NCBI GenBank assembly: GCA_016887505.1
Contig: CP069393.1
Location: 1,288,001-1,352,000 of the forward strand
Length of the DNA: 64,000 nucleotides
Source of the DNA: Clostridia bacterium
GTDB lineage: Bacteria > Bacillota > TC1 > UBA5767
Direction of reading: 5' to 3'
Part shown: in pieces, positions 1 through 64,000 of the stretch
Position numbering within the stretch: position 1 is the stretch's first letter
How the letters are laid out: each line of letters opens with the position of its first letter
Notes under the pieces: model-generated
Database searches by the model: none
What the model saw: only the letters and a program-made list of their open reading frames with translations
What the model was told of the DNA's origin: nothing
Made by a program: the position numbers and the translations under genes

Positions 1-2
1 AA

Positions 3-227
3 AATGCACGTTTTTTAAATAATGAAATACCAGGGATCCATCTTCCTGATGAAGTTATTGCTCAATTCCATAAAGAGCAATCACGCGAGGAAGCTGAACA
101 ATGTGGTATTGCAATAGCTTTAGAGACCATAGAAAAAGTTAAAGATCACGTATCCGGCCTCTATCTAGTAACTCCATTAAACCGCATAGGTATGATTGAA
201 TCTATCATACACCAGGTTAAAAAATGA
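3..227 (+). CDS. Methylenetetrahydrofolate reductase-like protein, C-terminal fragment
   Basis: Only the last 74 codons are in the window; the gene enters from the left edge in frame and stops at TGA 225-227. The visible end contains GIHLPDEVIAQF, then EEAEQCGIAIALETIE, then SGLYLVTPLNRIGMIESI. This order is typical of the C-terminus of the MTHFR fold, where a GI-P-E helix is followed by EGI-IA and a G-Y-L-P strand near the folate site. In Clostridia such proteins are often fused to a homocysteine or cobalamin methyltransferase domain, but that part is not visible here. The family reduces 5,10-methylene-THF to 5-methyl-THF in one-carbon and methionine metabolism. The assignment is from motif memory and is fairly confident. 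Confidence 0.7.
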   Translation, partial: NARFLNNEIPGIHLPDEVIAQFHKEQSREEAEQCGIAIALETIEKVKDHVSGLYLVTPLNRIGMIESIIHQVKK

Positions 228-422
228 TACTTCTCGAAGGTCCTATTCTAGCACTAGGCATTCAACCACTCACTTTTTGATTTGAACGTAAAACGACTGA
301 TACAGATTTCTTGTCGCAAGATTGTATTACGACCTGCTTGTTTCTGTATACCTAGTATACTATGAACAACTTCTAAGAGATAACGAATGGCGTGATGAAG
401 TAAAAAAGGAATTCCTCGAACT

Positions 423-457
423 AAAAAGCAGACACCGTTCTAGAACGGTGCCTGCTT
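423..457 (-). terminator. Rho-independent terminator of the cyclophilin gene
   Basis: Arms 426-431 and 433-440 pair with 443-450 and 452-457 around a TA loop, with one A-C mismatch. On the minus strand the hairpin is followed by a short T run, and it lies 12 bases past the cyclophilin stop codon. It could also stop rightward readthrough. Confidence 0.8.
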
Positions 458-468
458 AATTTAATTAT

Positions 469-1002
469 TTAGTATTCGTAGCTAACTTCTGGTTTATCGA
501 ATTCCACACCAAAGGTCTCCACTGTCACGGTTTTCATGACCTGTGGTTCCTTAGGCTTGTCGCTGGCATTTCGGTCCACTCTTACAATACGCTCTGCTTC
601 TTCCATGTTTTCAATTATGCGACCAAATGCTGCGTATTCATTATCTAAATGCGGAGCATCCTCCACCATAATGAAAAACTGGCTTCCTGCTGAATCAGGG
701 ACTCTAGTTCGAGCCATGGATAGTACCCCTTTTTCATGTTTCAGATTATTGGTAAAGCCATTATTGGTAAACTCGCCTTTAATCTGATAGCCTGGACCGC
801 CGCTGCCTGTAGAATTAGGGCATCCGCCTTGTATCATAAAGCCAGGGATAACTCGATGAAATCCAATGCCATCATAAAACTTCTCATTAATTAGATAAAT
901 GAAATTACGTACCGTATTGGGTGCAATCTCCGGATAAAGCTCTGCTTTCATAATTTGACCATTTTCCATTTCTATGGTTACGATAGGATTTTTATTTTCC
1001 AT
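469..1002 (-). CDS. Peptidyl-prolyl cis-trans isomerase, cyclophilin type
   Basis: This 177-residue single-domain cyclophilin catalyses cis-trans isomerisation of X-Pro bonds. The cyclophilin signature FHRVIPGFMIQGG is at about residues 48-60, with the catalytic arginine at R50. SQFFIM at about 107-112 and AFGRI near 125-129 complete the active-site pocket. There is no signal peptide, so it is probably cytoplasmic. The ATG has a strong AAGGAGG site seven or so bases upstream. It is transcribed alone, between its own terminator on one side and a divergent HtrA gene on the other. Nothing is unusual apart from an acidic tail after the barrel. Confidence 0.95.
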   Translation of the reverse strand: MENKNPIVTIEMENGQIMKAELYPEIAPNTVRNFIYLINEKFYDGIGFHRVIPGFMIQGGCPNSTGSGGPGYQIKGEFTNNGFTNNLKHEKGVLSMARTRVPDSAGSQFFIMVEDAPHLDNEYAAFGRIIENMEEAERIVRVDRNASDKPKEPQVMKTVTVETFGVEFDKPEVSYEY

Positions 1003-1031
1003 ATTTTTTTCCTCCTTTTATTTCTCCAACC

Positions 1032-1040
1032 ATTATAGCA
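1032..1040 (-). promoter_or_regulatory. Extended -10 promoter of the cyclophilin gene
   Basis: On the minus strand TGC is directly followed by a perfect TATAAT (1032-1037). No good -35 hexamer lies 17 bases upstream, so this looks like a TGn extended -10 promoter about 30 bases before the start codon. Confidence 0.6.
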
Positions 1041-1114
1041 GAAAACAGTTTTTTTCCCTATTCTTCTGTTTTCTTTTCAATGTCACATCAGTTTCTTTTC
1101 CTTGTCACAATAAT

Positions 1115-1143
1115 TTCACAAACATTCAGTAAAATGATATCTT
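1115..1143 (+). promoter_or_regulatory. Promoter of the HtrA gene
   Basis: TTCACA (1115-1120) is separated by 17 bases from TATCTT (1138-1143), which is preceded by TGA and so forms an extended -10. It would leave a leader of about 125 bases before the ATG at 1276. Confidence 0.5.
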
Positions 1144-1275
1144 AAAAGGAAGACATCTCCCCTGGATAGGCCCATCGGTTGAAAAAAGGAGTGTGTCGTT
1201 TATCTAAGTGAGTACATTGCCTATCTATCCGGTTAGGCTACTCATCCTTAATAATTTAAAAAGCGAGGTAATCCT

Positions 1276-2502
1276 ATGAATGAAACTGAACAAAACACAA
1301 CAAAACCAGAAAACAAAGTAGCATCTGACAACGGAATGTCATTCAACGAAGAATACCAGGAATTCCTTCAATATAAGGAAAACCGAGCGCTGAAAAAGAA
1401 ACGTAGCGCTAAAGGCTACTTTGTCACACTCATTGTCATTCTACTGATTGCATCCTTCTTATTTGGAATGGTGTTTGAAAATCAATATGGATATGCTGAA
1501 CGTCTATTAACCCCAGCAGAAACACAAGAAGATCAGTTTACATTAGCGCAAGAACAGCCGGGAACCCCACTTTCTAGCACTGGCAGTATTTCACCTGTAG
1601 TGCCCATTGCGGAATCCGCCTTGCCAAGCATTGTGGCCATAGAAAGTGCCTCTGAATACACTGATATCTTTGGTGGTAATCAAGAAGCCCAGGGAACAGG
1701 TTCCGGCATCATTATCAGTTCTGATGGCTACATCGTGACCAACAATCATGTGGTAGACGGTGCCAACAGTCTTACCGTAATCTTACAAGACCAAACAGAG
1801 TGGCCGGCTACCGTTATCGGGACCGATGATCTCTCAGACCTTGCCGTCATAAAGATTGAAAAAAACAATCTACCTGCAGCAGTACTCGGCGATTCAGCTA
1901 GTTTGCAAGTCGGTGAATTGGTAGTTGCACTAGGAAGCCCAGTAGGTGTGAATTTTGCAGGTAGTGTTACCTCCGGCATTATTAGTGGTCTAAACCGCGA
2001 GATATATGTCGGCGATAAAACTATGAACTTAATCCAAACTGATGCAGCTATAAATCCAGGCAACAGTGGTGGTGCCCTGGTGAATAGCAATGCACAAGTA
2101 ATTGGCATCAATGTTCTCAAATTTGCAGATCAGGAAGTCGAAGGCATGAGCTTCTCCATTCCCATCAATGAAGCCAAACCCATCATAGAAGAACTAATCA
2201 ACGTTGGCAAAGTTTCAAGACCACATTTGGGAATCTGGGGTCGGGATATACTGGAAAATGAGGTAGCAACCTACAATGTCCCAGAAGGCATACTGATTGA
2301 GGAAGTTCAAGCAGACTCCGGCGCCTACAATGCTGGTATCGTTCGAGGTGACATTATTACCCATTTTGAAAACACTAGAGTTACTAGCATGAAACAGCTG
2401 ATCGAGTTAATTCAGGCACAAGAAGTAGGAGACACAATCAATATTACGGTAGAACGTAAGGACCAAACACTAACATTTGCGGTGTTGCTAGGTGAACGTT
2501 AA
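1276..2502 (+). CDS. htrA: HtrA/DegP-type serine protease, membrane anchored (S1C)
   Basis: This 408-residue protease is predicted to degrade or refold damaged exported proteins outside the membrane. An acidic cytoplasmic tail of about 45 residues is followed by one membrane segment (about 48-66) and a low-complexity linker. The trypsin-like domain then spans about 110-305. The triad is visible as H158 in TNNHVV, D188 in DLSDLAVI and S264 in GNSGGAL. One PDZ domain occupies about 315-405, with HLGIWG and AGIVRGDII. This is the usual Firmicutes HtrA/YyxA layout. The start at ATG 1276 has GCGAGGTAATCCT upstream. It is monocistronic, with a strong terminator. The long structured leader may carry regulation. 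Confidence 0.95.
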   Translation: MNETEQNTTKPENKVASDNGMSFNEEYQEFLQYKENRALKKKRSAKGYFVTLIVILLIASFLFGMVFENQYGYAERLLTPAETQEDQFTLAQEQPGTPLSSTGSISPVVPIAESALPSIVAIESASEYTDIFGGNQEAQGTGSGIIISSDGYIVTNNHVVDGANSLTVILQDQTEWPATVIGTDDLSDLAVIKIEKNNLPAAVLGDSASLQVGELVVALGSPVGVNFAGSVTSGIISGLNREIYVGDKTMNLIQTDAAINPGNSGGALVNSNAQVIGINVLKFADQEVEGMSFSIPINEAKPIIEELINVGKVSRPHLGIWGRDILENEVATYNVPEGILIEEVQADSGAYNAGIVRGDIITHFENTRVTSMKQLIELIQAQEVGDTINITVERKDQTLTFAVLLGER

Positions 2503-2519
2503 GCAAAGGCTAATACAAA

Positions 2520-2556
2520 GCAGGTGCATCCAAACCGGATGCACCTGCCTTTTTTA
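2520..2556 (+). terminator. Terminator of the HtrA gene
   Basis: Twelve perfectly paired bases (2520-2531 with 2537-2548) enclose a short AAACC loop. A run of T follows at 2550-2555, 17 bases after the stop codon. Confidence 0.93.
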
Positions 2557-2660
2557 TCAATTGACTCCCATGCTCATGTAAACAATTTACTCCATCCGAT
2601 TCATCACTGTATTTCGTAAACAATTGAATCAATCAACTTATATCATCTATTAATCATCGC

Positions 2661-2693
2661 AAAGAAGAAGCCGAGCAAATGCCCGGCTTCTTT
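2661..2693 (-). terminator. Probable terminator of clpB
   Basis: AAGAAGCCG (2665-2673) pairs with CGGCTTCTT (2684-2692), just beyond the clpB stop. The T run on the minus strand is short, so termination may be partial. Confidence 0.65.
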
Positions 2694-2709
2694 ATACTCA
2701 TGTTACGTT

Positions 2710-5298
2710 TTATATGCTTCTTACCTGAATCCTGTCATCTACCACTTGAATACTAACATTGCTATCCTCCTTCACCTCACCCGAGATGATGGCTTTCGCA
2801 AGAGCAGTCTCCAAATTACGCTGAATATAACGTTTTAAAGGTCTTGCCCCATATACTCGATCGTATCCTTTTTCTACTAAATAATCTAGCACAGAATCAG
2901 CATAAGATAATCGAATATGCCTATCCACCAAACGTGCTTCTAAGCCCTTAATCAAGAGTTTTACAATTTCTCGAATCTGGCCATGGCTTAAAGGTGTGAA
3001 GAGAATAATTTCATCCAACCTATTTAGAAATTCAGGTCTAAACTTCACTCTCATCGCCTTTTCAACCTTTTCCTTGATTTCTTGAGGAATTACGGTCTCA
3101 CTAACATTGTCTAAAAGATAGTCAGAACCAATATTCGAGGTCATAATGATAACCGTATTTTTAAAGTCTACTGTATGTCCATGGCTATCAGTCACCCGTC
3201 CATCATCCAAAACCTGCAGAAGCACGTTGAATACATCCGGATGCGCTTTTTCGATTTCATCGAAGAGAATGACACTATACGGTCTACGGCGCACAGCTTC
3301 TGTCAATTGTCCTCCTTCATCGTAACCTACATATCCGGGAGGAGCCCCTATGAGTCTAGAAACAGTATGCTTTTCCATATATTCCGACATATCGATACGG
3401 ATAAGATTGTTTTCATCATCAAATAGGCTCTCTGCTAGCGCTTTAGCCAGTTCTGTCTTTCCTACTCCAGTCGGCCCTAAAAAGATAAATGATCCAATGG
3501 GTTTAGTTGGGTCCTTAATACCAGCCCGAGCTCTAAGTATGGCATCGGAAACTAAATCTACTGCTTCATCTTGTCCAACCACTCGTTTGTGAAGCACTTC
3601 TGGTAACCGAAGTAGTTTTTCACGTTCCCCTTCCATCAATTTGCTAAGTGGAATACCTGTCCAGCGCGAGATTATTCGAGATATTTCTTCTTCATCCACA
3701 GCTTCCTTGAGCAACTCACCTTTTTTCTGTTCCGTCGATTCTGCCTTTTTAAGCTTTGCTTGAAGTTCTGGCAACTTCCCATATTTCAATTCTGCTGCTC
3801 TATCCAAGTCATATTCTCGCTCAGCCTTCTCGATTTCCAGATTTACTTCATTCAATTCTTGCCGTAAATGCTTAACTGCACCTAAAGATTGTTTTTCCTT
3901 TTCCCAAGTAGCTAAGAGCTCGCTTTGTTCTTCTCGAAGATTGGCCAGTTCTTTTTGTAGTTCCTTCAGCCTGCGTTTGGAATTTTCATCTCTTTCCTTG
4001 GTGAGGGCAGCCTCTTCAATCTCCAGTTGCATCACCCGACGGCGTACATCATCGATCTCGCTTGGCATAGAGTTCATTTCCGTCTTAATTAGAGCACACG
4101 CCTCATCCACCAAATCGATGGCCTTGTCCGGTAAAAATCTATCATTGATGTATCTATTCGAAAGAATAGCTGCATTAACCAAGGCACTGTCATAGATCTT
4201 CACGCCATGATAGATTTCGAAGCGCTCCTTCAAGCCCCGTAAGATACTGATGGTATCAGCCACATCCGGTTCTTCCACCAAAACTGGTTGAAAACGTCGT
4301 TCTAGTGCCTTATCTTTTTCAATATACTTCCTATATTCATCTAAAGTAGTGGCCCCAATACAGTTTAACTCGCCACGTGCCAACATCGGCTTTAACATAT
4401 TGCCGGCATCCATGCTTCCATCCGTTTTACCTGCACCAACAATATTATGGATTTCATCGATAAAAAGAATAATCTCTCCGTCAGAATCCTTAATTTCCTT
4501 CAGAACCGCCTTTAAGCGTTCTTCAAATTCACCTCGGAATTTGGCACCAGCAATCAAAGAGCCCATATCTAAAGAAAAAATCTTCTTATCTTTTAAATTT
4601 TCAGGCACATCTCCCCGTACAATACGGTGTGCCAGCCCCTCTGCAATGGCCGTTTTACCAACACCAGGTTCTCCAATCAAAACAGGATTGTTTTTGGTCT
4701 TTCTAGACAAAATACGCACCACATGGCGTATTTCCTCATCACGTCCAATAACCGGATCAAGCTTATCGTCCCGAGCCTCTTTTACCAATTCATGTCCATA
4801 CTTAGACAAAGCCTCATAGGTGACTTCGGGATTATCTGAGCACACCCGTTGGTTGCCTCTGATTTGAGTCATCGTTTTTAGGAAACGATCTCGGTCGATG
4901 CCAAATTCATTCAGCAACTGTCTAACGTCGCCACCAACCTTCTCAATCACCCCCAAAAGAATATGTTCCACTGAAATATACTCATCCTTTAAGATCTTAG
5001 CCTCTTCTTCTGCTGCACGAAAAACCCGGTCTAATTCTTGGCTGATGTAAACCTTCCCAGAGACACCAGGTCCAGAAACCTTAGGGTGTTTGGAGATAAT
5101 CTCTTCCAATCTATTTTTGAATTCAGCAGAACTTATGTCCATGCCTTGTAAAAAGCGGGAAAACAGTCCTTCTTCTTGGTTTAGCATAGCAAAAAGCAAA
5201 TGGTCAGTGCCCACTTCCTGGTGGCCATATTCCAAAGCTGTTGACTGTGCATTATTAATCGCTTCAATTACTTTTTGGGTCATTCTATTCGGATCCAT
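2710..5298 (-). CDS. clpB: ClpB protein disaggregase
   Basis: This 862-residue Hsp100 ATPase works with DnaK to extract polypeptides from aggregates. The Clp N-terminal repeats span about 1-145. AAA module 1 has Walker A GEPGVGKT at about 209-216. A long coiled-coil middle domain rich in Glu, Lys and Leu spans about 400-530. AAA module 2 has Walker A GPTGVGKT near residue 605 and ends in the C-terminal small domain. The middle domain separates ClpB from ClpA and ClpC, and the length is typical of the family. The ATG has GAGGAGG upstream. The promoter carries a CtsR box, so heat-shock control is expected. The gene appears monocistronic. Confidence 0.97.
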
Positions 5299-5357
5299 TG
5301 TGTCCTCCTCGTCAAAATTTATTTATTATCAAACATATATATCAATTCTTTATGCAT

Positions 5358-5386
5358 AGTATACCCCTTTGGTCAGATAAGGTCAA
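5358..5386 (-). promoter_or_regulatory. Sigma-A promoter of clpB
   Basis: On the minus strand TTGACC (5381-5386) is followed by exactly 17 bases and TATACT (5358-5363). It lies about 60 bases before the clpB start and overlaps the CtsR box. Confidence 0.85.
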
Positions 5387-5387
5387 T
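5371..5387 (+). promoter_or_regulatory. CtsR operator of clpB
   Basis: Two direct GGTCA heptads, GGTCAGA and GGTCAAT, are separated by TAA. This matches the known CtsR tandem heptad repeat (RGTCAAA, three bases, RGTCAAA). The second heptad overlaps the -35 hexamer, so binding would block the promoter. CtsR itself is not encoded in this window. Confidence 0.85.
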
Positions 5388-5423
5388 TTTCGCTAGCTTC
5401 AAATTGACAACCCATACACTAAA

Positions 5424-5450
5424 TATAAAAAAACCGGGAAAACCCGGTTT
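5424..5450 (-). terminator. Terminator of the DUF554 gene
   Basis: AAACCGGG (5431-5438) and CCCGGTTT (5443-5450) form an eight-pair stem with an AAAA loop. On the minus strand it is followed by seven T, a strong intrinsic terminator. Confidence 0.88.
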
Positions 5451-5508
5451 GTAAACATCATTTGTATTTTACGTCTTGCATTATTGCCTATATCTTTTTT
5501 CTTGACCG

Positions 5509-6207
5509 TTATAGAAAATTTGGAAAATAGCTGGCCGCAAATATGGTTACCAGCACGGAAACGACTAAGGCTGGCAATAAGTTTGCGACCTTAATATCTC
5601 TTTTAAGCAACATGTTGACACCGATTGCTACAATCAGGATGCCACCCGTAGAACTTAGATAGGTAACGACCGCTTCAGTCAAGACACCTTCCAATGAACC
5701 TGCAAATACAGTAATCAAACCTTGGTAAACAAATACCGGTAAAACGGAACAAATAACCCCAATTCCGAATGTTGATGCCAGGATTATTGATGTGATGCCA
5801 TCCAATGTAGATTTTACGAACAGGATTTGGTAATTTCCATTAAGTCCTGCCTCTAGTGGTCCCAATGTTGCCATCGCACCAATGGAGTATATAAGACTTG
5901 CGGTAACAAATCCCTGAATAAAAGTACTGTCCTTGCTCCCAGCTATCTTATAGAGTTTCTCCCCCAAAGCATTTAGGTGTTCGTCTATCCCAATTGCTTC
6001 TCCGATTAGTCCGCCTGTAACTAAGGAAATGATCATAACTAGTTCATTATTCCCTTTCAGGCCCATCTTCAATCCAATCAATATCGTGGACAATCCGATT
6101 GCCGAAAAAGTAATCTCTTTAGAGCGTTCAGGAATACCCTTTTTAAAAAATAGTCCCAGCAGCGTTCCAGCAATGATGGCTAGGACATTAACAATCGTTC
6201 CAAGCAT
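5509..6207 (-). CDS. DUF554 family integral membrane protein
   Basis: This 232-residue protein consists almost entirely of hydrophobic segments, about six or seven of them. It begins MLGTIVNVLAIIAGTLLGL and contains the IGLSTILIGLKMGLKG and GPLEAGLNGN stretches characteristic of DUF554 (YdfK-like) proteins. The length is typical. The family lies in the cytoplasmic membrane and has no established substrate; transport is only a guess. AAAGGG lies about nine bases before the ATG. It follows the DegV gene on the same strand with a 60-base gap, so the two may be co-transcribed. Confidence 0.88.
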   Translation of the reverse strand: MLGTIVNVLAIIAGTLLGLFFKKGIPERSKEITFSAIGLSTILIGLKMGLKGNNELVMIISLVTGGLIGEAIGIDEHLNALGEKLYKIAGSKDSTFIQGFVTASLIYSIGAMATLGPLEAGLNGNYQILFVKSTLDGITSIILASTFGIGVICSVLPVFVYQGLITVFAGSLEGVLTEAVVTYLSSTGGILIVAIGVNMLLKRDIKVANLLPALVVSVLVTIFAASYFPNFL

Positions 6208-6268
6208 GATGACCCTTTCTTTTACGTAGTCCTATCATTATAGCGATAAGATTGGGGACGCGCAATGC

Positions 6269-7114
6269 TTAGAATGCTACTACTACTCCTTTGTCAGATG
6301 CATAAACAGTGCTTAAACCATTGGTTTCTAGGATATGAATCGTTTTGAATGCAATTTCCTTTTCTATCCTTGCTCGAAGTTTTTCCACCCGCTCTGGTGC
6401 ATCACAATGGGATATAAATATTTCCTTCTCACTCAAATCCATCTTTTCACTCAAAGCCTTGATGGTATTAAAAAGTTCATTTAACGCTTTCTTGGTACCT
6501 CTGGCATTTTTAATCATCATAATTTCGCCTTTACCATTCGTGCCTAAGATTGGTTTAATATTAAGAAGACTAGCCAACATACCTTGGATCTTCGAAAGAC
6601 GCCCATTTTTCATAAGATTAGATAAATCTTCTAGAACAAAAACTGTTTTCAAATTCTTTGCATATTCCTGAACGCGTTGGGCAATCTTCTCGTAATCCGA
6701 TTCACCACTTTCCAACTGACGCAATAAGAAATGTGCTACAGCAGCTTCTGCTGCAGATGCACTTAGTGAATCTATGATAAATATTTGGTGGTCGGGATGT
6801 TCTCCCAAAAACTGTTCCCTCGCCGTTCTAGCACTACTATATGTCCCACTTAACTCTGAAGAAATGCACACCACAAAAATGACCTTTTCTTCCCCTTCAA
6901 AATACTGCAAAAAATCACTTGGAGAAGGGCACGCTGTACGTGCTGGTTCTGGACAATTGTCCATTGCCTCAACAATTTGGGTTCGCGTTTTTTCTGTATC
7001 CAAAAATGTATCCCCACAAATGGTAATTTGAAAAGGAGCAAACAGCAGGTTCTCCAGTTCATTATCTAGTGCACTTGTATCACAAGAAGTATCGGCAATA
7101 ATTTTTACAGACAT
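6269..7114 (-). CDS. DegV family fatty-acid-binding protein
   Basis: This 281-residue DegV (EDD fold) protein begins MSVKIIADTSCD, where the DTS near residue 8-10 is the N-terminal hallmark. SGTYSSA near residue 88 is the second conserved ligand-contacting motif. The family binds a long-chain fatty acid between its two domains, and some members (FakB) hand it to the FakA kinase for phospholipid synthesis. No fakA lies nearby, so use as FakB is inferred only. GAAGAGGG precedes the ATG by about seven bases. It is the first gene of a possible two-gene unit with DUF554. Confidence 0.92.
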   Translation of the reverse strand: MSVKIIADTSCDTSALDNELENLLFAPFQITICGDTFLDTEKTRTQIVEAMDNCPEPARTACPSPSDFLQYFEGEEKVIFVVCISSELSGTYSSARTAREQFLGEHPDHQIFIIDSLSASAAEAAVAHFLLRQLESGESDYEKIAQRVQEYAKNLKTVFVLEDLSNLMKNGRLSKIQGMLASLLNIKPILGTNGKGEIMMIKNARGTKKALNELFNTIKALSEKMDLSEKEIFISHCDAPERVEKLRARIEKEIAFKTIHILETNGLSTVYASDKGVVVAF

Positions 7115-7180
7115 ATGTATCCCTCTTCTTTACATTTACTTGGAACGTTTATTCCTAAGAATATTGTAAGAAAAATTCAT

Positions 7181-7206
7181 AAAAAAAAACATCCCACTAA
7201 GGGATG
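7181..7206 (-). terminator. Terminator of the LuxR-type regulator gene
   Basis: CATCCC (7190-7195) pairs with GGGATG (7201-7206) across a five-base loop. On the minus strand nine T follow, about 42 bases past the stop codon. Confidence 0.8.
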
Positions 7207-7247
7207 AAATTGCCTGTTTTAAAGGGATAATCACTCACCCCTACGCA

Positions 7248-8201
7248 TCACCTTTCTAGGTGAGTCTCATTTTTCTGCATTCTTAGTAGATGAATCAACT
7301 GAAGACGGTTGGATACACCTAATTTACGGTAGATACTTTTAACATGGGTCTTTACCGTATTTTCTGAAATATTTAATTCCTCCGCCAATTCCCGATTCAT
7401 AAGGCCGTCTATCAAAAGGCCAACTACCTCGCACTCTCTTTCGGTCAATCCTAAACGATGAACCAGTTCTGCCTCAGAAATTGAGTTCAGCTCCTCTTGT
7501 TCATAATTGATAAACACGTGTGAACTGATGTTGTAAAACGCTAAAATTGCAAAAATGGTATAGGATAAATGTGTTAATTGCAAAACATAATTGCGTAGTA
7601 GCAGCACATCCAAAAGGGTGTAAACAATCTGCGGGGCAAAAGCAATGATATAGGCTCTAGCCTGCCTTTTATTTGATGGTTCTTCAATATTCCGGTACTG
7701 GAAAATCAAGATCACAGCAATAACAAACACGCCCAATGAAGTGAGGGGATAATAGAAATTAATAGCAGCCCCGATGGCTCCCAGCAAATCGTTTCCAAAG
7801 TAAAACATGAAGGACACAATAGTGCCGACAAATACCACGCAAATGAAACTTACCACAGCACGGTAGGTAATTTTCCGGATATAAGGTTTAATTGGGAATA
7901 ATTCAATTCCATACCTAGTTAAAAGGCCAACAATGGCTGTAACAGCACCCATCACCGCTACGGAAAAGACAGCATAGGTATATTCTAAATTAAACTGTTC
8001 GCCCACTAGAAGCACGTAATGCGTCGTAAAATAGTCATAAATATAGAGCATCACAATCAGGAAGGCTATCGGGACAAGAACAATCAGGTTTTTTTTCACC
8101 AACTTGTCCTTTGTCTTCACATAAAAGAATACAATAAAAGACAACATGGAAATCATGATAGCAGTTTCAATAAATTGTAATAAGTCCGTTATGACAAACA
8201 T
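7248..8201 (-). CDS. Membrane-anchored LuxR-type transcriptional regulator
   Basis: The protein is 317 residues from the ATG at 8201. That start is chosen over a TTG 69 bases upstream because a GAGGAG site sits at the right distance. About seven hydrophobic segments cover residues 5-230. They are followed by a short linker and a GerE/LuxR helix-turn-helix in the last 65 residues, with LTERECEVVGLL, NRELAEELNISENTVKTHV and IYRKLGV. A DNA-binding domain fused directly to a multi-span sensor suggests one-component signalling from the membrane. The ligand and target genes are unknown. No histidine kinase is adjacent. It may control the flanking DegV or Opp genes, but nothing shows this. Confidence 0.9.
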   Translation of the reverse strand: MFVITDLLQFIETAIMISMLSFIVFFYVKTKDKLVKKNLIVLVPIAFLIVMLYIYDYFTTHYVLLVGEQFNLEYTYAVFSVAVMGAVTAIVGLLTRYGIELFPIKPYIRKITYRAVVSFICVVFVGTIVSFMFYFGNDLLGAIGAAINFYYPLTSLGVFVIAVILIFQYRNIEEPSNKRQARAYIIAFAPQIVYTLLDVLLLRNYVLQLTHLSYTIFAILAFYNISSHVFINYEQEELNSISEAELVHRLGLTERECEVVGLLIDGLMNRELAEELNISENTVKTHVKSIYRKLGVSNRLQLIHLLRMQKNETHLER

Positions 8202-8385
8202 GTAGAACTCCTCGATAGATTTAGTCAAATAATTGTAGCACGTGTAATCTTCTTTCTCAATGGATGGCAAGGTTAAATCAGGAGGTAGTCACGCAATTGT
8301 GAAGTTATTCTACAAAAAATATATTTTGCCATAGGCATAATCTGATTTCTATCCAAAACACAATACGGGCAGGTAAACCCATAAA

Positions 8386-8430
8386 TACGGGACAGCCTTT
8401 CGCCCATAGTTCGCGAAATGCTGCCCCGTA
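8386..8430 (-). terminator. Inverted repeat after oppA, probable terminator
   Basis: TACGGGACAGC at 8386-8396 pairs with GCTGCCCCGTA at 8420-8430 and further internal pairs (TTTCGC with GCGAAA), giving a long imperfect hairpin. The following T run on the minus strand is weak. It lies about 70 bases after the oppA stop. Confidence 0.6.
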
Positions 8431-8501
8431 CTATTTTAAACTAAACTTCCATAAACCTAGATTTATTTCTTTCTTTCAGATACAAAGATTACCTCATTCT
8501 C

Positions 8502-10136
8502 CTATTCTTCCAAGTAGGCATTACTAAAATCCAAGGTACCTAGTACGGAACGATCCCAATCCTTGAGTTTCGGACTAGCCATCATAATATCCGAGTAATG
8601 GTAAATCGGAATAATGGGTAATTCTGCAATCAAGATTTCCTGTGCCGCATACAAAGCATTAAAATGCTCTTCACGGGAGGTTGAATTGTTGGCAATTTCT
8701 AGATATGCATCGTAATCAGCATTCGAGAAATTCGGGTCATTGTATGTGTTTTCTGTGGTAAAAATAGCAAGTAGGCCCATCGGATCCATAAAGTCAGTCA
8801 ACCAACCACCTCGTGACATCTGGTAATCGCCTTCTTTTCTGGTATCTTGGAATACTGCCCACTCTTGATTTTCAATGTTACAGTTTATTCCCAAGTTGGT
8901 TTTAAACATCTCCTGCACCAATTCAGCAACCGCTTGATGCGCCTCAGATGTGTTATACACTATGGTGAATTCTGGGAAACCTTCGCCACCTGGGTAACCC
9001 GCTTCCGCTAGCAATTCTTGAGCTTCTGCCACCTTACTATCATCTGCAACTAGTCCATAGGTGCCAGCGGTCATAAAGAAATCATTTCCCTTATCATCCA
9101 AAAATCCTGGTGGTACAAATCCAGCCGCAGGTACCTGGCCGGACGCTAGAGTTTCACAGATTAATTCACGGTCGATTCCCAAGGTTAAGGCTTTTCTAAC
9201 CCGAATGTCTTGCCACATTTCTAGGTCCATATTAATATTGTAATAATATGTTCCGAGCAACGGGAACACATAAAATCTTTGGTCTTCGGCAATTAATCTA
9301 GGAATTTCTGCTGGTGGGACGTCTGGAATAAAGTCCAACTCGCCAGATTCGAATGCCTGGTAGGCTGTAGCCGATTCATCAATCAATACGGCATCAATTC
9401 CACCCAGTTTTACAGCATCCGCATTCCAATAGTTTTCATTTTTTCTGAATGTCATTTCTTCACCAATGGTATAGGAAGTAAGAACAAACGGACCATTGGA
9501 TATCGCTAATTCAGGGTCTTTGGCCCAAGAACCGAGTGAGCCTGATTCTACAGAAGACTGTTTAACAGGCATAAAGTGGTAAAAGGACAAAAGTTGAACA
9601 ATATAGTCTGTTGGAGCAGTCAATTTCACTTCAAAAGTCAAATCATCAATCGCGGCAATCCCGACATCGTCCATGCTTCCACCATTCACAGCATCCCACG
9701 CTCCAACAATGTTCGTATATTCCCAAATCCAAGAATATTCAGAAGCAGTCTCCTTGGCCATAGCACGTTTCCATGAATAAACAAAATCATTGGCCGTTAA
9801 AGGTGAACCATCCGACCATTTGGATTCTCTAAGATGAAAAGTAACTGTTTTTCCATCTTCAGAAATGTCCCAAGTCTCTGCAATCCCGGGGTATACTATC
9901 CCGCTTTTTTCTCGAGTCAGCGCCTCAAATGTTTGATTAACCACATCCCCACCTTCACTTGCACCGTTAAGTCCGGGATCGATGGTTTTGGGGTCAGCCC
10001 CGATATTCCACCTCATAATGGGAAGCTCCTCCGCGGATTCTTTGGAACCTTGACACCCTGATCCCATTGTCACCATGAAAGCTAGCACCAATAAAATTGA
10101 TAACAGTTTCTTCATAGTTCTTGTTTGTGTCGGCAT
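8502..10136 (-). CDS. oppA: Oligopeptide ABC transporter, peptide-binding lipoprotein
   Basis: This extracytoplasmic solute-binding protein of family 5 (SBP_bac_5), 544 residues from ATG 10136, captures peptides for OppBC. The start is set by GGAG about 13 bases upstream; an ATG seven codons later has no ribosome site. A basic, hydrophobic signal ends in the lipobox-like GSGC, so it is probably a lipoprotein. The motifs PKTIDP, WSDGSPLTANDFVYSWKR and the C-terminal AELPIIPIYHYSD are family hallmarks. The length is normal. It is the last gene of the leftward oppBCDFA operon, 66 bases after oppF. Peptide length preference cannot be read from sequence. Confidence 0.95.
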   Translation of the reverse strand: MPTQTRTMKKLLSILLVLAFMVTMGSGCQGSKESAEELPIMRWNIGADPKTIDPGLNGASEGGDVVNQTFEALTREKSGIVYPGIAETWDISEDGKTVTFHLRESKWSDGSPLTANDFVYSWKRAMAKETASEYSWIWEYTNIVGAWDAVNGGSMDDVGIAAIDDLTFEVKLTAPTDYIVQLLSFYHFMPVKQSSVESGSLGSWAKDPELAISNGPFVLTSYTIGEEMTFRKNENYWNADAVKLGGIDAVLIDESATAYQAFESGELDFIPDVPPAEIPRLIAEDQRFYVFPLLGTYYYNINMDLEMWQDIRVRKALTLGIDRELICETLASGQVPAAGFVPPGFLDDKGNDFFMTAGTYGLVADDSKVAEAQELLAEAGYPGGEGFPEFTIVYNTSEAHQAVAELVQEMFKTNLGINCNIENQEWAVFQDTRKEGDYQMSRGGWLTDFMDPMGLLAIFTTENTYNDPNFSNADYDAYLEIANNSTSREEHFNALYAAQEILIAELPIIPIYHYSDIMMASPKLKDWDRSVLGTLDFSNAYLEE

Positions 10137-10202
10137 TGTATCCGACACTCTCCTTCCCTTATTTTTTTGGCGGCATCTCGATTTTGCCGTCAAACTAAAA
10201 GC

Positions 10203-11210
10203 TTACTCGGTTGCATTGACTTTCTCTACAAGATGACAGGCTACATAGTGGTCTTTGCGTAGCTCTCGAAGTTCTGGGGTTTTACTCGTACATATTTCTT
10301 CAGCATAACGGCAGCGAGAGGCAAAGCGACAACCCTCAGGCATATTAATTGGGCTTTTAACATCTCCTTCTAGAATGATACGTTTGCTTTTTTTATTGAG
10401 TTCGGGATCTGGAATCGGTATGGATGAAAGTAGTGCTTTGGTGTATGGATGAAGTGGATAAGCATAGAGCTCATTGCTTTCGCATATTTCCATCATATTT
10501 CCCAAATACATTACACCGATTCGGTCTGAAATATGTTTTACCATGGATAAGTCATGCGCGATAAACAAATAGGTTAAGCCCATCTCTTCTTGCAGGTCCT
10601 CCAACATATTGACAACCTGAGCTTGGATAGAGACATCCAAAGCTGAGATCGGTTCATCACAAACAATTAGCTCTGGTTCTATGGCTAATGCTCTTGCAAT
10701 ACCAATTCTTTGTCTTTGGCCTCCAGAAAATTCGTGAGGGTAACGATTGGCATGTTCATGCTTTAGCCCAACACGGGACAAAAGGTCAAATATACGCATT
10801 TGACGTTCCTTCCCTGCATATAGGCGGTGCGTATCAATGCCTTCACCAATGATATCCGCAACCGTCATTCTAGTATTCAACGAAGCATAGGGATCTTGAA
10901 AAATCATCTGAATTCTCTTACGATAGGGCAACATCTCTTTCGGTTTCAACTTGGTAATATCATCTCCATCAAAAATGATTTGCCCATCTGTAGGATTATA
11001 TAGCCGTATAATACAGCGGCCGGTAGTCGACTTACCACAACCGGATTCACCAACCAATCCAAAGGTTTCACCTTTTCTGATGAAAAAAGATATGCCATCC
11101 ACCGCCTGAAGATATTGTCTTTTTGACTTTCTGCCACCTTTAATCACAAAGTATTTCTTAAGATTTTTTACTTCTAGTAGTTTTGGGCGATTATCATCCA
11201 ACAATCTCAC
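10203..11210 (-). CDS. oppF: Oligopeptide ABC transporter ATPase OppF
   Basis: This 335-residue cytoplasmic ATPase powers peptide import together with OppD. Walker A GESGCGKST is at about 54-62, the signature is SGGQRQR and Walker B is LIVCDEPISALD. A C-terminal cysteine-containing oligopeptide-transporter domain follows, with CRFASRCRYAEEIC, where OppD/F proteins can hold an Fe-S or metal site. The start is GTG at 11210, overlapping oppD by 17 bases. A TTG two codons later, with AAAGGA at better spacing, is an alternative. The overlap implies translational coupling with oppD. Confidence 0.95.
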   Translation of the reverse strand: MRLLDDNRPKLLEVKNLKKYFVIKGGRKSKRQYLQAVDGISFFIRKGETFGLVGESGCGKSTTGRCIIRLYNPTDGQIIFDGDDITKLKPKEMLPYRKRIQMIFQDPYASLNTRMTVADIIGEGIDTHRLYAGKERQMRIFDLLSRVGLKHEHANRYPHEFSGGQRQRIGIARALAIEPELIVCDEPISALDVSIQAQVVNMLEDLQEEMGLTYLFIAHDLSMVKHISDRIGVMYLGNMMEICESNELYAYPLHPYTKALLSSIPIPDPELNKKSKRIILEGDVKSPINMPEGCRFASRCRYAEEICTSKTPELRELRKDHYVACHLVEKVNATE

Positions 11211-12210
11211 ATCCTTTTTTATATCCTGCTACGGTAGGTGCTTCATCATCTAGTAGCCAGCAACTTGATATATGATCGTCGGAAACTTTGAAATTTGGCG
11301 CAGCCTCTTCTAGGCAGATTTGCATAGCATGAGGACAGCGTGTACTAAAGGGACATCCTTTCGGCGGAGACAACAAATCTGGTGGTGAACCTGGTATTGG
11401 AACTAGACGGTCCTTACTCTGTTCATCCATCCGGGGAACCGATTGCAGCAAGCCTATGGTATAAGGGTGAGACGGCAAGTGAAAGATTTGCTCAGTAGTC
11501 CCCTTTTCCATAATCTTCCCACCATACATAACCACCATATTGGTACAAATTTCTGCAATCACACCCAAGTCATGCGTAATAAGGATGATGGATGTATCAA
11601 TCTCCTTCGACAACTTTTTCATTAGATCTAAAATCTGTGCCTGAATGGTCACATCCAGCGCGGTTGTAGGTTCATCTGCTATCAATAGTTTCGGGCTACA
11701 CGAAAGTGCCGTAGCAATCATAACCCTTTGTCTCATTCCACCTGAAAACTCATGGGGGAAAGAGTTTATTCGCTTTTGCGGTTCCGGTATCCCAACTAAG
11801 CTAAGCATCTCTATGGCACGACTCAAAGCTTCTTTTTTGCTAACCTTGTTGTGTCTGCGAATCACTTCCACCATCTGATTCTTAATGCTATAGACAGGAT
11901 TTAGAGAAGTCATGGGATCTTGAAATATCATGGATATCTCCCAGCCACGCATTTCACTCATTTGCTTCTCACTACGATTAACCAGGTTTTCCCCCTCGAA
12001 CAAGATTTCTCCCTCTTTGATTCGACCAGGGTGGTCAATTAGTTTCATGATGGATAAAGCAGTTACACTTTTCCCGCTACCTGATTCTCCAACAATACCT
12101 AGTATGTCTCCCTTTTCCATGTTAAAGGAAACGCCACGCACAGCCTGCACTTCACCTAAGTGTGTGTAAAAAGAGGTCTTTAGATTATTGACTTCTAATA
12201 ATCTACTCAT
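11194..12210 (-). CDS. oppD: Oligopeptide ABC transporter ATPase OppD
   Basis: This 338-residue partner ATPase of OppF has Walker A GESGSGKS near residue 39, the signature SGGMRQR, Walker B LLIADEPTTALD and the H-loop ITHDLG. Its C-terminal oligopeptide-transporter domain carries GCPFSTRCPHAMQIC. AGGTG lies a few bases before ATG 12210. It sits eight bases after oppC and overlaps oppF, as expected for one polycistronic message. The length and motifs are typical of the family. Confidence 0.95.
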   Translation of the reverse strand: MSRLLEVNNLKTSFYTHLGEVQAVRGVSFNMEKGDILGIVGESGSGKSVTALSIMKLIDHPGRIKEGEILFEGENLVNRSEKQMSEMRGWEISMIFQDPMTSLNPVYSIKNQMVEVIRRHNKVSKKEALSRAIEMLSLVGIPEPQKRINSFPHEFSGGMRQRVMIATALSCSPKLLIADEPTTALDVTIQAQILDLMKKLSKEIDTSIILITHDLGVIAEICTNMVVMYGGKIMEKGTTEQIFHLPSHPYTIGLLQSVPRMDEQSKDRLVPIPGSPPDLLSPPKGCPFSTRCPHAMQICLEEAAPNFKVSDDHISSCWLLDDEAPTVAGYKKGCEIVG

Positions 12211-12218
12211 TTTTTCAC

Positions 12219-13400
12219 CTAGCCCTTCCTTAGTCTCGGGTCAAGGGCATCACGTAAACCATCACCCAAAAAATTGAATGCCAACATGGTAAAGGCAATC
12301 GCCAACGCTGGAAAGAAGAGCTGGTACGGATAGGTCGTAAGACCAGAAAGAGCATTACTTGCTAATACGCCCCAGGAGGCCATCGGAGCAGATACACCCA
12401 AACCGATAAAGCTTAAAAACGCTTCCGTAAACACAGCACTAGGAATCATCATGGCCATGGCAACGATAATCGGTCCCATGGCATTGGGAATCAGGTGGCG
12501 AAAAATAATCTTTCTTTTCGATACACCCAAGGTTATGGCTGCCAATACGAATTCCTGTTCTTTTAGGGCTAGCATCTGGCCACGAACCAGCCTTGCCATC
12601 GAAACCCAATATACACTGGACAGAGCAATAATGATGTTCCAAAGTCCATTATTCCTAAACCAAACCATAAGCAGTATCACATATAATACCAACGGAATAG
12701 AGTTAATAATATCCACGATACGCATCATAATGTTGTCCACGCGGCCACCCTCAAAGCCAGCTATGCTACCATACACGACACCAATAAATAGATTAACCAT
12801 GGTCGCCACGAAAGCCACAAATAGGGAAATCCTAGCACCATACATCACTCTGGTTAACAAATCCCGCCCCAACCCATCTGTGCCAAAAGGAAAGCTCCTA
12901 TTCCAAGTAGTCTTGGCTGGTTGGGTTTCAACCTGCCCTTTATAAGCCACTGTAAAATCATAGTCATATCCCTGCTTTTGAGGCAATGTATTATATGAAA
13001 AATCAATCGTAATCGCTTCTCCATCCATTTCATAAATATAGATTTTATTGATAATATCTTCATCTATACGCTCAAGACGGCGAATAATATTCCCCTTAGC
13101 TGAGACCTCAAGGAGTAAATAGTCATTGGTCAAATACAGGTAGGTATCTCCGATTTCATACAATTCTAATCTGGGTGGCGTATTTCGAAAATCATTGGCT
13201 TGGTCGGAATAACTGTAAGGCGTAAGGAAGGGTCCCAGTACACCAAACAAGATTACCAATATAATGATGACAATGCCCAACATGGACAACTTATTTTTCT
13301 TAAGTCTACGCCAGGCATCTGCCCAATAGGTCAGACTGGCTCGCTCACTTTCCTTTTCTTCTTCTTGTTCACCAATAAACACAAATCGTTTGTCACTCAT
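12219..13400 (-). CDS. oppC: Oligopeptide ABC transporter permease OppC with periplasmic insertion
   Basis: This 393-residue inner-membrane permease forms the translocation channel with OppB. An N-terminal cytoplasmic tail of about 30 residues is followed by the first membrane segment (about 38-60). An extracytoplasmic stretch of about 100 residues, beta-rich and charged, comes next. The binding-protein-dependent permease domain then starts near FPFGTDGLGRDLL (about 170) and has the EAA-loop SFIGLGVSAPMASWG near residue 340. Most OppC proteins are about 300 residues, so the loop after TM1 is an insertion of roughly 80-90 residues that could touch OppA or substrate. It starts at ATG 13400, three bases after the oppB stop. 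Confidence 0.94.
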   Translation of the reverse strand: MSDKRFVFIGEQEEEKESERASLTYWADAWRRLKKNKLSMLGIVIIILVILFGVLGPFLTPYSYSDQANDFRNTPPRLELYEIGDTYLYLTNDYLLLEVSAKGNIIRRLERIDEDIINKIYIYEMDGEAITIDFSYNTLPQKQGYDYDFTVAYKGQVETQPAKTTWNRSFPFGTDGLGRDLLTRVMYGARISLFVAFVATMVNLFIGVVYGSIAGFEGGRVDNIMMRIVDIINSIPLVLYVILLMVWFRNNGLWNIIIALSSVYWVSMARLVRGQMLALKEQEFVLAAITLGVSKRKIIFRHLIPNAMGPIIVAMAMMIPSAVFTEAFLSFIGLGVSAPMASWGVLASNALSGLTTYPYQLFFPALAIAFTMLAFNFLGDGLRDALDPRLRKG

Positions 13401-13403
13401 ATG

Positions 13404-14330
13404 CTATTCCTCCTTTCCAAATCTGATTCTTGGATCAATAAAGCCATAGGCTAAATCAACCAATAGAACCATAATGATATAGAAGGCAGCATAGAATACA
13501 GTCATGCCCATAATGGTCGTATAATCTCGATTGGTAACACTTTCCACGAAATATCGCCCCATGCCACCGATGGCGAAGATTTTTTCCACCACAAAAGAAC
13601 CCGTTAAAATTGCAGCTACCATTGGACCTAAGTAGGTTACCACAGGAATCAGCGCATTTTTTACGGCATGTTTGGCGATGACCCAGAACTCTGGTATTCC
13701 ATTGGCTCTTGCTGTTCGAATATAGTCCTGCCGCAAAACTTCCAACATGCTGGACCTAGTCAATCTAGTTACAAAGGATATAGAATATCCTGCCAGTGCA
13801 AGAACAGGCCCAATATATCCTAGTGGACTCGATAAACCAAAACTAGGTAGAATACCCAATTTACCTGCGAAAATATAAATAATCAATGTAGCAATGACAA
13901 AGCTTGGGACGGTAACACCCAAGGTAGCCATAAACATAACTATATAGTCAATCGTCTTATTTTGTTTAAGCGCTGATATGATCCCCAAGGGTATACCCAC
14001 CACTACAATCAGGATACTAGCCAACCCTCCCACTCTGGCTGAATCGGGAAAGCCACCTGAAATGAGTTCATTCACCGTGGTACCAATTTTAGAATAAGAT
14101 GGACCAAGGTCAAAGGTCACAAGGCCCTTCATATAGTCGAAATACTGTTTAGGCAGAGGATCGTTCAAATGATATTTTTCATTTAGCGTCCTCATAATCT
14201 CTTCCGGTACTGGTCTTTCCCTAGTAAATGGCCCCCCTGGAATGGCATGCATCATAGCAAAAGTAAGGGTTGCTATGAGCAACAGTGTAAGTACTGCTGA
14301 AATCAACCTTTTAAAGATATAAGAGTTCAT
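13404..14330 (-). CDS. oppB: Oligopeptide ABC transporter permease OppB
   Basis: This 308-residue permease is the first gene of the leftward oppBCDFA operon. It begins with a membrane segment and the GGPFTRERPVPEE loop typical of OppB/DppB. Further hydrophobic segments and the EAA-like loop RANGIPEFWVIAKHAVKNAL near 215-235 follow. AGGAGT lies shortly before ATG 14330. Its length is normal. The 325-base gap upstream, shared with the divergent SRAP gene, contains the operon's likely promoter and a cluster of CGTTA motifs. Confidence 0.95.
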   Translation of the reverse strand: MNSYIFKRLISAVLTLLLIATLTFAMMHAIPGGPFTRERPVPEEIMRTLNEKYHLNDPLPKQYFDYMKGLVTFDLGPSYSKIGTTVNELISGGFPDSARVGGLASILIVVVGIPLGIISALKQNKTIDYIVMFMATLGVTVPSFVIATLIIYIFAGKLGILPSFGLSSPLGYIGPVLALAGYSISFVTRLTRSSMLEVLRQDYIRTARANGIPEFWVIAKHAVKNALIPVVTYLGPMVAAILTGSFVVEKIFAIGGMGRYFVESVTNRDYTTIMGMTVFYAAFYIIMVLLVDLAYGFIDPRIRFGKEE

Positions 14331-14435
14331 TGTTACTCCTTTCTCAGATTATCGGTCGGTATCTTAGCCTCCAATAAAGCTACTTTTCGGAATATAAACT
14401 CAGCTTTTACAACAGTATGTATTACTAATTTAATT

Positions 14436-14480
14436 CGTTAAGACGTTAAATAATCCTTTAATACCGTTAAATTTACGTTA
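14436..14480. repeat. Cluster of four CGTTA(A) motifs upstream of oppB
   Basis: The 325-base gap 14331-14655 between oppB and the SRAP gene holds no gene. Within it CGTTAA occurs at 14436, 14444 and 14465, and CGTTA at 14476. This is a dense cluster about 110-150 bases before the oppB start. An AGTATACT palindrome lies at about 14493-14500 and could act as a -10 on either strand. The cluster may be an operator, but no known regulator is matched. Confidence 0.35.
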
Positions 14481-14655
14481 TTTAGCAGTTTTAAGTATAC
14501 TTTATCATCCTTTTATGTTCTTTTACCCAATCCCTTTCATTTCCTAGCATTCAATTCTCATAGACGCTTCTCAAAATATTTTCCTTCTTGCCTAAGCACC
14601 TAAAAAAGCCGACAATACTATTCTTACATGCTAAAATTAATTCGGAGGTGTACTT

Positions 14656-15360
14656 ATGTGCGGACGTGTTAGTCTTTCTATGGAATGGAACCGGTTATCT
14701 TTTATTCTAGGCAATGATTTCAATATGGAAGAAATACCGGAAAAATTGAATTATAAGCCAAGATACAATATTGCTCCTGGATACAAACTACCTTGCATCA
14801 TTACTAACCCAAAATCTGGCAAGCAGCGAGTTGGGCTCATGAAGTGGAACTATACTCCCTTTGTAAGAAAGAGCCAAACCAAAGACCGAGCCTTTACACT
14901 TATAAATGCTCGAGCTGAAACCATTGACAGCAAGCCTTCCTTTGTTCATTCCTTTCTAAATAATCCTTGTATCATTCCAGTTGAAGGATTCTATGAATGG
15001 GAAAAAAAAGATAAGGAAAAAATTCCTCATCTTTTCAAACCCAAAAATGACAAACTGCTTTATCTTGCTGCAATCTATACCCCCTTGCCTGATTCCATGG
15101 TAGCAGCTGGAGCGAATCCATATGGCTTCTTGATCATTACTACAAAAGGAAATGATCTGATGCTTCCGATTCATGAAAGAATGCCCGCCCTACTAACAGC
15201 AGACTTGGCAAGCTCTTGGCTTGATCTAACCAAAGACCCGGTAGAGCGAAAATCTCTGTTGCGCCCAGCATCAGAAAACCTACTTGTCCATTATCGTGTG
15301 GACCCTGCTGTAAACTCCACTCAGGCCGAAGGAATAGCCTGTACGAAACCAATAGACTAA
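14656..15360 (+). CDS. SRAP (YedK/HMCES-type) abasic-site crosslinking protein
   Basis: This 234-residue SOS-response-associated peptidase forms a stable thiazolidine link with abasic sites in single-stranded DNA through its N-terminal cysteine. MCGRVSLS places Cys2 after methionine removal. LINARAET supplies the conserved Asn, EGFYEWEKK the Glu, and LPIHERMP the His. All four known active-site positions are therefore present, and the length is typical. CGGAGGTG precedes ATG 14656. The 3' end overlaps the convergent small membrane protein gene by four bases. No LexA-type box was recognised upstream. Confidence 0.95.
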   Translation: MCGRVSLSMEWNRLSFILGNDFNMEEIPEKLNYKPRYNIAPGYKLPCIITNPKSGKQRVGLMKWNYTPFVRKSQTKDRAFTLINARAETIDSKPSFVHSFLNNPCIIPVEGFYEWEKKDKEKIPHLFKPKNDKLLYLAAIYTPLPDSMVAAGANPYGFLIITTKGNDLMLPIHERMPALLTADLASSWLDLTKDPVERKSLLRPASENLLVHYRVDPAVNSTQAEGIACTKPID

Positions 15361-15545
15361 TAATACAGATTATGGAAAAATGGTGTAATGCAGATTAGAG
15401 CTAGGGTTAGCCAGAGAATTGTAACAATCCAAAACCGAACCGGCTCCTTATTTTTATATATTTTTCGATGCCCTAGGACACAGCCTACACTCAACGTGTG
15501 TACTATAGCAACCAATAGCATACTTCCAATAATAAGCCAAAACAT
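15357..15545 (-). CDS. Small two-span membrane protein, 62 residues
   Basis: A short protein with two hydrophobic segments (about 2-24 and 36-54) joined by a basic loop, GHRKIYKNKEPVRF. I do not recognise the family. It is believed real because AAGGAGGAAAAT stands directly before the ATG, a near-perfect ribosome site. It is convergent with the SRAP gene, and their stop codons overlap by four bases, so each may affect the other's expression. The role is unknown. Confidence 0.7.
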   Translation of the reverse strand: MFWLIIGSMLLVAIVHTLSVGCVLGHRKIYKNKEPVRFWIVTILWLTLALICITPFFHNLYY

Positions 15546-15785
15546 ATTTTCCTCCTTACCACTTGCCTCAAGCTTTCAAAACTTATTTACCCACCAACAA
15601 GCAGTATGCACTCTCTAGCTCGTATTCACAGAGACCAGGTATACTACTTTGGTTCTTTTTCCCAAATATTTCTAACATTACTATATCACATTTATATGTC
15701 TTTAGCAGTATTAAGATTTCTACTATTGATACCGTATTATTTATATTATCTGCATAGAGTATCAAGAACACACTAATCTTTTGCA

Positions 15786-15816
15786 CAAAAAGAAGGCAGG
15801 CCTTCTCGGCCTGCCT
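15786..15816 (-). terminator. Terminator of the EamA-lipoprotein unit
   Basis: GGCAGGCC (15795-15802) pairs with GGCCTGCC (15808-15815) around TTCTC. On the minus strand a TTCTTTTT tail follows, about 25 bases past the lipoprotein stop. Confidence 0.9.
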
Positions 15817-15838
15817 CACCTGGTCTTTATTCAATTAT

Positions 15839-17185
15839 TTACATCGTGGGGCTTTGAATCGGGTTCTGACTATAGCCGAATTGTTGGTTGGCAATTGCTT
15901 GTTCCACCTTTTCTGCATCATCCCACTCCTTACCTTCTAATGGTAACTCCCCTGGGAGCAATCGCGAAAAATGGATTAGCCCTCTGCCCTTTTCAAATGT
16001 ACGACGTTCAAAATAAATTCCCTCATGATATCCCTCAGCGGGAATTTGGTAATCCACCTTGATTTGTGTATTACCATTTTCAGAAATCTTTGTTTCCATA
16101 ATTGTGGCCGTCATCGTTTTCTCTTTACCTTCAAACATGAGTTTCTGGCTCCAACTACTTCCCGTCGTAAGGGGCAACTGCAGGATGATCAAATCCTTAA
16201 ACTTAGAGTTTATTTTCTTCTCACCTAACCTAGTATTTTCCAAAACATGTTCCGTAATTCTGCCACGGCTACCATCCACTTCATATTGGACGGTAAAATT
16301 GCCGGGAATTCCACTGCCGTCATATTCGAAGTCTCCTTCAACTGTATACGTTCGTCCATCTTCTTGGTATTCGACCCCAGTGAGCGTCGCCCGATGAGCA
16401 TACTCTGCAACACCATAATAGAGCATCATCGTATCCTGAGGAGGCAACCATGTTTGAGCAAGTAGTTCAAAAGGATAGCCCGAAGCACCTCGGTTAAGCA
16501 TATAGCCGACTTCAAAATTCCCATCGTCTGCCAAAATTAGTGCACTAAAAGCAGTAATTCCCAAACCTTTACTAAAAGTTCTTTCCTCATAATAGTCACT
16601 TTTCAAATCATCATATCTCACTGTGATACGTTCCATATCGTCCATTCCAGTAATCTCAGCACTCAAAAAAAGAGTTTCGCCTTCTACTGTCTGTACTTCT
16701 TGATTCCAGGTATTGCCTACTTCCAAGGGATACTTCAGTAACACCATATCCACAATATCTTTACCCATCATTCGCGGGGCATCTCGCTTCTGCTTCCACT
16801 GACCCTCGCCCAGCGTATACTCTACGTTCACCTCTAAGAGCGACTCCGCCATTTCTCCTGACATATCGTCTGCCATGCCAGAAATAATCATTTGTAAGCT
16901 ATCTTCACGACAAAAGCGCTGCTCTATGCTCATGGTATGCCCATATTCGGCAAACCCTTCATAAGCCCATACAAATCCTTCCTTAAGTGGCAAATAAGCA
17001 CGAAGAGCCTCGAAAGCCCTCGCTTCTTCCTCTTCGCTCATCACTAGTTCCTCAGAATCCACTACCGGTTCTTCTAGCTCCGGTTCTTCCACCGGATTCT
17101 CACTAGATTCATCCGAATACTGACAAGCATCCAATCCCAACACCAGAAGTAACAATAACAGAAGAAAAACGGTTATCTTTTTCAT
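15839..17185 (-). CDS. Lipoprotein of unknown function with two repeated domains
   Basis: This 448-residue predicted surface lipoprotein has a Leu-rich signal peptide and lipobox LDAC, then an acidic linker rich in Glu and Pro to about residue 50. The rest appears to hold two related halves. One has YPLEVGNTWNQEV and later EERTFSKGLGITAF; the other has LPLTTGSSWSQKL and FERRTFEKGRGLIHF. This indicates an internal duplication of a roughly 100-residue beta-rich domain. No catalytic motif is seen and I do not recognise a named family. The start codon overlaps the EamA gene stop by four bases (ATGA), so translation is probably coupled. It may be a ligand-binding partner of the exporter. Confidence 0.85.
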   Translation of the reverse strand: MKKITVFLLLLLLLVLGLDACQYSDESSENPVEEPELEEPVVDSEELVMSEEEEARAFEALRAYLPLKEGFVWAYEGFAEYGHTMSIEQRFCREDSLQMIISGMADDMSGEMAESLLEVNVEYTLGEGQWKQKRDAPRMMGKDIVDMVLLKYPLEVGNTWNQEVQTVEGETLFLSAEITGMDDMERITVRYDDLKSDYYEERTFSKGLGITAFSALILADDGNFEVGYMLNRGASGYPFELLAQTWLPPQDTMMLYYGVAEYAHRATLTGVEYQEDGRTYTVEGDFEYDGSGIPGNFTVQYEVDGSRGRITEHVLENTRLGEKKINSKFKDLIILQLPLTTGSSWSQKLMFEGKEKTMTATIMETKISENGNTQIKVDYQIPAEGYHEGIYFERRTFEKGRGLIHFSRLLPGELPLEGKEWDDAEKVEQAIANQQFGYSQNPIQSPTM

Positions 17186-18087
17186 GGTTCACTCCTTTGA
17201 GCATCTTTTGGTTTTCCCTTGCATATCTGTGCATTTTTCAGTTCCACAAGTAAGATCGCAGCAATAATTACAGCGCCACCAATTATTATCCGTAAGCTCA
17301 ACGTTTCACCCAACAACATCACTCCAAGCCCTGCAGCAAACAAAGATTCCGCAGACAAGAAAATGGATACATGAGAAGAAGATGTATATTTTTGAGCAGT
17401 AGTCTGTAATGTAAGACACAGGAAACTGGAGAATACACCCAAATACAACAATGCGCCCCAAGCCCGAGAAGATAAATTGAAGCTAATTGGTTCGCTAACA
17501 AGTGCCGTAGCTAAAAATAGGATGCAAGCTACTAGCATCTGCATATAAGTGAGTTTAAGTACATCCATTTCCTTGGCAAACACCTCTATGGTCAAGATAT
17601 GAAGAGCAAAAAAGAAAGCGCAGACCAAGGTTAGTCCATCACCTAAATTAAAGCCACTCACTTGATCTAGGCTAATTAAGCCTACCCCGATGATGGCTGC
17701 AAAGCTAGCCACAAATTCCCTAAGCAAGGGACGTTTTCGGTGGATTAACCAATATAGGAAGGGTACCATTACGACATAGGTAGCGGTGACAAATCCCTGT
17801 TTAGAAGCTGTAGTATACTGTAGTCCAATGGTTTGACTTGCATACCCCAAATAAAGCAAGAGGCCCACCACCAAACCTCCTTTTATATCTTTTTTCTCAA
17901 TTTTACCAATCTTGGTAAATAGAAATAATCTCATAGCCACAACAGCAATTAGAAATCGAAAAAAATTCAGGCTCATTGGGCCCAAACTATTTAATGTATC
18001 CTTTACTGCAACGAACCCCCCTCCCCAAAGGAAGGCCACGAATATCAAAGTCATATCAGATAAAATCTGTTTTTTTCTATTGTTCAT
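17182..18087 (-). CDS. EamA/DMT-superfamily transporter
   Basis: A 301-residue drug/metabolite transporter with about ten membrane segments in two five-segment EamA repeats. FVAFLWGGGFVAVKD is at the start of the first repeat and GALLYLGVFSSFLCLTLQ in the second. The substrate cannot be told; relatives export amino acids, sugars or drugs. The ribosome site is weak (GAGG about 13 bases before ATG). It overlaps the downstream lipoprotein gene by four bases, and the pair share one terminator. Confidence 0.92.
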   Translation of the reverse strand: MNNRKKQILSDMTLIFVAFLWGGGFVAVKDTLNSLGPMSLNFFRFLIAVVAMRLFLFTKIGKIEKKDIKGGLVVGLLLYLGYASQTIGLQYTTASKQGFVTATYVVMVPFLYWLIHRKRPLLREFVASFAAIIGVGLISLDQVSGFNLGDGLTLVCAFFFALHILTIEVFAKEMDVLKLTYMQMLVACILFLATALVSEPISFNLSSRAWGALLYLGVFSSFLCLTLQTTAQKYTSSSHVSIFLSAESLFAAGLGVMLLGETLSLRIIIGGAVIIAAILLVELKNAQICKGKPKDAQRSEP

Positions 18088-18542
18088 TTATATACCGAAT
18101 CCTCAACTTACTATTCATTATTGTATCTCTTTTTTCCTATATTAGGAAACCGAATAATTGGCCCAAATAAAACAGACCTCCTTCTACTACGGATGCACGG
18201 ATGATCTGTCGAGTTTTTCATTGTAAACCCTCTACTAATTAGCATACCACAAGTACCTATTCCTATGCAGAAAGAATCTAACCTTACGCACCAGAACTTT
18301 AATTGCATAGCTCAACTATATCGGTTCTAAAAACCAAATATGGCTTCCTTACGGAAGTCATATTTGTCTATTATTTAATATTATTTACAAGATACTCCCC
18401 TTCTTAGCTCTAAAGCTTGTAGGAAAACCTTCATCCAATAAGTGAAATCAAACTAAAAGTATATCTACAAAAGCTGTTTCGCTATGAGCAAGAGGTTTGC
18501 AAGCACTCACTACAAATTCGTACGGATTAAGTGGTAGATTGT
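18088..18542. other. Intergenic region without a convincing gene
   Basis: This gap of 455 bases holds the terminator of the GGDEF gene and the upstream region of the EamA gene. On the minus strand TGG-TATGCT near 18240-18250 might be an extended -10. A 36-codon frame with GAGGG before its ATG ends shortly before the EamA start, but its composition is not protein-like. Nothing else was seen. Confidence 0.5.
18326..18366 (-). terminator. Terminator downstream of the GGDEF gene
   Basis: Fourteen pairs (18335-18348 with 18353-18366, one G-T) around TTAC, followed on the minus strand by GGTTTTTAG. It is about 180 bases past the GGDEF stop, so the mRNA would have a long 3' end. Confidence 0.75.
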
Positions 18543-20072
18543 TCAAATAAAGGTTTTATCGTATCGTTCATCCTTATTTTGTTTATTTAGATACATTTCT
18601 CGGTCGGCTCTTTGTACCATCGTATCAATTTTTTCACCCATTTTATACTCACTGCTTCCTACAGAAATAAATACCATATCCAGACCTTTGACACTAGGAA
18701 CATAGTTTGCAACCTTCCCTTGAATTTTAACTGCCACTCGGCGCGCTTGTTCCAAAGTAATGCCTGGCAATAGAATAATGAATTCATCACCACCCCAACG
18801 TACCAAGATATCTGTTGAGCGTATCGTTTTATTGATAAGTGCACTAACTTCCTTAAGAATCTTATCTCCTGCTAGGTGTCCGTGTTGATCATTAATTTTC
18901 TTGAAATCATCAATATCAAAAATAATCATGGAGAGCACACCGCCGTAGCGATCTACCCTATGAGATTCTCTTGCAAAAGCTTCATCCAATTTACTTCGAT
19001 TCCCCACTTGTGTTAAATGATCCTTACCACTAAGCTTCTGCTGTACTTCACGGTTATGTTGAACGCTTGTCAAAGTAGTCAGCACTAAAATCCAAAGGAT
19101 TAACAGGAGAGCTGAATTGCTGAGGAATACTTGGTATATATAGCCTGCCTGTTCGTGCTCATCGAAAAAAATATCATAGCCTACATGTTCTCCGTCAACC
19201 GTACTAAAGCTTAGGAAAATCAAGCTGAAATAGCGGCCACCTATTCTTTCACTAACTACAAAATCCTTATGCTTAGGAACTTGCGATAAAATCTCTTCTT
19301 TTTGGTCTTCTCCTGTGGTCTCAATCCAATCTAAATTGGGTTCGTTCAGTATTGCTTCAGCAAAATTTTTATCCAAGAAATAGCCATCAACCGGTGACGG
19401 TTGATACTCATCCCAGTCTACCGTAGATGTCTTATTATCTAAATATTCACTCGATATAATTTGTGCACAAGTGCAGTAAACGTTTTCTCTCATTTCAAGG
19501 TACTGCTGGAATGAGGTGATACAGAACTCAATTGCACCTACATATTCGTCTTCGTAAACAATTGGATAAAGATACCGCATACCGCCAAACGCTCGATCAT
19601 CCTCGTATCCATATATCGCTTTTTCGCTACGATTTACCAATTCCATCAGCACTTTATCAGTGCCTATGTCCTCATATTCACCAAACTCATCAATTGCATA
19701 CAGTGTGGTTCCATCCGCCAAGTGAAAGATGATTGCTCTATATCGATCCGATAAATTAGGTAAATATCTACTCATCATTATCTTTTTCAATTCATTCTTA
19801 TAAAACACCCGACTGGTTCCATCCGCTTTCAAGGCGTCAAACATTATCTTTTCCACATCTGGTGTTGCTATGATTTCCTTTAAGATAAGTTCCGTACTAT
19901 TCATGGTCATTTCTCGCATGTTTCTCATTTGATTCTGATAGCTTTCTAGTGAGAGACGTCCAAGACTTTCCAGATTTCCCCGGTAGGCATTGTATTGCAT
20001 TATAAAAGAAAAAAATACGACTACTGTGATAATGATGGAGAGTAAAAGTATATTTCTTCTTTCCTTTTTCAT
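18543..20072 (-). CDS. Membrane-bound diguanylate cyclase (GGDEF)
   Basis: This 509-residue protein is predicted to make cyclic di-GMP from GTP. A first membrane segment (about 8-28) is followed by an extracytoplasmic sensor region (about 30-315) of the dCache-like type and a second segment (about 318-338). The GGDEF domain spans 345-505. The active-site GGDEF is at 427-431 and the inhibitory I-site RSTD at 418-421, five residues before it, so product feedback is expected. There is no EAL or HD-GYP domain. A GGCAGGT site precedes ATG 20072. It is transcribed alone. The signal sensed is unknown. Confidence 0.96.
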   Translation of the reverse strand: MKKERRNILLLSIIITVVVFFSFIMQYNAYRGNLESLGRLSLESYQNQMRNMREMTMNSTELILKEIIATPDVEKIMFDALKADGTSRVFYKNELKKIMMSRYLPNLSDRYRAIIFHLADGTTLYAIDEFGEYEDIGTDKVLMELVNRSEKAIYGYEDDRAFGGMRYLYPIVYEDEYVGAIEFCITSFQQYLEMRENVYCTCAQIISSEYLDNKTSTVDWDEYQPSPVDGYFLDKNFAEAILNEPNLDWIETTGEDQKEEILSQVPKHKDFVVSERIGGRYFSLIFLSFSTVDGEHVGYDIFFDEHEQAGYIYQVFLSNSALLLILWILVLTTLTSVQHNREVQQKLSGKDHLTQVGNRSKLDEAFARESHRVDRYGGVLSMIIFDIDDFKKINDQHGHLAGDKILKEVSALINKTIRSTDILVRWGGDEFIILLPGITLEQARRVAVKIQGKVANYVPSVKGLDMVFISVGSSEYKMGEKIDTMVQRADREMYLNKQNKDERYDKTFI

Positions 20073-20443
20073 ATGTTACCTGCCTCGCGATTCCTCTAGA
20101 TAAATACACGTATTATATACATTATACTACAATTCAATATTAATGCATTATTTGCTTGTCAATTCATTGCAATTAAGTTGATTAATCACAAAACACAAGC
20201 CCAATTATTGCAAAATCTCAGCAACATGGTTGTTGTTTCAATAATTTGCTCTATGTTTTACCGCAATACATGCAAAGAGCCAGGATTCTTTTCACTGTTT
20301 CTTTTAGTAACGGAATTCACATTACAAATTCAAAACGAATGGCAAGCTAAATCTGAGTGGCTACCTCATATCCCCTTCGATACCTAACCAAAAGGAGCAT
20401 CTGATTATTCAACAGATGCTCCCTTAATATGCAGCCTATACAA
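20073..20443. other. Intergenic region, terminator only
   Basis: This 371-base AT-rich gap separates the GGDEF and VWA genes, both leftward. Two TATAAT sequences on the minus strand (about 20110-20130) are candidate -10 elements for the GGDEF gene but lack a -35 at proper distance. A 69-codon frame on the plus strand has no ribosome site and was not accepted. Confidence 0.5.
20390..20422 (-). terminator. Terminator of the VWA gene
   Basis: GGAGCATCTG (20394-20403) pairs perfectly with CAGATGCTCC (20413-20422). On the minus strand TTTT follows, 22 bases past the stop. Confidence 0.85.
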
Positions 20444-21094
20444 CTATTTTTGGCTCTTGCGACGCTGATAGTCTGATTCAATACTCTTTTTCCAACTACG
20501 GTCCAACTTACATCCAGCGCGATAGCTTTTCACGGCTTCGTTTATGGATTCAAAATTTAAGGAGGTACCTTCTTCATCTGCATGATAATCGCAAGCATTA
20601 TCCCGGTTTATCCCTATACTTTCTGCCGTTTCCATGGCTTCTATATTGGCACCTAAGAATAAGAATTCCCAACCAGATTCTTTTTTTTCATTTATCAGGC
20701 GGATGATTTGGCTGTGGTTAAATTCCGTACTGGCATTTTCCATACCATCCGTAATGATGACCATTAGTGTTTTGTCTGGGCATGTTGCCCCAGGTGTTTC
20801 CAAATGGGCTTTCGTGAAATATTGAATGGTATTCCCTATTGCGTCTAACAGTGCGGTGCAACCTCCCGGTGTATAATCATGGTCGGTAAGCGGCCTTACC
20901 ACTTGAATATTTTCCCTATTATGCAACATGATGGATTCATTATCAAATAAAATGGTGCTAACCAATGCCTCATTCGGCTCTTCTTTTTGTTTGCCAAGGA
21001 AGTGGTTATATCCCTCAATGGTGCTTTTTTCAAGTCCGCTCATGGATCCACTCCGGTCTAGTATGAAAATCAGTTCAGTACATTGCTTTTTCAT
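20444..21094 (-). CDS. VWA domain protein with intact metal site
   Basis: This 216-residue cytoplasmic protein consists almost wholly of one von Willebrand factor A domain. The MIDAS residues are visible as DRSGS (D13, S15, S17), GGCTALLDA (Thr) and ITDGMENAS (Asp). The start is ATG 21094 because AAGGAGGAAGAAACC precedes it; an upstream in-frame start has none. Such small VWA proteins are grouped with TerY-like proteins and often sit beside kinases, phosphatases or macro-domain proteins in stress or conflict loci. The macro-XRE gene lies 74 bases upstream on the same strand and is probably co-transcribed. The client protein is unknown. Confidence 0.92.
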   Translation of the reverse strand: MKKQCTELIFILDRSGSMSGLEKSTIEGYNHFLGKQKEEPNEALVSTILFDNESIMLHNRENIQVVRPLTDHDYTPGGCTALLDAIGNTIQYFTKAHLETPGATCPDKTLMVIITDGMENASTEFNHSQIIRLINEKKESGWEFLFLGANIEAMETAESIGINRDNACDYHADEEGTSLNFESINEAVKSYRAGCKLDRSWKKSIESDYQRRKSQK

Positions 21095-21168
21095 GGTTTC
21101 TTCCTCCTTCGCTTTTGTTATTAGTTTAACGAAGAAAGAAGTACTTTTGGTCAAACCGCATTTGACAA

Positions 21169-22179
21169 TTAGACCCCTAACAATTTCTGCTTGAAATGAA
21201 ATAGGGTCTCATTCAAAAGAGTAATGTCATAATTGCCATTTTCGATAAAGTAACGGATGATGAGATCAAATTCTTTGCTTTTGGACAATGTGTAACCCGC
21301 CTTACTCAGAAGGTCTAGCGAGTCTTCCAAATTAAGTTCCAAGGCGATACAAAAAGAAATTGCCGTTTCCTTCTTTGGTTGGTAATCTTTCGTTTTCCGA
21401 ATGTTGGAAAAAATTTGACGACTAACATTTGCCTTATGGTAAACAGTTGAATCTTTAAGACCTCTCTCGTCAATCCTCCGTAATAGACAATCCGAAAAAC
21501 TTTCTGCCGCTTGGCTTAAAAAGGTGCCAACCGAGTCTGAAACTATGGCTGGAGATTCATCATACATTGCTTCAGAGCATTTAAGGGTATCTGCTAGTTC
21601 ATATTCTTCGATTATTCGTTTATTTTCTCGTATCTGTGCAGTCTCATAATAGTAGTCGTCAATATATTGTTGAACTTCACCGACTAGTTTATTGCTCAGT
21701 TGAAAAGCATTCTTACCGAAAACTACTAGGGTGACCTCCATATCCACATCCTCATCTAGAAGAAATTTGTGGATGGCATGAGTGGCTATCTGCAATGCTT
21801 GGTCCTGAGGATACGCATAAATGCCCGTTGAGATAAGGGGAAATGCAATCGATTTCAGTGCATGTTCTTTAGCCAGTTTGAGAGAATTTTTGTAACAATC
21901 GCCTAATCGTTCTGCTTCGCCACTTAATCCTCCCTTCCAGATTGGACCAACCGTATGAATAATGTAGCGACTCTTAAGGTGAAATCCAGGAGTAATCACA
22001 GCTTGCCCTACATAGCAGTGTCCAATCTTGTTGCAGGCTTCTTGTAATTCTTTCGCTCCTGCAGCCTGAAATATAGCTCCACAGACGCCACCACCGGCTT
22101 GTAGCGCAACGTTTGCTGCGTTGACGATGGCATCCGTATTCATATTGACGATGTCTCCTCGTACAATCTTCAGTGGCAT
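21169..22179 (-). CDS. Macro domain protein with C-terminal XRE-like domain
   Basis: The product is 336 residues from ATG 22179, fixed by AAGGAG ten bases upstream. Residues 1-180 form a macro domain: GDIVNMNTDAIVNAAN, then GGGVCGAIFQAAG, then PLISTGIYAYP, the ADP-ribose-binding loops. Such domains remove ADP-ribose from proteins or bind its derivatives. After a helical linker, about residues 225-300 look like a Cro/CI-type helix-turn-helix: LLRRIDERGLKDSTVYHKAN, SRQIFSNIRKTKDYQPKKET, LNLEDSLDLLSKAGY. Similar macro-XRE-like fusions are, as I recall, common in Firmicutes but functionally uncharacterised. The paired VWA gene follows. Confidence 0.92.
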   Translation of the reverse strand: MPLKIVRGDIVNMNTDAIVNAANVALQAGGGVCGAIFQAAGAKELQEACNKIGHCYVGQAVITPGFHLKSRYIIHTVGPIWKGGLSGEAERLGDCYKNSLKLAKEHALKSIAFPLISTGIYAYPQDQALQIATHAIHKFLLDEDVDMEVTLVVFGKNAFQLSNKLVGEVQQYIDDYYYETAQIRENKRIIEEYELADTLKCSEAMYDESPAIVSDSVGTFLSQAAESFSDCLLRRIDERGLKDSTVYHKANVSRQIFSNIRKTKDYQPKKETAISFCIALELNLEDSLDLLSKAGYTLSKSKEFDLIIRYFIENGNYDITLLNETLFHFKQKLLGV

Positions 22180-22218
22180 GATAGTCTCCTTACTATTGCG
22201 ATTTATTAATGTACCCCT

Positions 22219-22247
22219 ATAATAGCACCAATCCGAAGGCTCTACAA
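22219..22247 (-). promoter_or_regulatory. Promoter of the macro-VWA unit
   Basis: On the minus strand TTGTAG (22242-22247), 17 bases, then TATTAT (22219-22224) preceded by TGC. This is an extended -10 promoter about 40 bases before the macro gene start. Confidence 0.7.
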
Positions 22248-22304
22248 AAAGAAGCATTGCATTTACAAAGCAATTTTCGATTAAAAGTAAAGAACTATTG
22301 CAAA

Positions 22305-22333
22305 TTGACTTTAATAATATTAAATGCTATCTT
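22305..22333 (+). promoter_or_regulatory. Promoter of the DUF2089 unit
   Basis: TTGACT (22305-22310), a 17-base spacer and TATCTT (22328-22333) with TGC directly upstream (extended -10). It overlaps the nested inverted repeat described next. Confidence 0.75.
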
Positions 22334-22347
22334 TAATATTATTAAAG
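22309..22347. promoter_or_regulatory. Nested palindromic operator over promoter and ribosome site
   Basis: Two 16-17-base arms, 22309-22324 and 22331-22347, are inverted copies of each other, and each is itself nearly palindromic (TTTAATAATATTAAA). One covers the end of the -35 and the spacer; the other runs from inside the -10 to the ribosome site. This geometry suits autorepression by the HTH protein encoded next. The regulator identity is inferred. Confidence 0.6.
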
Positions 22348-22355
22348 GAGGCGCT

Positions 22356-22667
22356 ATGTCTATCGAAATTGTACCGGAATGGATGCAAAACTTAGATGAA
22401 GAAGATATGGGCTTTATAAAAAAGTTTATATTGTCTTCAGGATCTTTGAAAAAAATGGCCGGAGAGTATGGTGTTACCTATCCCACAGTACGCCTACGCC
22501 TGGATAAGTTGATTCAAAAAATCAAAATCAATGAACAGAACGCAGCAGAACCATATATCGGTTTAATCAAAAAACTAGCTCTAGATGAAAAGATCGATTT
22601 CCAAACGGCCAAGATTTTAATAACGGAATACAAAAAGCAAAGGAGTGGTGATGGTCATGTTTATTAG
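22356..22667 (+). CDS. DUF2089 family helix-turn-helix protein
   Basis: This 103-residue putative regulator starts at ATG 22356, with AAAGGAGGCGCT directly upstream. The core is FILSSGSLKKMAGEYGVTYP followed by TVRLRLDKLIQKI. This is the DUF2089 motif, a helix-turn-helix that decides on the next gene in similar pairs. The zinc-ribbon seen in longer DUF2089 proteins is absent, so it is the short form. A C-terminal helical part follows. It overlaps the next gene, for a small membrane protein, by 17 bases. Binding to its own palindromic operator is likely but unproven. Confidence 0.85.
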   Translation: MSIEIVPEWMQNLDEEDMGFIKKFILSSGSLKKMAGEYGVTYPTVRLRLDKLIQKIKINEQNAAEPYIGLIKKLALDEKIDFQTAKILITEYKKQRSGDGHVY

Positions 22668-22974
22668 CAAAAAGATATTTCTTTTACTAGCCATATTAGT
22701 AGGTAGTGTAGCATTACAATATTTACTGAGCAGAAGCAAAAGCAAATGGCTAGGACTAATTTTGCCTAGCATCAGCATTTTGATTTCCCTGGTAGCCTTG
22801 CTGAATATGAACTATTATATGGCCGTAAAGAATGTACTATTACAAAGCACTTTGGTACTCACTATCTTTAACATACCTACAATAGTTTATGTTGCTATCT
22901 ATGTTGCAGGAAGAGATGCAGTAAGAAAAAAACTTAGCGCTAAGGAGAAAATGAATATCCAAGATTTGGATTGA
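22651..22974 (+). CDS. Small integral membrane protein paired with DUF2089 regulator
   Basis: The product is about 107 residues with three hydrophobic segments (about 6-25, 32-55 and 66-90) and a basic C-terminal tail, RDAVRKKLSAKEK. The start is uncertain. ATG 22651 is five or six bases after AAAGGAG; GTG 22645 and ATG 22657 are alternatives. I do not recognise a named family. It overlaps the DUF2089 gene and is therefore probably translated with it; a membrane partner or sensor role is inferred from this linkage. Confidence 0.8.
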   Translation: MVMFISKKIFLLLAILVGSVALQYLLSRSKSKWLGLILPSISILISLVALLNMNYYMAVKNVLLQSTLVLTIFNIPTIVYVAIYVAGRDAVRKKLSAKEKMNIQDLD

Positions 22975-23003
22975 AATGGAGATTTCTTGGGAGTATCTAA
23001 GTC

Positions 23004-23032
23004 TTGAGAAGAGGCTCGATAAATAGTATTAT
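23004..23032 (+). promoter_or_regulatory. Promoter of plsC
   Basis: TTGAGA (23004-23009), exactly 17 bases, TATTAT (23027-23032). It lies about 50 bases before the plsC start. Confidence 0.8.
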
Positions 23033-23084
23033 GGGAAGAACGTAGATTCTTTTGCATAATATTCAATATAAGGAGAACGACTTC

Positions 23085-23810
23085 ATGATCAGAACAATAG
23101 TATGGTTCCTATATTTTGGGATACTCCTCTTGGGTACGCTACCCAATTTGCTTCGGGTTAAAAGTTATCAAGCACAAGGCCAGATAGAGAAGCATGACCT
23201 TCTTACCAATAAAGTAACAACAAGGTGGGCTAGGGCGCTGCTTCGCGCAGCGGGAGCAAGGGTCGTGGTCCAGGGAGAAAAGAAAATCCCTGCAAATCAG
23301 CCTGTAGTATTTGTGAGCAATCACCAAGGAAATTTTGATATTCCCCTTTTGTTAGGATATATTCCAACACCGAAAGCCTTCGTTGCCAAGATAGAACTTA
23401 GTAAGTTTCCCATTGTAAGCAACTGGATGAAGCAGATGAAATGTGTATTTATGGATAGAGCAGACATACGCCAGTCGCTGAGTGTTATCAACCAATCTGC
23501 CAACTATTTAAAACAGGGATACTCTACCGTGTTGTTTCCTGAAGGAACTAGAAGTAAGGGAAATAAGATGGGAGAGTTTAAAGCAGGTAGCCTTAAATTA
23601 GCTCAAAAAGCAGGTGTGCCCATCGTACCAGTCGCAATTAATGGATCCTATAAATTAATGGAGCAACAGGGATTTAAAATTAAACCAGCAACGGTGACAA
23701 TTACTATCTTGGACCCAATCGCAACGAAAGATCTGAGCAAAGACCAAATGCGTGATTTACCGGAAAAAATTCAAAGTATGATTGAGCAGAAATTAATTGA
23801 AAATGCCTAA
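23085..23810 (+). CDS. plsC: 1-acyl-sn-glycerol-3-phosphate acyltransferase
   Basis: This 241-residue membrane-associated enzyme acylates lysophosphatidic acid to phosphatidic acid in phospholipid synthesis. An N-terminal hydrophobic anchor is at about 3-22. The acyltransferase motif NHQGNFD (NHx4D) is near residues 79-85 and the substrate motif FPEGTRSKG near 153. VPIVPVAINGSYK forms the fourth conserved block. The start is ATG 23085, with AAGGAGAACGACTTC upstream; an earlier in-frame ATG has no ribosome site. It is monocistronic, with its own promoter and a shared terminator. Confidence 0.95.
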   Translation: MIRTIVWFLYFGILLLGTLPNLLRVKSYQAQGQIEKHDLLTNKVTTRWARALLRAAGARVVVQGEKKIPANQPVVFVSNHQGNFDIPLLLGYIPTPKAFVAKIELSKFPIVSNWMKQMKCVFMDRADIRQSLSVINQSANYLKQGYSTVLFPEGTRSKGNKMGEFKAGSLKLAQKAGVPIVPVAINGSYKLMEQQGFKIKPATVTITILDPIATKDLSKDQMRDLPEKIQSMIEQKLIENA

Positions 23811-23854
23811 TAATAAAACTAGACTGCCACATGTGGCAGTCTAGTTTTATTATT
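23809..23854. terminator. Bidirectional terminator, 46-base perfect palindrome
   Basis: Twenty-three bases pair perfectly with the next twenty-three, with no unpaired loop in the DNA. It begins inside the plsC stop codon and ends before the convergent MOSC gene. A-rich and T-rich ends provide the U tract on either strand. Confidence 0.9.
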
Positions 23855-23895
23855 GGTTCTTACAGCATCAGTTCATCTTTCAAAAAAACAAATTC

Positions 23896-24360
23896 TTATG
23901 TCGTCTTCACATATACCGGATCACCATCTTGAACCCAACCGGATTCTAAAACCACAGCAAAAACACCATCCTTATGCATTACCAGTTCTCTTTGCGTATG
24001 TTCCGAATAATCTCTTGTGATGGGTAAACCTACCTGTGTAATTCTTAGCCAACTTCCACCTACTCGAATTACTGTATCTTCAGGTAAATCAGATAGTTGT
24101 TCACCCTCGATGGTTATGTTCTCAACAAAGTCTTCTTCTGCAAGTTTTCTGTTTTCATCACTAAGATGGTCCAAACTACTCAATGATAGTAGACTAACCT
24201 GTCTATGCCAGTCACCGACATGACCATCTTCCCTCAATCCATAGCCTTGTTCCAAGTAGCCTCTTCCCACTTTTCTTTTGATCTTCTCACGATACTGACT
24301 ACTATTTACAGAAACCACAATTCCTATCTTTTTCATTTTACTTTTTCTTGCTGTTTTCAT
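23896..24360 (-). CDS. MOSC domain protein lacking cysteine
   Basis: The protein is 154 residues from ATG 24360, with GAGGTAGG upstream; an ATG eight codons later is possible. The fold is recognised by GIVVSVNSS, GHVGDWHRQVSLLS, FVENITIEG and VFAVVLESG, the standard order in short bacterial MOSC proteins. These often bind molybdenum cofactor or carry sulfur on a conserved cysteine after the ITQVG strand. Here that segment reads ITQVGLPITRDYSEH, and no cysteine occurs anywhere in the protein. Its chemistry must therefore differ or be lost. It follows the glucosaminidase gene almost directly. Confidence 0.85.
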   Translation of the reverse strand: MKTARKSKMKKIGIVVSVNSSQYREKIKRKVGRGYLEQGYGLREDGHVGDWHRQVSLLSLSSLDHLSDENRKLAEEDFVENITIEGEQLSDLPEDTVIRVGGSWLRITQVGLPITRDYSEHTQRELVMHKDGVFAVVLESGWVQDGDPVYVKTT

Positions 24361-24362
24361 GC

Positions 24363-26453
24363 CTATATGCCTACCTCGTCTAGAGACCACAGATCGTATT
24401 GCTCAATAATATTGATCAGTTTTTGCGGATACAATGAATCTGTAGCATAGCCAGCACGTCGAACAGCATAGGCTCCCAATACAGGATTATACATCACATC
24501 ACGATAGATTTGATAGCGAGATAGTTCAAGTAAGATTCTCTTATGGTCTGCCCACGATTGTTCTACATTGTAATACGCTCTAAAATTCGCGTCCGTTCTA
24601 AAAGAAACACCATTGTATTCTTCCCAAGTGTTTGAAACTACTGATCCGCCTACAGCACTACCCTTAATGCCAAATAGATTGTAAGAGAATTTCCCATTAT
24701 ATTTATCAACTGGAATATATTGCCCCCAGCCTGTTTCCAAAATAGCCTGCGCAACTTGGAGTGAAGCTGACATGCCTGTTTTATTTCTAGAATCAATGGC
24801 TAAGTCCGTGACTACTCCTAAAAATTCTGATTTGGGAACCAACGGTTTTGAGCTATAGGTCGTACCGTTATAAATCTTGAAACTGACAACATCACTTTTT
24901 ATGGTTTTGCCCTCATACGTTCCATATGCATACACTGACCAGCTTCCATCGCGGTAATTATCCGGATTCAATGTCCAAACACCTTCTGAATTGACTGCGT
25001 AATCATAGGTGCTATCTGAACCTATTTTGGTCATTCTAAAGGTTGGATTTATCAATTCGACGTTAGAAGAAAGTTTCAATTCTACATCGCTACTCACAAC
25101 AGCATCTGGTCCAACACCACTCAATGTAACGTTGGGCTTACCAGCCAATACCACAGGTATGTGTTTACCTTCCACGGGTTTTTCATTGACATCATAAACT
25201 CTTACAAACAGTTCAACGTTGCCACTCATACCAGGTGATACATTCCACGTATAGCTTCCGTAGCCCAGTTCTTTTAGAATAGTCTCTTTGCCTGTATCCA
25301 AATCAAGCATAACATATTGTGTTTTCGACACAGAGAAGTTTCTTTTTGCAACTAGCTTCACTGGGCCCTCGATTGTTTGATTTGCCGAAACACCAGCCAA
25401 GGTCAGATAACGGGTAGCACTAACTTGTATAGATACGGGTTCACTAAGGACTCCCTCGTCATCTTGGTTATACGCAATAGCCGTAACTAATGTATCTCCA
25501 TTGTCTGCTGTATCCGGAGTGAAAGTATACGTTCCATAGGGGTCTACTTTATCCGTAAGCCAATTCTTACCCGTAGTCTCATTGGTAAACTGATATTTTA
25601 CGTAGCTTGCTAGACAATTCAGCTTTACCGAAAGCTCCGTGCTACCCGTTATTACACTTCCTTGAGATAGGCCCTGAATCTCAACAGAGGGTACGGGAGC
25701 CATATTAACTTGTTTTGTCATTCCTGCAATATAATTACCGTCTGCATCATATAAACCGGCTACTAACAATTTTTCACCTGTTACCAAAGGATCCGGCAAC
25801 CATAAATAGGCTGCATCCAAATCAGTCCCAGCTGCAACAACTACACCCTTGTGGGTTGCAGGGTCGAGTAATAGAAAGCGAACTTGAGTGGCCTTGCCGA
25901 TGTACTCATCTGCATCAACCAATCTAAGACTGCGTCTACCTTCGATTTTTTCTCCAAAATCAACCCCAGAAAACCCAAATTGAAAATACGGTACAACAGT
26001 TGCCGGAGAAGAGGAATCTACAAGGACCTGTTTTTGGTCTCCGTCCCAATCGATGGCCACTCCCAATGCATTGCTCACCAGACGAAGGGGCACGTATGTT
26101 TTGGCTTCCATGCCCGTTCCAATAAGCTGTGGAGCTACGTCAATAACCTCATATACTCCTTGCTCTTGGTCATAAGAAGCCAAATGGTCACCTATACGCA
26201 TATCTGCTGTTTTTGTACCATTTACAAGCTCAATTTTCTTTAAATCACCAATCCAGTTTACGCTGGCACCCAGTTCTTCCGAAACTACTCGAAGTGGCAC
26301 CATCGTTCTTCCATCCACCAAAAGAACTGGTTCTGAAGTTATTTCTTCTCCATCAATAATCAGGCTGACCTGGGCAAAAGCCGGGGCAGGCATGAGCATA
26401 AATACACATAGCAACAGTAGGACAAATGGTAGTCCCCAAAACTTGTATTGCAT
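24363..26453 (-). CDS. Secreted cell-wall glucosaminidase with stalk domains
   Basis: This 696-residue exported protein starts at ATG 26453 (CCAGGAGGAAAC upstream). The signal peptide ends at PAPAFA. A pair of copper-amine-oxidase N-terminal-like repeats follows (about 30-155), with MVPLRVVSEELG and YVPLRLVSNALG. Several Ig-like or bacterial repeat modules come next (about 160-530). A C-terminal mannosyl-glycoprotein endo-beta-N-acetylglucosaminidase (FlgJ/LytD-like) domain spans about 535-695. The catalytic glutamate is probably in AILETGWGQ. It should hydrolyse peptidoglycan glycan strands in cell separation or turnover. Despite the oxidase name, the stalk repeats are structural. Confidence 0.93.
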   Translation of the reverse strand: MQYKFWGLPFVLLLLCVFMLMPAPAFAQVSLIIDGEEITSEPVLLVDGRTMVPLRVVSEELGASVNWIGDLKKIELVNGTKTADMRIGDHLASYDQEQGVYEVIDVAPQLIGTGMEAKTYVPLRLVSNALGVAIDWDGDQKQVLVDSSSPATVVPYFQFGFSGVDFGEKIEGRRSLRLVDADEYIGKATQVRFLLLDPATHKGVVVAAGTDLDAAYLWLPDPLVTGEKLLVAGLYDADGNYIAGMTKQVNMAPVPSVEIQGLSQGSVITGSTELSVKLNCLASYVKYQFTNETTGKNWLTDKVDPYGTYTFTPDTADNGDTLVTAIAYNQDDEGVLSEPVSIQVSATRYLTLAGVSANQTIEGPVKLVAKRNFSVSKTQYVMLDLDTGKETILKELGYGSYTWNVSPGMSGNVELFVRVYDVNEKPVEGKHIPVVLAGKPNVTLSGVGPDAVVSSDVELKLSSNVELINPTFRMTKIGSDSTYDYAVNSEGVWTLNPDNYRDGSWSVYAYGTYEGKTIKSDVVSFKIYNGTTYSSKPLVPKSEFLGVVTDLAIDSRNKTGMSASLQVAQAILETGWGQYIPVDKYNGKFSYNLFGIKGSAVGGSVVSNTWEEYNGVSFRTDANFRAYYNVEQSWADHKRILLELSRYQIYRDVMYNPVLGAYAVRRAGYATDSLYPQKLINIIEQYDLWSLDEVGI

Positions 26454-26672
26454 GTTTCCTCCTGGCATTTTTTCTAGCGAAAATTCAACTAACATTTCCG
26501 TTCAATGCTCTCATTTCCTATTACTCTTATTATATCGCAATCCAAGCGCTTGTCATCAGAAAACATAGCCAACAGGCAAGGTAGAACAGCAATTTTTATT
26601 CGTATTTTTTCACTTCTAATGAAGATTTATAGGGAATTTCGGCTACTCTACTAGCTCTTTTCGCTTATTTGA

Positions 26673-26701
26673 TTGCTCCAAATCCATCCATACCCTATAA
26701 T
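26673..26701 (+). promoter_or_regulatory. Promoter of the HAD hydrolase gene
   Basis: TTGCTC (26673-26678), 17 bases, perfect TATAAT (26696-26701), about 50 bases before the start. Confidence 0.78.
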
Positions 26702-26750
26702 TCAAGATGTGCCAAGTGCTTGCACAGTATTATGCTATAAGGAGAAAAGA

Positions 26751-27470
26751 ATGAAACAAATAAAAACAATACTATTTGACTTAGATGGAACATTGCTTCC
26801 AGTAGATATGGAAAAATTCCTAGAGATTTATTTTGAAGAAATGGGTAAACATTTTGCGGAACATATAGAACCTAAGTTACTTACAAAATCTGTTTGGGAA
26901 GCTACCGGAGACCTGATAGACAATACAGAAAACCGAACCAACTCTGAGGTTTTTTGGGAAACGTTCAGGCAAATGACCGGTGATAATCCCGAACTAACGG
27001 AAGAAAAATTCTTACCATTTTATGAGGGAGGCTATCAAAAAGCCAAAGCAGCGACTGGCACTAGTAAAGCTATGCAAAAAGCTGTATCCCTTTTGTTGGA
27101 AAATGGATATCAGATAATTGTAGCGACCAATCCACTTTACCCTGAAAATGCCGTTCATGATCGTATTCGTTGGGCAGGCTTCAACCCAAATGATTTCAGC
27201 TATATTAGTTCATTGGAAAAGAATTGCCATTGCAAACCGCATGCTGCCTTTTATGAAGAAATTGTCAATCATCTTTCTCTAGACCCAAAAAGCTGCATGA
27301 TGGTTGGTAACGATGCAAAAGAAGATATGGCTGCCAAAAAAATAGGCATGACTACCTATCTAGTCGTAGATTACTTGATTAAACATGACAATGAACCTAT
27401 CGAGGCAGATCATATGGGTTCAGCGGAAGATTTTTTAGAATTCGTTCAAAGCGCAAATCAAGATTCATAA
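26751..27470 (+). CDS. HAD-superfamily phosphatase
   Basis: This 239-residue cytoplasmic hydrolase starts at ATG 26751 with ATAAGGAGAAAAG upstream. HAD motif I is DLDGTLLP (nucleophile at about residue 10), motif II IIVATNP (near 121), motif III lysine in CHCKPH, and motif IV VGNDAKEDM. A helical cap lies between motifs I and II (about 18-95), the phosphoglycolate phosphatase-like type. The substrate is not identifiable. It is monocistronic, followed 170 bases later by a GntR regulator on the same strand. Confidence 0.93.
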   Translation: MKQIKTILFDLDGTLLPVDMEKFLEIYFEEMGKHFAEHIEPKLLTKSVWEATGDLIDNTENRTNSEVFWETFRQMTGDNPELTEEKFLPFYEGGYQKAKAATGTSKAMQKAVSLLLENGYQIIVATNPLYPENAVHDRIRWAGFNPNDFSYISSLEKNCHCKPHAAFYEEIVNHLSLDPKSCMMVGNDAKEDMAAKKIGMTTYLVVDYLIKHDNEPIEADHMGSAEDFLEFVQSANQDS

Positions 27471-27640
27471 AAATTGATAAATAGCACGATTTCAGGCAAT
27501 CCACGAGTAAAATCAAACTCACTCATATTAGTTGTACGGGTTTACGCATTTTGGCAAGTTATAATTTTCTTTTATTCTAATTTTGATTGACGCAGACCGT
27601 CCTTATAGCTTATGCTTATATATATCGCTAGGAGAATTAT

Positions 27641-28390
27641 ATGAGAAAAGTTAAAAAAGAAACACTGAAAGAACAAGTTATTCAAGAATTGCTGCGCTAT
27701 TTCCAAACAGCAAAGCATAATAAGCTTGAGCCAGAAGGTAAACTAGCAGAACGTATGGGGGTAAGTCGCATTACTGTACGGGAAGCACTGTCTGAGCTTC
27801 ATGACCTTGGTTATATCACGAAGCGGAAAGGAAAAGGGAATTATATCCTACGAAGCGCCATTGCTACCGACATGCGAGTGGATGTTTCTCAAGATTTCAC
27901 TACAATGTTAGAAGATTCCGGATTTCGCGCTTCTCAGGATAACCGCTATATTGGCATAGCAGAACCTGATGCGTTTCTAACAGATTTGTTGGAATTAGAA
28001 AAAGATGATGCCATAATTGACTATCGTCAAGACTACTATGCGAACGATACCCTTGCGATTATTGTCTCCTTAAAGATACCAAGAAAGATTTTCACCGAGA
28101 TACCTGGAGATTTCCTAGCCAAGACGGGGGAAGAAATTCGCGAATTAAGTATTTGGCAACACTACACAGACCAAGATTTAACTCACGCCGTTGTAAATAT
28201 GGATACCAATGTAGAACCTGAGATCAATAAACGATTCAATCTCGCTGAGGATCACTGTCTCATTCGTTGGCGTGAAACTTACTACAATTATTTAGATGAA
28301 CCTATTAGTTATGGCCATATCTACTTTAATCCACAAGTAACAAAATTGAATATGGTTACTTCTTTTGATCAAATCTTTCGTCATGTATAG
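27641..28390 (+). CDS. GntR family transcriptional regulator (HutC/UTRA type)
   Basis: This 249-residue repressor has an N-terminal winged helix (about 5-70), with LAERMGVSRITVREALSEL and a KRKGKGNYI wing. A UTRA ligand-binding domain spans about 90-245, ending ISYGHIYFNP. Such domains bind sugars, amino acids or related effectors. TAGGAG precedes ATG 27641. No transporter or catabolic operon follows. The only downstream partner is a 20-residue membrane peptide, so target genes are unclear. Confidence 0.93.
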   Translation: MRKVKKETLKEQVIQELLRYFQTAKHNKLEPEGKLAERMGVSRITVREALSELHDLGYITKRKGKGNYILRSAIATDMRVDVSQDFTTMLEDSGFRASQDNRYIGIAEPDAFLTDLLELEKDDAIIDYRQDYYANDTLAIIVSLKIPRKIFTEIPGDFLAKTGEEIRELSIWQHYTDQDLTHAVVNMDTNVEPEINKRFNLAEDHCLIRWRETYYNYLDEPISYGHIYFNPQVTKLNMVTSFDQIFRHV

Positions 28391-28420
28391 AAGTTAGTTC
28401 AAATAGATGGGGTGTGTGCT

Positions 28421-28483
28421 ATGTCGATAATTGCTTTATGTATACTTATCCTTATAATAGCTTTCATTTTTCTAAAAAAATAA
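28421..28483 (+). CDS. 20-residue single-span membrane peptide
   Basis: A reading frame from ATG 28421 to TAA 28481 encodes a peptide that begins MSIIALCILI and ends AFIFLKK, one hydrophobic helix with a positive C-terminus. GGGGTG stands about nine bases before the ATG. The stop codon lies at the foot of a terminator hairpin. It begins 30 bases after the GntR gene, so both may share a message. Peptides like this can be regulatory subunits (KdpF-like) or type I toxins. No family is recognised. Confidence 0.5.
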   Translation: MSIIALCILILIIAFIFLKK

Positions 28484-28504
28484 CCCAGATAATCTGGGTT
28501 TTTA
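28473..28504. terminator. Bidirectional terminator after the small peptide gene
   Basis: AACCCAGA (28482-28489) pairs with TCTGGGTT (28493-28500) around TAA. T follows on the plus strand and seven A precede, so it works in both directions. Confidence 0.88.
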
Positions 28505-28627
28505 TATGTAAAATCCACCAAATGATTCTGTACCTATTTCTAAATACTCGAATACAATTATCGAAGGTCCTTTTTCTACAACGTTATACCATTTAAAAGA
28601 ATGTAAAAGGCTGCAGTAAAGCGAACA
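28502..28627 (-). pseudogene. C-terminal gene remnant, unidentified
   Basis: An open frame on the minus strand ends in protein-like sequence containing VVEKGPSIIVFEYLEIG and ending GGFYI, directly followed by the bidirectional terminator. It has no start codon, and the sequence further upstream is a terminator hairpin. It looks like the 3' tail of a deleted gene. The family is not recognised and the call is tentative. Confidence 0.3.
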
Positions 28628-28653
28628 TCATTATTCGCTTTACTGCAGCCTTT
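28606..28653 (-). terminator. Strong terminator hairpin of an orphan transcription unit
   Basis: Twenty perfectly paired bases (28606-28625 with 28634-28653) around an eight-base loop. TTTT follows on the minus strand. No full-length gene ends here; it closes the unit that starts at the promoter near 28897. Confidence 0.8.
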
Positions 28654-28738
28654 AATATATTTCAACAACAAAGTCTGAAAGATCTTTATCCTTTTGAGGC
28701 ACCACCTTAAACAACATCAAACTAGATTGCGTCTGTTC
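28652..28738 (-). pseudogene. C-terminal gene remnant, unidentified
   Basis: The minus-strand frame begins just after TAG and reads EQTQSSLMLFKVVPQ then KDLSDFVVEIY to TAA at the edge of the terminator hairpin. The composition is protein-like and the stop-terminator spacing is that of a real gene end. No start codon fits. The upstream part is lost or out of frame. Confidence 0.3.
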
Positions 28739-29054
28739 CTACTTCCCCCCCCGAAAAATACCGTAGTTTCACAATCAATCTAATTTTCATTAAAGCGCAC
28801 TCCCAAATAATAAGAAAACAGAGAGTATTTTTTCATTCAGACCTGTTGGATTGCCCATCTACCGCCTGTCCATGGATAGTATGATACAACACAAATATTA
28901 CAATTATGTGACAGGTATCGGACAAATTAGTACAAAAATACCGCAAGAAAGGTCTGCCTGCATTCCTCTCTTGCGGATGAGTTTCATTCATTTGCTCCTG
29001 GTTTTGTAACACATTGAATAAATCACTATATCTCAATCTAATTCATCACAATAA
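28739..29054. other. Orphan transcription unit, short frames only
   Basis: This gap separates the remnants from the Nudix gene. On the minus strand a good promoter is seen: GGACAA at 28920-28925 reads TTGTCC, 17 bases, and ATTACA at 28897-28902 reads TGTAAT. Downstream are two very short frames, 28780-28836 (18 codons, AGGTC before ATG) and 28722-28790 (22 codons, GGGAG before ATG). A run of eight C at 28745-28752 lies inside the second. The region could be a roughly 290-base RNA. Confidence 0.35.
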
Positions 29055-29453
29055 TTATTCTAGATGCATAATTTCCCTCACGATAGGCCAGTCCGCCTCA
29101 GCCCAATCCAGTTCATCTAATTCAGATGCACGCAACCATTTTCCTCCTATATGCTCCTTGAATTGAAGCCGATTTCCGCAAAGTTGACAAAGAAAACTAT
29201 GCATAGTCAACTCGAAACCATCCTCGCCGGAATAGGTGTGAAAAACCGTTAAAAAATGACTTTCAATGGTAATCTTAACATCTAGTTCTTCTTGAATTTC
29301 TCGGATTAAGGCTTCTTGGGGAGTTTCGCCTTTTTCGATCTTTCCTCCCGGAAATTCCCATTTATATGCTGTGGGGCCACCTGCTCCCCGTTGGGTACAT
29401 AAGAATCTTCCATTTCCTTGGATAATGCCTGCTACTACTTCAATCTTTTTCAT
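29055..29453 (-). CDS. Nudix hydrolase, MutT-like
   Basis: This 132-residue pyrophosphohydrolase has the complete Nudix box from G36 onward: GGKIEKGETPQEALIREIQ followed by EELDV. It starts KKIEVVAGII and has QRGAGGPTAYKWEFPGG, as in 8-oxo-dGTP diphosphatases. It probably removes damaged or modified nucleoside triphosphates. GCGGAG precedes ATG 29453. The gene begins 13 bases after the helicase stop, so the two are co-transcribed. Nudix plus DUF3427 helicase pairs recur in bacteria and suggest linked roles in DNA repair or defence; this is inference. Confidence 0.93.
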   Translation of the reverse strand: MKKIEVVAGIIQGNGRFLCTQRGAGGPTAYKWEFPGGKIEKGETPQEALIREIQEELDVKITIESHFLTVFHTYSGEDGFELTMHSFLCQLCGNRLQFKEHIGGKWLRASELDELDWAEADWPIVREIMHLE

Positions 29454-29466
29454 AACCTAGTCTCCG

Positions 29467-32400
29467 CTATATCGCCGCTTTACGCTCAATGAAGGAAGGA
29501 ATCGGATATTCCATTCTCCATAGCATGTTCATCGGTTTGCCCCCGTCATGACTTATATACTGCACCGGGCCTAAATAATGGAATGCTGCCCCCACTCCAG
29601 AGTGCTCAGTCTTAAACTCGCGAACAAATAGAAGCACTTTATAACCTTTCTCTTTATGGTTTATTAGTAGCTTACCTTGTGGTGTCAATTCTGATGCACT
29701 ATTGGGAGATTGCCAGTGAAAATGATATGGGTCAATGGCATAGTCATCATACATGGTTGTAGGTGAAAATTCTTTTGCAATCTTATTAAGTGTTACAAAA
29801 AGTAAAATAAGCTTCTTCTCTGCATATTCTAGTACTCCGTTTTGAATATTTGCATTTTTTTCTTCATTATTGTAGCCTATCGCTGTTAAAATTTCCGAGC
29901 GGTTGTATCTCGCATGCACATTTATTGGGCAGGAGAAGCCAAGATCAACCCTCTTTTCTATGAAAGTCAAATTTTCAATATTGTTTTGGAGCACATTACA
30001 AATCTCTGCTGCAACGTCTTTATTTGATTTTATGAGCTCAATACTTTCTTCCACTTTGCTAATTTCTATTTCAGAAAATTTCTTTTGCCAAACAGTCCAA
30101 TGAAACATCAATAGCATCTTGCGTTCATACTCATTGTAAGGCCCCTTTGATTCCTTGAATACAGATAGTAAAAATGTTAGCCATTCCTTTGAATTAATGT
30201 GCAACAGCCTCCGAATGCTCTTAAGAATCTTCTCTTCACTAGGTAAAAGAGTATTCCCTCCAATACCATTTTCTCGCAGCAACTTAGTGAAAGAACGGTT
30301 TGGATTGCTATAAAAGCTTTCCATACTTATGTCCGCATAAGACATGAAATCCAGTTGGTTAATCTCGCCACTGGAGGCTCTTTTATGCGCAATATACTCT
30401 TTCATCCTCTCTCGCAGCCACCGTAGATCTGCCAAATTATTGCGTATACTTTCGAGGATATGTTCTTTCGCCACTTTTTCAAGATAAATACAACATCCAG
30501 CTGGTAAAGAAGGAAACTCCAATTGAATTTCCTTTTCAACACTTCTAGAGCTGGGGCCACATAGAGCCCGTATCTTTTGCTCATACAAGCGATAATTCTT
30601 ATTTGCCTGTCCCACGAAGTCAAGAACAGTCAAACAATCCTTTTCTTCATCTAGACGTAGCCCCCGACCTAATTGCTGCAAAAATACGGTTAAACTTTCC
30701 GTAGGTCGAAGAAATACAACAGTATCTATGCAAGGTATGTCTACACCTTCATTGTATAGGTCTACTACAAAGATGAATTGTATCTCCTTTTTCTCCAATT
30801 TCGATTTAACATTATTACGGGTTTCTTTATCACTATCTGCTGTAAGATATGCAGATTTAATTCCGGCCTTATTAAATACATAACTCATAAATTCAGCATG
30901 GTCCTTGTTAACGCAAAAGCCAATGGCCCTTGTCTCATTTACATCTGTTAGATATTTATGCACTGCATCAATAACAAGATTAGCTCTTTGCCGGTTTTTG
31001 CTATATACCACCACCAACTCATCTTTTATATACCCGCCCGCTCTCCACGTAAGATTCTCTAAGCTTTCTGAATCGGTAATGGCAAAATATTGAAATGGAC
31101 TAAGCAGCTTTTGGTCAATCGCTTCCCCCAAACGGATTTCAGCGGCAAAATGTTCATCAAAAAATTGTCGAATATCTTGATTATCCATCCGTTCCGGTGT
31201 AGCTGTAAGACCAAGCAATACTTTTGGTTCAAAATACTCTAATACCCTCCGATAACTGTTCGCAGCGCCATGATGGGTTTCATCGATTACGATATAGTCA
31301 TAGTAGTCTTTAGAATGTTTTTCTAAATAGCCTCTGCTATTAATGCTTTGAATGGATGCAAATAGATATTCATCTTCTAATGGCTCATATTCCCCTACCA
31401 ATAGCTCACCAAAGTTATAGTCTCGTAGCACCTGCCGAAAGCAAGATCTGCTCTGTTTGAGTATTTCTTTTCGATGTGCAATAAATAACAATCTTGCTTT
31501 CTTGTTCTCTTTTCGGAACTGTTTGTAATCGAAAGCAGCAATCATAGTTTTACCCGTACCAGTCGCTGCGACTACCAAATTACGATACCTATTATGTACA
31601 AGTCGTTCAGTTTGCAACTTATCTAAAATTTCCTGTTGATACGGAAACGGGAACAAATTAGGTACAAAATTTAACCCCTCTGCACCTCCCGTTTGTTCCT
31701 TCTTGAGCGCACGTTTCAGCATGTTTTGGTCTGTCTGGGATAAATAGTTGAACGGGCTAAACACACGGTCATGCCAGTATGTTTCAAATGTAGCACAGAG
31801 CTGATTCATCACATCTTCACTACTATACTCACATATCTTAAGATTCCATTCCAGCCCACTAGATATCGCAGCATTCGATAAATTCGAAGAGCCAATATAA
31901 GCGGTAGAAAAGCCTGTTCTTCGATGAAAAATATATGATTTTGCATGCAAACGTGTTGATTTTGTGTTATACGAAATACGGATTTCTGTATTTGGAAGCT
32001 TACTAAGCTCCTCGATGGCTTTATATTGGGTTGCCCCCATGTAAGTAGTAGTAATGATCCTAAGTTTCTTTGTAGGGTCACTCGTAAAAAGGCGAAGTTC
32101 ATCAATTATATTTCTTAGCCCACTCCAGCGGATAAAAGAAATCAACATATCGATTCTATCGCTAGTTGCAATTTCTTTTTTCAGTTCGTGCATCATGCTT
32201 GGCTCATGTTTGGATCCCGTAAATAGCGATGATGTACTCAGTGAGGTAGCAGGCCGAACCTCCCTATTTTCTTGTGAGAAAATACTAAGCAGTAGCTCTA
32301 CACTCTCATCAACCTTAGCATCTAGAATCTCAGCATCGCCAATATGTTCATAAAGCACATCAACCATTTGGTTACACAGATGAGTCTGTGCATGCATTTT

Positions 32401-32580
32401 TCCCTTCATCTTTTTAAGACTCTTTACAATGACTTTCTGCATGTATAAAGCAAGGGTATCAGCATATTCTTCTACTTCCAAATTAGTTTTAGAAACAGTA
32501 TATTGTTCACACATACCCTCAAGTTTTTCTTCAACTATTCTGTTAACGATTTGTTCATAAGTGCCTGGTACCAAATCCAT
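29467..32580 (-). CDS. PLD-SF2 helicase-DUF3427 protein
   Basis: This large 1037-residue protein has four parts. A helical N-terminus (about 1-110) is followed by a phospholipase D-like nuclease fold (about 130-260) with one HKD-type motif, LHAKSYIF (H212, K214) then GSSNLSNAAISSG. An SF2 helicase (about 310-680) has Walker A AATGTGKT at 338-345, DETHH at 433, GLTATPER and the arginine-finger motif QQLGRGLRL. A DUF3427 C-terminal domain spans about 720-1030. The architecture matches helicase-nuclease proteins of restriction or antiphage islands. The ATG has AAAGAGATG upstream. It is encoded between a decayed small gene and the Nudix gene. Confidence 0.93.
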   Translation of the reverse strand: MDLVPGTYEQIVNRIVEEKLEGMCEQYTVSKTNLEVEEYADTLALYMQKVIVKSLKKMKGKMHAQTHLCNQMVDVLYEHIGDAEILDAKVDESVELLLSIFSQENREVRPATSLSTSSLFTGSKHEPSMMHELKKEIATSDRIDMLISFIRWSGLRNIIDELRLFTSDPTKKLRIITTTYMGATQYKAIEELSKLPNTEIRISYNTKSTRLHAKSYIFHRRTGFSTAYIGSSNLSNAAISSGLEWNLKICEYSSEDVMNQLCATFETYWHDRVFSPFNYLSQTDQNMLKRALKKEQTGGAEGLNFVPNLFPFPYQQEILDKLQTERLVHNRYRNLVVAATGTGKTMIAAFDYKQFRKENKKARLLFIAHRKEILKQSRSCFRQVLRDYNFGELLVGEYEPLEDEYLFASIQSINSRGYLEKHSKDYYDYIVIDETHHGAANSYRRVLEYFEPKVLLGLTATPERMDNQDIRQFFDEHFAAEIRLGEAIDQKLLSPFQYFAITDSESLENLTWRAGGYIKDELVVVYSKNRQRANLVIDAVHKYLTDVNETRAIGFCVNKDHAEFMSYVFNKAGIKSAYLTADSDKETRNNVKSKLEKKEIQFIFVVDLYNEGVDIPCIDTVVFLRPTESLTVFLQQLGRGLRLDEEKDCLTVLDFVGQANKNYRLYEQKIRALCGPSSRSVEKEIQLEFPSLPAGCCIYLEKVAKEHILESIRNNLADLRWLRERMKEYIAHKRASSGEINQLDFMSYADISMESFYSNPNRSFTKLLRENGIGGNTLLPSEEKILKSIRRLLHINSKEWLTFLLSVFKESKGPYNEYERKMLLMFHWTVWQKKFSEIEISKVEESIELIKSNKDVAAEICNVLQNNIENLTFIEKRVDLGFSCPINVHARYNRSEILTAIGYNNEEKNANIQNGVLEYAEKKLILLFVTLNKIAKEFSPTTMYDDYAIDPYHFHWQSPNSASELTPQGKLLINHKEKGYKVLLFVREFKTEHSGVGAAFHYLGPVQYISHDGGKPMNMLWRMEYPIPSFIERKAAI

Positions 32581-32619
32581 AATTGCATCTCTTTCGAATT
32601 TATTTTATCTTCACATGCA

Positions 32620-32918
32620 TCATGCCAAATTATCTTGCATCATAGGAAGCAGTTCTCTACCTAAGAAATACTCTTCGATGAAATCCCACCTTTCTTCATC
32701 AGAAGCAATTTCTTTGATATAATGCGTCAATATACTTATTGATCGTTCATGCCTAAGTCTAACATTCTGCAAAATCTGATTACATACCTACTGTTTTGAG
32801 CTGATGTCTAGCATTTTTGTTGGGTCATTCAGCCAAGTACCCAATAAACACTATTGATGTACTTCTTCCAATAGGTATTAAAAAAAGCTTCCATCAGTGC
32901 AATATAAGGAAGAAGCAT
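32620..32918 (-). pseudogene. Broken small gene ahead of the helicase (frameshift and amber)
   Basis: From ATG 32918, which follows GGAGGGGCGA, the minus strand reads MLLPYIALMEAFFNTYWKKY and stops at TGA 32829-32831. In another frame the code continues LLGTWLNDPTKMLDISSKQ, then TAG, then VCNQILQNVRLRHERS and a Glu-rich tail ending MMQDNLA at TGA 32620. One frameshift near 32845 and one amber codon at 32788-32790 would join these into a protein of about 100 residues. It ends 39 bases before the helicase start. The family is not recognised. Alternatively these are two small overlapping genes. Confidence 0.5.
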
Positions 32919-33023
32919 TCGCCCCTCCACTACACAAAAAGAAACCTCCCTAAATCTCTTCATTCAATTGTCACTACTATTACACGGTTACCTTCGCCCG
33001 ACCAAAGGCAATAATATAAGTCT

Positions 33024-33052
33024 ATTATAAAGCTGTAATCACAACGTTACAA
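33024..33052 (-). promoter_or_regulatory. Promoter of the helicase-Nudix unit
   Basis: On the minus strand TTGTAA (33047-33052), 17 bases, perfect TATAAT (33024-33029). It lies about 105 bases before the ATG of the broken small gene. The stretch 32919-33023 between them holds no other feature. Confidence 0.75.
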
Positions 33053-33215
33053 GAACATATAATATTCATTTGGCTAAAATGAGTGTCATTTCAAGGTTAT
33101 ATTTGAACTTTTTAGTATTGTTTAGGCTCTTCTTGATAATCAGTATTACTACTTGCCCTCCATAGAGATATAATGAATAATATTGTGATATTGATTAGTA
33201 TTAAATTTGGATAAC

Positions 33216-33243
33216 TTCAAAACCATAGAGCATTCATTATACT
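33216..33243 (+). promoter_or_regulatory. Possible promoter of the thioesterase gene
   Basis: TTCAAA (33216-33221), 16 bases, TATACT (33238-33243). It is only about 20 bases before the ATG, so the leader would be very short. Confidence 0.4.
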
Positions 33244-33263
33244 CAGAAAGGAACGAGCAAAAA

Positions 33264-33998
33264 ATGGAACAAGAAAACAAATATCCCATTACCACAAATT
33301 TCTCCTACTTTAACCAAGACGGTATCCTTAAGCCTTACGGCTACCAACACCTATTGGCACAGCTGGTCGACCGACACCTAGAAGCCATCGGTATGAATAT
33401 GGAAAGCACTATGAAATATGGCTTGGGTTGGGTACTCCGATCAATCACCATAGATATAAAGGAACAAATTCCTCGAGGTTTTGATCTTGTTGGTAAAACC
33501 TGGTATGCACAACGTAAAGGCCCTTACTTTCGGCGAGAATATCAATTATATGACCGTGAAGGTAACCTTCTTCTTAACGCAAGTAGCTATTCCATACTAT
33601 TGGATCTCAAAAACCGGACTATCTTTCGCCAACATGAATTGCCCTTTTCATTTCAAGATCCTACAGAAATATTATTATTAGATGCCAAACCAAGTTTCAA
33701 GGCCAAGGGAGATTATGGCAGCATACAGAAAAGATGCATTAGAGCTAGCCACATCGATGGTATGGGACATGTTAACAATTGTAGATATGGCGAATTTGCC
33801 TATGACAGTTTACCAGTTCACTTTAGGGATAATCTAAACCAATTAAAACATTTAGAATTCTATTTCCAAGCCGAAATGAAACAAGAAGACACCTTTACTA
33901 TGGAACAAAAAGTTGAACAATCCGAGGTCTTTCTACGTGGAGTATTGGATGGTAATACAAAAAGCTCCTTCGACGTTATTATGGGATTTCAGTCCTAA
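33264..33998 (+). CDS. Acyl-ACP thioesterase (FatA-like)
   Basis: This 244-residue double-hotdog protein hydrolyses acyl-ACP to free fatty acid. The N-terminal hotdog contains YGYQHLLAQLVDRHLEAIG and GWVLRSITIDI. The second contains RASHIDGMGHVNNCRYGEF, matching the conserved D-x-N-x-HVNN-x-x-Y motif near the active site, though the usual Asn before HVNN is replaced by Gly-Met-Gly here. ATG 33264 is used because AAAGGAACGAG precedes it; a TTG 57 bases upstream has no site. It is monocistronic. The role in lipid turnover is inferred from the family. Confidence 0.88.
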   Translation: MEQENKYPITTNFSYFNQDGILKPYGYQHLLAQLVDRHLEAIGMNMESTMKYGLGWVLRSITIDIKEQIPRGFDLVGKTWYAQRKGPYFRREYQLYDREGNLLLNASSYSILLDLKNRTIFRQHELPFSFQDPTEILLLDAKPSFKAKGDYGSIQKRCIRASHIDGMGHVNNCRYGEFAYDSLPVHFRDNLNQLKHLEFYFQAEMKQEDTFTMEQKVEQSEVFLRGVLDGNTKSSFDVIMGFQS

Positions 33999-34035
33999 CA
34001 TCGATTATTTTGATTTTCAAAAACATTCTTTATAT

Positions 34036-34077
34036 AGAACAAACAGCGGATGCTTTAAAGCATCCGCTGTTTGTTCT
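34036..34077. terminator. Bidirectional terminator, perfect 21-bp inverted repeat
   Basis: Twenty-one bases on each side pair without mismatch and without an intervening loop. It lies between the thioesterase stop and the convergent lipoprotein stop and carries T-rich and A-rich shoulders. Confidence 0.9.
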
Positions 34078-34125
34078 TCTAATATATCTGTCAACATATC
34101 TTTCTTCTATTCAAATATAAACGCC

Positions 34126-34920
34126 CTACTCATCCATGCCTTCCATACCTTCCATGCCTTCAGTCATATCTTCAAACATAGAACTCATATCCATTATGTC
34201 AGCATCTGCCGGCAATTCAAACATATCATCAGAGATTTTATCTGTACTGAAATTGGTAACCAACATAGTAAAGCTTTCCTCTTCCGTAGCACCCTCACTT
34301 ACCACTTTCAAAGGAAAACCATATTCTGGATGCAACCAAAACGTCGTCATACTTCCATCTTCAGGATCCTTCATCTCAGCTACAGGGCAATTAAAGCCTT
34401 CATATTCTTCATAGCCAATAAAATTCATATTGTCCGCAGAATCATCTTCCGTAAAACTATCCATACTCGGAGCTCCACCTGCCTCTCCAGTAGCATCTTC
34501 GCTATCTATCGGAGTCTTCATAAACTGTCCTCCAATAGTACCCATGTACATGAATTCCCCATCCGATATCATTAGAGTTTCCTGCCCATCAGCTTCGCCT
34601 TCCATGCGATTTTTATCACCCTTCATGTAGAAAGACATAGCTCCTTGTTCCACACCTGCAGAAGAAAAACTCACATCATAAGAATACTCATCTAATTCTT
34701 CAGAACGTCTAAATAAATTGGATAAAGACTCATTATCACTGATTAAATCAGCTTCAGGTTCAGCAACTGGTTCCTCGGCAACAGGCTCCTCAACCATTGG
34801 TTCCTCTGCTGGTTCTTCTGCTGGTGTATCGTTGCTAGAACAAGCAGGCACCAACGCCAACAGCAAAATTATTGCAAAAATGCTTAATCTTGTTAACCAC
34901 ACATTTCTTCTAATCATCAT
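34126..34920 (-). CDS. Lipoprotein, DUF4412/LolA-like
   Basis: This 264-residue surface lipoprotein has a signal peptide ending in lipobox LVPAC and a linker of repeated EEPVAE/EEPMVE units (about 30-60). The mature domain shows SFYMKGDKNRMEGEADGQE, TFWLHPEYGFPLKVV and DKISDDMFELPAD. This is the pattern of DUF4412 and LolA-type beta-sheet proteins that wrap hydrophobic ligands. The tail repeats EGMEGMEGMDE. Ligand and role are unknown. AAAGGAAAAA lies directly before tandem ATG codons. Confidence 0.85.
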   Translation of the reverse strand: MMIRRNVWLTRLSIFAIILLLALVPACSSNDTPAEEPAEEPMVEEPVAEEPVAEPEADLISDNESLSNLFRRSEELDEYSYDVSFSSAGVEQGAMSFYMKGDKNRMEGEADGQETLMISDGEFMYMGTIGGQFMKTPIDSEDATGEAGGAPSMDSFTEDDSADNMNFIGYEEYEGFNCPVAEMKDPEDGSMTTFWLHPEYGFPLKVVSEGATEEESFTMLVTNFSTDKISDDMFELPADADIMDMSSMFEDMTEGMEGMEGMDE

Positions 34921-35098
34921 TTTTTCCTTTCTATATTCACATTCAATTTATATTAACATTATAGTACATGTCATTCATAAAATACAGTCTCATGGAGTTT
35001 TCAACCCAAAAGAGTTAACCACTTCACCAAATAGAGGATATTCTTGGCATAAGATAGAATTTTAACAAGAGGTTTCAAGCCGGATTGGAGCATAGATT

Positions 35099-36016
35099 AT
35101 GATACATCTTTATGGTAACACCTATATGAGTGAAGGACACCTCACCTTGGGAGCATACCTCCTTGGCAATGAAGCACTCCTTATCGATTCCGGTTGCGAC
35201 CGGAACTACCTCTTAAACGAAATTAAAGATTTAGAGCTTATAGATATCAAATATATCTTTAACACGCATGCACACGTCGACCATTGTGGAGGCAACCACT
35301 ACCTGCAACATGAGCGGCGTAGCACCATCCTAGCTCCCAGAATTGAAGCAGATTTTATAGAGTATCCACATCTAAAAGATATCTATCTCTATGGATTTAC
35401 ATCCAAAAATCTCCTTATTCGGAAGTCCAAATACGCTGAGCCCTCCATTGTTTACAAGAAGATTACAATAGACGAAGGTAAGGATGGTATTCCATACCAA
35501 TTGATGAAAATACTATTTCGAGAATATGAGACATACTTTTCTTTTTTACGCCTGAAAGGGCATTCACCCAACATGATGGGCATCATCACGCCAGATAACA
35601 TCGCCTTTCTAGGAGATGCTCTTTTGGATAAATCCACCTTAGCTCATAATCAGCTAATGTATATCTACAACCTAGGAGACCATCTATACACTCTTTATAT
35701 GTTGGAAAAACTAGAAGCAAAAGCATATGTCATCTCACATGGTGGTTGCTACAATGAAATCCAGATGCTGATTACAGCCAACCGCGAACACCTTTTAAAC
35801 ACGTTAGAACAAATTCACAGTGCCACCAAAGACCGTGGTAGTATGACACTTGATCAACTTCACGGACAACTATTTACCTCACTCGGTCTTAACGAGAATC
35901 AAATCACCCAAGCTCTCAACAGAAGCACCATCAGAGCACATCTTTATTATCTGCAGGAACAAGGCCGCATCACGTCCTTCGCGGAAGATGGTGTGGAATA
36001 CATCCAAGCCCTATAG
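35099..36016 (+). CDS. Metallo-beta-lactamase-fold hydrolase
   Basis: This 305-residue protein has the metal-binding motif THAHVDHCGG near residue 60, a further His in LKGHSPNMMGI and the Asp in FLGDALLD. These give a complete two-metal site of the glyoxalase II type. The last 80 residues form a helical domain (LDQLHGQLFTSLG, then RAHLYYLQEQGRI) resembling the winged-helix tail of similar clostridial MBL proteins. GGAG lies nine bases before ATG 35099. The substrate is not identifiable. Confidence 0.9.
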   Translation: MIHLYGNTYMSEGHLTLGAYLLGNEALLIDSGCDRNYLLNEIKDLELIDIKYIFNTHAHVDHCGGNHYLQHERRSTILAPRIEADFIEYPHLKDIYLYGFTSKNLLIRKSKYAEPSIVYKKITIDEGKDGIPYQLMKILFREYETYFSFLRLKGHSPNMMGIITPDNIAFLGDALLDKSTLAHNQLMYIYNLGDHLYTLYMLEKLEAKAYVISHGGCYNEIQMLITANREHLLNTLEQIHSATKDRGSMTLDQLHGQLFTSLGLNENQITQALNRSTIRAHLYYLQEQGRITSFAEDGVEYIQAL

Positions 36017-36117
36017 ACAATTCTTACTGCTTAAACGATAAATCATTCCCCTTAGTTCAAAACTTTCTTCAATATATTACCACCTTTCATAATCTAGATA
36101 TTTTTCTGACGATAATT

Positions 36118-36360
36118 ATGCGCCTTTGGTTCCAATTGAAGATACACAAATACGATCCGGGCAAGCTATATACTTTTTATTATTGTATCTTATCAGACAG
36201 GTACCCTTATCAATACTTCTCCTCTATCAAATCCATAATCATAGATTCAGGGCACCTTTTGGAAGCTATTTCATTCAATCGGGCAAGCCAGAAAATCTAT
36301 AAGCTAGGAACAAACGTCCATCTCGATGTGGAACCATCCTCACTTCATATATTGAATTAG
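36118..36360 (+). pseudogene. Possible gene remnant with MOP/TOBE-like tail
   Basis: In the 444-base gap between the MBL and PHP genes one frame of 80 codons has a protein-like end: IDSGHLLEAISFNRASQKIY then LGTNVHLDVEPSSLHILN. That resembles the C-terminal TOBE/MOP domain of molybdate or tungstate ABC ATPases. No ribosome site precedes ATG 36118, and nothing upstream encodes an ATPase. It is best read as a decayed fragment, tentatively. The rest of the gap is AT-rich without features. Confidence 0.25.
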
Positions 36361-36381
36361 CACATGCATTCAACCAACAAT

Positions 36382-36433
36382 TTAAGCTGTTGCAAGGTGG
36401 TGTAACTACTCCACTACGCAACAGCTTAATTTT
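36382..36433. terminator. Long inverted repeat, probable terminator
   Basis: TTAAGCTGTTGC (36382-36393) pairs with GCAACAGCTTAA (36418-36429), with an inner GTGG/CCAC stem. TTTT follows on the plus strand. It lies between converging reading directions, just beyond the PHP gene stop. Confidence 0.7.
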
Positions 36434-36460
36434 ACTTTACTCAATATTTTATATAACTTT

Positions 36461-37114
36461 TTAACCAACCATTTCCCTGCCAGATTCAATGTATGTCTCA
36501 ATATCTTGGTAGCACCCATTGATGTACGCCATGGGATGAATTTGCTTAGTTCGAATCGCTTCCACCAAATCTTCACTAGTCCTCACGCCATCAGGAAACC
36601 ACGTGGCAAAAGTACCCAGTTTATGTTCATAATGTGCATCAGAAGCTCCTGAAACAGGTAAGTCAATAGATTCCGCTACCTTAAGGGCCCTCATATTATT
36701 CATATAACCTGTAGAACCATTAAACGCTTCTATTGCACCTAACTGGTTCACACTCATTAGATAGTCTTTTAATCCTCTATTATTATTTCTATATGGATGA
36801 GCAGCAATCGTAGTACCACCTGCCCTCTTCACAGTATCCAGTAATTGTTGTGCTGGTATACGATAGGCAGGGACTTCATCTAAACCAAAACATAGAATGT
36901 CTCCGAGATCACTGTATACCTCTGCCCCCACAATTATTGGAAAATCCAATTCTTTCGCCACATATTTTGCTAACGGTGCTATCCCATTACTTTCATGATC
37001 GGTAATACAAATACCATGTAAGCCCAATTGCTTAGACCTGCTAACAATCTGCAAAAGACCCAATTCGCTGTCCTTTGAAAATGTTTTCTCATGTATGTGC
37101 GTGTCTATAATCAA
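36461..37114 (-). CDS. PHP-domain phosphoesterase
   Basis: This 217-residue PHP family protein starts at a TTG (37114), chosen because GGGAGG sits eight bases upstream while an in-frame ATG further up overlaps that site. Metal-binding motifs are DTHIHEKTF (motif 1), ICITDHESNG (motif 2), AHPYRN (motif 3) and GASDAHYEHKLG (motif 4). Such proteins hydrolyse phosphate esters such as nucleoside 3',5'-bisphosphates or short oligonucleotides with a trinuclear metal centre. The exact substrate is unknown. It is monocistronic. Confidence 0.9.
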   Translation of the reverse strand: MIIDTHIHEKTFSKDSELGLLQIVSRSKQLGLHGICITDHESNGIAPLAKYVAKELDFPIIVGAEVYSDLGDILCFGLDEVPAYRIPAQQLLDTVKRAGGTTIAAHPYRNNNRGLKDYLMSVNQLGAIEAFNGSTGYMNNMRALKVAESIDLPVSGASDAHYEHKLGTFATWFPDGVRTSEDLVEAIRTKQIHPMAYINGCYQDIETYIESGREMVG

Positions 37115-37284
37115 AATATTTCGCCTCCCAAACAACCTGAGTATATTCTATAGGACCTACTCTCAAGATGATAGAGGATAACTCATTGAATCTTTTTATG
37201 CTTTGCGACCTCATATAAAGTAACCTTATTCCTCCCATCTTTCATCTGATATGTCCCTCTATCTTTTAGAAAAACCTCGAATAA

Positions 37285-37313
37285 TTGCCTATTTTGCCCA
37301 CATCTCCTATGAT
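37285..37313 (+). promoter_or_regulatory. Promoter of the XdhC-family gene
   Basis: TTGCCT (37285-37290), 17 bases, TATGAT (37308-37313), about 37 bases before the start codon. Confidence 0.75.
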
Positions 37314-37349
37314 AGTATTAATCTTAATACATCAATAAAGGAGAAATAC

Positions 37350-38390
37350 ATGTACGAATCAATATATGCCCAACTTGTAGAATCTCAAAAAAATGGGATT
37401 AACGCAGCCTTGGTCACAAAACTAATGCAAGAGCCCAACGGCAGCAAGCAAATTCTTAGCAAAAGACTTTTTATAGATGGAGAGCAGTCCTCCCTTCCAT
37501 GTGAAGAACAAGGCCTCGTCACGCAAACGCTAAAACAAGGGCGAGCTCTTTGGAATACTAAACTTGATGGCACTAGTATCTGGATTGAACCCTACGTTCA
37601 AAAACCTCGTCTCATCATTTTAGGTGCTGGTCATATTTCTAAACCTTTGGTGGCTATCGCTTCCATGGTCTCTTTCGATTGCGTGGTCGCCGATGACCGG
37701 CCTTCCTTCGCCAACCGGAATCGCTTCCCCGATGCCAAAGAAATTCTTTGCGACAGTTTCGAAAATATGCTTCATAGCCTTCAGATTGGTCCAGCAGACC
37801 TCGTAATCAGCATCACACGTGGTCACCGTCATGACGAACTATGTCTTAGAAAAGCTCTACCACAAAATCCTGCCTTCCTAGGCATGATTGGCTCCAAAAG
37901 ACGTGTTAAATTAATGAAAGAAATCCTTCTAGCAGACGGATTCAGCAAAGACGCTCTAGATAAACTCCATGCCCCCATTGGACTCGATATTGCCGCTGCT
38001 ACGCCAGAAGAAATAGCTGTGGCCATCGTAGCACAACTCATAGAAGAAAGGCGCAAAAAACTTTTATCTTCGAGTTGGGCTGATCTCGACAAAGATATGC
38101 TTACATCACTTGCTGAAGATACTAGTCAACGCAAGGCACTAGTCAGCATCATCTCTTCCAAGGGAAGCGTACCTAGAAAAGTGGGTGCCAAAATGCTGGT
38201 TCTCGAAGATTCCAGAATTCTTGGAACCATTGGAGGAGGATGTGCTGAAGCCGCCATCATACAAAAAGCTAGACGTTTTCAAGACCCCGGAACCTACTTC
38301 ATTGAGCGCATAGATATGACCAATGAAGTAGCCGAAGAAGAAGGCATGGTTTGCGGCGGCATCATGGATGTCCTCTTAGAGTTTATCTAG
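37350..38390 (+). CDS. XdhC/CoxI-family molybdoenzyme maturation factor
   Basis: The protein is 346 residues from ATG 37350 (AAAGGAGAAATAC upstream). An N-terminal segment (about 1-80) looks like a degenerate XdhC_CoxI domain. A Rossmann-type XdhC_C domain (about 85-235) follows, with LIILGAGHISKPLV and GMIGSKRR. A complete XdhC_CoxI domain (about 255-346) ends the protein, with GSVPRKVGAKMLV, GTIGGGC and EGMVCGG. Domain order is thus reversed relative to classic XdhC. XdhC binds and sulfurates molybdenum cofactor before insertion. No molybdoenzyme or cofactor gene lies in the window. Confidence 0.9.
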   Translation: MYESIYAQLVESQKNGINAALVTKLMQEPNGSKQILSKRLFIDGEQSSLPCEEQGLVTQTLKQGRALWNTKLDGTSIWIEPYVQKPRLIILGAGHISKPLVAIASMVSFDCVVADDRPSFANRNRFPDAKEILCDSFENMLHSLQIGPADLVISITRGHRHDELCLRKALPQNPAFLGMIGSKRRVKLMKEILLADGFSKDALDKLHAPIGLDIAAATPEEIAVAIVAQLIEERRKKLLSSSWADLDKDMLTSLAEDTSQRKALVSIISSKGSVPRKVGAKMLVLEDSRILGTIGGGCAEAAIIQKARRFQDPGTYFIERIDMTNEVAEEEGMVCGGIMDVLLEFI

Positions 38391-38416
38391 TACAGTAGCT
38401 CTTGAACAACCCAAAT

Positions 38417-38468
38417 AACAAAGCGCTAGGATTTTCTGCTCTTAGGCAGATCATCCTAGCGCTTCTTT
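38417..38468. terminator. Bidirectional terminator between XdhC-family gene and recD2
   Basis: AAGCGCTAGGAT (38421-38432) pairs with ATCCTAGCGCTT (38453-38464), with an inner TCTGC/GGCAGA stem. It sits between two converging genes. Confidence 0.85.
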
Positions 38469-38479
38469 GTCTAATTATT

Positions 38480-40618
38480 CTACTGCAACATTTCCTGCAA
38501 CCTAATCTTAAGTGTAGTATTGCGTTTTTTCACATCATTCGTTGAAATAGCCCGTTTTAGTGCCTTATTTTCACCTAATAGAATCATCAGCTTTTCGGCT
38601 CGAGTAATGGCAGTATACACCAAATTTCTCTGAAGCATCATGTAGTGAGACATCGTAAGTGGTGTAATCACCACCGGATACTCTGAACCTTGAGACTTAT
38701 GTATGGTAACAGCATAGGCCAAAACCAACTCATCTAAATCACCCATATCATAAATCAGCTCATCTCCAGAAAAATCAATCATCATCTGCTTCGTATCAAG
38801 GTCTATATCACTTATGGTTCCTATATCTCCATTAAACACCTTTTTCTCATAGTTGTTGCGGATCTGCATCACCCGGTCATGCAGGCGGTATTCCGTCTGT
38901 CCAAAGACAATTTTTTTATTCTCTGGGTTGAGCACTTCCTGTAGTTCTTTGTTCAAATTTTTAGCACCCAAGTCTCCTTTTTGCATCGGAGTCAATACTT
39001 GAATATCCCGCAAGGGATCCAACTTATACCGTTTGGGTAGTCTCCTAGAGACTAAGTCCTTTATGGTTAAAAGTATTTTTTTGCTATCCTTCTCCTCCAG
39101 AAAAAAGAAGTCGTTCATCAGCTCGGGACCCTTGCCAATCATCTCCCCACGATTAACCCGGTGAGCATTTTCTGTTATGGCAGACATCTTTGCTTGTCTA
39201 AAAATACGTTCCAAACAAATTACATCAACCATCTCAGAATCAATAAAATCTCGAAGGACATTGCCCGGCCCCACCGAAGGAAGCTGATCAATATCTCCTA
39301 CCAAAATCAAGGTTGCTGTATCTGGTAAAGCCTTAAGGACCGTAAACATGAGTGGTAAATCTACCATGGATGCCTCATCCACTATCAGAGTGTCACACTC
39401 CAAGGGATTTTCTTCGTTCTTTTGGAATCCTTCAGCTGGACTAAATTCCAGTAGTCGGTGTATGGTTGAAGCTTTCTTTCCCGTCGTCTCAGTCATACGT
39501 TTGGCCGCACGTCCCGTTGGAGCCGCCAACAGAATGGACCGTTTGCTCATCTCAAGCGCTCGAATGATGCCCATAACCGTAGTTGTCTTACCTGTTCCAG
39601 GGCCTCCTGTGAGTACCATTAAACGGCTCGCAAGGCTCATACGAATACCTGACAATTGGATATCGTCATAGAGAATACCGGATGTTTGACTGACTTTTTC
39701 AACCACTTCAACTTCATCCACTGAAAAATGAATTGGTCTCGCTTTCATCATTTCCTCAATTCTCTGCTTGATTCCCACCTCACAATGATAAAGATAGGGA
39801 AGATAGAATAAATCATCATAGTCAGATATGATAATCTTTTCCCTTGCTAAATGGCGGACCTCGCCTTCCACCATTTCCACTCCAACTTCAAGCACCCTAG
39901 CTGCTTGCCCTGATAGTTCCTCGAAAGTAGCATAGCAATGTCCAGACTTGCTCATTTCTTCCAGAACAAAGAAAACACCCGCTCGAATACGTGCTTCCGA
40001 TTCATTGCCTATGCCCATGCTGCGCGCTAGCTTATCTGCCAGAGTAAAGCCAATTCCCCATACATCTTGAATAAGGTCATAGGGGTTATTCTTCACCTTT
40101 CGGATGCTATCGTTGCCATATGCTTTATAAATCTTTACAGCATAGGCTGGTGATACGCCATATCCCTGCAGAAAGATCATTACATTCTTAATTTCCTTTT
40201 GGTCATTCCAGGCTTTGGTAATCTTAGATATTTTCTTCTTACCTATACCGTCAATTTGCAGCAACCGTTCTGGGTTTTCTTCAATAATTGAAATCGTCTC
40301 CAGCCCAAATGCTTCCACAATTTTATGAGCATTAACTTTTCCAATCCCCTGAATCAAACCACTACCCAAATAACGTTCTAGTCCCTTCAAACTAGCAGGC
40401 ATCTTTTCTACCATGGAAATTACTTTAAACTGTCGGCCATACCGACTTTCAGCATAGTCCCCTTCTAATAGAAACTCAGCACCCGCAACCGGATTGGAAA
40501 AGATGCCCGTAGCCGTAAATGCTTCCTCAGTTTCCTCATCTTGCATACGCAAAACGCAGAATCCTGTTTCCAAATTGTAGTATACTATTCTCTCTATGAC
40601 TGCTTTTTTCTTTTCCAT
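38480..40618 (-). CDS. recD2: RecD2-type ATP-dependent DNA helicase
   Basis: This 712-residue SF1B 5'-3' helicase starts at ATG 40618, with AGGTGGC upstream; an earlier in-frame ATG lacks a site. An N-terminal OB fold (about 1-75) precedes helix-hairpin-helix repeats (about 80-215), with GSGLIQGIGKVNAHKI and QIDGIGKKKISKI. The motor domain has Walker A GGPGTGKT at 338-345, LIVDEASMVD (motif II), LVGDIDQLPSVGPG (motif III) and the C-terminal IHKSQGSEYP and VYTAITRAE. The RecBC partners are absent, as usual for RecD2. It acts in repair and replication-fork maintenance. Confidence 0.95.
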   Translation of the reverse strand: MEKKKAVIERIVYYNLETGFCVLRMQDEETEEAFTATGIFSNPVAGAEFLLEGDYAESRYGRQFKVISMVEKMPASLKGLERYLGSGLIQGIGKVNAHKIVEAFGLETISIIEENPERLLQIDGIGKKKISKITKAWNDQKEIKNVMIFLQGYGVSPAYAVKIYKAYGNDSIRKVKNNPYDLIQDVWGIGFTLADKLARSMGIGNESEARIRAGVFFVLEEMSKSGHCYATFEELSGQAARVLEVGVEMVEGEVRHLAREKIIISDYDDLFYLPYLYHCEVGIKQRIEEMMKARPIHFSVDEVEVVEKVSQTSGILYDDIQLSGIRMSLASRLMVLTGGPGTGKTTTVMGIIRALEMSKRSILLAAPTGRAAKRMTETTGKKASTIHRLLEFSPAEGFQKNEENPLECDTLIVDEASMVDLPLMFTVLKALPDTATLILVGDIDQLPSVGPGNVLRDFIDSEMVDVICLERIFRQAKMSAITENAHRVNRGEMIGKGPELMNDFFFLEEKDSKKILLTIKDLVSRRLPKRYKLDPLRDIQVLTPMQKGDLGAKNLNKELQEVLNPENKKIVFGQTEYRLHDRVMQIRNNYEKKVFNGDIGTISDIDLDTKQMMIDFSGDELIYDMGDLDELVLAYAVTIHKSQGSEYPVVITPLTMSHYMMLQRNLVYTAITRAEKLMILLGENKALKRAISTNDVKKRNTTLKIRLQEMLQ

Positions 40619-40831
40619 ATGCCACCTAAATTTTTTAGTTAATCGCGCAAGGGCCAAAGAATACTTAACCTGAACATTTCTTCCACTAGTTGATCAAACC
40701 GTCTCTAGCAACCCTTATCCGCTAGTGGTGAACCATCCCTTATCATGAATTTAAATATATCGTACCACATTCTTAAGGATAAGTTCGTGATAAATATTAC
40801 TAAATATTCAAGTTAGTACAAAAAATGCTAG

Positions 40832-40864
40832 AAAAAAAGTGGAACGACACAGTCATCCCACTTT
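40832..40864 (-). terminator. Terminator of the purL-lapA unit
   Basis: AAAGTGG (40836-40842) pairs with CCACTTT (40858-40864) with an inner CGAC/GTC stem. Seven T follow on the minus strand. Confidence 0.8.
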
Positions 40865-40898
40865 CATCAAACACATAATCATTTGTCACGCAGAATAC

Positions 40899-41339
40899 CT
40901 ATTCTTCAGAAAGCTCATCCTGAATAGAGTTCTTTTCCGGTGCCAATTTATCCACTTCTTTTTCCAACTGTTCTAGGCGTCTCTTAAGCTCAATGTTCTC
41001 CACTTCTTTGACTTCTAGATTCCTTTTGGCATTTTCCACCTCAGCTACAGAATCTTTTTCCACACTCTGTAACTTCTCTTGGCGACTTGCTTCCAAGGCA
41101 CTTGCTTTTTCCAGCAACTTGTTGGCTTTCTTGAGTTCTCTCTTCATACTAATTACGCGCACACCCATGAAGAAGAAGGAAATCAAGGCTCCGGCTAAAG
41201 CTGCTGCCAAAATAATTACCGTCAAACTAATGGGTACAAAACTCAAATTAAACAACTTAAGACTTATATCCAATGGGTTTTGACTGGCAAACAGGGCAAC
41301 TACTAATGAAAGGATCAATCCGAATATCCAAAAAAACAT
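40899..41339 (-). CDS. LapA-like membrane protein (DUF1049) with coiled coil
   Basis: This 146-residue protein begins with two membrane segments (about 1-20 and 37-58) around the SQNPLDISLKLF loop typical of LapA/DUF1049. The segments are followed by a long charged coiled coil (about 65-140) rich in Glu and Lys. In other bacteria LapA works with LapB in envelope assembly; here the partner is absent and the role open. It follows purL on the same strand by 63 bases and may share its message. Confidence 0.85.
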   Translation of the reverse strand: MFFWIFGLILSLVVALFASQNPLDISLKLFNLSFVPISLTVIILAAALAGALISFFFMGVRVISMKRELKKANKLLEKASALEASRQEKLQSVEKDSVAEVENAKRNLEVKEVENIELKRRLEQLEKEVDKLAPEKNSIQDELSEE

Positions 41340-41402
41340 AATTCACACTCCTTTTCTTTTCCGTCATACTCTTAATTTCTTGTTTTAGGTCCAGTTTCCT
41401 GC

Positions 41403-44400
41403 CTATAGTTTGAAATATTTCACACCAGCAGCAAAGAGTTTCTGATCTTTGGCTCCTGGAATGTTTTTTGCGATGTCCTCTCCGGTACGTTCTGAGTGTC
41501 CCATTTTTCCCAAAATTCGGCCATCAGCACTAGTGATACCTTCAATGGCCATCACCGAGCCATTGGGATTATGGGGTGCTCTATGTGTCGCTACACCGAG
41601 GTGGTCAACATACTGAGTCGCTACTTGGCCATTATCAATCAAAGTTTTTAGCATAGCATCACTCGCTACGAAACGTCCCTCACCGTGGGAAATAGCAATC
41701 TTGTGTTTCTCCCCTACCTCCACGTTCGACATCCAAGGAGAGAGTACCGAGGACACTCGTGTCTCCACATAGCAAGCAATGTGTCGACCTAGTGTATTAA
41801 AAGTAAGTGTTGGGTCATCCGTGGATAATTCCCTTATTTCACCATAGGGTAAGAGTCCCAACTTGATTAACGCCTGGAAGCCATTACAAATACCTAGCAT
41901 CAATCCATCACGATTCTCGAGCATATCACTCACTGCTTCCTTGATGCGGGGATTCTTAAACACGGCGGCGATAAACTTAGCAGAGCCCTCAGGCTCATCA
42001 CCAGCAGAGAAGCCACCCGGTATCATTACAATGTTTGCCTTACGAATTTCTTGTTCCATTCTAAGGATAGACTCATGAATATCTTCCTTGCTCAAATTCC
42101 GGAAAATCTGAACCGATGTTTCTGCACCCGCTTTTTCAAAGGCACGTTTAGAGTCAATCTCACAATTGGTTCCTGGAAAGGCTGGAATAAACACACGTGG
42201 TTTACCAATATTCACACTCGGCGTTTTCTCACTTCGCTTGAGATAACTGAGCTGTCTAGCCTTAGGTACTTCGACCTTACTCACCTGGGGATAGACCTTA
42301 TCCAACACCCTACTGTTCGCTTGAAAGACCTCGCCTAAGAATAACTCTTCTCCCATCAGGCGAATCACCCGCTCATTTAGAACAGTCGCAAGCCGTACAA
42401 GGCGGCCGGCAAATGCATCTGAAATGTCGGAGACAGCACTTAATACGATCCCACCCAGGGTCCGTTCATTCAACAATTGAATATCTGCCTCATATTCAAA
42501 GCCCAATCTGTTCCCGAAGGCCATCTTACTCAAGGTTTCCGCAAGTCCACCAGAACCGATACTCATGGCCGCATCAAGGCGTCCCTCTTCAATCAGTTGG
42601 TGCACTGCATCGAGATTATCTTTTAGTAAAGCAAAATCAATTTCTTGGGCCATATGATCTCCACCCATTTTCGGTAAGGGTAAATAGTAAATACCTGCTC
42701 CTACCGTTTTAAGTTCAGACGAAATCACTTTGCTGGCTTTAACGGGCGCACATCCAAAAGAAATAAGCGTAGGGGGTACATGCAAATCCTTGAAGGTACC
42801 ACTCATGGAGTCCTTGCCTCCAATTGCTGCAATTTCAAGTTCTCTCTGGGCTTTATAAGCACCTAATAGGGCTGCTAGCGGTTTACCCCACTTTTGCGAA
42901 TCAGACCCAAGACGCTCAAAATATTCTTGAAAAGATAAGCGCATATCTTTATAATTCACACCCATGCAAACACTTTTCACTACCGAATGAGCCACTGCAT
43001 ACATGGCGCCTAGATAAGGATTTTCACTCGTGAGATAAGGGTCATAAGCAAAACTCATTGCCGTAGCATCATCCGTAGTACCAGCTTCCGTAGGAATCTT
43101 CGCTACCATTCCTTCGCTGGGAGTCGCCATGAATTTTCCGCCGAAAGGCATGAGTACACTGCCAGCCCCGATAGATGAATCAAATCGCTCAACCAAACCT
43201 TTTTGTGAACCAGCACCTAGGCTACTTAGGCGTTCCACCCAAACCTTTTTCCATGTTTTCTCGGTAAAATCCTCACTCGCTTTAAAGTATTCTTCAGCAT
43301 CCACATCCGCAATACGTGCCTCAATATGCTGTTTCACCCCATTCGTATCCAAAAATGAGCGTTTTAAATCTACAATCGTATCATTTCGCCAATTCATTAC
43401 GAGATTGGGTTCTTCTGTCACGGTTGCTACCACAGAAGACTCTAGGTTTTCCATGGCGCAATATTTTTCAAAACTAGGCACGTCAGAAGGTGCAAGAACG
43501 ACTGCCATCCGTTCTTGCGATTCAGATATGGCCAATTCCGTTCCATCTAGTCCATCATATTTTTTGGGTACTTTATCCAAATCGATTACGAGACCATCGG
43601 TCAATTCACCAATCGCTACACAGACTCCGCCTGCGCCAAAGTCATTACATTTCTTAATCAGTTTTGCACAGTCTGGATTGCGAAACAAACGTTGGATTTT
43701 GCGTTCCGTTGGCGGATTACCCTTTTGAACTTCAGCCCCACAGGTAAGAATAGAGTCCTCATCATGCTCTTTGGATGAGCCAGTCGCTCCACCGCATCCA
43801 TCACGCCCTGTCCGTCCACCTACTAATACTACTAGATCACCAGCCAATGGATTTTCCCGCACCACATTTTCCTTTGGTGCAGCACCAACCACTGCACCCA
43901 CTTCCATGCGTTTAGCCATATACCCTGGGTGATAGATTTCTTCAACTTTCCCGGTTGCCAAGCCAATCTGATTGCCATAAGAAGAATAGCCGTGAGCTGC
44001 CTCTTGGCAAATCTTCCTCTGTGGCAACTTGCCTAAGATAGTGTCTTCAATGGAAACTCTAGGATCTGCGCTACCTGTTACTCGCATGGCTTGGTATACA
44101 TAGCTCCTGCCAGATAGAGGATCACGAATTGCACCACCCAGACAGGTAGCCGCGCCACCAAAGGGTTCAATCTCTGTCGGATGATTGTGTGTTTCATTTT
44201 TGAACATCACAAGATAGGGAACTATCTTTCCATCGATTTCAACAGGTACTTCAATAGAACAGGCATTAATTTCATCCGACTCGTCTAGGTTATCTAAAAC
44301 ACCATCTTTTTTAAGCTTCTTCATGGCGATAACCGCCAAATCCATCAGACAAATATCCTTTTTTCGACTACCATATACATCATCTCTTACTGCCAAATAA

Positions 44401-45155
44401 TCCTGATACGTCTCTTTTATTTTCTCGCCATAAGGAGATCCCGGAAATGAGATCTTGTCTAAAACAGTCATGAAGGTAGTATGACGACAGTGATCTGACC
44501 AATAAGTATCAATAACCTTAATCTCCGTAATGCTGGGGTCCCGACCTTCCGCCTTAAAATAGGACTGGCAGAATAATAAATCTTCTTTGCTCATGGCAAG
44601 GCCAAGTTCTTCCTGCAAGGCCTCAATTTCTTCTTTCTGCATCGACGTAAAACCTTCTAAACGCTTTACATCTGCTGGTTCCTCAGACTCTATGGCAATC
44701 GAGTCTGGCATGGCAAGCGAAGCCTCCCTAGAATCTACCGGATTGATCAAATAGTTTTTGATTTTCTCGGTTTCTTCTATACTTGCACCTACAACAGCTA
44801 TCACCGTCGCAAAACGAACTAGGGGCCTTTCACCCTCGGTTAGTAGCTGTATACATTGGGCTGCTGAATCAGCCCGTTGATCGTACTGACCGGGCAGGTA
44901 TTCATAGGCAAAGACTTGACTTCCCTCAAAATCAGGTTCTTCGTAGTACACCTGATCCATATTGGGCTCTGACAGTACATTCGTGATAACACTCGAAAGT
45001 TGCTCCTCCGTGATACCGCTTAAATCATAACGGTTTAGAATCCTCACTTCGTTCAAAGAACCAAGACCCAAGTTCTCCCTTAGTTCTGCAAGAAGACGGA
45101 TTGCTTCTCCGTTGAACCCTTCTTTTTTTTCAACAAACACTCTTTTAATCTGCAT
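41403..45155 (-). CDS. purL: Phosphoribosylformylglycinamidine synthase, single-chain
   Basis: This 1250-residue enzyme converts FGAR, glutamine and ATP to FGAM in purine synthesis. An N-terminal domain (about 1-160) precedes two AIRS-type ATP-binding halves, seen in TFMTVLDKI, NHPTEIEPFGGAATCLGGAI and later GGKDSMSG. A C-terminal glutamine amidotransferase (about 975-1250) has the nucleophile Cys in LGICNGFQ and the His and Glu near HGEGRF. The large one-chain form is seen in some Clostridia and in enterobacteria. GGTAAAGGAG stands before ATG 45155. No other purine genes flank it. Confidence 0.96.
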   Translation of the reverse strand: MQIKRVFVEKKEGFNGEAIRLLAELRENLGLGSLNEVRILNRYDLSGITEEQLSSVITNVLSEPNMDQVYYEEPDFEGSQVFAYEYLPGQYDQRADSAAQCIQLLTEGERPLVRFATVIAVVGASIEETEKIKNYLINPVDSREASLAMPDSIAIESEEPADVKRLEGFTSMQKEEIEALQEELGLAMSKEDLLFCQSYFKAEGRDPSITEIKVIDTYWSDHCRHTTFMTVLDKISFPGSPYGEKIKETYQDYLAVRDDVYGSRKKDICLMDLAVIAMKKLKKDGVLDNLDESDEINACSIEVPVEIDGKIVPYLVMFKNETHNHPTEIEPFGGAATCLGGAIRDPLSGRSYVYQAMRVTGSADPRVSIEDTILGKLPQRKICQEAAHGYSSYGNQIGLATGKVEEIYHPGYMAKRMEVGAVVGAAPKENVVRENPLAGDLVVLVGGRTGRDGCGGATGSSKEHDEDSILTCGAEVQKGNPPTERKIQRLFRNPDCAKLIKKCNDFGAGGVCVAIGELTDGLVIDLDKVPKKYDGLDGTELAISESQERMAVVLAPSDVPSFEKYCAMENLESSVVATVTEEPNLVMNWRNDTIVDLKRSFLDTNGVKQHIEARIADVDAEEYFKASEDFTEKTWKKVWVERLSSLGAGSQKGLVERFDSSIGAGSVLMPFGGKFMATPSEGMVAKIPTEAGTTDDATAMSFAYDPYLTSENPYLGAMYAVAHSVVKSVCMGVNYKDMRLSFQEYFERLGSDSQKWGKPLAALLGAYKAQRELEIAAIGGKDSMSGTFKDLHVPPTLISFGCAPVKASKVISSELKTVGAGIYYLPLPKMGGDHMAQEIDFALLKDNLDAVHQLIEEGRLDAAMSIGSGGLAETLSKMAFGNRLGFEYEADIQLLNERTLGGIVLSAVSDISDAFAGRLVRLATVLNERVIRLMGEELFLGEVFQANSRVLDKVYPQVSKVEVPKARQLSYLKRSEKTPSVNIGKPRVFIPAFPGTNCEIDSKRAFEKAGAETSVQIFRNLSKEDIHESILRMEQEIRKANIVMIPGGFSAGDEPEGSAKFIAAVFKNPRIKEAVSDMLENRDGLMLGICNGFQALIKLGLLPYGEIRELSTDDPTLTFNTLGRHIACYVETRVSSVLSPWMSNVEVGEKHKIAISHGEGRFVASDAMLKTLIDNGQVATQYVDHLGVATHRAPHNPNGSVMAIEGITSADGRILGKMGHSERTGEDIAKNIPGAKDQKLFAAGVKYFKL

Positions 45156-45204
45156 TGACTACTCCTTTACCTTTAACAGTTCTCCACTTTTCCTCTATTT
45201 AACA

Positions 45205-46500
45205 TTACCATCCGTGAATGGTAACGATCATTCCTCCCTCATTTGAATCGGATACAGAACAAAATCCAGAATCCACTCTAACCAAATCTGTCCATTCCTC
45301 ATCCAAATATACAACCAAATACTTATCTCCATCATTCATGCTCTGTTTCTTTGTTTTCCCAAGTAGCGACACGTAGTCTTCCAAAACCATCCCATTTTCA
45401 GTAATGAAGCGACTATGTGGTTCTCCTACATAGCGATAGTGCCACGCTTCCTGCATGATTTCAGTTCTTTCTTCGCTTTCTCCTGGGTAGCGCAAAATAA
45501 AGCCATACTCCGGTGCATGTTCAGCAAGCCATGCCCCGGACGGTGTTTCCAAAAATGCCTGTTCCAAGTATAGTCCCTGGTCAACCAAGGTCTTACCTGT
45601 AAAATCCACAGCCAAACCACTCTGGTGTTCTGAAGTACCCGGTATGGCCACAATACGTCCCGCTTCTAGCGTCGCTTTTTCCTCATCGTACCCATAGTTA
45701 TCCATATATTGCTTAATTTTTCTCTTGTAGATGCTATCTTGGTAATCATAGCTGCGGTAGGTACTCACCAAATAGAGTTTTTCCATACCAGATACGTTCG
45801 TAATATCTGTTATCATACGATTTAGCGCCAAGGCAGCCGTTTGGTTAAATTCCATATCACTTTTCAGATAGTTGAACTGAGGATAGTTCTTATTCAAATT
45901 AATCAGATTATGACCTAAAGCATCTCGAGATATCCCATTTTCCTTATTTATGAGGCTCAAAAAGCCCAATTTACCCCGGTAGTCTGCCACATCAACCATC
46001 TCGCCAGTTTCCCCAACAGTTAGAGGCAACAGCCAACCAGCCTCCGTCTCCGTCGCATCAAGAATATCCACCAACACGGATGCATTTACATATTCCTCAT
46101 CAAATGTCTCGAAAGAAGGCCCCGCAGCATGTTTTTCTTCACCATCTACGTAGTACGTGTCCGTACCACACACTAAATCTACATGTATTGCGTTATCAAA
46201 AGAGAATGTTATCAAATCCTTGCCACTAGCTTTAATTGTTATCGGGCTAAAAAGTCGCTCGATAACGGATAGGGGCAAGAGATTATCCGCATACTCCTCA
46301 TTTTCTGTCTGAATCAGTAATCCCTCACTTGTGATGTCAATGGTTTCAATAGAAACAGATCCCTGCAGTTCCAGCAATTCGGGATCATCCAAAATCACTG
46401 GATTATCCGGGTTGGGATCATTTACCGGTTTCTCCTCGCATCCTGACATAAGGATGAGCATTCCCAAAAGGATAATTACTATATATATTTTTCTTTTCAT
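45205..46500 (-). CDS. D-alanyl-D-alanine carboxypeptidase, VanY-type lipoprotein
   Basis: The protein is 431 residues from ATG 46500 (GGGGATTCAAT upstream). A lipobox LMSGC (C21) marks a lipoprotein. A stalk-like N-terminal region (about 45-165) is followed by a VanY (M15) peptidase (about 210-390). Zinc ligands are H292 and D299 in SEHQSGLAVD, and H354 in EAWHYRY, with E351 as general base. It trims the terminal D-Ala of peptidoglycan stem peptides. No Van resistance genes surround it, so housekeeping wall remodelling is likelier than glycopeptide resistance. purL begins 49 bases downstream. Confidence 0.93.
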   Translation of the reverse strand: MKRKIYIVIILLGMLILMSGCEEKPVNDPNPDNPVILDDPELLELQGSVSIETIDITSEGLLIQTENEEYADNLLPLSVIERLFSPITIKASGKDLITFSFDNAIHVDLVCGTDTYYVDGEEKHAAGPSFETFDEEYVNASVLVDILDATETEAGWLLPLTVGETGEMVDVADYRGKLGFLSLINKENGISRDALGHNLINLNKNYPQFNYLKSDMEFNQTAALALNRMITDITNVSGMEKLYLVSTYRSYDYQDSIYKRKIKQYMDNYGYDEEKATLEAGRIVAIPGTSEHQSGLAVDFTGKTLVDQGLYLEQAFLETPSGAWLAEHAPEYGFILRYPGESEERTEIMQEAWHYRYVGEPHSRFITENGMVLEDYVSLLGKTKKQSMNDGDKYLVVYLDEEWTDLVRVDSGFCSVSDSNEGGMIVTIHGW

Positions 46501-46742
46501 ATTGAATCCCCATTTCTTTAGTAAAAAATTATGATACCACAAAACAAGTCAAAAAACAGCCATTCAGCATGCTTCTGTTCTTGCTATATCATACACCATT
46601 TGGAATTCGCTTTCTAGCAGTCCCTAATATTTCTTCCAACAGAAAAAAGACAGCAAAAGCATTAAAATAGCATTCTTTTCTTTCCCAAGTAAGAGAAAAT
46701 ATAGTATGCTGAAATTAGAAAACAAACAAGGAGGATATTATT

Positions 46743-47288
46743 ATGCTTTATTTCATTATTGGTCTAATCTTGGTTCTTGGCATCTACTTCATGAGTGCTT
46801 ACAATGGCTTTGTAAAACTAAGAAATATGAAGGACGAGGCTTTTGCCACCATGGACGTTTATCTAAAAAAACGTTACGACCTTATTCCCAACCTAGTCGA
46901 AACCGTCAAGGGCTATGCTAGCCATGAAAAAGATACCTTAGAAAAGGTCATCGCTGCTAGGAACATGGCTGCTAGCGCCACCTCTGTAGAAGATAAGATG
47001 GCCGGTGAGAATGCACTTCAAGGAACCCTTAAGACATTGTTTGCCGTAGCTGAGAGCTATCCTGATTTGAAAGCCAACCAAAACTTTATGGATCTGCAAA
47101 AGCAACTTCAAAGTTTGGAAGGTGAAATTGCCCAGTCTAGAAAATACTATAACGGTGTAGTCAAAGAATACAACACCAAGACTGAAGTATTCCCGTCCAA
47201 TATCATTGCAGGAATCTTTGGCTTCATGAAAGCTCCTTACTTTGAAATTGAAGAAGGGGAAAGAGAAAATGTTAAAGTCAGCTTCTAA
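46743..47288 (+). CDS. lemA: LemA family protein
   Basis: This 181-residue protein has one N-terminal membrane segment (about 2-20, out-facing start) and a helical body with the LemA hallmarks YNGFVKLRNM, KKRYDLIPNLVETVKGYA and EVFPSNIIAGIFGF. AAGGAGGATATT stands before ATG 46743. LemA proteins are membrane-tethered helical bundles of uncertain function. It overlaps the DUF2207 gene, a common pairing in Gram-positive bacteria, so a joint envelope role is likely. Confidence 0.93.
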   Translation: MLYFIIGLILVLGIYFMSAYNGFVKLRNMKDEAFATMDVYLKKRYDLIPNLVETVKGYASHEKDTLEKVIAARNMAASATSVEDKMAGENALQGTLKTLFAVAESYPDLKANQNFMDLQKQLQSLEGEIAQSRKYYNGVVKEYNTKTEVFPSNIIAGIFGFMKAPYFEIEEGERENVKVSF

Positions 47289-49134
47289 ACTAATACTGGT
47301 TTTCCTATCTATTCTATTCATGCTTTTTACCGCACCAGTAGCCGCTATGGCCGAATACTTTGACATTGCGAATTATGACGTTACAGTGCAAGTAAACAGC
47401 GATTACTCTTATGATGTTGTGGAAAAACTGGCTGTTGATTTTTCAGAACCTAGGCATGGCATTTATCGTGAAATCCCATTGGATTTTGCAGATAGACCCG
47501 TTCGAATTAAAAATATTTCTGTTGAAGGCGGCGATACCGATATTTCCAGCGAAAACGGTAGCAAGATAATCCGCATAGGAAATTCAGAAGACTTTGTAGA
47601 CGGTCGACAAGACTATGAAATCCGTTACACCTTGATTCTAGGGGCCGATACGGATGCAGAAGCAGATCTCTTCTATTTGAACATTATTGGCACAGAATGG
47701 GATGTTCCCATTCACAAGGCGAGCTTTACTGTCAATATGCCTGCACCATATGATTTTTCAAATCTAACCATCACGAGTGGTTATTTAGGTAGCGAAGAAA
47801 CTAGCAATGTACAATTTCAGCAAACAGACCAGGGTTTCACCGGAAAGACTCTCTCAAGTCTTGAACCAGGTCAAGGCCTTACCGCATATCTAGTTCTGCC
47901 GGAAGGATACTTTGCAGATGTAAAAGGCCCTGCCACTTGGCCCAAACTGGCCATACTACTAATGGGAGCATTGTTGACAGTGCTAGCCTATCGCATCTGG
48001 GATTTGAAGGGTAGAGATTCTGAAGTCATTATTACACCAGAATTTTACCCCCCAGATAATATGACACCGGCCGAGGCCGGCTACATCATAGACCGGGCAG
48101 TGCAACCCACCGATGTAACCAGTCTGATTCTCTATTGGGCTGAAAAAGGATATCTGGAAATGGAAGAAGACGGTAAGAATCATTTCCGTCTTTTCAAAAT
48201 GAAGGAATTGCCCCAAAAAGGCGTGCAACACTATGAGCACTACTTCTTTAATGCACTTTTTAATAAAGGAAGTGGAAATCAAGTTTCTACCAAGGATCTA
48301 AAAGGAGATTTCTATGAAGAAATGGCCACAGCACAGGGCATGATTAAATCTTCCTTTACAGATAACGCAGAGCGAAGGATTACCAACCGTTCTTCAGACG
48401 GATACCGCTTTTTGCTGGTAGTATTTTCCTTGTTGCCACTTTGGGGGATGGTAGCTTACTCTATCTATCTTCTGAACGCTGGTTATATTTCCATATCCTC
48501 AGCACTATTATCTGGATTGCCCACTTTGGCACCAATTATTGGAATTGCCTTACTGTCCAACGGTTTCATCAATCGTAAGATTAACCCCAGGAGTAAGACT
48601 GCAGGACTCATGATTGGTGGATTTGTTTTTCTAGGCGGTTCCATCGTAGCCTATCTTGTCCTTACACAAATGGCCAACATCTTCCTGTATGGACTGCTGG
48701 CACTTCTCTTTACCCTGGGCATTGGCTTTTTAGGACAAGCTACTGAAAAACGTACTCCTTACGGCACTCGTATTCTTGGTCTAGTACTTGGCTATAAACA
48801 GTTTCTGAAAACAGCTGAGAAGGACCGTATCGAGCGCTTGTTGGAAGAAAATCCGAATTACTTCTATGACACCTTGCCCTACGCCCAAGTACTGGGTGTT
48901 ACCAAAAAATGGGCCAAAAAGTTCGAAGGACTAACTATGGAGCCTCCGCACTACTACCGCGGAGACAGCGGGCTCTTTAATGCAGTAGTATTCGCTTCCG
49001 TAATGGATCGCAGCTTCAGTTCAGTATCTAAAGAGATGGCAGTCAACCCCAATGCCAATTCTGGAGGAAGTGGTATGGGTGGGGGTGGATTCTCAGGTGG
49101 CGGCGCCGGCGGCGGCGGCGGTGGAAGTTGGTAA
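47269..49134 (+). CDS. DUF2207 membrane protein, LemA partner
   Basis: The protein is 621 residues from ATG 47269, which lies inside the lemA 3' end after GGGGAAAGAG. A signal segment ends at AAMA. An extracytoplasmic beta-rich domain (about 30-215) has ISVEGG and EIRYTL. A membrane segment near 225 precedes a cytoplasmic part with winged-helix-like LILYWAEKGYLEMEE. More membrane segments (about 375-490) and a catalytic-like AEKDRIERLLEENPNYFYD follow. The tail is extremely Gly-rich and ends GGGSW. The family function is unknown, but it regularly pairs with LemA. Confidence 0.92.
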   Translation: MLKSASKLILVFLSILFMLFTAPVAAMAEYFDIANYDVTVQVNSDYSYDVVEKLAVDFSEPRHGIYREIPLDFADRPVRIKNISVEGGDTDISSENGSKIIRIGNSEDFVDGRQDYEIRYTLILGADTDAEADLFYLNIIGTEWDVPIHKASFTVNMPAPYDFSNLTITSGYLGSEETSNVQFQQTDQGFTGKTLSSLEPGQGLTAYLVLPEGYFADVKGPATWPKLAILLMGALLTVLAYRIWDLKGRDSEVIITPEFYPPDNMTPAEAGYIIDRAVQPTDVTSLILYWAEKGYLEMEEDGKNHFRLFKMKELPQKGVQHYEHYFFNALFNKGSGNQVSTKDLKGDFYEEMATAQGMIKSSFTDNAERRITNRSSDGYRFLLVVFSLLPLWGMVAYSIYLLNAGYISISSALLSGLPTLAPIIGIALLSNGFINRKINPRSKTAGLMIGGFVFLGGSIVAYLVLTQMANIFLYGLLALLFTLGIGFLGQATEKRTPYGTRILGLVLGYKQFLKTAEKDRIERLLEENPNYFYDTLPYAQVLGVTKKWAKKFEGLTMEPPHYYRGDSGLFNAVVFASVMDRSFSSVSKEMAVNPNANSGGSGMGGGGFSGGGAGGGGGGSW

Positions 49135-49214
49135 TAACACCAAATGTTTTTCTAGTTGTCACAATTTTGTAACCTCCAATAGGTAAGCTAATAACATACC
49201 AAGGAGGTAGATGG

Positions 49215-49604
49215 ATGTTTAAAAAAATCAGCATCATCGCATTAACAGTAATACTTTTGTTTGGTGGAAGTGGCATTGCTCTAGCAGACACTGCAGATGA
49301 CCTTACTACACGTGGGTATCTGAGCAATCAAGGTATGGACCAAGAAGCTCTACTGGAACTGAAACTAGAGCGTATTGACAACCTAGTAAATCTCGGTCGT
49401 ATCAGTACAGAACAAGCTGCTACTTATAAAACTACCATAACGGAACGCATGCAAAACTGTGATTTAGACCATAGCGGAGAAGGTCGTTTGGTTAATGCAG
49501 AACACCTAAACCTTGGTTTTGGCTCAAGTAGTAATACATCAAGATCAAATCAAGGTCATGGCACACAAGGTGCTGGTGGATTACGACTATCACAAAACAA
49601 CTAG
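49215..49604 (+). CDS. Small secreted protein, DUF2680-like
   Basis: This 129-residue exported protein has a signal peptide (about 1-25, ending ALA). The core reads ELKLERIDNLVNLGRISTEQ then ITERMQNCD, matching the DUF2680 pattern (a short helical repeat found in clostridial surface proteins). A Ser/Asn/Gly-rich tail with no obvious anchor follows. AAGGAGGTAGATGG precedes ATG 49215. The function is unknown. It is monocistronic, 80 bases after the DUF2207 gene, and may be read from the same message. Confidence 0.82.
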   Translation: MFKKISIIALTVILLFGGSGIALADTADDLTTRGYLSNQGMDQEALLELKLERIDNLVNLGRISTEQAATYKTTITERMQNCDLDHSGEGRLVNAEHLNLGFGSSSNTSRSNQGHGTQGAGGLRLSQNN

Positions 49605-49660
49605 TAAATATCTGGTAGACAAGCAAACAACGAGAAACTTTCTTTTATCACACCCTTCTT

Positions 49661-49687
49661 AAAGCCCCGGAAATCCGGGGCTTTTTT
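49661..49687 (+). terminator. Terminator of the DUF2680-like gene
   Basis: AAAGCCCCGG (49661-49670) pairs with CCGGGGCTTT (49675-49684), followed by six T. Confidence 0.93.
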
Positions 49688-49711
49688 CTATTAGCATATC
49701 TCTATGGGGCA

Positions 49712-49739
49712 TAAAAAAAGAACGCAAAAGCGTTCTTTT
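49712..49739 (-). terminator. Terminator of the DUF5684-like gene
   Basis: AAAAGAACGC (49716-49725) pairs with GCGTTCTTTT (49730-49739). Seven T follow on the minus strand. Confidence 0.88.
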
Positions 49740-49761
49740 CTCAGGTACTGCAATATGTTTA

Positions 49762-50178
49762 CTAGGAAAGTCCATAGCGATTGCTCGATACATACTTTAC
49801 ATTGTCGCTAAAAGCAATGTAAAGCAGATAAGCGGCTACCGCAATTCCAAAGAACATCGAAAGGACTAGAACCAAGACGCCAATCGCTCCTCCTTGGTCA
49901 AAAACTTCAAACAACTTGTAGGTCCAATAAAAATACAATACCAAATTAAGAATTGGTACCAAGAATGCCAAAAAGTACCAAGCTGAGCGATCAATCATAT
50001 GAAAGAAAAGAATAAATTGTAAAAATGGGATAAAAGCCAGCCAGGCATTATTCACGTTGGCCTTTTGTGCCATTTTGTAATACGTGAATGCATTGACCAA
50101 GTACATCCCAATCCCAATTGCCATTATGATACCTGACGCAAACAAGGCGACAAGTACATTAGATACATCATACATCAT
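49762..50178 (-). CDS. Small multi-span membrane protein, DUF5684-like
   Basis: The protein is 138 residues from ATG 50178 (AAAGGAGGTAAAAT upstream). Three or four hydrophobic segments include YYKMAQKANVNNAWLAFIP and IDRSAWYFLAFLVPILNLV, the signature of DUF5684-type proteins. These are related to signal-peptidase-associated membrane proteins. The function is unknown. It is monocistronic between two terminators. Confidence 0.85.
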   Translation of the reverse strand: MMYDVSNVLVALFASGIIMAIGIGMYLVNAFTYYKMAQKANVNNAWLAFIPFLQFILFFHMIDRSAWYFLAFLVPILNLVLYFYWTYKLFEVFDQGGAIGVLVLVLSMFFGIAVAAYLLYIAFSDNVKYVSSNRYGLS

Positions 50179-50230
50179 ATATTTTACCTCCTTTTTATCT
50201 ATCATACAGAAGCCTAGTATGTACTGCAAC

Positions 50231-50266
50231 TAAAAAAAGAAGCGCCAGAATCTCTAGCGCTTCTTT
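50231..50266 (-). terminator. Terminator of the OsmC gene
   Basis: AAAGAAGCGC (50236-50245) pairs with GCGCTTCTTT (50257-50266). T follows on the minus strand, 15 bases past the OsmC stop. Confidence 0.88.
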
Positions 50267-50280
50267 CATGATTTATTTTC

Positions 50281-50718
50281 TTAGCCTTCTACAATAAACT
50301 CAACCGCAGATGTACTTTGAACATTATCAGAAATAGGACAACGTGCATCCACTTCTTTTAGAAATAATTCTTTCTCTTCTTTGCTCATATCTGCATCTAT
50401 GGTCGTGTAAACCTTCATATTTTGAAATCCTGCACGGTCTTCAGAAGATTTTCCCATTAAAACATCCATGTTCAGCTCGCCTTCAACTCGACAAGTTATA
50501 TTACGCAAGGCAATGCGCTTTTGATTTGCTACAATCCTTGCAATTGTGCAGATACATCCGCCCAATGCAAAGAAAAAATACTCTAGAGGAGTTGGTCCTT
50601 GGTCAGCTCCGCCACCAATTTTAGGTTGGTCAATAACCAACGCATGGTCTCTTGCTTTTAAATCCACTAGAAAAGATTCACCTACACTTGCTTCAGCGTT
50701 AACTTTTTTCAATGCCAT
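50281..50718 (-). CDS. OsmC-family peroxiredoxin-like protein
   Basis: This 145-residue thiol peroxidase-like protein has the two conserved cysteine contexts GGCICTIARIVANQKRIA and DARCPISDNV. The family detoxifies organic peroxides with dihydrolipoamide or other thiols, and some members are only thiol-binding. TGAGGTG precedes ATG 50718. It is monocistronic. A cytoplasmic oxidative-stress role is inferred. Confidence 0.92.
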   Translation of the reverse strand: MALKKVNAEASVGESFLVDLKARDHALVIDQPKIGGGADQGPTPLEYFFFALGGCICTIARIVANQKRIALRNITCRVEGELNMDVLMGKSSEDRAGFQNMKVYTTIDADMSKEEKELFLKEVDARCPISDNVQSTSAVEFIVEG

Positions 50719-50857
50719 GATTTCACCTCATTAATAGAATTTAAGCTTTTGCTCTTCTTAACCTTACGCCTACGTGAAATCGTTTACAAGCAATCTGCAA
50801 TCGTGATTCTTGAACCTACATTAATAATATTGATAGCATATGACCAAAACATTATAT

Positions 50858-51697
50858 CTATTTTATTTTGCTATCACCGTATAGAAGAACTGCATTTATT
50901 TCCCCACCCACAAGGAGGATAAAACTACTTAGATACAGCCAAACCAAAAAGACAATAATTCCCCCTAGACTACCATATACCCGGGTATAGCTCCCGAAGC
51001 GGTTAACATAGTAGGAAAACAATAGTGATGCAACAATCCAACCTATCGTACTAAAAACTGCGCCACGCCATACGTTGCTAAATCTAACTTCGGTATTAGG
51101 CATAAAACGGTAGAACAGTGAGAAAATGAGAACCATGATAGCAACCGGTAAAAAATAACGCATAAGGTTCCAAATATGCAGAAAATAGACAGAGGCACCG
51201 AGCAAGGTAAATAAATGTTCTCCGATAAGTTGGCCGAAAACCATTAAAGAAAGAGTGGCTACAATAAGCACAATTAAGCCCATGGTGAACAGGAACGATA
51301 ACATCGCATTTTTCCATATTGGTCTGGTGCCCTGAACCCTATATGCTTTGTTTAAAGCTCGGTTAAGTGCATTCATCGCCCTGCTTGTTGAGAATAAGGC
51401 AAATAGCGCTGAAAAAGAAAGTAGTGTGGTACTTTTGGCTTCAATGGTTTCTCGAATAACACTTGTAATAATTTGCATCGTCCCTGCAGGAAGAACGGTT
51501 AGTAGATCTTCAGTCAAGGACCAGGTGCTGAGTTTAGTATAGCTTAGCAGGTTGATAAGAAAAACCAGAAAGGGAAACAGAGCTAATGTTAAATAATAAG
51601 TCAATTGTGCCGAACTTGCTGGCATATCATCCTTAAGGAAGCGTTTAGCAAATAATATCAGCCACCGCAAAAATCTAATGCCACCATTTTTTTTCAA
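50858..51697 (-). CDS. YihY/BrkB family inner membrane protein
   Basis: The product is 279 residues, starting at a TTG (51697) about ten bases after AGGGGAG; an upstream TTG at 51721 is less likely. It has six membrane segments, with the family motifs MPASSAQLTYYLTLALFPFL, SRAMNALNRALNKAY and YVNRFGSYTRVYGSLGGII. The protein was once annotated as ribonuclease BN, but the family is now regarded as an integral membrane transporter-like fold of unknown substrate. It is monocistronic. Confidence 0.92.
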   Translation of the reverse strand: MKKNGGIRFLRWLILFAKRFLKDDMPASSAQLTYYLTLALFPFLVFLINLLSYTKLSTWSLTEDLLTVLPAGTMQIITSVIRETIEAKSTTLLSFSALFALFSTSRAMNALNRALNKAYRVQGTRPIWKNAMLSFLFTMGLIVLIVATLSLMVFGQLIGEHLFTLLGASVYFLHIWNLMRYFLPVAIMVLIFSLFYRFMPNTEVRFSNVWRGAVFSTIGWIVASLLFSYYVNRFGSYTRVYGSLGGIIVFLVWLYLSSFILLVGGEINAVLLYGDSKIK

Positions 51698-51811
51698 CGT
51701 ATTGTTCTCCCCTCTGTCCAAGCTATACTAGTATTCTACCATATTACAAACATGAGACAATATCAGCACTTACAATAACCCGTTCTTTGTAGAAGCATCT
51801 CAGCTGATTGG

Positions 51812-52285
51812 TTAACCCTTTTTTCGGTACCATATGATGTCATATCCATCTTCATCATTGGTTTCTCGTTTCACTTCATCAAAATTGACTAGATATTCGG
51901 TTGGAAAAAAGGACACAATTTGGCCAGGTCTCTTGGTCACTTGTATATTTACTAAGGTTAAGCATATTTCATCAATTAAATTGAGAGCTAACACTTGGCG
52001 ATAGAGCATTTCTCCACCCATGACAATACCGTTTGGGTATTTATGCAATTCATCAATACTCTTTAGCATACAAGCACCCCCAAATTCACGGCAGGTTGAA
52101 AGTACTACATTGTTTCTACCTGTTAAAGGCTTAGAACCGATAGATTCAAAGGTTTTACGGCCCATAATGACTGTATTACCCATGGTATATTGCTTAAAGT
52201 GTTTTAACTCTGATGGAATATGCCATGGCAGAATATGATCAATACCTATGATTCCCTCCTTATTCATACAAACAATACATTTCAC
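51812..52285 (-). CDS. folA: Dihydrofolate reductase
   Basis: This 157-residue DHFR reduces dihydrofolate with NADPH. MNKEGIIGIDHILPWHIPSE holds the M20 loop and substrate site, with the catalytic acidic residue expected at E26 or D17 nearby. GNTVIMGRKTFESIG is the NADPH-binding motif. The length is typical. AAGGTG precedes ATG 52285 at a rather long distance. No thymidylate synthase adjoins it, unlike in many Firmicutes. Confidence 0.93.
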   Translation of the reverse strand: MKCIVCMNKEGIIGIDHILPWHIPSELKHFKQYTMGNTVIMGRKTFESIGSKPLTGRNNVVLSTCREFGGACMLKSIDELHKYPNGIVMGGEMLYRQVLALNLIDEICLTLVNIQVTKRPGQIVSFFPTEYLVNFDEVKRETNDEDGYDIIWYRKKG

Positions 52286-52395
52286 TTTTAGGCACCTTCC
52301 TTTCCCCTATTTTAAGATAGCAGATTAAGAAATCCTTGTCATGCAAGACACCAATGAAAAATCTTCAAACCTCTATCGTTTTCATTGGCATTGGA

Positions 52396-52425
52396 CAAAA
52401 AAATAGCCGGTGGAAATCCACCGGC
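52396..52425 (-). terminator. Terminator of the AhpD-like gene
   Basis: GCCGGTGG (52406-52413) pairs with CCACCGGC (52418-52425). Seven T follow on the minus strand, eight bases past the stop. Confidence 0.92.
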
Positions 52426-52432
52426 ATCGTTT

Positions 52433-52789
52433 TTATTTGGCAAAATCCTTGGCAAATTCCTCCATGCACTCCTTCAACAAGGTAATTGAATACGCCATGG
52501 ATGGACCGCCACCAAAGGCTACGGAAACCATAGCAGCTTCTAAAATCTCTTTTTTGGAAGCACCAGCTTTAAATGCATTATAGCAGTGATAAACGATGCA
52601 ATATTCGCAACGATTATAGCAAGCAATTCCGATACTAATCAGTTCTTTGGTCTTTACATCTAATGCATCTTCTTTATACGATGCATCCAGTAGCCCCATA
52701 AAGGCTTTCATACATTCTGGATCATTTTCACCCAGATACTTAAAACCACAAGTAAAATCCTTCAACATTGCTCTTACATCATACGCCAT
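52433..52789 (-). CDS. Carboxymuconolactone decarboxylase/AhpD-like protein
   Basis: The protein is 118 residues from ATG 52789, which follows GGAGGTGCGTT. The CMD/AhpD fold is marked by TKELISIGIACYNRCEYCI and HCYNAFKAGASKKEILEAA. The CxxC in RCEYCIVYH is the redox pair of AhpD-type alkyl hydroperoxidases, so a thiol reductase or peroxidase role is likely. It lies 63 bases downstream of the MarR gene on the same strand and is probably its target. Confidence 0.92.
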   Translation of the reverse strand: MAYDVRAMLKDFTCGFKYLGENDPECMKAFMGLLDASYKEDALDVKTKELISIGIACYNRCEYCIVYHCYNAFKAGASKKEILEAAMVSVAFGGGPSMAYSITLLKECMEEFAKDFAK

Positions 52790-52852
52790 AACGCACCTCC
52801 ATGTATTTAGTTGCATATGCTACTATTAGTATAGCAACTAAATTCACAAGGT

Positions 52853-53293
52853 TCAATCTATTTCCGAATCACACACATTTTTTACCATTTTTTCTAGTAC
52901 TTCTTCATAAATGGATAAATCCTCATCTGAAATACCCCTAATTAAGTCATTATTAAAAGACTGACCCACAAAAAGCAGAGAATCAATATGACTCTGTCCT
53001 TGTTCGGTTAACTTTAGAACAAACGCTCTACGGTCTACAGTGTCCCGACATCGTTCTACCAGGCCCATCTTTTCTAGTCTATCAACCAAGCGACCAAGAC
53101 TAGAATCAGCAACACCCAATTCCTTGGCCAAGGTCTTCTGATTAATGGCTTTGTAGTCTAGCATGGTATAAAGAGCTATCCATTGTAATCTAGTCAGCCC
53201 GGTTCCTTCAAGCCTTTCCCCGAAGGCTTCTTGGAGCAACTTGATTTTGCGCCCCGTTATATAGCCTAGTCACTTATTTAATTGGAATGTCAT
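52853..53293 (-). pseudogene. MarR family regulator with in-frame TGA at codon 8
   Basis: From ATG 53293, placed eight or so bases after AAGGTGGGAG, the frame reads MTFQLNK, TGA (53270-53272), LGYITGRKIKLLQEAFGERL and on to a complete MarR protein: TGLTRLQW, LAKELGVADSSLGRLVDRL, RDTVDRRAFVLKLT. The residues before and after the TGA match the usual MarR N-terminal helix, so the natural start is at 53293. Without readthrough, only a TTG at 53239 without a ribosome site could begin a 128-residue form lacking helix 1. This is a broken gene, a TGA recoding case or a sequence error. Confidence 0.75.
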
Positions 53294-53327
53294 TTGCTCC
53301 CACCTTTCATATCCAAATCTATTAAGT

Positions 53328-53342
53328 AGTTATCACATAACT
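53328..53342. promoter_or_regulatory. Possible MarR operator
   Basis: AGTTAT and ATAACT form a perfect inverted repeat around CAC, 35-49 bases before the MarR start. MarR proteins bind such short palindromes in their own promoters. Assignment is by position only. Confidence 0.4.
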
Positions 53343-53369
53343 CCATTATTCTAGAAATATATAGCATCA

Positions 53370-53861
53370 TTACAGGGAAAATACTTTTTCGTGTCGTAGT
53401 AGCCACGCTTTCTTTTCCACCCCATCTCGATATCCTACCATACTTGCATCAGCTCCGATTACACGATGGCAGGGAATTATGATAGGGATAGGGTTGCGAT
53501 TGTTTGCTCCTCCTACAGCCCGGTAGGCCCTAGGTCTCCCAATGATTTCAGCAATCTGCTTATAGCTTTTTACCTCACCATACGGAATTTTTTGTAGTGC
53601 CTCCCATACCTGATGTTGAAATATTGTTCCTTCAAGCGTAAGCGGTAAGTCAAAACTCTTTCTTTTGCCAGCAAAGTATTCTTTAAGTTGGCAAATGGCT
53701 TCTTGAGCAACAGGGCTTTGTTTTATATGGTCAGTTTTAATTTCTACAGCATCAAACTGCAAACTTACAATTGCAGCATTCTTACAACCAATTAGTAATG
53801 GCCCCATTGGTGATTCGACCTGCATATATCCTACATTTTCTAGCATGGCAATAGTAGACAT
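53370..53861 (-). CDS. ogt: Methylated-DNA--protein-cysteine methyltransferase
   Basis: This 163-residue suicide enzyme removes alkyl groups from O6-guanine in DNA. The acceptor is the cysteine of IIPCHRVIGADASMVGY, in the C-terminal half. VWEALQKIPYGEVKSY and RAYRAVGGANNRNP form the DNA-binding helix-turn-helix and arginine finger. GAGGAT precedes ATG 53861. The length is standard. It is apparently monocistronic, though the MarR gene follows 76 bases downstream. Confidence 0.95.
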   Translation of the reverse strand: MSTIAMLENVGYMQVESPMGPLLIGCKNAAIVSLQFDAVEIKTDHIKQSPVAQEAICQLKEYFAGKRKSFDLPLTLEGTIFQHQVWEALQKIPYGEVKSYKQIAEIIGRPRAYRAVGGANNRNPIPIIIPCHRVIGADASMVGYRDGVEKKAWLLRHEKVFSL

Positions 53862-53952
53862 TTCTTATCCTCTACGCTTTCTTAGTCTATTATATAATAT
53901 TACCACGAAACAAGACTTTATACTTTTGGGACATACATTATTTATTCTTCCA

Positions 53953-53980
53953 CAAAAAAAGACGCTAATTTCTCAGCGCC
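53953..53980 (-). terminator. Terminator of the sigma-gerW operon
   Basis: GACGCT (53961-53966) pairs with AGCGCC (53975-53980), including one G-T pair. Seven T follow on the minus strand. Confidence 0.75.
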
Positions 53981-54004
53981 TTATCATTTAGACTACAACC
54001 AAAA

Positions 54005-54391
54005 CTACTCGGCTACATCTTCAGCCTTTTCTTGCTTGTTCTTTTTCATGGAAAGATCCATCTTATCCATCAAGTCGGGCACTATTTCAAGCAATTTCTC
54101 AAAGGAATGTCCTTTACTTATTGGCAGAATCTGTACATCACCATCTTTAACAACAATCATGGCTGTAGGAGAAATCTTTGCACCCAATCCTCCACCAGTT
54201 CCAGTACCAGCTGCACCAGAGGCATCACTACCATTGCCACCACCGTTGCCCATGCCAAATGAAATGGTCATAGCAGGAATCATGGTTAAGCCCTCCATCT
54301 GAATAGGTTCTCCAATTACAGTTTTTTCCTTAACGAAGTTCTCGAACTTGTCAAACATTGCATCCATGTTTTCTTTGAATTTAAATTCCAT
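54005..54391 (-). CDS. gerW: GerW/YtfJ family sporulation protein
   Basis: This 128-residue protein has the family core KTVIGEPIQMEGLTMIPAMT, a glycine-rich GNGGGNGSDASG region (about 50-70) and SPTAMIVVKDGDVQILPISK. In Bacillus, YtfJ/GerW is a spore protein needed for SleB-dependent germination. Here it implies sporulation capacity. The start at ATG 54391 overlaps the DUF2953 gene by 11 bases and has AGGAGG upstream. It is the last gene of the ECF sigma operon. Confidence 0.93.
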   Translation of the reverse strand: MEFKFKENMDAMFDKFENFVKEKTVIGEPIQMEGLTMIPAMTISFGMGNGGGNGSDASGAAGTGTGGGLGAKISPTAMIVVKDGDVQILPISKGHSFEKLLEIVPDLMDKMDLSMKKNKQEKAEDVAE

Positions 54392-55055
54392 AACTCTTCC
54401 TCCTTGTTCCCAACAACATATTTCTCGACGACTTATGTAGCAACAGCCTTATGGCTATGTACACCATATAGATAATAACAAGCTTTCCCTCCATGTAGAT
54501 TTCACCCTCATACACCTCGCGGTCAAAAGCATATTGGATATTCATGTGATGGAATCCCATTCCCCGCATAGTTTCTATTACTGCACTCATAAGACCTGTA
54601 TAGTATGGATCGTCAAAGCCCACGATTCCATACCCCTCAACGCTTCTCGGTAGCACATGACCTAAAACCTTTCGGATACTAGAAAACAAATATTCTAGTG
54701 CCTCCACGCTGAATACCGTACCCCTATCTTTCCTCTTCTTATTCTTCTCTTTTGTATCCTTTCCTTTCTTATCCTTTCTTTTATCGCTTCCAAACTTGGT
54801 TAAACTCTCTTCATCCACCTTAAACGGAATTCCCAAAATACGAATTAGACCTTCAAAGCCAGAACCATGCCGGTAGATTCCCCTAAGAGCCAGCAGTCCA
54901 AAAAGCCAATGTATGTCCACGGATACGCTTTTTTCTTCTTTGCTCACACCCCGTATCTTATAGCGGAAGGGAATAAAGAGTACAGCCAACAGCACGAGTA
55001 ACAAAGCCCATAATACTACTTGAATTATCTTCATGAATATCTTAAGCATCATCAT
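54381..55055 (-). CDS. DUF2953 membrane protein (YtfI-like)
   Basis: This 224-residue protein has an N-terminal membrane segment (about 6-28) and the DUF2953 core VDIHWLFGLLALRG. A lysine-rich stretch (about 90-110) and FDDPYYTGLMSAVI follow. In Bacillus ytfI sits directly before ytfJ (gerW), as here. The function is unknown but tied to GerW. It starts four bases after the anti-sigma gene. Confidence 0.88.
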   Translation of the reverse strand: MMMLKIFMKIIQVVLWALLLVLLAVLFIPFRYKIRGVSKEEKSVSVDIHWLFGLLALRGIYRHGSGFEGLIRILGIPFKVDEESLTKFGSDKRKDKKGKDTKEKNKKRKDRGTVFSVEALEYLFSSIRKVLGHVLPRSVEGYGIVGFDDPYYTGLMSAVIETMRGMGFHHMNIQYAFDREVYEGEIYMEGKLVIIYMVYIAIRLLLHKSSRNMLLGTRRKSYGI

Positions 55056-55059
55056 GACC

Positions 55060-55482
55060 TTATCCCTTCGCCATCACCCGGCGGTAACTATGTCTAATCA
55101 TAACTCTAGAAGCACTCAAAAAAGATGATCCTACCACTCTTACCGTCTTAGTGGCAACTTTCAATCCAGGTAAATATTCTAAAAATAGAAGTGGACCATT
55201 TATGGCAGTAGCCTGTAGCTTTAGAAAGTCCTTTAGAATAAAACGTTGACCCGTCACTTCCCTTATGGCTACTTTCCCAATTTCATCCAATTCCTGGGGT
55301 ATCGGTGTGTCGCCTGCAGACCAAACTTCTAGATCCAGGTAGAGCGCCCTAATCTCTTCCAACTTCCGCTTGCATTTGGGACAACCCAGTAGATGACTTT
55401 CCAAAGCCAAAGAACTTAATTGATCCAATTCGCCATCCAATAATTCATATAGTGTTTCTTCACTAATGTGACATTCCATCAC
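55060..55482 (-). CDS. Zinc-finger anti-sigma factor (zf-HC2)
   Basis: This 140-residue protein has a zf-HC2/ZAS N-terminus: ISEETLYELLDGELD, then HLLGCPKCKRKLEE, the H-x3-C-x2-C zinc site. It should bind and hold the ECF sigma factor encoded just upstream. No strong membrane segment follows, only the moderately hydrophobic GPLLFLEYLPGLKVATKTV, so it may be cytoplasmic. Its ATG overlaps the sigma gene stop (ATGA), allowing coupled synthesis. The releasing signal is unknown. Confidence 0.9.
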   Translation of the reverse strand: MMECHISEETLYELLDGELDQLSSLALESHLLGCPKCKRKLEEIRALYLDLEVWSAGDTPIPQELDEIGKVAIREVTGQRFILKDFLKLQATAINGPLLFLEYLPGLKVATKTVRVVGSSFLSASRVMIRHSYRRVMAKG

Positions 55483-56012
55483 TCATTTCCTCCACCTTTT
55501 TCTTCACCTATTCTCCGAGCCAGAGCTTTACGACCTTGGTAGAGATATGTTTTGATCGTCCCTTCTGGCTTATCCATAGCCCTTGCTATTTCTTTGTAAC
55601 TTAGCCCCTCAAAGTGCCTGAGAAGAATCGCCACTCTTTGTTCAGGCTTCAATTTATCAATATGGTAGCTCATATTTTCACTTCTTAATCTTGCCAGCAC
55701 CTCTTCTTCAGTATTTTCAGGACTGGCAATCTGGTCCATTAGGCCATATTCTTCATCTTTAGCACTCAAAGAAAGAGTCTTCTTCTTGTCACGTTGGAAA
55801 TTCATGCAGGTATTCAATGCTATCCTTCGAATCCAAGGCTTCAGGTTCCGTTCTAAATCAACGCTCTCCCAGTTGCGAAGCACTTTTACAAATACTTCCT
55901 GTGATAAATCCAAAGCATCCTGCTCGTTACCACAATACCGATAACAGATAACATAGATGTAGCCTTTGTACTCCTGGAATAGTTTTTCAAATTCCTTTCT
56001 TTTTCCTGACAT
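55479..56012 (-). CDS. ECF sigma factor (sigma-70 family)
   Basis: This 177-residue RNA polymerase sigma factor has region 2 (about 10-75, with YICYRYCGNEQDALDLSQEV and PWIRRIALNTCMN) and region 4 (about 120-170, with VAILLRHFEGLSYKEIAR and EGTIKTYLYQGRKALARR). Regions 1 and 3 are missing, as in ECF proteins. GGGTGAAGC precedes ATG 56012. It heads an operon with its anti-sigma factor, DUF2953 and gerW. No promoter was identified confidently upstream. Direct GTGCAAAT copies on the minus strand, 45 bases apart (56025-56032 and 56070-56077), are possible control sites. Confidence 0.93.
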   Translation of the reverse strand: MSGKRKEFEKLFQEYKGYIYVICYRYCGNEQDALDLSQEVFVKVLRNWESVDLERNLKPWIRRIALNTCMNFQRDKKKTLSLSAKDEEYGLMDQIASPENTEEEVLARLRSENMSYHIDKLKPEQRVAILLRHFEGLSYKEIARAMDKPEGTIKTYLYQGRKALARRIGEEKGGGNE

Positions 56013-56187
56013 GCTTCACCCGGCATTTGCACTAAACCTTCCTGTGATTCACTTACTACCCTATACCCAATTTGCACCAAAAAGTTTTGAATACTGTAAA
56101 ATTTCTCATATTATTGGTTTTTCTTAGTTCCAAATGAGATTTAAACCCCTCTATCTTTCTCTCTTAAGAAAATCTCTCATCCACTGT

Positions 56188-57603
56188 CTAGCTTGGCTCT
56201 TCCTCGGTCCTTCCTTGTTCAGTATTGTATCCCACTATCTTAATCAGTCGGATATCTGCATAGGAATAAGCACTCATGGGGCAATCAATTCGGTCCGTTG
56301 TGTTGGAATTAACCAAATAGTCTACAAGCATATCATTTTCATCACGAATCACATCTACAATAATCACCGAGTGAGTCCACTTTCCATCGGTTCCATATTG
56401 AATGACATCCCCAATTTGCCCACTGTAGATATTGTCTCCTACTATGGCAACCAATCCTGGCCCTTCATTATTCATTGCATATTCATAAAACTCATCCACA
56501 CCAGACCAAGAGGATGAACGACCACTATGTCTTTCTTTTTCATCTAGACAATCTCCATACCATTTCCACTGATTGTTAATAGAGCCGGTTATATCCATAG
56601 GGATGCCCCCAGCATACAAGCATTGGCTAATAAAATTGTTACAGTTCCCCCCTAATTCATCGTATGCCTTCCACACTGGATTACGAAGCAGTCCACAACA
56701 GCCCGTCCATTCATAAGCATATTCTACCGCTTTTTCACGATCATATTCATTTTCCCAAACTGGTTCAAGATCAGAAAATTCACTAGTCCCTTCTAGATAC
56801 TGCTCATAGGCAGCAACGTTATTATGAATGCTTTCATTGGCGTCTAGTACTAAAAGTCCAAGCACCTTACTATATCTTTCATCAAGCAGTGCTAAGTTCA
56901 CAATTTTTTCTTTATCAATATCCCAATTAAATTCTTCTTCCGAAACATCCAATGTTTCGGTAGCCTCATCTTTCTTAAATTCGCTGGTAAAACCTTTCTC
57001 TGCTACATAGTAAACATCTTCCTGCTTGGTGTGTATAAGAATCTTCCACTCATCATCCGTTTTTTGAACAAGAAATTCATGTTTTATGCCACTTGCATAA
57101 GTGGTTCTTTCAGGGATAAAGGAATATCTTATTTGGCTATGTTCCAAGAGCACTACACGCAGTAGATTGTTCCCCATTTCGGTAGCCTCAATTATTTCTA
57201 ATATGCATTCATAGTAATTGAGCCTTAGATCTGACTCTTGGCCTTTCCTCACTGCCAACAAATAGGATAGTGCCAATTGATTAATGTATGCGTTTTGGGC
57301 AGAGGCTTCATATTCTAAGTCAAAATAAGAAAGAAGATTCGCCTCTTGATAATCTACGAATGATGAATAGTAGTCTAAGGTGAAATCTCGAATTAGTAAT
57401 TCAACAGCTTTTGGCATACTAATAGTGCCAAGATTGGCAAAAACAATCTTCTGCTGTTCATTATTTGCCCTTAATGCGATTTCATCATTATCCCCATTCT
57501 GAATACTAGTTTCATCGCTCACCTTTAACGTGCAAGAAGTGCACAGACATATGCTCAACCCCAAAAGCGCCAACATCCGATAGATCGCGTTATTTTTTTT
57601 CAC
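56188..57603 (-). CDS. Lipoprotein with amidase_6 domain
   Basis: This 471-residue exported protein has lipobox LCTSC and starts at GTG 57603 after GGAGGTAGA. A helical or beta middle region (about 40-290) of unclear role precedes a putative amidase_6 (NlpC/P60-like) domain (about 305-470). The nucleophile Cys is in GGNCNNFISQCLYAGGIPM and the His in WTHSVIIVD. It may cleave peptidoglycan cross-links or other cell-wall amides. It follows the ECF operon on the same strand after a 176-base gap without features. Confidence 0.9.
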   Translation of the reverse strand: MKKNNAIYRMLALLGLSICLCTSCTLKVSDETSIQNGDNDEIALRANNEQQKIVFANLGTISMPKAVELLIRDFTLDYYSSFVDYQEANLLSYFDLEYEASAQNAYINQLALSYLLAVRKGQESDLRLNYYECILEIIEATEMGNNLLRVVLLEHSQIRYSFIPERTTYASGIKHEFLVQKTDDEWKILIHTKQEDVYYVAEKGFTSEFKKDEATETLDVSEEEFNWDIDKEKIVNLALLDERYSKVLGLLVLDANESIHNNVAAYEQYLEGTSEFSDLEPVWENEYDREKAVEYAYEWTGCCGLLRNPVWKAYDELGGNCNNFISQCLYAGGIPMDITGSINNQWKWYGDCLDEKERHSGRSSSWSGVDEFYEYAMNNEGPGLVAIVGDNIYSGQIGDVIQYGTDGKWTHSVIIVDVIRDENDMLVDYLVNSNTTDRIDCPMSAYSYADIRLIKIVGYNTEQGRTEEEPS

Positions 57604-57907
57604 TCTACCTCCACAATGAATTGCTATAGATAGTCAAGCTAGATCGCTCTTATAGGTATAACACTTCTCCGCCCGGGCCATATATCCTCTTACAGCATTT
57701 TTCCTATCGATACCCCACAATAATGTTAAACTCCTTATCTGCCCAGCTAGGACAATTATTCCGCATGCTCTTGCAACCTTGCTTGTTTCAACAAAATAAA
57801 AAGGCTTGGTTTTTCTCTAGTGAGAAACCAAACCTTTCAGTCGTATATATTCATATGCTGTGCTTTTAGCAGAAAGCAATTCATTTTTGCCCAACAGCTT
57901 TTCCTTC
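57604..57907. other. Intergenic region with terminator
   Basis: This 304-base gap between the amidase gene start and livF stop holds only the terminator of the liv operon. A TTGACT and a TATAAG lie near 57630-57660 on the minus strand but at wrong spacing. Nothing else was seen. Confidence 0.5.
57795..57837 (-). terminator. Terminator of the liv operon
   Basis: The 18-base stretch AAAGGCTTGGTTTTTCTC (57800 onward) pairs with GAGAAACCAAACCTTT (57822-57837) with small mismatches. TTTTTATTTT follows on the minus strand. Confidence 0.88.
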
Positions 57908-58612
57908 TTATCCACCCAAATAGGCTTTTTTCACTGCTTCACTGTTGGCTAATTCATTGGCATCTCCTGAAAGCACTACTTTTCCAGTTTCTAAAACATA
58001 CGCCCTATCTGCAATGGAAAGTGCCATGTTGGCATTTTGTTCCACCAACAAAATAGTCGTTCCTTCCCTGTTTATTCTCTTGATAATTGAAAAAATATCT
58101 TTTACCAAAAGAGGGGCCAGACCCATAGATGGCTCATCTAACACCATAAGTTTAGGTCTACTCATTAGTGCTCTGCCCATAGCCAGCATCTGTTGCTCGC
58201 CACCAGATAAAGTACCCGCATATTGTTTTTCTCTCTCTTTAAGGCGAGGAAAACTCGTGTATACTTTTTCCATGCTTTCGGCAATTTTCTTTTTATCCTT
58301 CTCAAGATAGGCGCCCAGTTCAAGGTTGTTTTTAACACTCATGTTTGCAAAAACGCGTCTACCTTCCGGTACCTGGGAAAGCCCTGCAGACACAATTTTT
58401 TGTGCTGGCATCTTTGTAATATCCTGTCCCTCAAAAAAAATGCTGCCTTCTTTTGGGCGAATCAAACCAGATATGGTATGGAGTGTCGTTGTTTTTCCGG
58501 CGCCATTGGCTCCGATGAGGGTTACAATCTCCCCTTCATGCACTTGAAGAGTGAGACCTTTCAGTGCATGGATTGCACCGTAATAAACATGCAGATTATC
58601 AATCTTAAGCAT
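57908..58612 (-). CDS. livF: Branched-chain amino acid ABC transporter ATPase LivF
   Basis: This 234-residue ATPase has Walker A GANGAGKTT near residue 34, the signature LSGGEQQMLAMGRAL, Walker B LMVLDEPSMGLAP and the H-loop VEQN. The tail ends AYLGG, as is usual. It is paired with LivG. The start codon overlaps the livG 3' end by eight bases. It is the last gene of the livKHMGF operon. Confidence 0.95.
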   Translation of the reverse strand: MLKIDNLHVYYGAIHALKGLTLQVHEGEIVTLIGANGAGKTTTLHTISGLIRPKEGSIFFEGQDITKMPAQKIVSAGLSQVPEGRRVFANMSVKNNLELGAYLEKDKKKIAESMEKVYTSFPRLKEREKQYAGTLSGGEQQMLAMGRALMSRPKLMVLDEPSMGLAPLLVKDIFSIIKRINREGTTILLVEQNANMALSIADRAYVLETGKVVLSGDANELANSEAVKKAYLGG

Positions 58613-59375
58613 CGATTGCCTCCTCTCCTAGATAAGCTTCGATAACGCGTTTGTTGTTCTTTATTTCTTCAGGCGTTCCCTCGGCAATAATCTTACCATA
58701 ATCTAAAACATAGAGACGCTCACAAATACCCATTACCAAAGACATATCGTGTTCAATAAGAAGAATTGTCAGATTGAAATCCTTTCGGATTTTATGAATC
58801 AACTTCATCAAATTTTGTGTTTCTTGAGGATTCATACCTGCAGCCGGCTCATCCAGCAAAAGAAGCTTTGGATCAGCAGCAAGTGCACGTACAATTTCTA
58901 GCCTTCTTTGTTCCCCATACGGCAGGTTGGCCGCATTCTCATCTTGTTTATCTTCTAAATCAAAGATTCTCAAAAGCTCTAATGCACGTTCATGCATCTC
59001 CGCCTCTACAGCTCTATATTTGCGACCATGCACAAAAGCACTAAAAAGACCATACCGCAAATGGCCATGAAATCCAGTCTTAACATTTTCAATCACACTC
59101 ATGGACTTAAACAGTCGAATGTTCTGAAAGGTTCGGGCAATCCCCTTATTGGTAATAACGTAAGGTCTTAAACCAGCTACGTCTTCACCAGCAAAGTATA
59201 GCTCCCCTTCTGTTGGACTGTACACTCCTGTAAACAAGTTAAAAGCTGTCGTTTTTCCAGCTCCATTAGGACCGATCAATCCAACCAGTTCTCCGGTGTC
59301 TATGTGGATATGCAAATCTGATATAGCCGCCAGTCCACCAAACATCTTGGATACTTTTTGGGTTTTAAGCATCAT
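58605..59375 (-). CDS. livG: Branched-chain amino acid ABC transporter ATPase LivG
   Basis: This ATPase of about 256 residues has Walker A GPNGAGKTT, YGEQRRLEIVRALA as a variant signature (no LSGG), Walker B LLLLDEPAAGMNPQE and H-loop IEHD. Three ATG codons in a row (59372-59380) follow AAAGGAGGGA; the middle one is chosen by spacing. It overlaps livM by 11 bases and livF by eight. LivF and LivG power transport by LivHM. Confidence 0.95.
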   Translation of the reverse strand: MMLKTQKVSKMFGGLAAISDLHIHIDTGELVGLIGPNGAGKTTAFNLFTGVYSPTEGELYFAGEDVAGLRPYVITNKGIARTFQNIRLFKSMSVIENVKTGFHGHLRYGLFSAFVHGRKYRAVEAEMHERALELLRIFDLEDKQDENAANLPYGEQRRLEIVRALAADPKLLLLDEPAAGMNPQETQNLMKLIHKIRKDFNLTILLIEHDMSLVMGICERLYVLDYGKIIAEGTPEEIKNNKRVIEAYLGEEAIDA

Positions 59376-60318
59376 CATTCCCTCCTTTTTTCGGCAAAAT
59401 CCGATCAAATATTTTACCGGATAACTCCTTATTGCCCATCAGACCTTGGGGTCTGAATATCATGACGGCAACCAAAAGAATGGAATAAATCACCATACGG
59501 AATGCACCTAGCTCAATCAATGCCGCATTTAGGAAGGTTACACCCAGTCCTGCAAACACTGCACCGGTAACACTGCCTAGACCACCCAGTACCACCATAA
59601 CCAAGGCGTCAAAAGACTTTTGTAAAGCAAAGGTTGCTGGCTGAATCATGAAGAAATAGTGGGAATACAGTCCCCCGGCAATTCCAGCAAAGAATGCACC
59701 AAGACTGAAAGCCAATGTTTTGTAATAGGTAGTGTTTATACCCATTAGTTCTGCAGCTACTTCATCGTCTCGTATGGTTATACAAGCTTTACCGTGCATA
59801 GACTTTATGAAATTGTTAATAATCACTACTGTGAACACGGTCATGACGAAGGTCCAAGTCCAGTTGGTAATCTTGGGAATGCCATTGATTCCAGCTGCTC
59901 CACCCACATATTCAATATTCACCAATACACCACGGATAATCTCCCCAAAGCCTAGCGTTGCTATGGCCAGGTAATCACCTCGAAGACGTAGCGTCGGCAA
60001 GCCAATTAAAATACCCATTAAAAAAGATACTAAAGCGCCCGCTAGAATAGCGAGCGGGTAGGGAAATCCAAATTGCATGGTTGTAACGGCAGAAACATAT
60101 GCCCCTATGGCCATAAAACCAGCATGTCCTAGCGCTAGCTGACCGGTAAAGCCTACTACTAAATTCAGGCTAACTGCCAAAATAACGTTTATGCCCGCCC
60201 AAATGATGTTCACCTGCTGAAAACTGTTGATAAAGCCGAACACATCTGTGGCTAGAAAAACCAATCCCCAGACAAGGAATAGTACAATACATATTATGCT
60301 TAAATTACGTTTACTCAT
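59365..60318 (-). CDS. livM: Branched-chain amino acid ABC transporter permease LivM
   Basis: This 317-residue permease has about nine membrane segments. LNLVVGFTGQLALGHAGF and GDYLAIATLGFGEIIRG are its family motifs. It forms the membrane channel together with LivH. It starts eight bases after livH. The length is typical. The last bases also form the livG ribosome site. Confidence 0.95.
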   Translation of the reverse strand: MSKRNLSIICIVLFLVWGLVFLATDVFGFINSFQQVNIIWAGINVILAVSLNLVVGFTGQLALGHAGFMAIGAYVSAVTTMQFGFPYPLAILAGALVSFLMGILIGLPTLRLRGDYLAIATLGFGEIIRGVLVNIEYVGGAAGINGIPKITNWTWTFVMTVFTVVIINNFIKSMHGKACITIRDDEVAAELMGINTTYYKTLAFSLGAFFAGIAGGLYSHYFFMIQPATFALQKSFDALVMVVLGGLGSVTGAVFAGLGVTFLNAALIELGAFRMVIYSILLVAVMIFRPQGLMGNKELSGKIFDRILPKKGGNDDA

Positions 60319-60326
60319 CTAGGCAC

Positions 60327-61211
60327 CTACACTTTCTCGCTGGTATTTTTACCCAGCAACCCAGTGGGTTTTACGATCAAAATAATTATAAGTACGATAA
60401 AAACAACGGGATCTTTATATGTTGTGCTCCAGTATCCACTAACCATTGCCTCTACAATCCCGAGCAAAAATCCACCTAACATAGCGCCGGGTATCACTCC
60501 AATACCACCCAAGACAGCGGCTACAAAAGCTTTTAGTCCTGGCATGAATCCCATAAGCGGATGAATGGTTTGGTAGTAAAGCCCCAATAGGACTCCAGCT
60601 ACGGCAGCTAGTGATGATCCAATTATAAAGGTGAATGAAATAACGTTGTCCACATTAATTCCCATGAGACTTGCTGCTTCTCTATCGTGGGAAACGGCAC
60701 GCATTGCACTGCCAATCTTCGTGTAGCCAACAATATATTGGAGCAGAATCATCATAAGAATGCTAACCGTAAAGATCAAAACTTGGTGACTGGTAACCAT
60801 AAGATGTCCCCCAAAAAAATGATAGGGTACTCTTTCGATTACCTGTGGAAATGGTACATAGTCTGTACCTAAAACAATTAATCCACCGTTTTGTAATAAC
60901 AAACTCATACCAATAGCGGTGATGAGTACGGATAGACGGCCTGAATTTCTAAGCGGTTTATAGGCAATACGCTCAATCAGAACGCCAACCACTGATGAAG
61001 CCAACATTGACAATACCATGGCGCTATATATGTTCATGCCAAATACGGCCACGCAATAATAGCCTACATATGCTCCAATCATCAGTATTTCTCCATGCGC
61101 AAAGTTGATTAGCTGGATAATACCATAAACCATGGTATACCCTAGAGCAATCAGCGCATAGATGCTGCCTAAGGAAAGGCCGTTCAGTATTTGTGCAATA
61201 AATGTTTCCAT
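60327..61211 (-). CDS. livH: Branched-chain amino acid ABC transporter permease LivH
   Basis: This 294-residue permease starts at ATG 61211 after GGAGGTTAT; an ATG 15 bases upstream is less good. NGLSLGSIYALIALGYTMVY and LINFAHGEILMIGAY are family motifs near the N-terminus. ILGTD- and GGIGVIPGAMLGG-type segments follow. It sits beyond a partial terminator separating it from livK. Confidence 0.95.
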   Translation of the reverse strand: METFIAQILNGLSLGSIYALIALGYTMVYGIIQLINFAHGEILMIGAYVGYYCVAVFGMNIYSAMVLSMLASSVVGVLIERIAYKPLRNSGRLSVLITAIGMSLLLQNGGLIVLGTDYVPFPQVIERVPYHFFGGHLMVTSHQVLIFTVSILMMILLQYIVGYTKIGSAMRAVSHDREAASLMGINVDNVISFTFIIGSSLAAVAGVLLGLYYQTIHPLMGFMPGLKAFVAAVLGGIGVIPGAMLGGFLLGIVEAMVSGYWSTTYKDPVVFIVLIIILIVKPTGLLGKNTSEKV

Positions 61212-61228
61212 ATAACCTCCGGACATGA

Positions 61229-61254
61229 AAAAGGGGGCTGATTTAAGCCCCCTT
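61229..61254 (-). terminator. Partial terminator between livK and livH
   Basis: AAGGGGGCT (61231-61239) pairs with AGCCCCCTT (61246-61254), with TTTTT after it on the minus strand. Its place inside the operon would raise the share of binding protein relative to permeases. Attenuation by readthrough is inferred. Confidence 0.85.
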
Positions 61255-61265
61255 CTCAGATAATC

Positions 61266-62429
61266 TTACTTGGAAGGAGCAATCTTGGTGCTCAGTACTT
61301 GCTCCCCATCGACCATTTCAATGATCGCAATCTCTTTAATAGGGTTATGTGCCTCATCAAAAGATAAGGTTCCAGTAACGGCTGGGTAATCAGCAATAGC
61401 AGCTAGAGCGTCTGTAATAGCTTGAGGATCTTCGCTACCTGCGTTTTCAATAGCAGTCATCAAAAGTTTTGCTGTGTCATAGCCTAGTGCTTGGAAAGAT
61501 CCAGGTACTTCACCGTATTCGGCTTGAAACTCTGCAACGAACTCTGCAACTACTGGTGCAGTATCACTAGATGAGAAGTGATTGGTAAAGTATGTATTGT
61601 TCAATGGTTCAGCACCTGCAATAGCTACTAAATCAGGTGAATCCCAACCATCTGCACCAAGGAATGGTACATCGATGCCCAATTCTCTTGCTTGGCTAAT
61701 GATTTTCGCTACTTTTTCATAATAAGCAGGAACGTAAATCAATTCAGCGCCTGCATTTTTGAATTTAGTAAGTGTAGGTCTAAATTCTTGGTCATCTGCA
61801 GAGAAGCCTTCTTCCGCAACTACTTCGCCACCGGCTGCTTCTACTTCAGATTTGAAAACTTCATACAAACCTTTTGAGTAGTCATTGGTATTGTCATAAT
61901 AAATGGCAACTTTCTTAACGCCCAAATCTCCCATAGCAAAGGCAGCGCCTACAATAGCTTGTGGAGGATCAGTAAAGCAAGTTCTGAAAATATACTCACG
62001 TGTTTCGCCTGTTACTGGATCTACCGTCACATCAGGATTGGTAGCAGAACCAGTCATCATTGGTATACCAGCATCCATTGCAGCTGGGACAACGTTCAAG
62101 CAAGCACCAGAAGTAGCAGGGCCCAACAAGGCTATGATGTTCTCTTCAGCCATTAATTTGGTTGCTACACTCAATGCTTCAGCTGGATCAGACTTATTGT
62201 CCAAAATGATAGCCTCAACCATTTTCCCATTGATGCCACCCGCTTCATTCACTTCTTTGACGGCCAACTTGATGCCATCTACAGTATTGCTACCATAGGT
62301 TGCAACTGGACCAGATAATTCGTAGTTTACTCCAATTCTAATAGTGTCTGACGCCTCTTCAGTTCCTGCGCATCCAACAATGGATACTGATAGCATGGCA
62401 ACTAGTAGAATTACTAAAAGTCTTTTCAT
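61266..62429 (-). CDS. livK: Branched-chain amino acid-binding lipoprotein LivK
   Basis: This 387-residue solute-binding protein of the periplasmic-binding-protein-like I fold (Peripla_BP_6) has lipobox IVGC, a lipoprotein signal. GVNYELSGPVATYG and NKSDPAEALSVATKLMAEEN are family motifs, and a ligand pocket is suggested by GPATSGACL. Specificity for Leu, Ile or Val cannot be confirmed from sequence; relatives also bind amides or urea. AAGGAG precedes ATG 62429. It is the first gene of the liv operon. Confidence 0.95.
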   Translation of the reverse strand: MKRLLVILLVAMLSVSIVGCAGTEEASDTIRIGVNYELSGPVATYGSNTVDGIKLAVKEVNEAGGINGKMVEAIILDNKSDPAEALSVATKLMAEENIIALLGPATSGACLNVVPAAMDAGIPMMTGSATNPDVTVDPVTGETREYIFRTCFTDPPQAIVGAAFAMGDLGVKKVAIYYDNTNDYSKGLYEVFKSEVEAAGGEVVAEEGFSADDQEFRPTLTKFKNAGAELIYVPAYYEKVAKIISQARELGIDVPFLGADGWDSPDLVAIAGAEPLNNTYFTNHFSSSDTAPVVAEFVAEFQAEYGEVPGSFQALGYDTAKLLMTAIENAGSEDPQAITDALAAIADYPAVTGTLSFDEAHNPIKEIAIIEMVDGEQVLSTKIAPSK

Positions 62430-62464
62430 ATGTCTCTCCTTACAGTTTTATTTTAATACTAATC

Positions 62465-62470
62465 ATTATA
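62465..62470 (-). promoter_or_regulatory. -10 element of livK
   Basis: A perfect TATAAT on the minus strand about 36 bases before the livK start. The -35 region (TTTTAA) is poor, which suggests activator dependence. Confidence 0.6.
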
Positions 62471-62471
62471 T

Positions 62472-62497
62472 CCTCTTTTAGCCTCGATTAAAAGAGG
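62472..62497. promoter_or_regulatory. Inverted repeat over the livK promoter
   Basis: CCTCTTTTA (62472-62480) and TAAAAGAGG (62489-62497) are a perfect 9-bp inverted repeat with an eight-base centre, covering the spacer and -35 of livK. It is a candidate operator for an unidentified regulator. Confidence 0.5.
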
Positions 62498-62571
62498 GCC
62501 TTGCTAATATCTCAGGAAAATTATTGTCTAGCAAAATAGGCACACGAATTGCAAGCGATAGTTTTACATAT

Positions 62572-62601
62572 TTGACATTTTTTTACTAGTATGTCTATAT
62601 T
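62572..62601 (+). promoter_or_regulatory. Promoter of the Rrf2 gene
   Basis: TTGACA (62572-62577) is separated by 18 bases from TATATT (62596-62601). The operator below overlaps the -10. Confidence 0.8.
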
Positions 62602-62618
62602 GTATATAGACATACTAG
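62586..62618. promoter_or_regulatory. Operator of the Rrf2 gene, 15-bp inverted repeat
   Basis: The arms 62586-62600 and 62604-62618 are perfect inverted copies around TGT. They run from the promoter spacer across the -10 to before the ribosome site. This is the expected form of an Rrf2 dimer site and implies autorepression. Confidence 0.7.
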
Positions 62619-62633
62619 ACAATAGGAGGCGTT

Positions 62634-63065
62634 ATGAAACTTTCTACCAAAAGCGAATATGCTATCTTAGCAATGATATATCTTGCCCGACAGCAAGAAA
62701 AGGGATACGTCAAGATAAGTGACATCTGCAAGCATTATTCTATTCCCAAAAAGTACCTAGAAATCTTATTCACAGTACTTCGTCACAATGGTTTCATACA
62801 AACTAGGCGTGGTGCAGATGGTGGTTACCAGTTGGCAAAACCAGCTGAAGAAATATCGCTAGCCCAAGTTGTTCGACTAATGGACGGCGCTTTGGCTCCA
62901 ACTAGTTCCGTCAGTGAATACTTCTATTCAGATACACCACTTCAACAAGAACCAGGTGTCCTGCTAATATTCCGTGAAATCCGTGACTTTATATCAGATA
63001 AGCTTGAAGCAACCACGCTCGCAGATTTCGTGATAGAGAGCGTGCATAACGATGAAGTCGAATAA
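62634..63065 (+). CDS. Rrf2 family transcriptional regulator
   Basis: This 143-residue winged-helix regulator begins MKLSTKSEYAILAMIYLA and has ISDICKHYSIPKKYLEILF and RRGADGGYQLAK. The cysteine triad that holds an Fe-S cluster in IscR and NsrR is absent; only one cysteine is present (in the recognition region). It is therefore likely to be CymR-like or to sense by another route. AGGAGGCGTT precedes ATG 62634. The stop overlaps the TauE/SafE gene by 14 bases. Confidence 0.93.
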   Translation: MKLSTKSEYAILAMIYLARQQEKGYVKISDICKHYSIPKKYLEILFTVLRHNGFIQTRRGADGGYQLAKPAEEISLAQVVRLMDGALAPTSSVSEYFYSDTPLQQEPGVLLIFREIRDFISDKLEATTLADFVIESVHNDEVE

Positions 63066-64000
63066 CACAATTACTGGTTGGGAAGTTTCCATTGAAAACG
63101 AGTCGCACGATAAGAAAACTAGAATGCAACTGTCTCGTCGCGAAATTCGGGCTTCTCTAGTCTCCTTAGCTATCCTAGTTTTAGTTGGCCTCTTGGGTTA
63201 TTGGCTTGCAAATTGCCCTTTTGAGGGGACCATTCGAATTAGTTCACCAGCCATCCTAGCAAAAGGATGGACAAAGAGTACTTGGGGTATCGCCTGGGAA
63301 GTGGTACTGTTCGCTATTATTTTCGAATTTTTAGATTCAACAGCTGGTATGGGCTATGGAACTGCGTTTACGCCACTCCTATTGGTTATGGGATACGACC
63401 CCATGCAAATTGTACCGGTAATAATGATTCAACAAGCATGTGCGGGACTAACCAGTGCCTATATGCATCAAGAATATGGCAATATAGAATGGAAGATAAA
63501 GCCTCTGTCAGAATCCGTAAAGCTCTGGCTAATCATCGCCGGAGCAGGTAGCCTTGCCACCATTTTCTCCATCACCTCGGTCTATGCCCTGCTCAAATTA
63601 GCCAATGTGTGGATCAAGCTTTATGTTATCATTTTACTCATCACCATGGGCCTTATATCCTTAATAAAAGCCACTAGCACCTATAAATACCGTCCCCAAA
63701 GAATGATTTTTTTCGGTGCTTTAGCTGGACTGAACAAGGGGATTGGTGGGGGTGGATACGGACCAGTACTCACTATTGGCGGAATACTTAGTGGTATCCC
63801 TGTAAAAAGCATGATTGCCGTTACCGCCTTATCTGAAGGCACCGTTTGTGTTACTTCCATTATTATTTGGGCCATTCTAATGAATGCTGGTCTAGGCATA
63901 GACTTTGTTCTCTTGCCTTCCATGATGATTGGCAGTGTGCTAGCAGTATTAGCAGCCCCCTACGTTGTTCGCGTATTGCCCGAAAAACGTTGGAAGGTAT
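63052..64000 (+). CDS. TauE/SafE family anion exporter, partial at 3' end
   Basis: At least 316 codons, open to the right edge. A charged N-terminal region of about 30 residues, then membrane segments starting SLVSLAILVLVGLLGYWLA. The TauE/SafE hallmarks are STAGMGYGTAFTPLLLVMG (first repeat) and LNKGIGGGGYGPVLTIGGIL (second repeat). The family exports sulfite, sulfoacetate or related organosulfur anions. GAGAGCGTG before ATG 63052, together with the overlap with rrf2, suggests translational coupling. The remaining C-terminus lies beyond the window. Confidence 0.92.
   Translation, partial: MKSNNTITGWEVSIENESHDKKTRMQLSRREIRASLVSLAILVLVGLLGYWLANCPFEGTIRISSPAILAKGWTKSTWGIAWEVVLFAIIFEFLDSTAGMGYGTAFTPLLLVMGYDPMQIVPVIMIQQACAGLTSAYMHQEYGNIEWKIKPLSESVKLWLIIAGAGSLATIFSITSVYALLKLANVWIKLYVIILLITMGLISLIKATSTYKYRPQRMIFFGALAGLNKGIGGGGYGPVLTIGGILSGIPVKSMIAVTALSEGTVCVTSIIIWAILMNAGLGIDFVLLPSMMIGSVLAVLAAPYVVRVLPEKRWKV

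Follow-up and report, generated by a model that had tools for sequence, protein, structure and literature searches.

Putative self-regulating ECF sigma/anti-sigma module linked to a DUF2953-like gene and a gerW-family gene

In sporulating Bacillota, ytfI is presumably a DUF2953-type gene that is paired with gerW (ytfJ). Canonical gerW is reported to be σF-dependent and forespore-specific, and loss of GerW leaves germination unaffected in B. subtilis and B. megaterium; the cited sections of this 2015 study state that the role of GerW remains to be determined (PMC4366231). Two other reports, in the passages cited, merely list YtfJ among sporulation genes (PMC5276810, PMC9705837). A zinc motif is given for ~72% of soluble class I anti-sigma factors in the relevant section of PMC7406223. 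In RsrA, the trigger disulfide forms between Cys11 and either Cys41 or Cys44, most often Cys44, according to the cited part of PMC4960319. RsiW has a CHCC site yet is described in the cited part of PMC5358783 as not being a redox sensor and as staying bound to SigW when oxidised; it is referred to as HHCC in a passage of PMC4960319.

The locus described here brings these two kinds of system together. It lies in a stretch of 64,000 nucleotides (the window), where the ORF listing has four minus-strand genes at 56012-54005 for an ECF sigma factor, a zf-HC2 anti-sigma factor, a DUF2953-like protein and GerW. The features of the locus are as follows.

56088-56061, minus strand: putative autoregulatory ECF promoter, with -35 element AAAACTTTTT at 56088-56079 and -10 element GGGTATAG at 56068-56061
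56012-55479, minus strand: sigma factor ORF, 177 aa
55482-55060, minus strand: anti-sigma factor ORF, 140 aa with GTG start (139-140 aa depending on start)
55395-55372, minus strand: HX3CX2C zinc motif of the anti-sigma factor (H29, C33 and C36; residue numbers assume the ATG start at 55479)
55173-55165, minus strand: Leu-Pro-Gly in the C-terminal tail of the anti-sigma factor, a candidate sensor or partner-binding site
55055-54381, minus strand: ORF for a DUF2953/YtfI-like membrane protein, 224 aa, with an N-terminal membrane segment
54391-54005, minus strand: ORF for GerW2 (YtfJ family), 128 aa
53982-53959, minus strand: intrinsic-terminator-like hairpin 3' of gerW, near chance when taken alone

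A sequence-only reading of the window had described these genes as tightly coupled, and the spacings it gave are exact in the ORF coordinates: a 4-base overlap between the sigma and anti-sigma genes, a 4-base gap between the anti-sigma and DUF2953 genes, and an 11-base overlap between the DUF2953 gene and gerW. Aligned relatives of the anti-sigma factor start with M-x-C or M-C, and the ATG at 55479 may for this reason be its true start, which would reduce the overlap with the sigma gene to 1 base. Both terminator-like hairpins (3 found versus 2.2 expected) and sigma-70-like promoter sites (9 found versus 11.2 expected) occur in the region at near-chance numbers. The nearest gene upstream of the sigma promoter is an Amidase_6 gene at 56188-57603, and G009 has a similar gene in the same place (L077 8070-9500).

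The sigma factor has the σ2 and σ4 domains only, as expected for an ECF (group IV) sigma factor. Its matches to Sigma70_r2 (E 1.6e-16, residues 11-78) and Sigma70_r4_2 (E 1.6e-17, residues 118-164) are over the Pfam cut-offs, it scores 104.1 bits against TIGR02937 (cut-off 42.9), and its nearest solved relative is SigW (PDB 5wuq; E 1.9e-22). The DUF2953-like protein, which has a Kyte-Doolittle maximum of 3.1, matches DUF2953 (PF11167) at E 0.021 and 15.4 bits, under the cut-off of 22, and is named for this family because relatives in the same gene position do match (E <=0.05 in 11 of 18 aligned relatives, best 1.6e-11). The window GerW belongs to the Spore_YtfJ superfamily (E 7.9e-21; 74.6 bits, cut-off 25) and falls below the cut-off of the spore equivalog TIGR02874 (56.6 bits versus 116.3). 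The subfamily of the window copy is referred to here as GerW2.

It is probable, though well short of assured, that the four genes form a self-regulating ECF module in which a cytoplasmic CHCC anti-sigma factor controls a DUF2953-GerW2 output in growing cells. The sigma factor would transcribe its own operon from AAAACTTTTT...GGGTATAG at 56088-56061 as one transcription unit, and the co-transcribed CHCC anti-sigma factor would keep it inactive in the cytoplasm. The sigma factor would then be freed by a signal from inside the cell, for which the likeliest candidates are oxidation of thiols or loss of zinc at the CHCC site, or the binding of a partner to the conserved C-terminal Leu-Pro-Gly tail. 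The output would mainly be more of the membrane protein DUF2953 and of GerW2, which is predicted to be soluble, and the two may act jointly at the membrane, with growing cells and not spores as their place of action. What the sequence shows directly is a conserved gene order, a promoter motif, an anti-sigma factor that has a CHCC site and no membrane segment, and three sporulation families without a match; from these one may infer the single transcript, initiation by the sigma factor, inhibition by the anti-sigma factor, release by an intracellular signal and the partnership of DUF2953 with GerW2.

The linkage of the sigma gene to gerW was followed in a phylum sample of 398 genomes, 349 of which have GerW matches and 345 Spo0A matches. 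The window GerW as query matches 65 of the 398 genomes at E <=1e-16, a set that is thus chosen by likeness to the window GerW, and linked loci came to light when the GerW and the anti-sigma factor of the window served as queries. The 64 GerW2 loci examined comprise 60 regions, L076, L077, L078 and the window; G078 is not among them, its genus being represented also by G295 and G379. An ECF sigma gene lies just upstream in 22 of these 64 loci and is lacking in 39 of the 61 that could be judged, the upstream DNA being too short in the other three (G070, G115 and G007). Complete four-gene operons account for 18 of the 22 linked loci and are spread over 11 families: f1 (G000, the window genome, and G009), f48 (G055, G158), f5 (G345, G385), f124 (G306), f16 (G192, G068, G329, G308), f22 (G029), f134 (G351, G390), f29 (G114), f133 (G347), f62 (G152) and f95 (G193). 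Gene order is constant in the 11 families, and the genes often overlap or nearly touch. Conservation of the neighbourhood in Clostridia had been proposed as a check on the operon, and the linkage passes it: recurrence in 11 families removes one half of the objection that the sequence-only reading had itself foreseen, an absence of conserved linkage combined with a separate promoter for the DUF2953 gene and gerW.

A lack of conserved linkage had been the outcome of a first survey, which has since been overturned; most of the loci in that survey were canonical gerW. It covered 60 GerW loci, made up of the 30 best Pfam matches and 30 from genomes chosen as having no Spo0A or a divergent GerW, and a sigma gene was upstream in 0 of the 60, some of the loci being shorter at contig ends. 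Six loci of the window family were taken as well, and the sigma gene was seen only in G009. The flank used was long enough in principle, since 21 of the 22 linked loci still show the sigma gene at 1.5 kb upstream.

The four damaged linked loci are those of G093, G372, G065 and G260. In G093, an insert of ~1.9 kb (L172 ~778-2702, operon orientation) interrupts the start of the sigma gene, as seen by comparison with its relative G158. The insert carries a 441-aa ORF on the opposite strand, presumably transposase-like. No intact anti-sigma gene was found in G372. In G065 (L182) and G260 (L188), which represent a twelfth family, there are sigma fragments only and no intact anti-sigma gene, and the reading frames of DUF2953 and GerW2 are open, which suggests that the pair outlives its regulator.

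Of the 64 GerW2 loci, 52 have a DUF2953-like protein where one would be expected (profile E <=3e-4, the profile being built from 18 of those 52). G008, which shares its genus with the window genome, keeps the DUF2953-GerW2 pair without the sigma and anti-sigma genes: its 4.6-kb contig has no convincing trace of them (best tblastn E 0.51), and its genome (97% complete) has no sigma match at E <=1e-20 and no anti-sigma match at E <=1e-4. The fusobacterium Ilyobacter polytropus, which is not known to sporulate, has an adjacent DUF2953-like gene (hhalign probability 99.3) and a gerW whose product is 47% identical to the window GerW; this is the one plasmid record with a match among 72,556 searched. 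The pair lies on pILYOP01, a 962-kb replicon (L256 3364-4357), and is followed by an Hsp20 gene. It follows from G008 and I. polytropus that the pair exists without this sigma factor and outside Bacillota, and that the sigma factor is one control option. That sigma control is dispensable, as seen in 39 of the 61 judged loci and in G008, counts against the module as set out above. Compared with solved structures, the DUF2953 and GerW profiles gave a best E no better than 0.17.

The occurrence of the DUF2953-gerW pair alone in G008 and many other genomes would also fit a locus in which the sigma/anti-sigma pair merely happens to precede an independent DUF2953-gerW unit, and weak sigma-70-like sites at 55157-55128 and 54499-54472 could serve such a unit. 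Both sites are at chance level, however, and the recurrence of the same order, with genes often overlapping or nearly touching, in 11 families argues against a fortuitous arrangement, which is accordingly regarded as improbable.

Transcription of the operon by its own sigma factor is favored by a motif shared among the linked loci. The pattern AAC(T/C)(T/A/C)-N13-18-GTAT, which was drawn up only after the sequences had been inspected, is found shortly upstream of the sigma domain in 15 of 20 linked loci, with its start 37-78 bases upstream of that domain, as compared with a mean of 0.89 and a maximum of 4 of 20 in dinucleotide shuffles. Among 12 representatives (two from f16), 9 have the motif versus a shuffle maximum of 2. 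An unsupervised search for word pairs shared upstream of the sigma gene gave a weaker result than the fitted pattern, with pairs in at most 5 of 13 representatives versus 3-4 in 20 shuffles. The five loci of the 20 in which the motif is absent upstream of the sigma gene are those of G093, G029, G114, G193 and G372, and in G093 a matching site is present beyond the insert. This shared motif indicates that the sigma factor most likely transcribes its own operon. The sequence-only reading had proposed promoter mapping around 56025-56077, a range that contains the -10 element and stops just short of the -35 element of the conserved motif at 56088-56061. The -35 element of the operon resembles the TGAAAC type, a feature in common with the SigW-RsiW system. 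In a tree of 58 ECF sigma factors, namely the 20 linked ones that are longer than fragments and 38 others, a single branch separates the 20 operon sigma factors from the rest (SH-aLRT 81, not strong).

The narrower pattern AACTTT-N14/15-GTATA has 4 sites in the window genome, including that of the operon, versus 9 for the reversed pattern, and a single site in G009, that of its own operon, versus 8 for the reversed pattern. When 6 genomes were searched for a regulon with the promoter pattern, the hits in none of them exceeded those of the reversed-pattern control. The presence of the motif at the operon and the small number of pattern sites point to autoregulation without a large regulon at this stringency. 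Two of the other three sites in the window genome are intragenic and the third (C1:1380221-1380246; L242 2-1526) is ~72 bases upstream of a lipoprotein-like gene, a possible second target of the sigma factor that is not above control. A second ECF sigma gene is present in G009 ~9 kb before the operon (L077 516-1094).

The anti-sigma factor matches zf-HC2 (Pfam) at E 4e-7, over the cut-off, as do all 15 aligned members of its type. The alignment represents 15 of the 20 long-sigma loci, having left out G093 and G385 as near copies, G029 and G193 for their unsure starts, and G372, where no intact anti-sigma gene was found. The protein has the features of a ZAS anti-sigma factor, namely a gene adjoining that of an ECF sigma factor and an N-terminal zinc ligand, C3, which together with HX3CX2C (H29, C33 and C36) makes up a CHCC site. 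C3, H29 and C36 are kept in 15 of 15 aligned sequences and C33 in 14 of 15, being replaced by Ser in G009. The highest 19-residue Kyte-Doolittle mean of the window protein is 0.95, with no membrane segment, and the maximum among its linked relatives is at most 1.36. The hydropathy and the CHCC site thus bear out the suggestion, made at first sight of the sequence, of a cytoplasmic anti-sigma factor with a zinc-thiol motif and no clear membrane segment. A CHCC site allows a redox signal, yet RsiW has such a site and is not redox-regulated, so that for the window protein the site alone makes a response to a thiol signal possible and nothing firmer.

The C-terminal tail of the anti-sigma factor is a second candidate for the site of sensing. 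All 15 aligned sequences have P104 and 14 of them have G105, and the profile match of the zinc part to RsiW (PDB 5wuq; E 1.2e-7) is N-terminal only, confident matches stopping before the tail. Single-sequence AlphaFold models of the anti-sigma factor (mean pLDDT 46.1) and of GerW (mean pLDDT 59.5) are too poor to use. It is conceivable, if unlikely, that DUF2953 or GerW2 is itself part of the sensor and binds the tail, so that the condition of the membrane would determine how active the sigma factor is. The invariant proline, the restriction of confident solved-structure matches to the N-terminal zinc part and the joint retention of the four genes across 11 families would agree with such a role. 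On the other hand, DUF2953 and GerW2 occur without the sigma and anti-sigma factors in many sampled loci and in Ilyobacter, so sensing cannot be the only role of the pair.

The sequence-only reading had taken GerW for a germination protein that answers to envelope or redox stress. Several points speak for a spore germination or spore-property protein under such control: Pfam and NCBIfam label the family as a sporulation protein, canonical gerW is forespore-specific in the cited sections of PMC4366231, and the genomes of 20 of the 22 linked loci do have Spo0A matches, so that in these the operon may have a spore role. The window genome (G000; 2.56 Mb, one contig, 99.2% complete) nevertheless has no match to Spo0A, the SpoIVA ATPase or SpoIIIAE, nor do the family members G007 (86% complete), G008 and G009. 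Bacillus subtilis was found as a positive control in each sporulation-marker search, and SpoIIIAE was found in 3 of 3 Spo0A-positive genomes. The failure to find the three markers in any of the four genomes suggests that the window family is probably non-sporulating.

In a FastTree tree of 113 GerW sequences and 137 columns, all 22 sigma-linked copies, the window GerW among them, fall in one half; this GerW2 half has 63 rows (22 linked, 38 other GerW2 and 3 that had been chosen as canonical), and the opposite half holds 46 of the 49 canonical rows (support 92, moderate). Linked rows are scattered within the GerW2 half, which implies repeated loss, or gain, of the sigma pair. Genomes that have no Spo0A match contribute 11 rows to the canonical half, several of these genomes being incomplete, and 10 to the GerW2 half, so the absence of Spo0A does not cleanly track the GerW subfamily. 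Where a linked locus occurs in a Spo0A-positive genome, as it does in 20 cases, that genome always has at least 2 GerW matches, and a second, separate GerW place is found among the matches listed for 8 of them (G055, G158, G306, G029, G152, G372, G193 and G347); each of the four genomes of the window family has one GerW match. This pattern fits loss of the spore GerW along with sporulation and retention of GerW2.

With a GerW that is below the spore model and outside the canonical half of the tree, a host without the three sporulation markers and gerW mutants that germinate normally in two Bacillus species (PMC4366231, cited sections), the germination claim does not hold up. For the window genome the spore reading is largely refuted, and as an account of the operon it is very improbable. 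Since the operon recurs in many Clostridia, including a group for which searches for key sporulation genes gave no match, DUF2953 and GerW2 probably have a job in growing cells. A wider proposal, speculative and on balance doubtful, is that GerW2-DUF2953 is a membrane-associated system which is widespread in growing cells and either predates sporulation or is independent of it. A dedicated ECF sigma factor would have this system as its main target, and the Leu-Pro-Gly tail of the soluble anti-sigma factor would sense the state of the system in a homeostatic loop. If this were true, the spore GerW would have specialised from a protein with a general function in the cell envelope.

The searched literature contained no account of an ECF sigma/anti-sigma-DUF2953-GerW operon. 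The main reclassification of ECF sigma factors, reportedly that of Casas-Pastor in 2021, lay outside that search and may list a sigma group with a GerW neighbour. The main text of PMC10853773 mentions neither GerW nor YtfJ. The presence of GerW2 beside a dedicated and probably inducible sigma factor, in a family where the three sporulation markers gave no match, would make the role of GerW addressable in growing cells, and labelling every YtfJ-family gene as a sporulation gene is unsafe.

Among described systems, ytfI-ytfJ (gerW) shares with the locus a DUF2953-type membrane protein adjoining a YtfJ-family protein. The two differ in that canonical gerW is reported as σF-dependent and forespore-specific (PMC4366231, cited sections), whereas the window copy follows an ECF sigma gene, lies elsewhere in the tree and belongs to a genome in which none of the three sporulation markers gave a match. 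SigW-RsiW of Bacillus subtilis is the best solved match for both the window sigma factor and the zinc domain of the anti-sigma factor, and RsiW likewise has a CHCC site (PMC5358783, cited part). RsiW is freed by intramembrane proteolysis according to the same source, whereas the window anti-sigma factor, at a hydropathy maximum of 0.95, lacks the transmembrane anchor of the RsiW type; the confident match also misses the window tail, and the window operon adds DUF2953 and GerW2. With SigR-RsrA of Streptomyces the locus shares a soluble, cytoplasmic anti-sigma factor with CHCC ligands and an N-terminal Cys. The Cys pair of the main RsrA disulfide (the N-terminal and the last Cys) is kept in 15 of 15 anti-sigma factors of the window type, and C3 and C36 would suffice for an RsrA-like disulfide because RsrA mostly uses Cys11-Cys44. 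The window protein falls below the RsrA model TIGR03988, however (26.8 bits versus a cut-off of 62.5), and its type is set apart from RsrA by the conserved C-terminal Leu-Pro-Gly and by the company its gene keeps.
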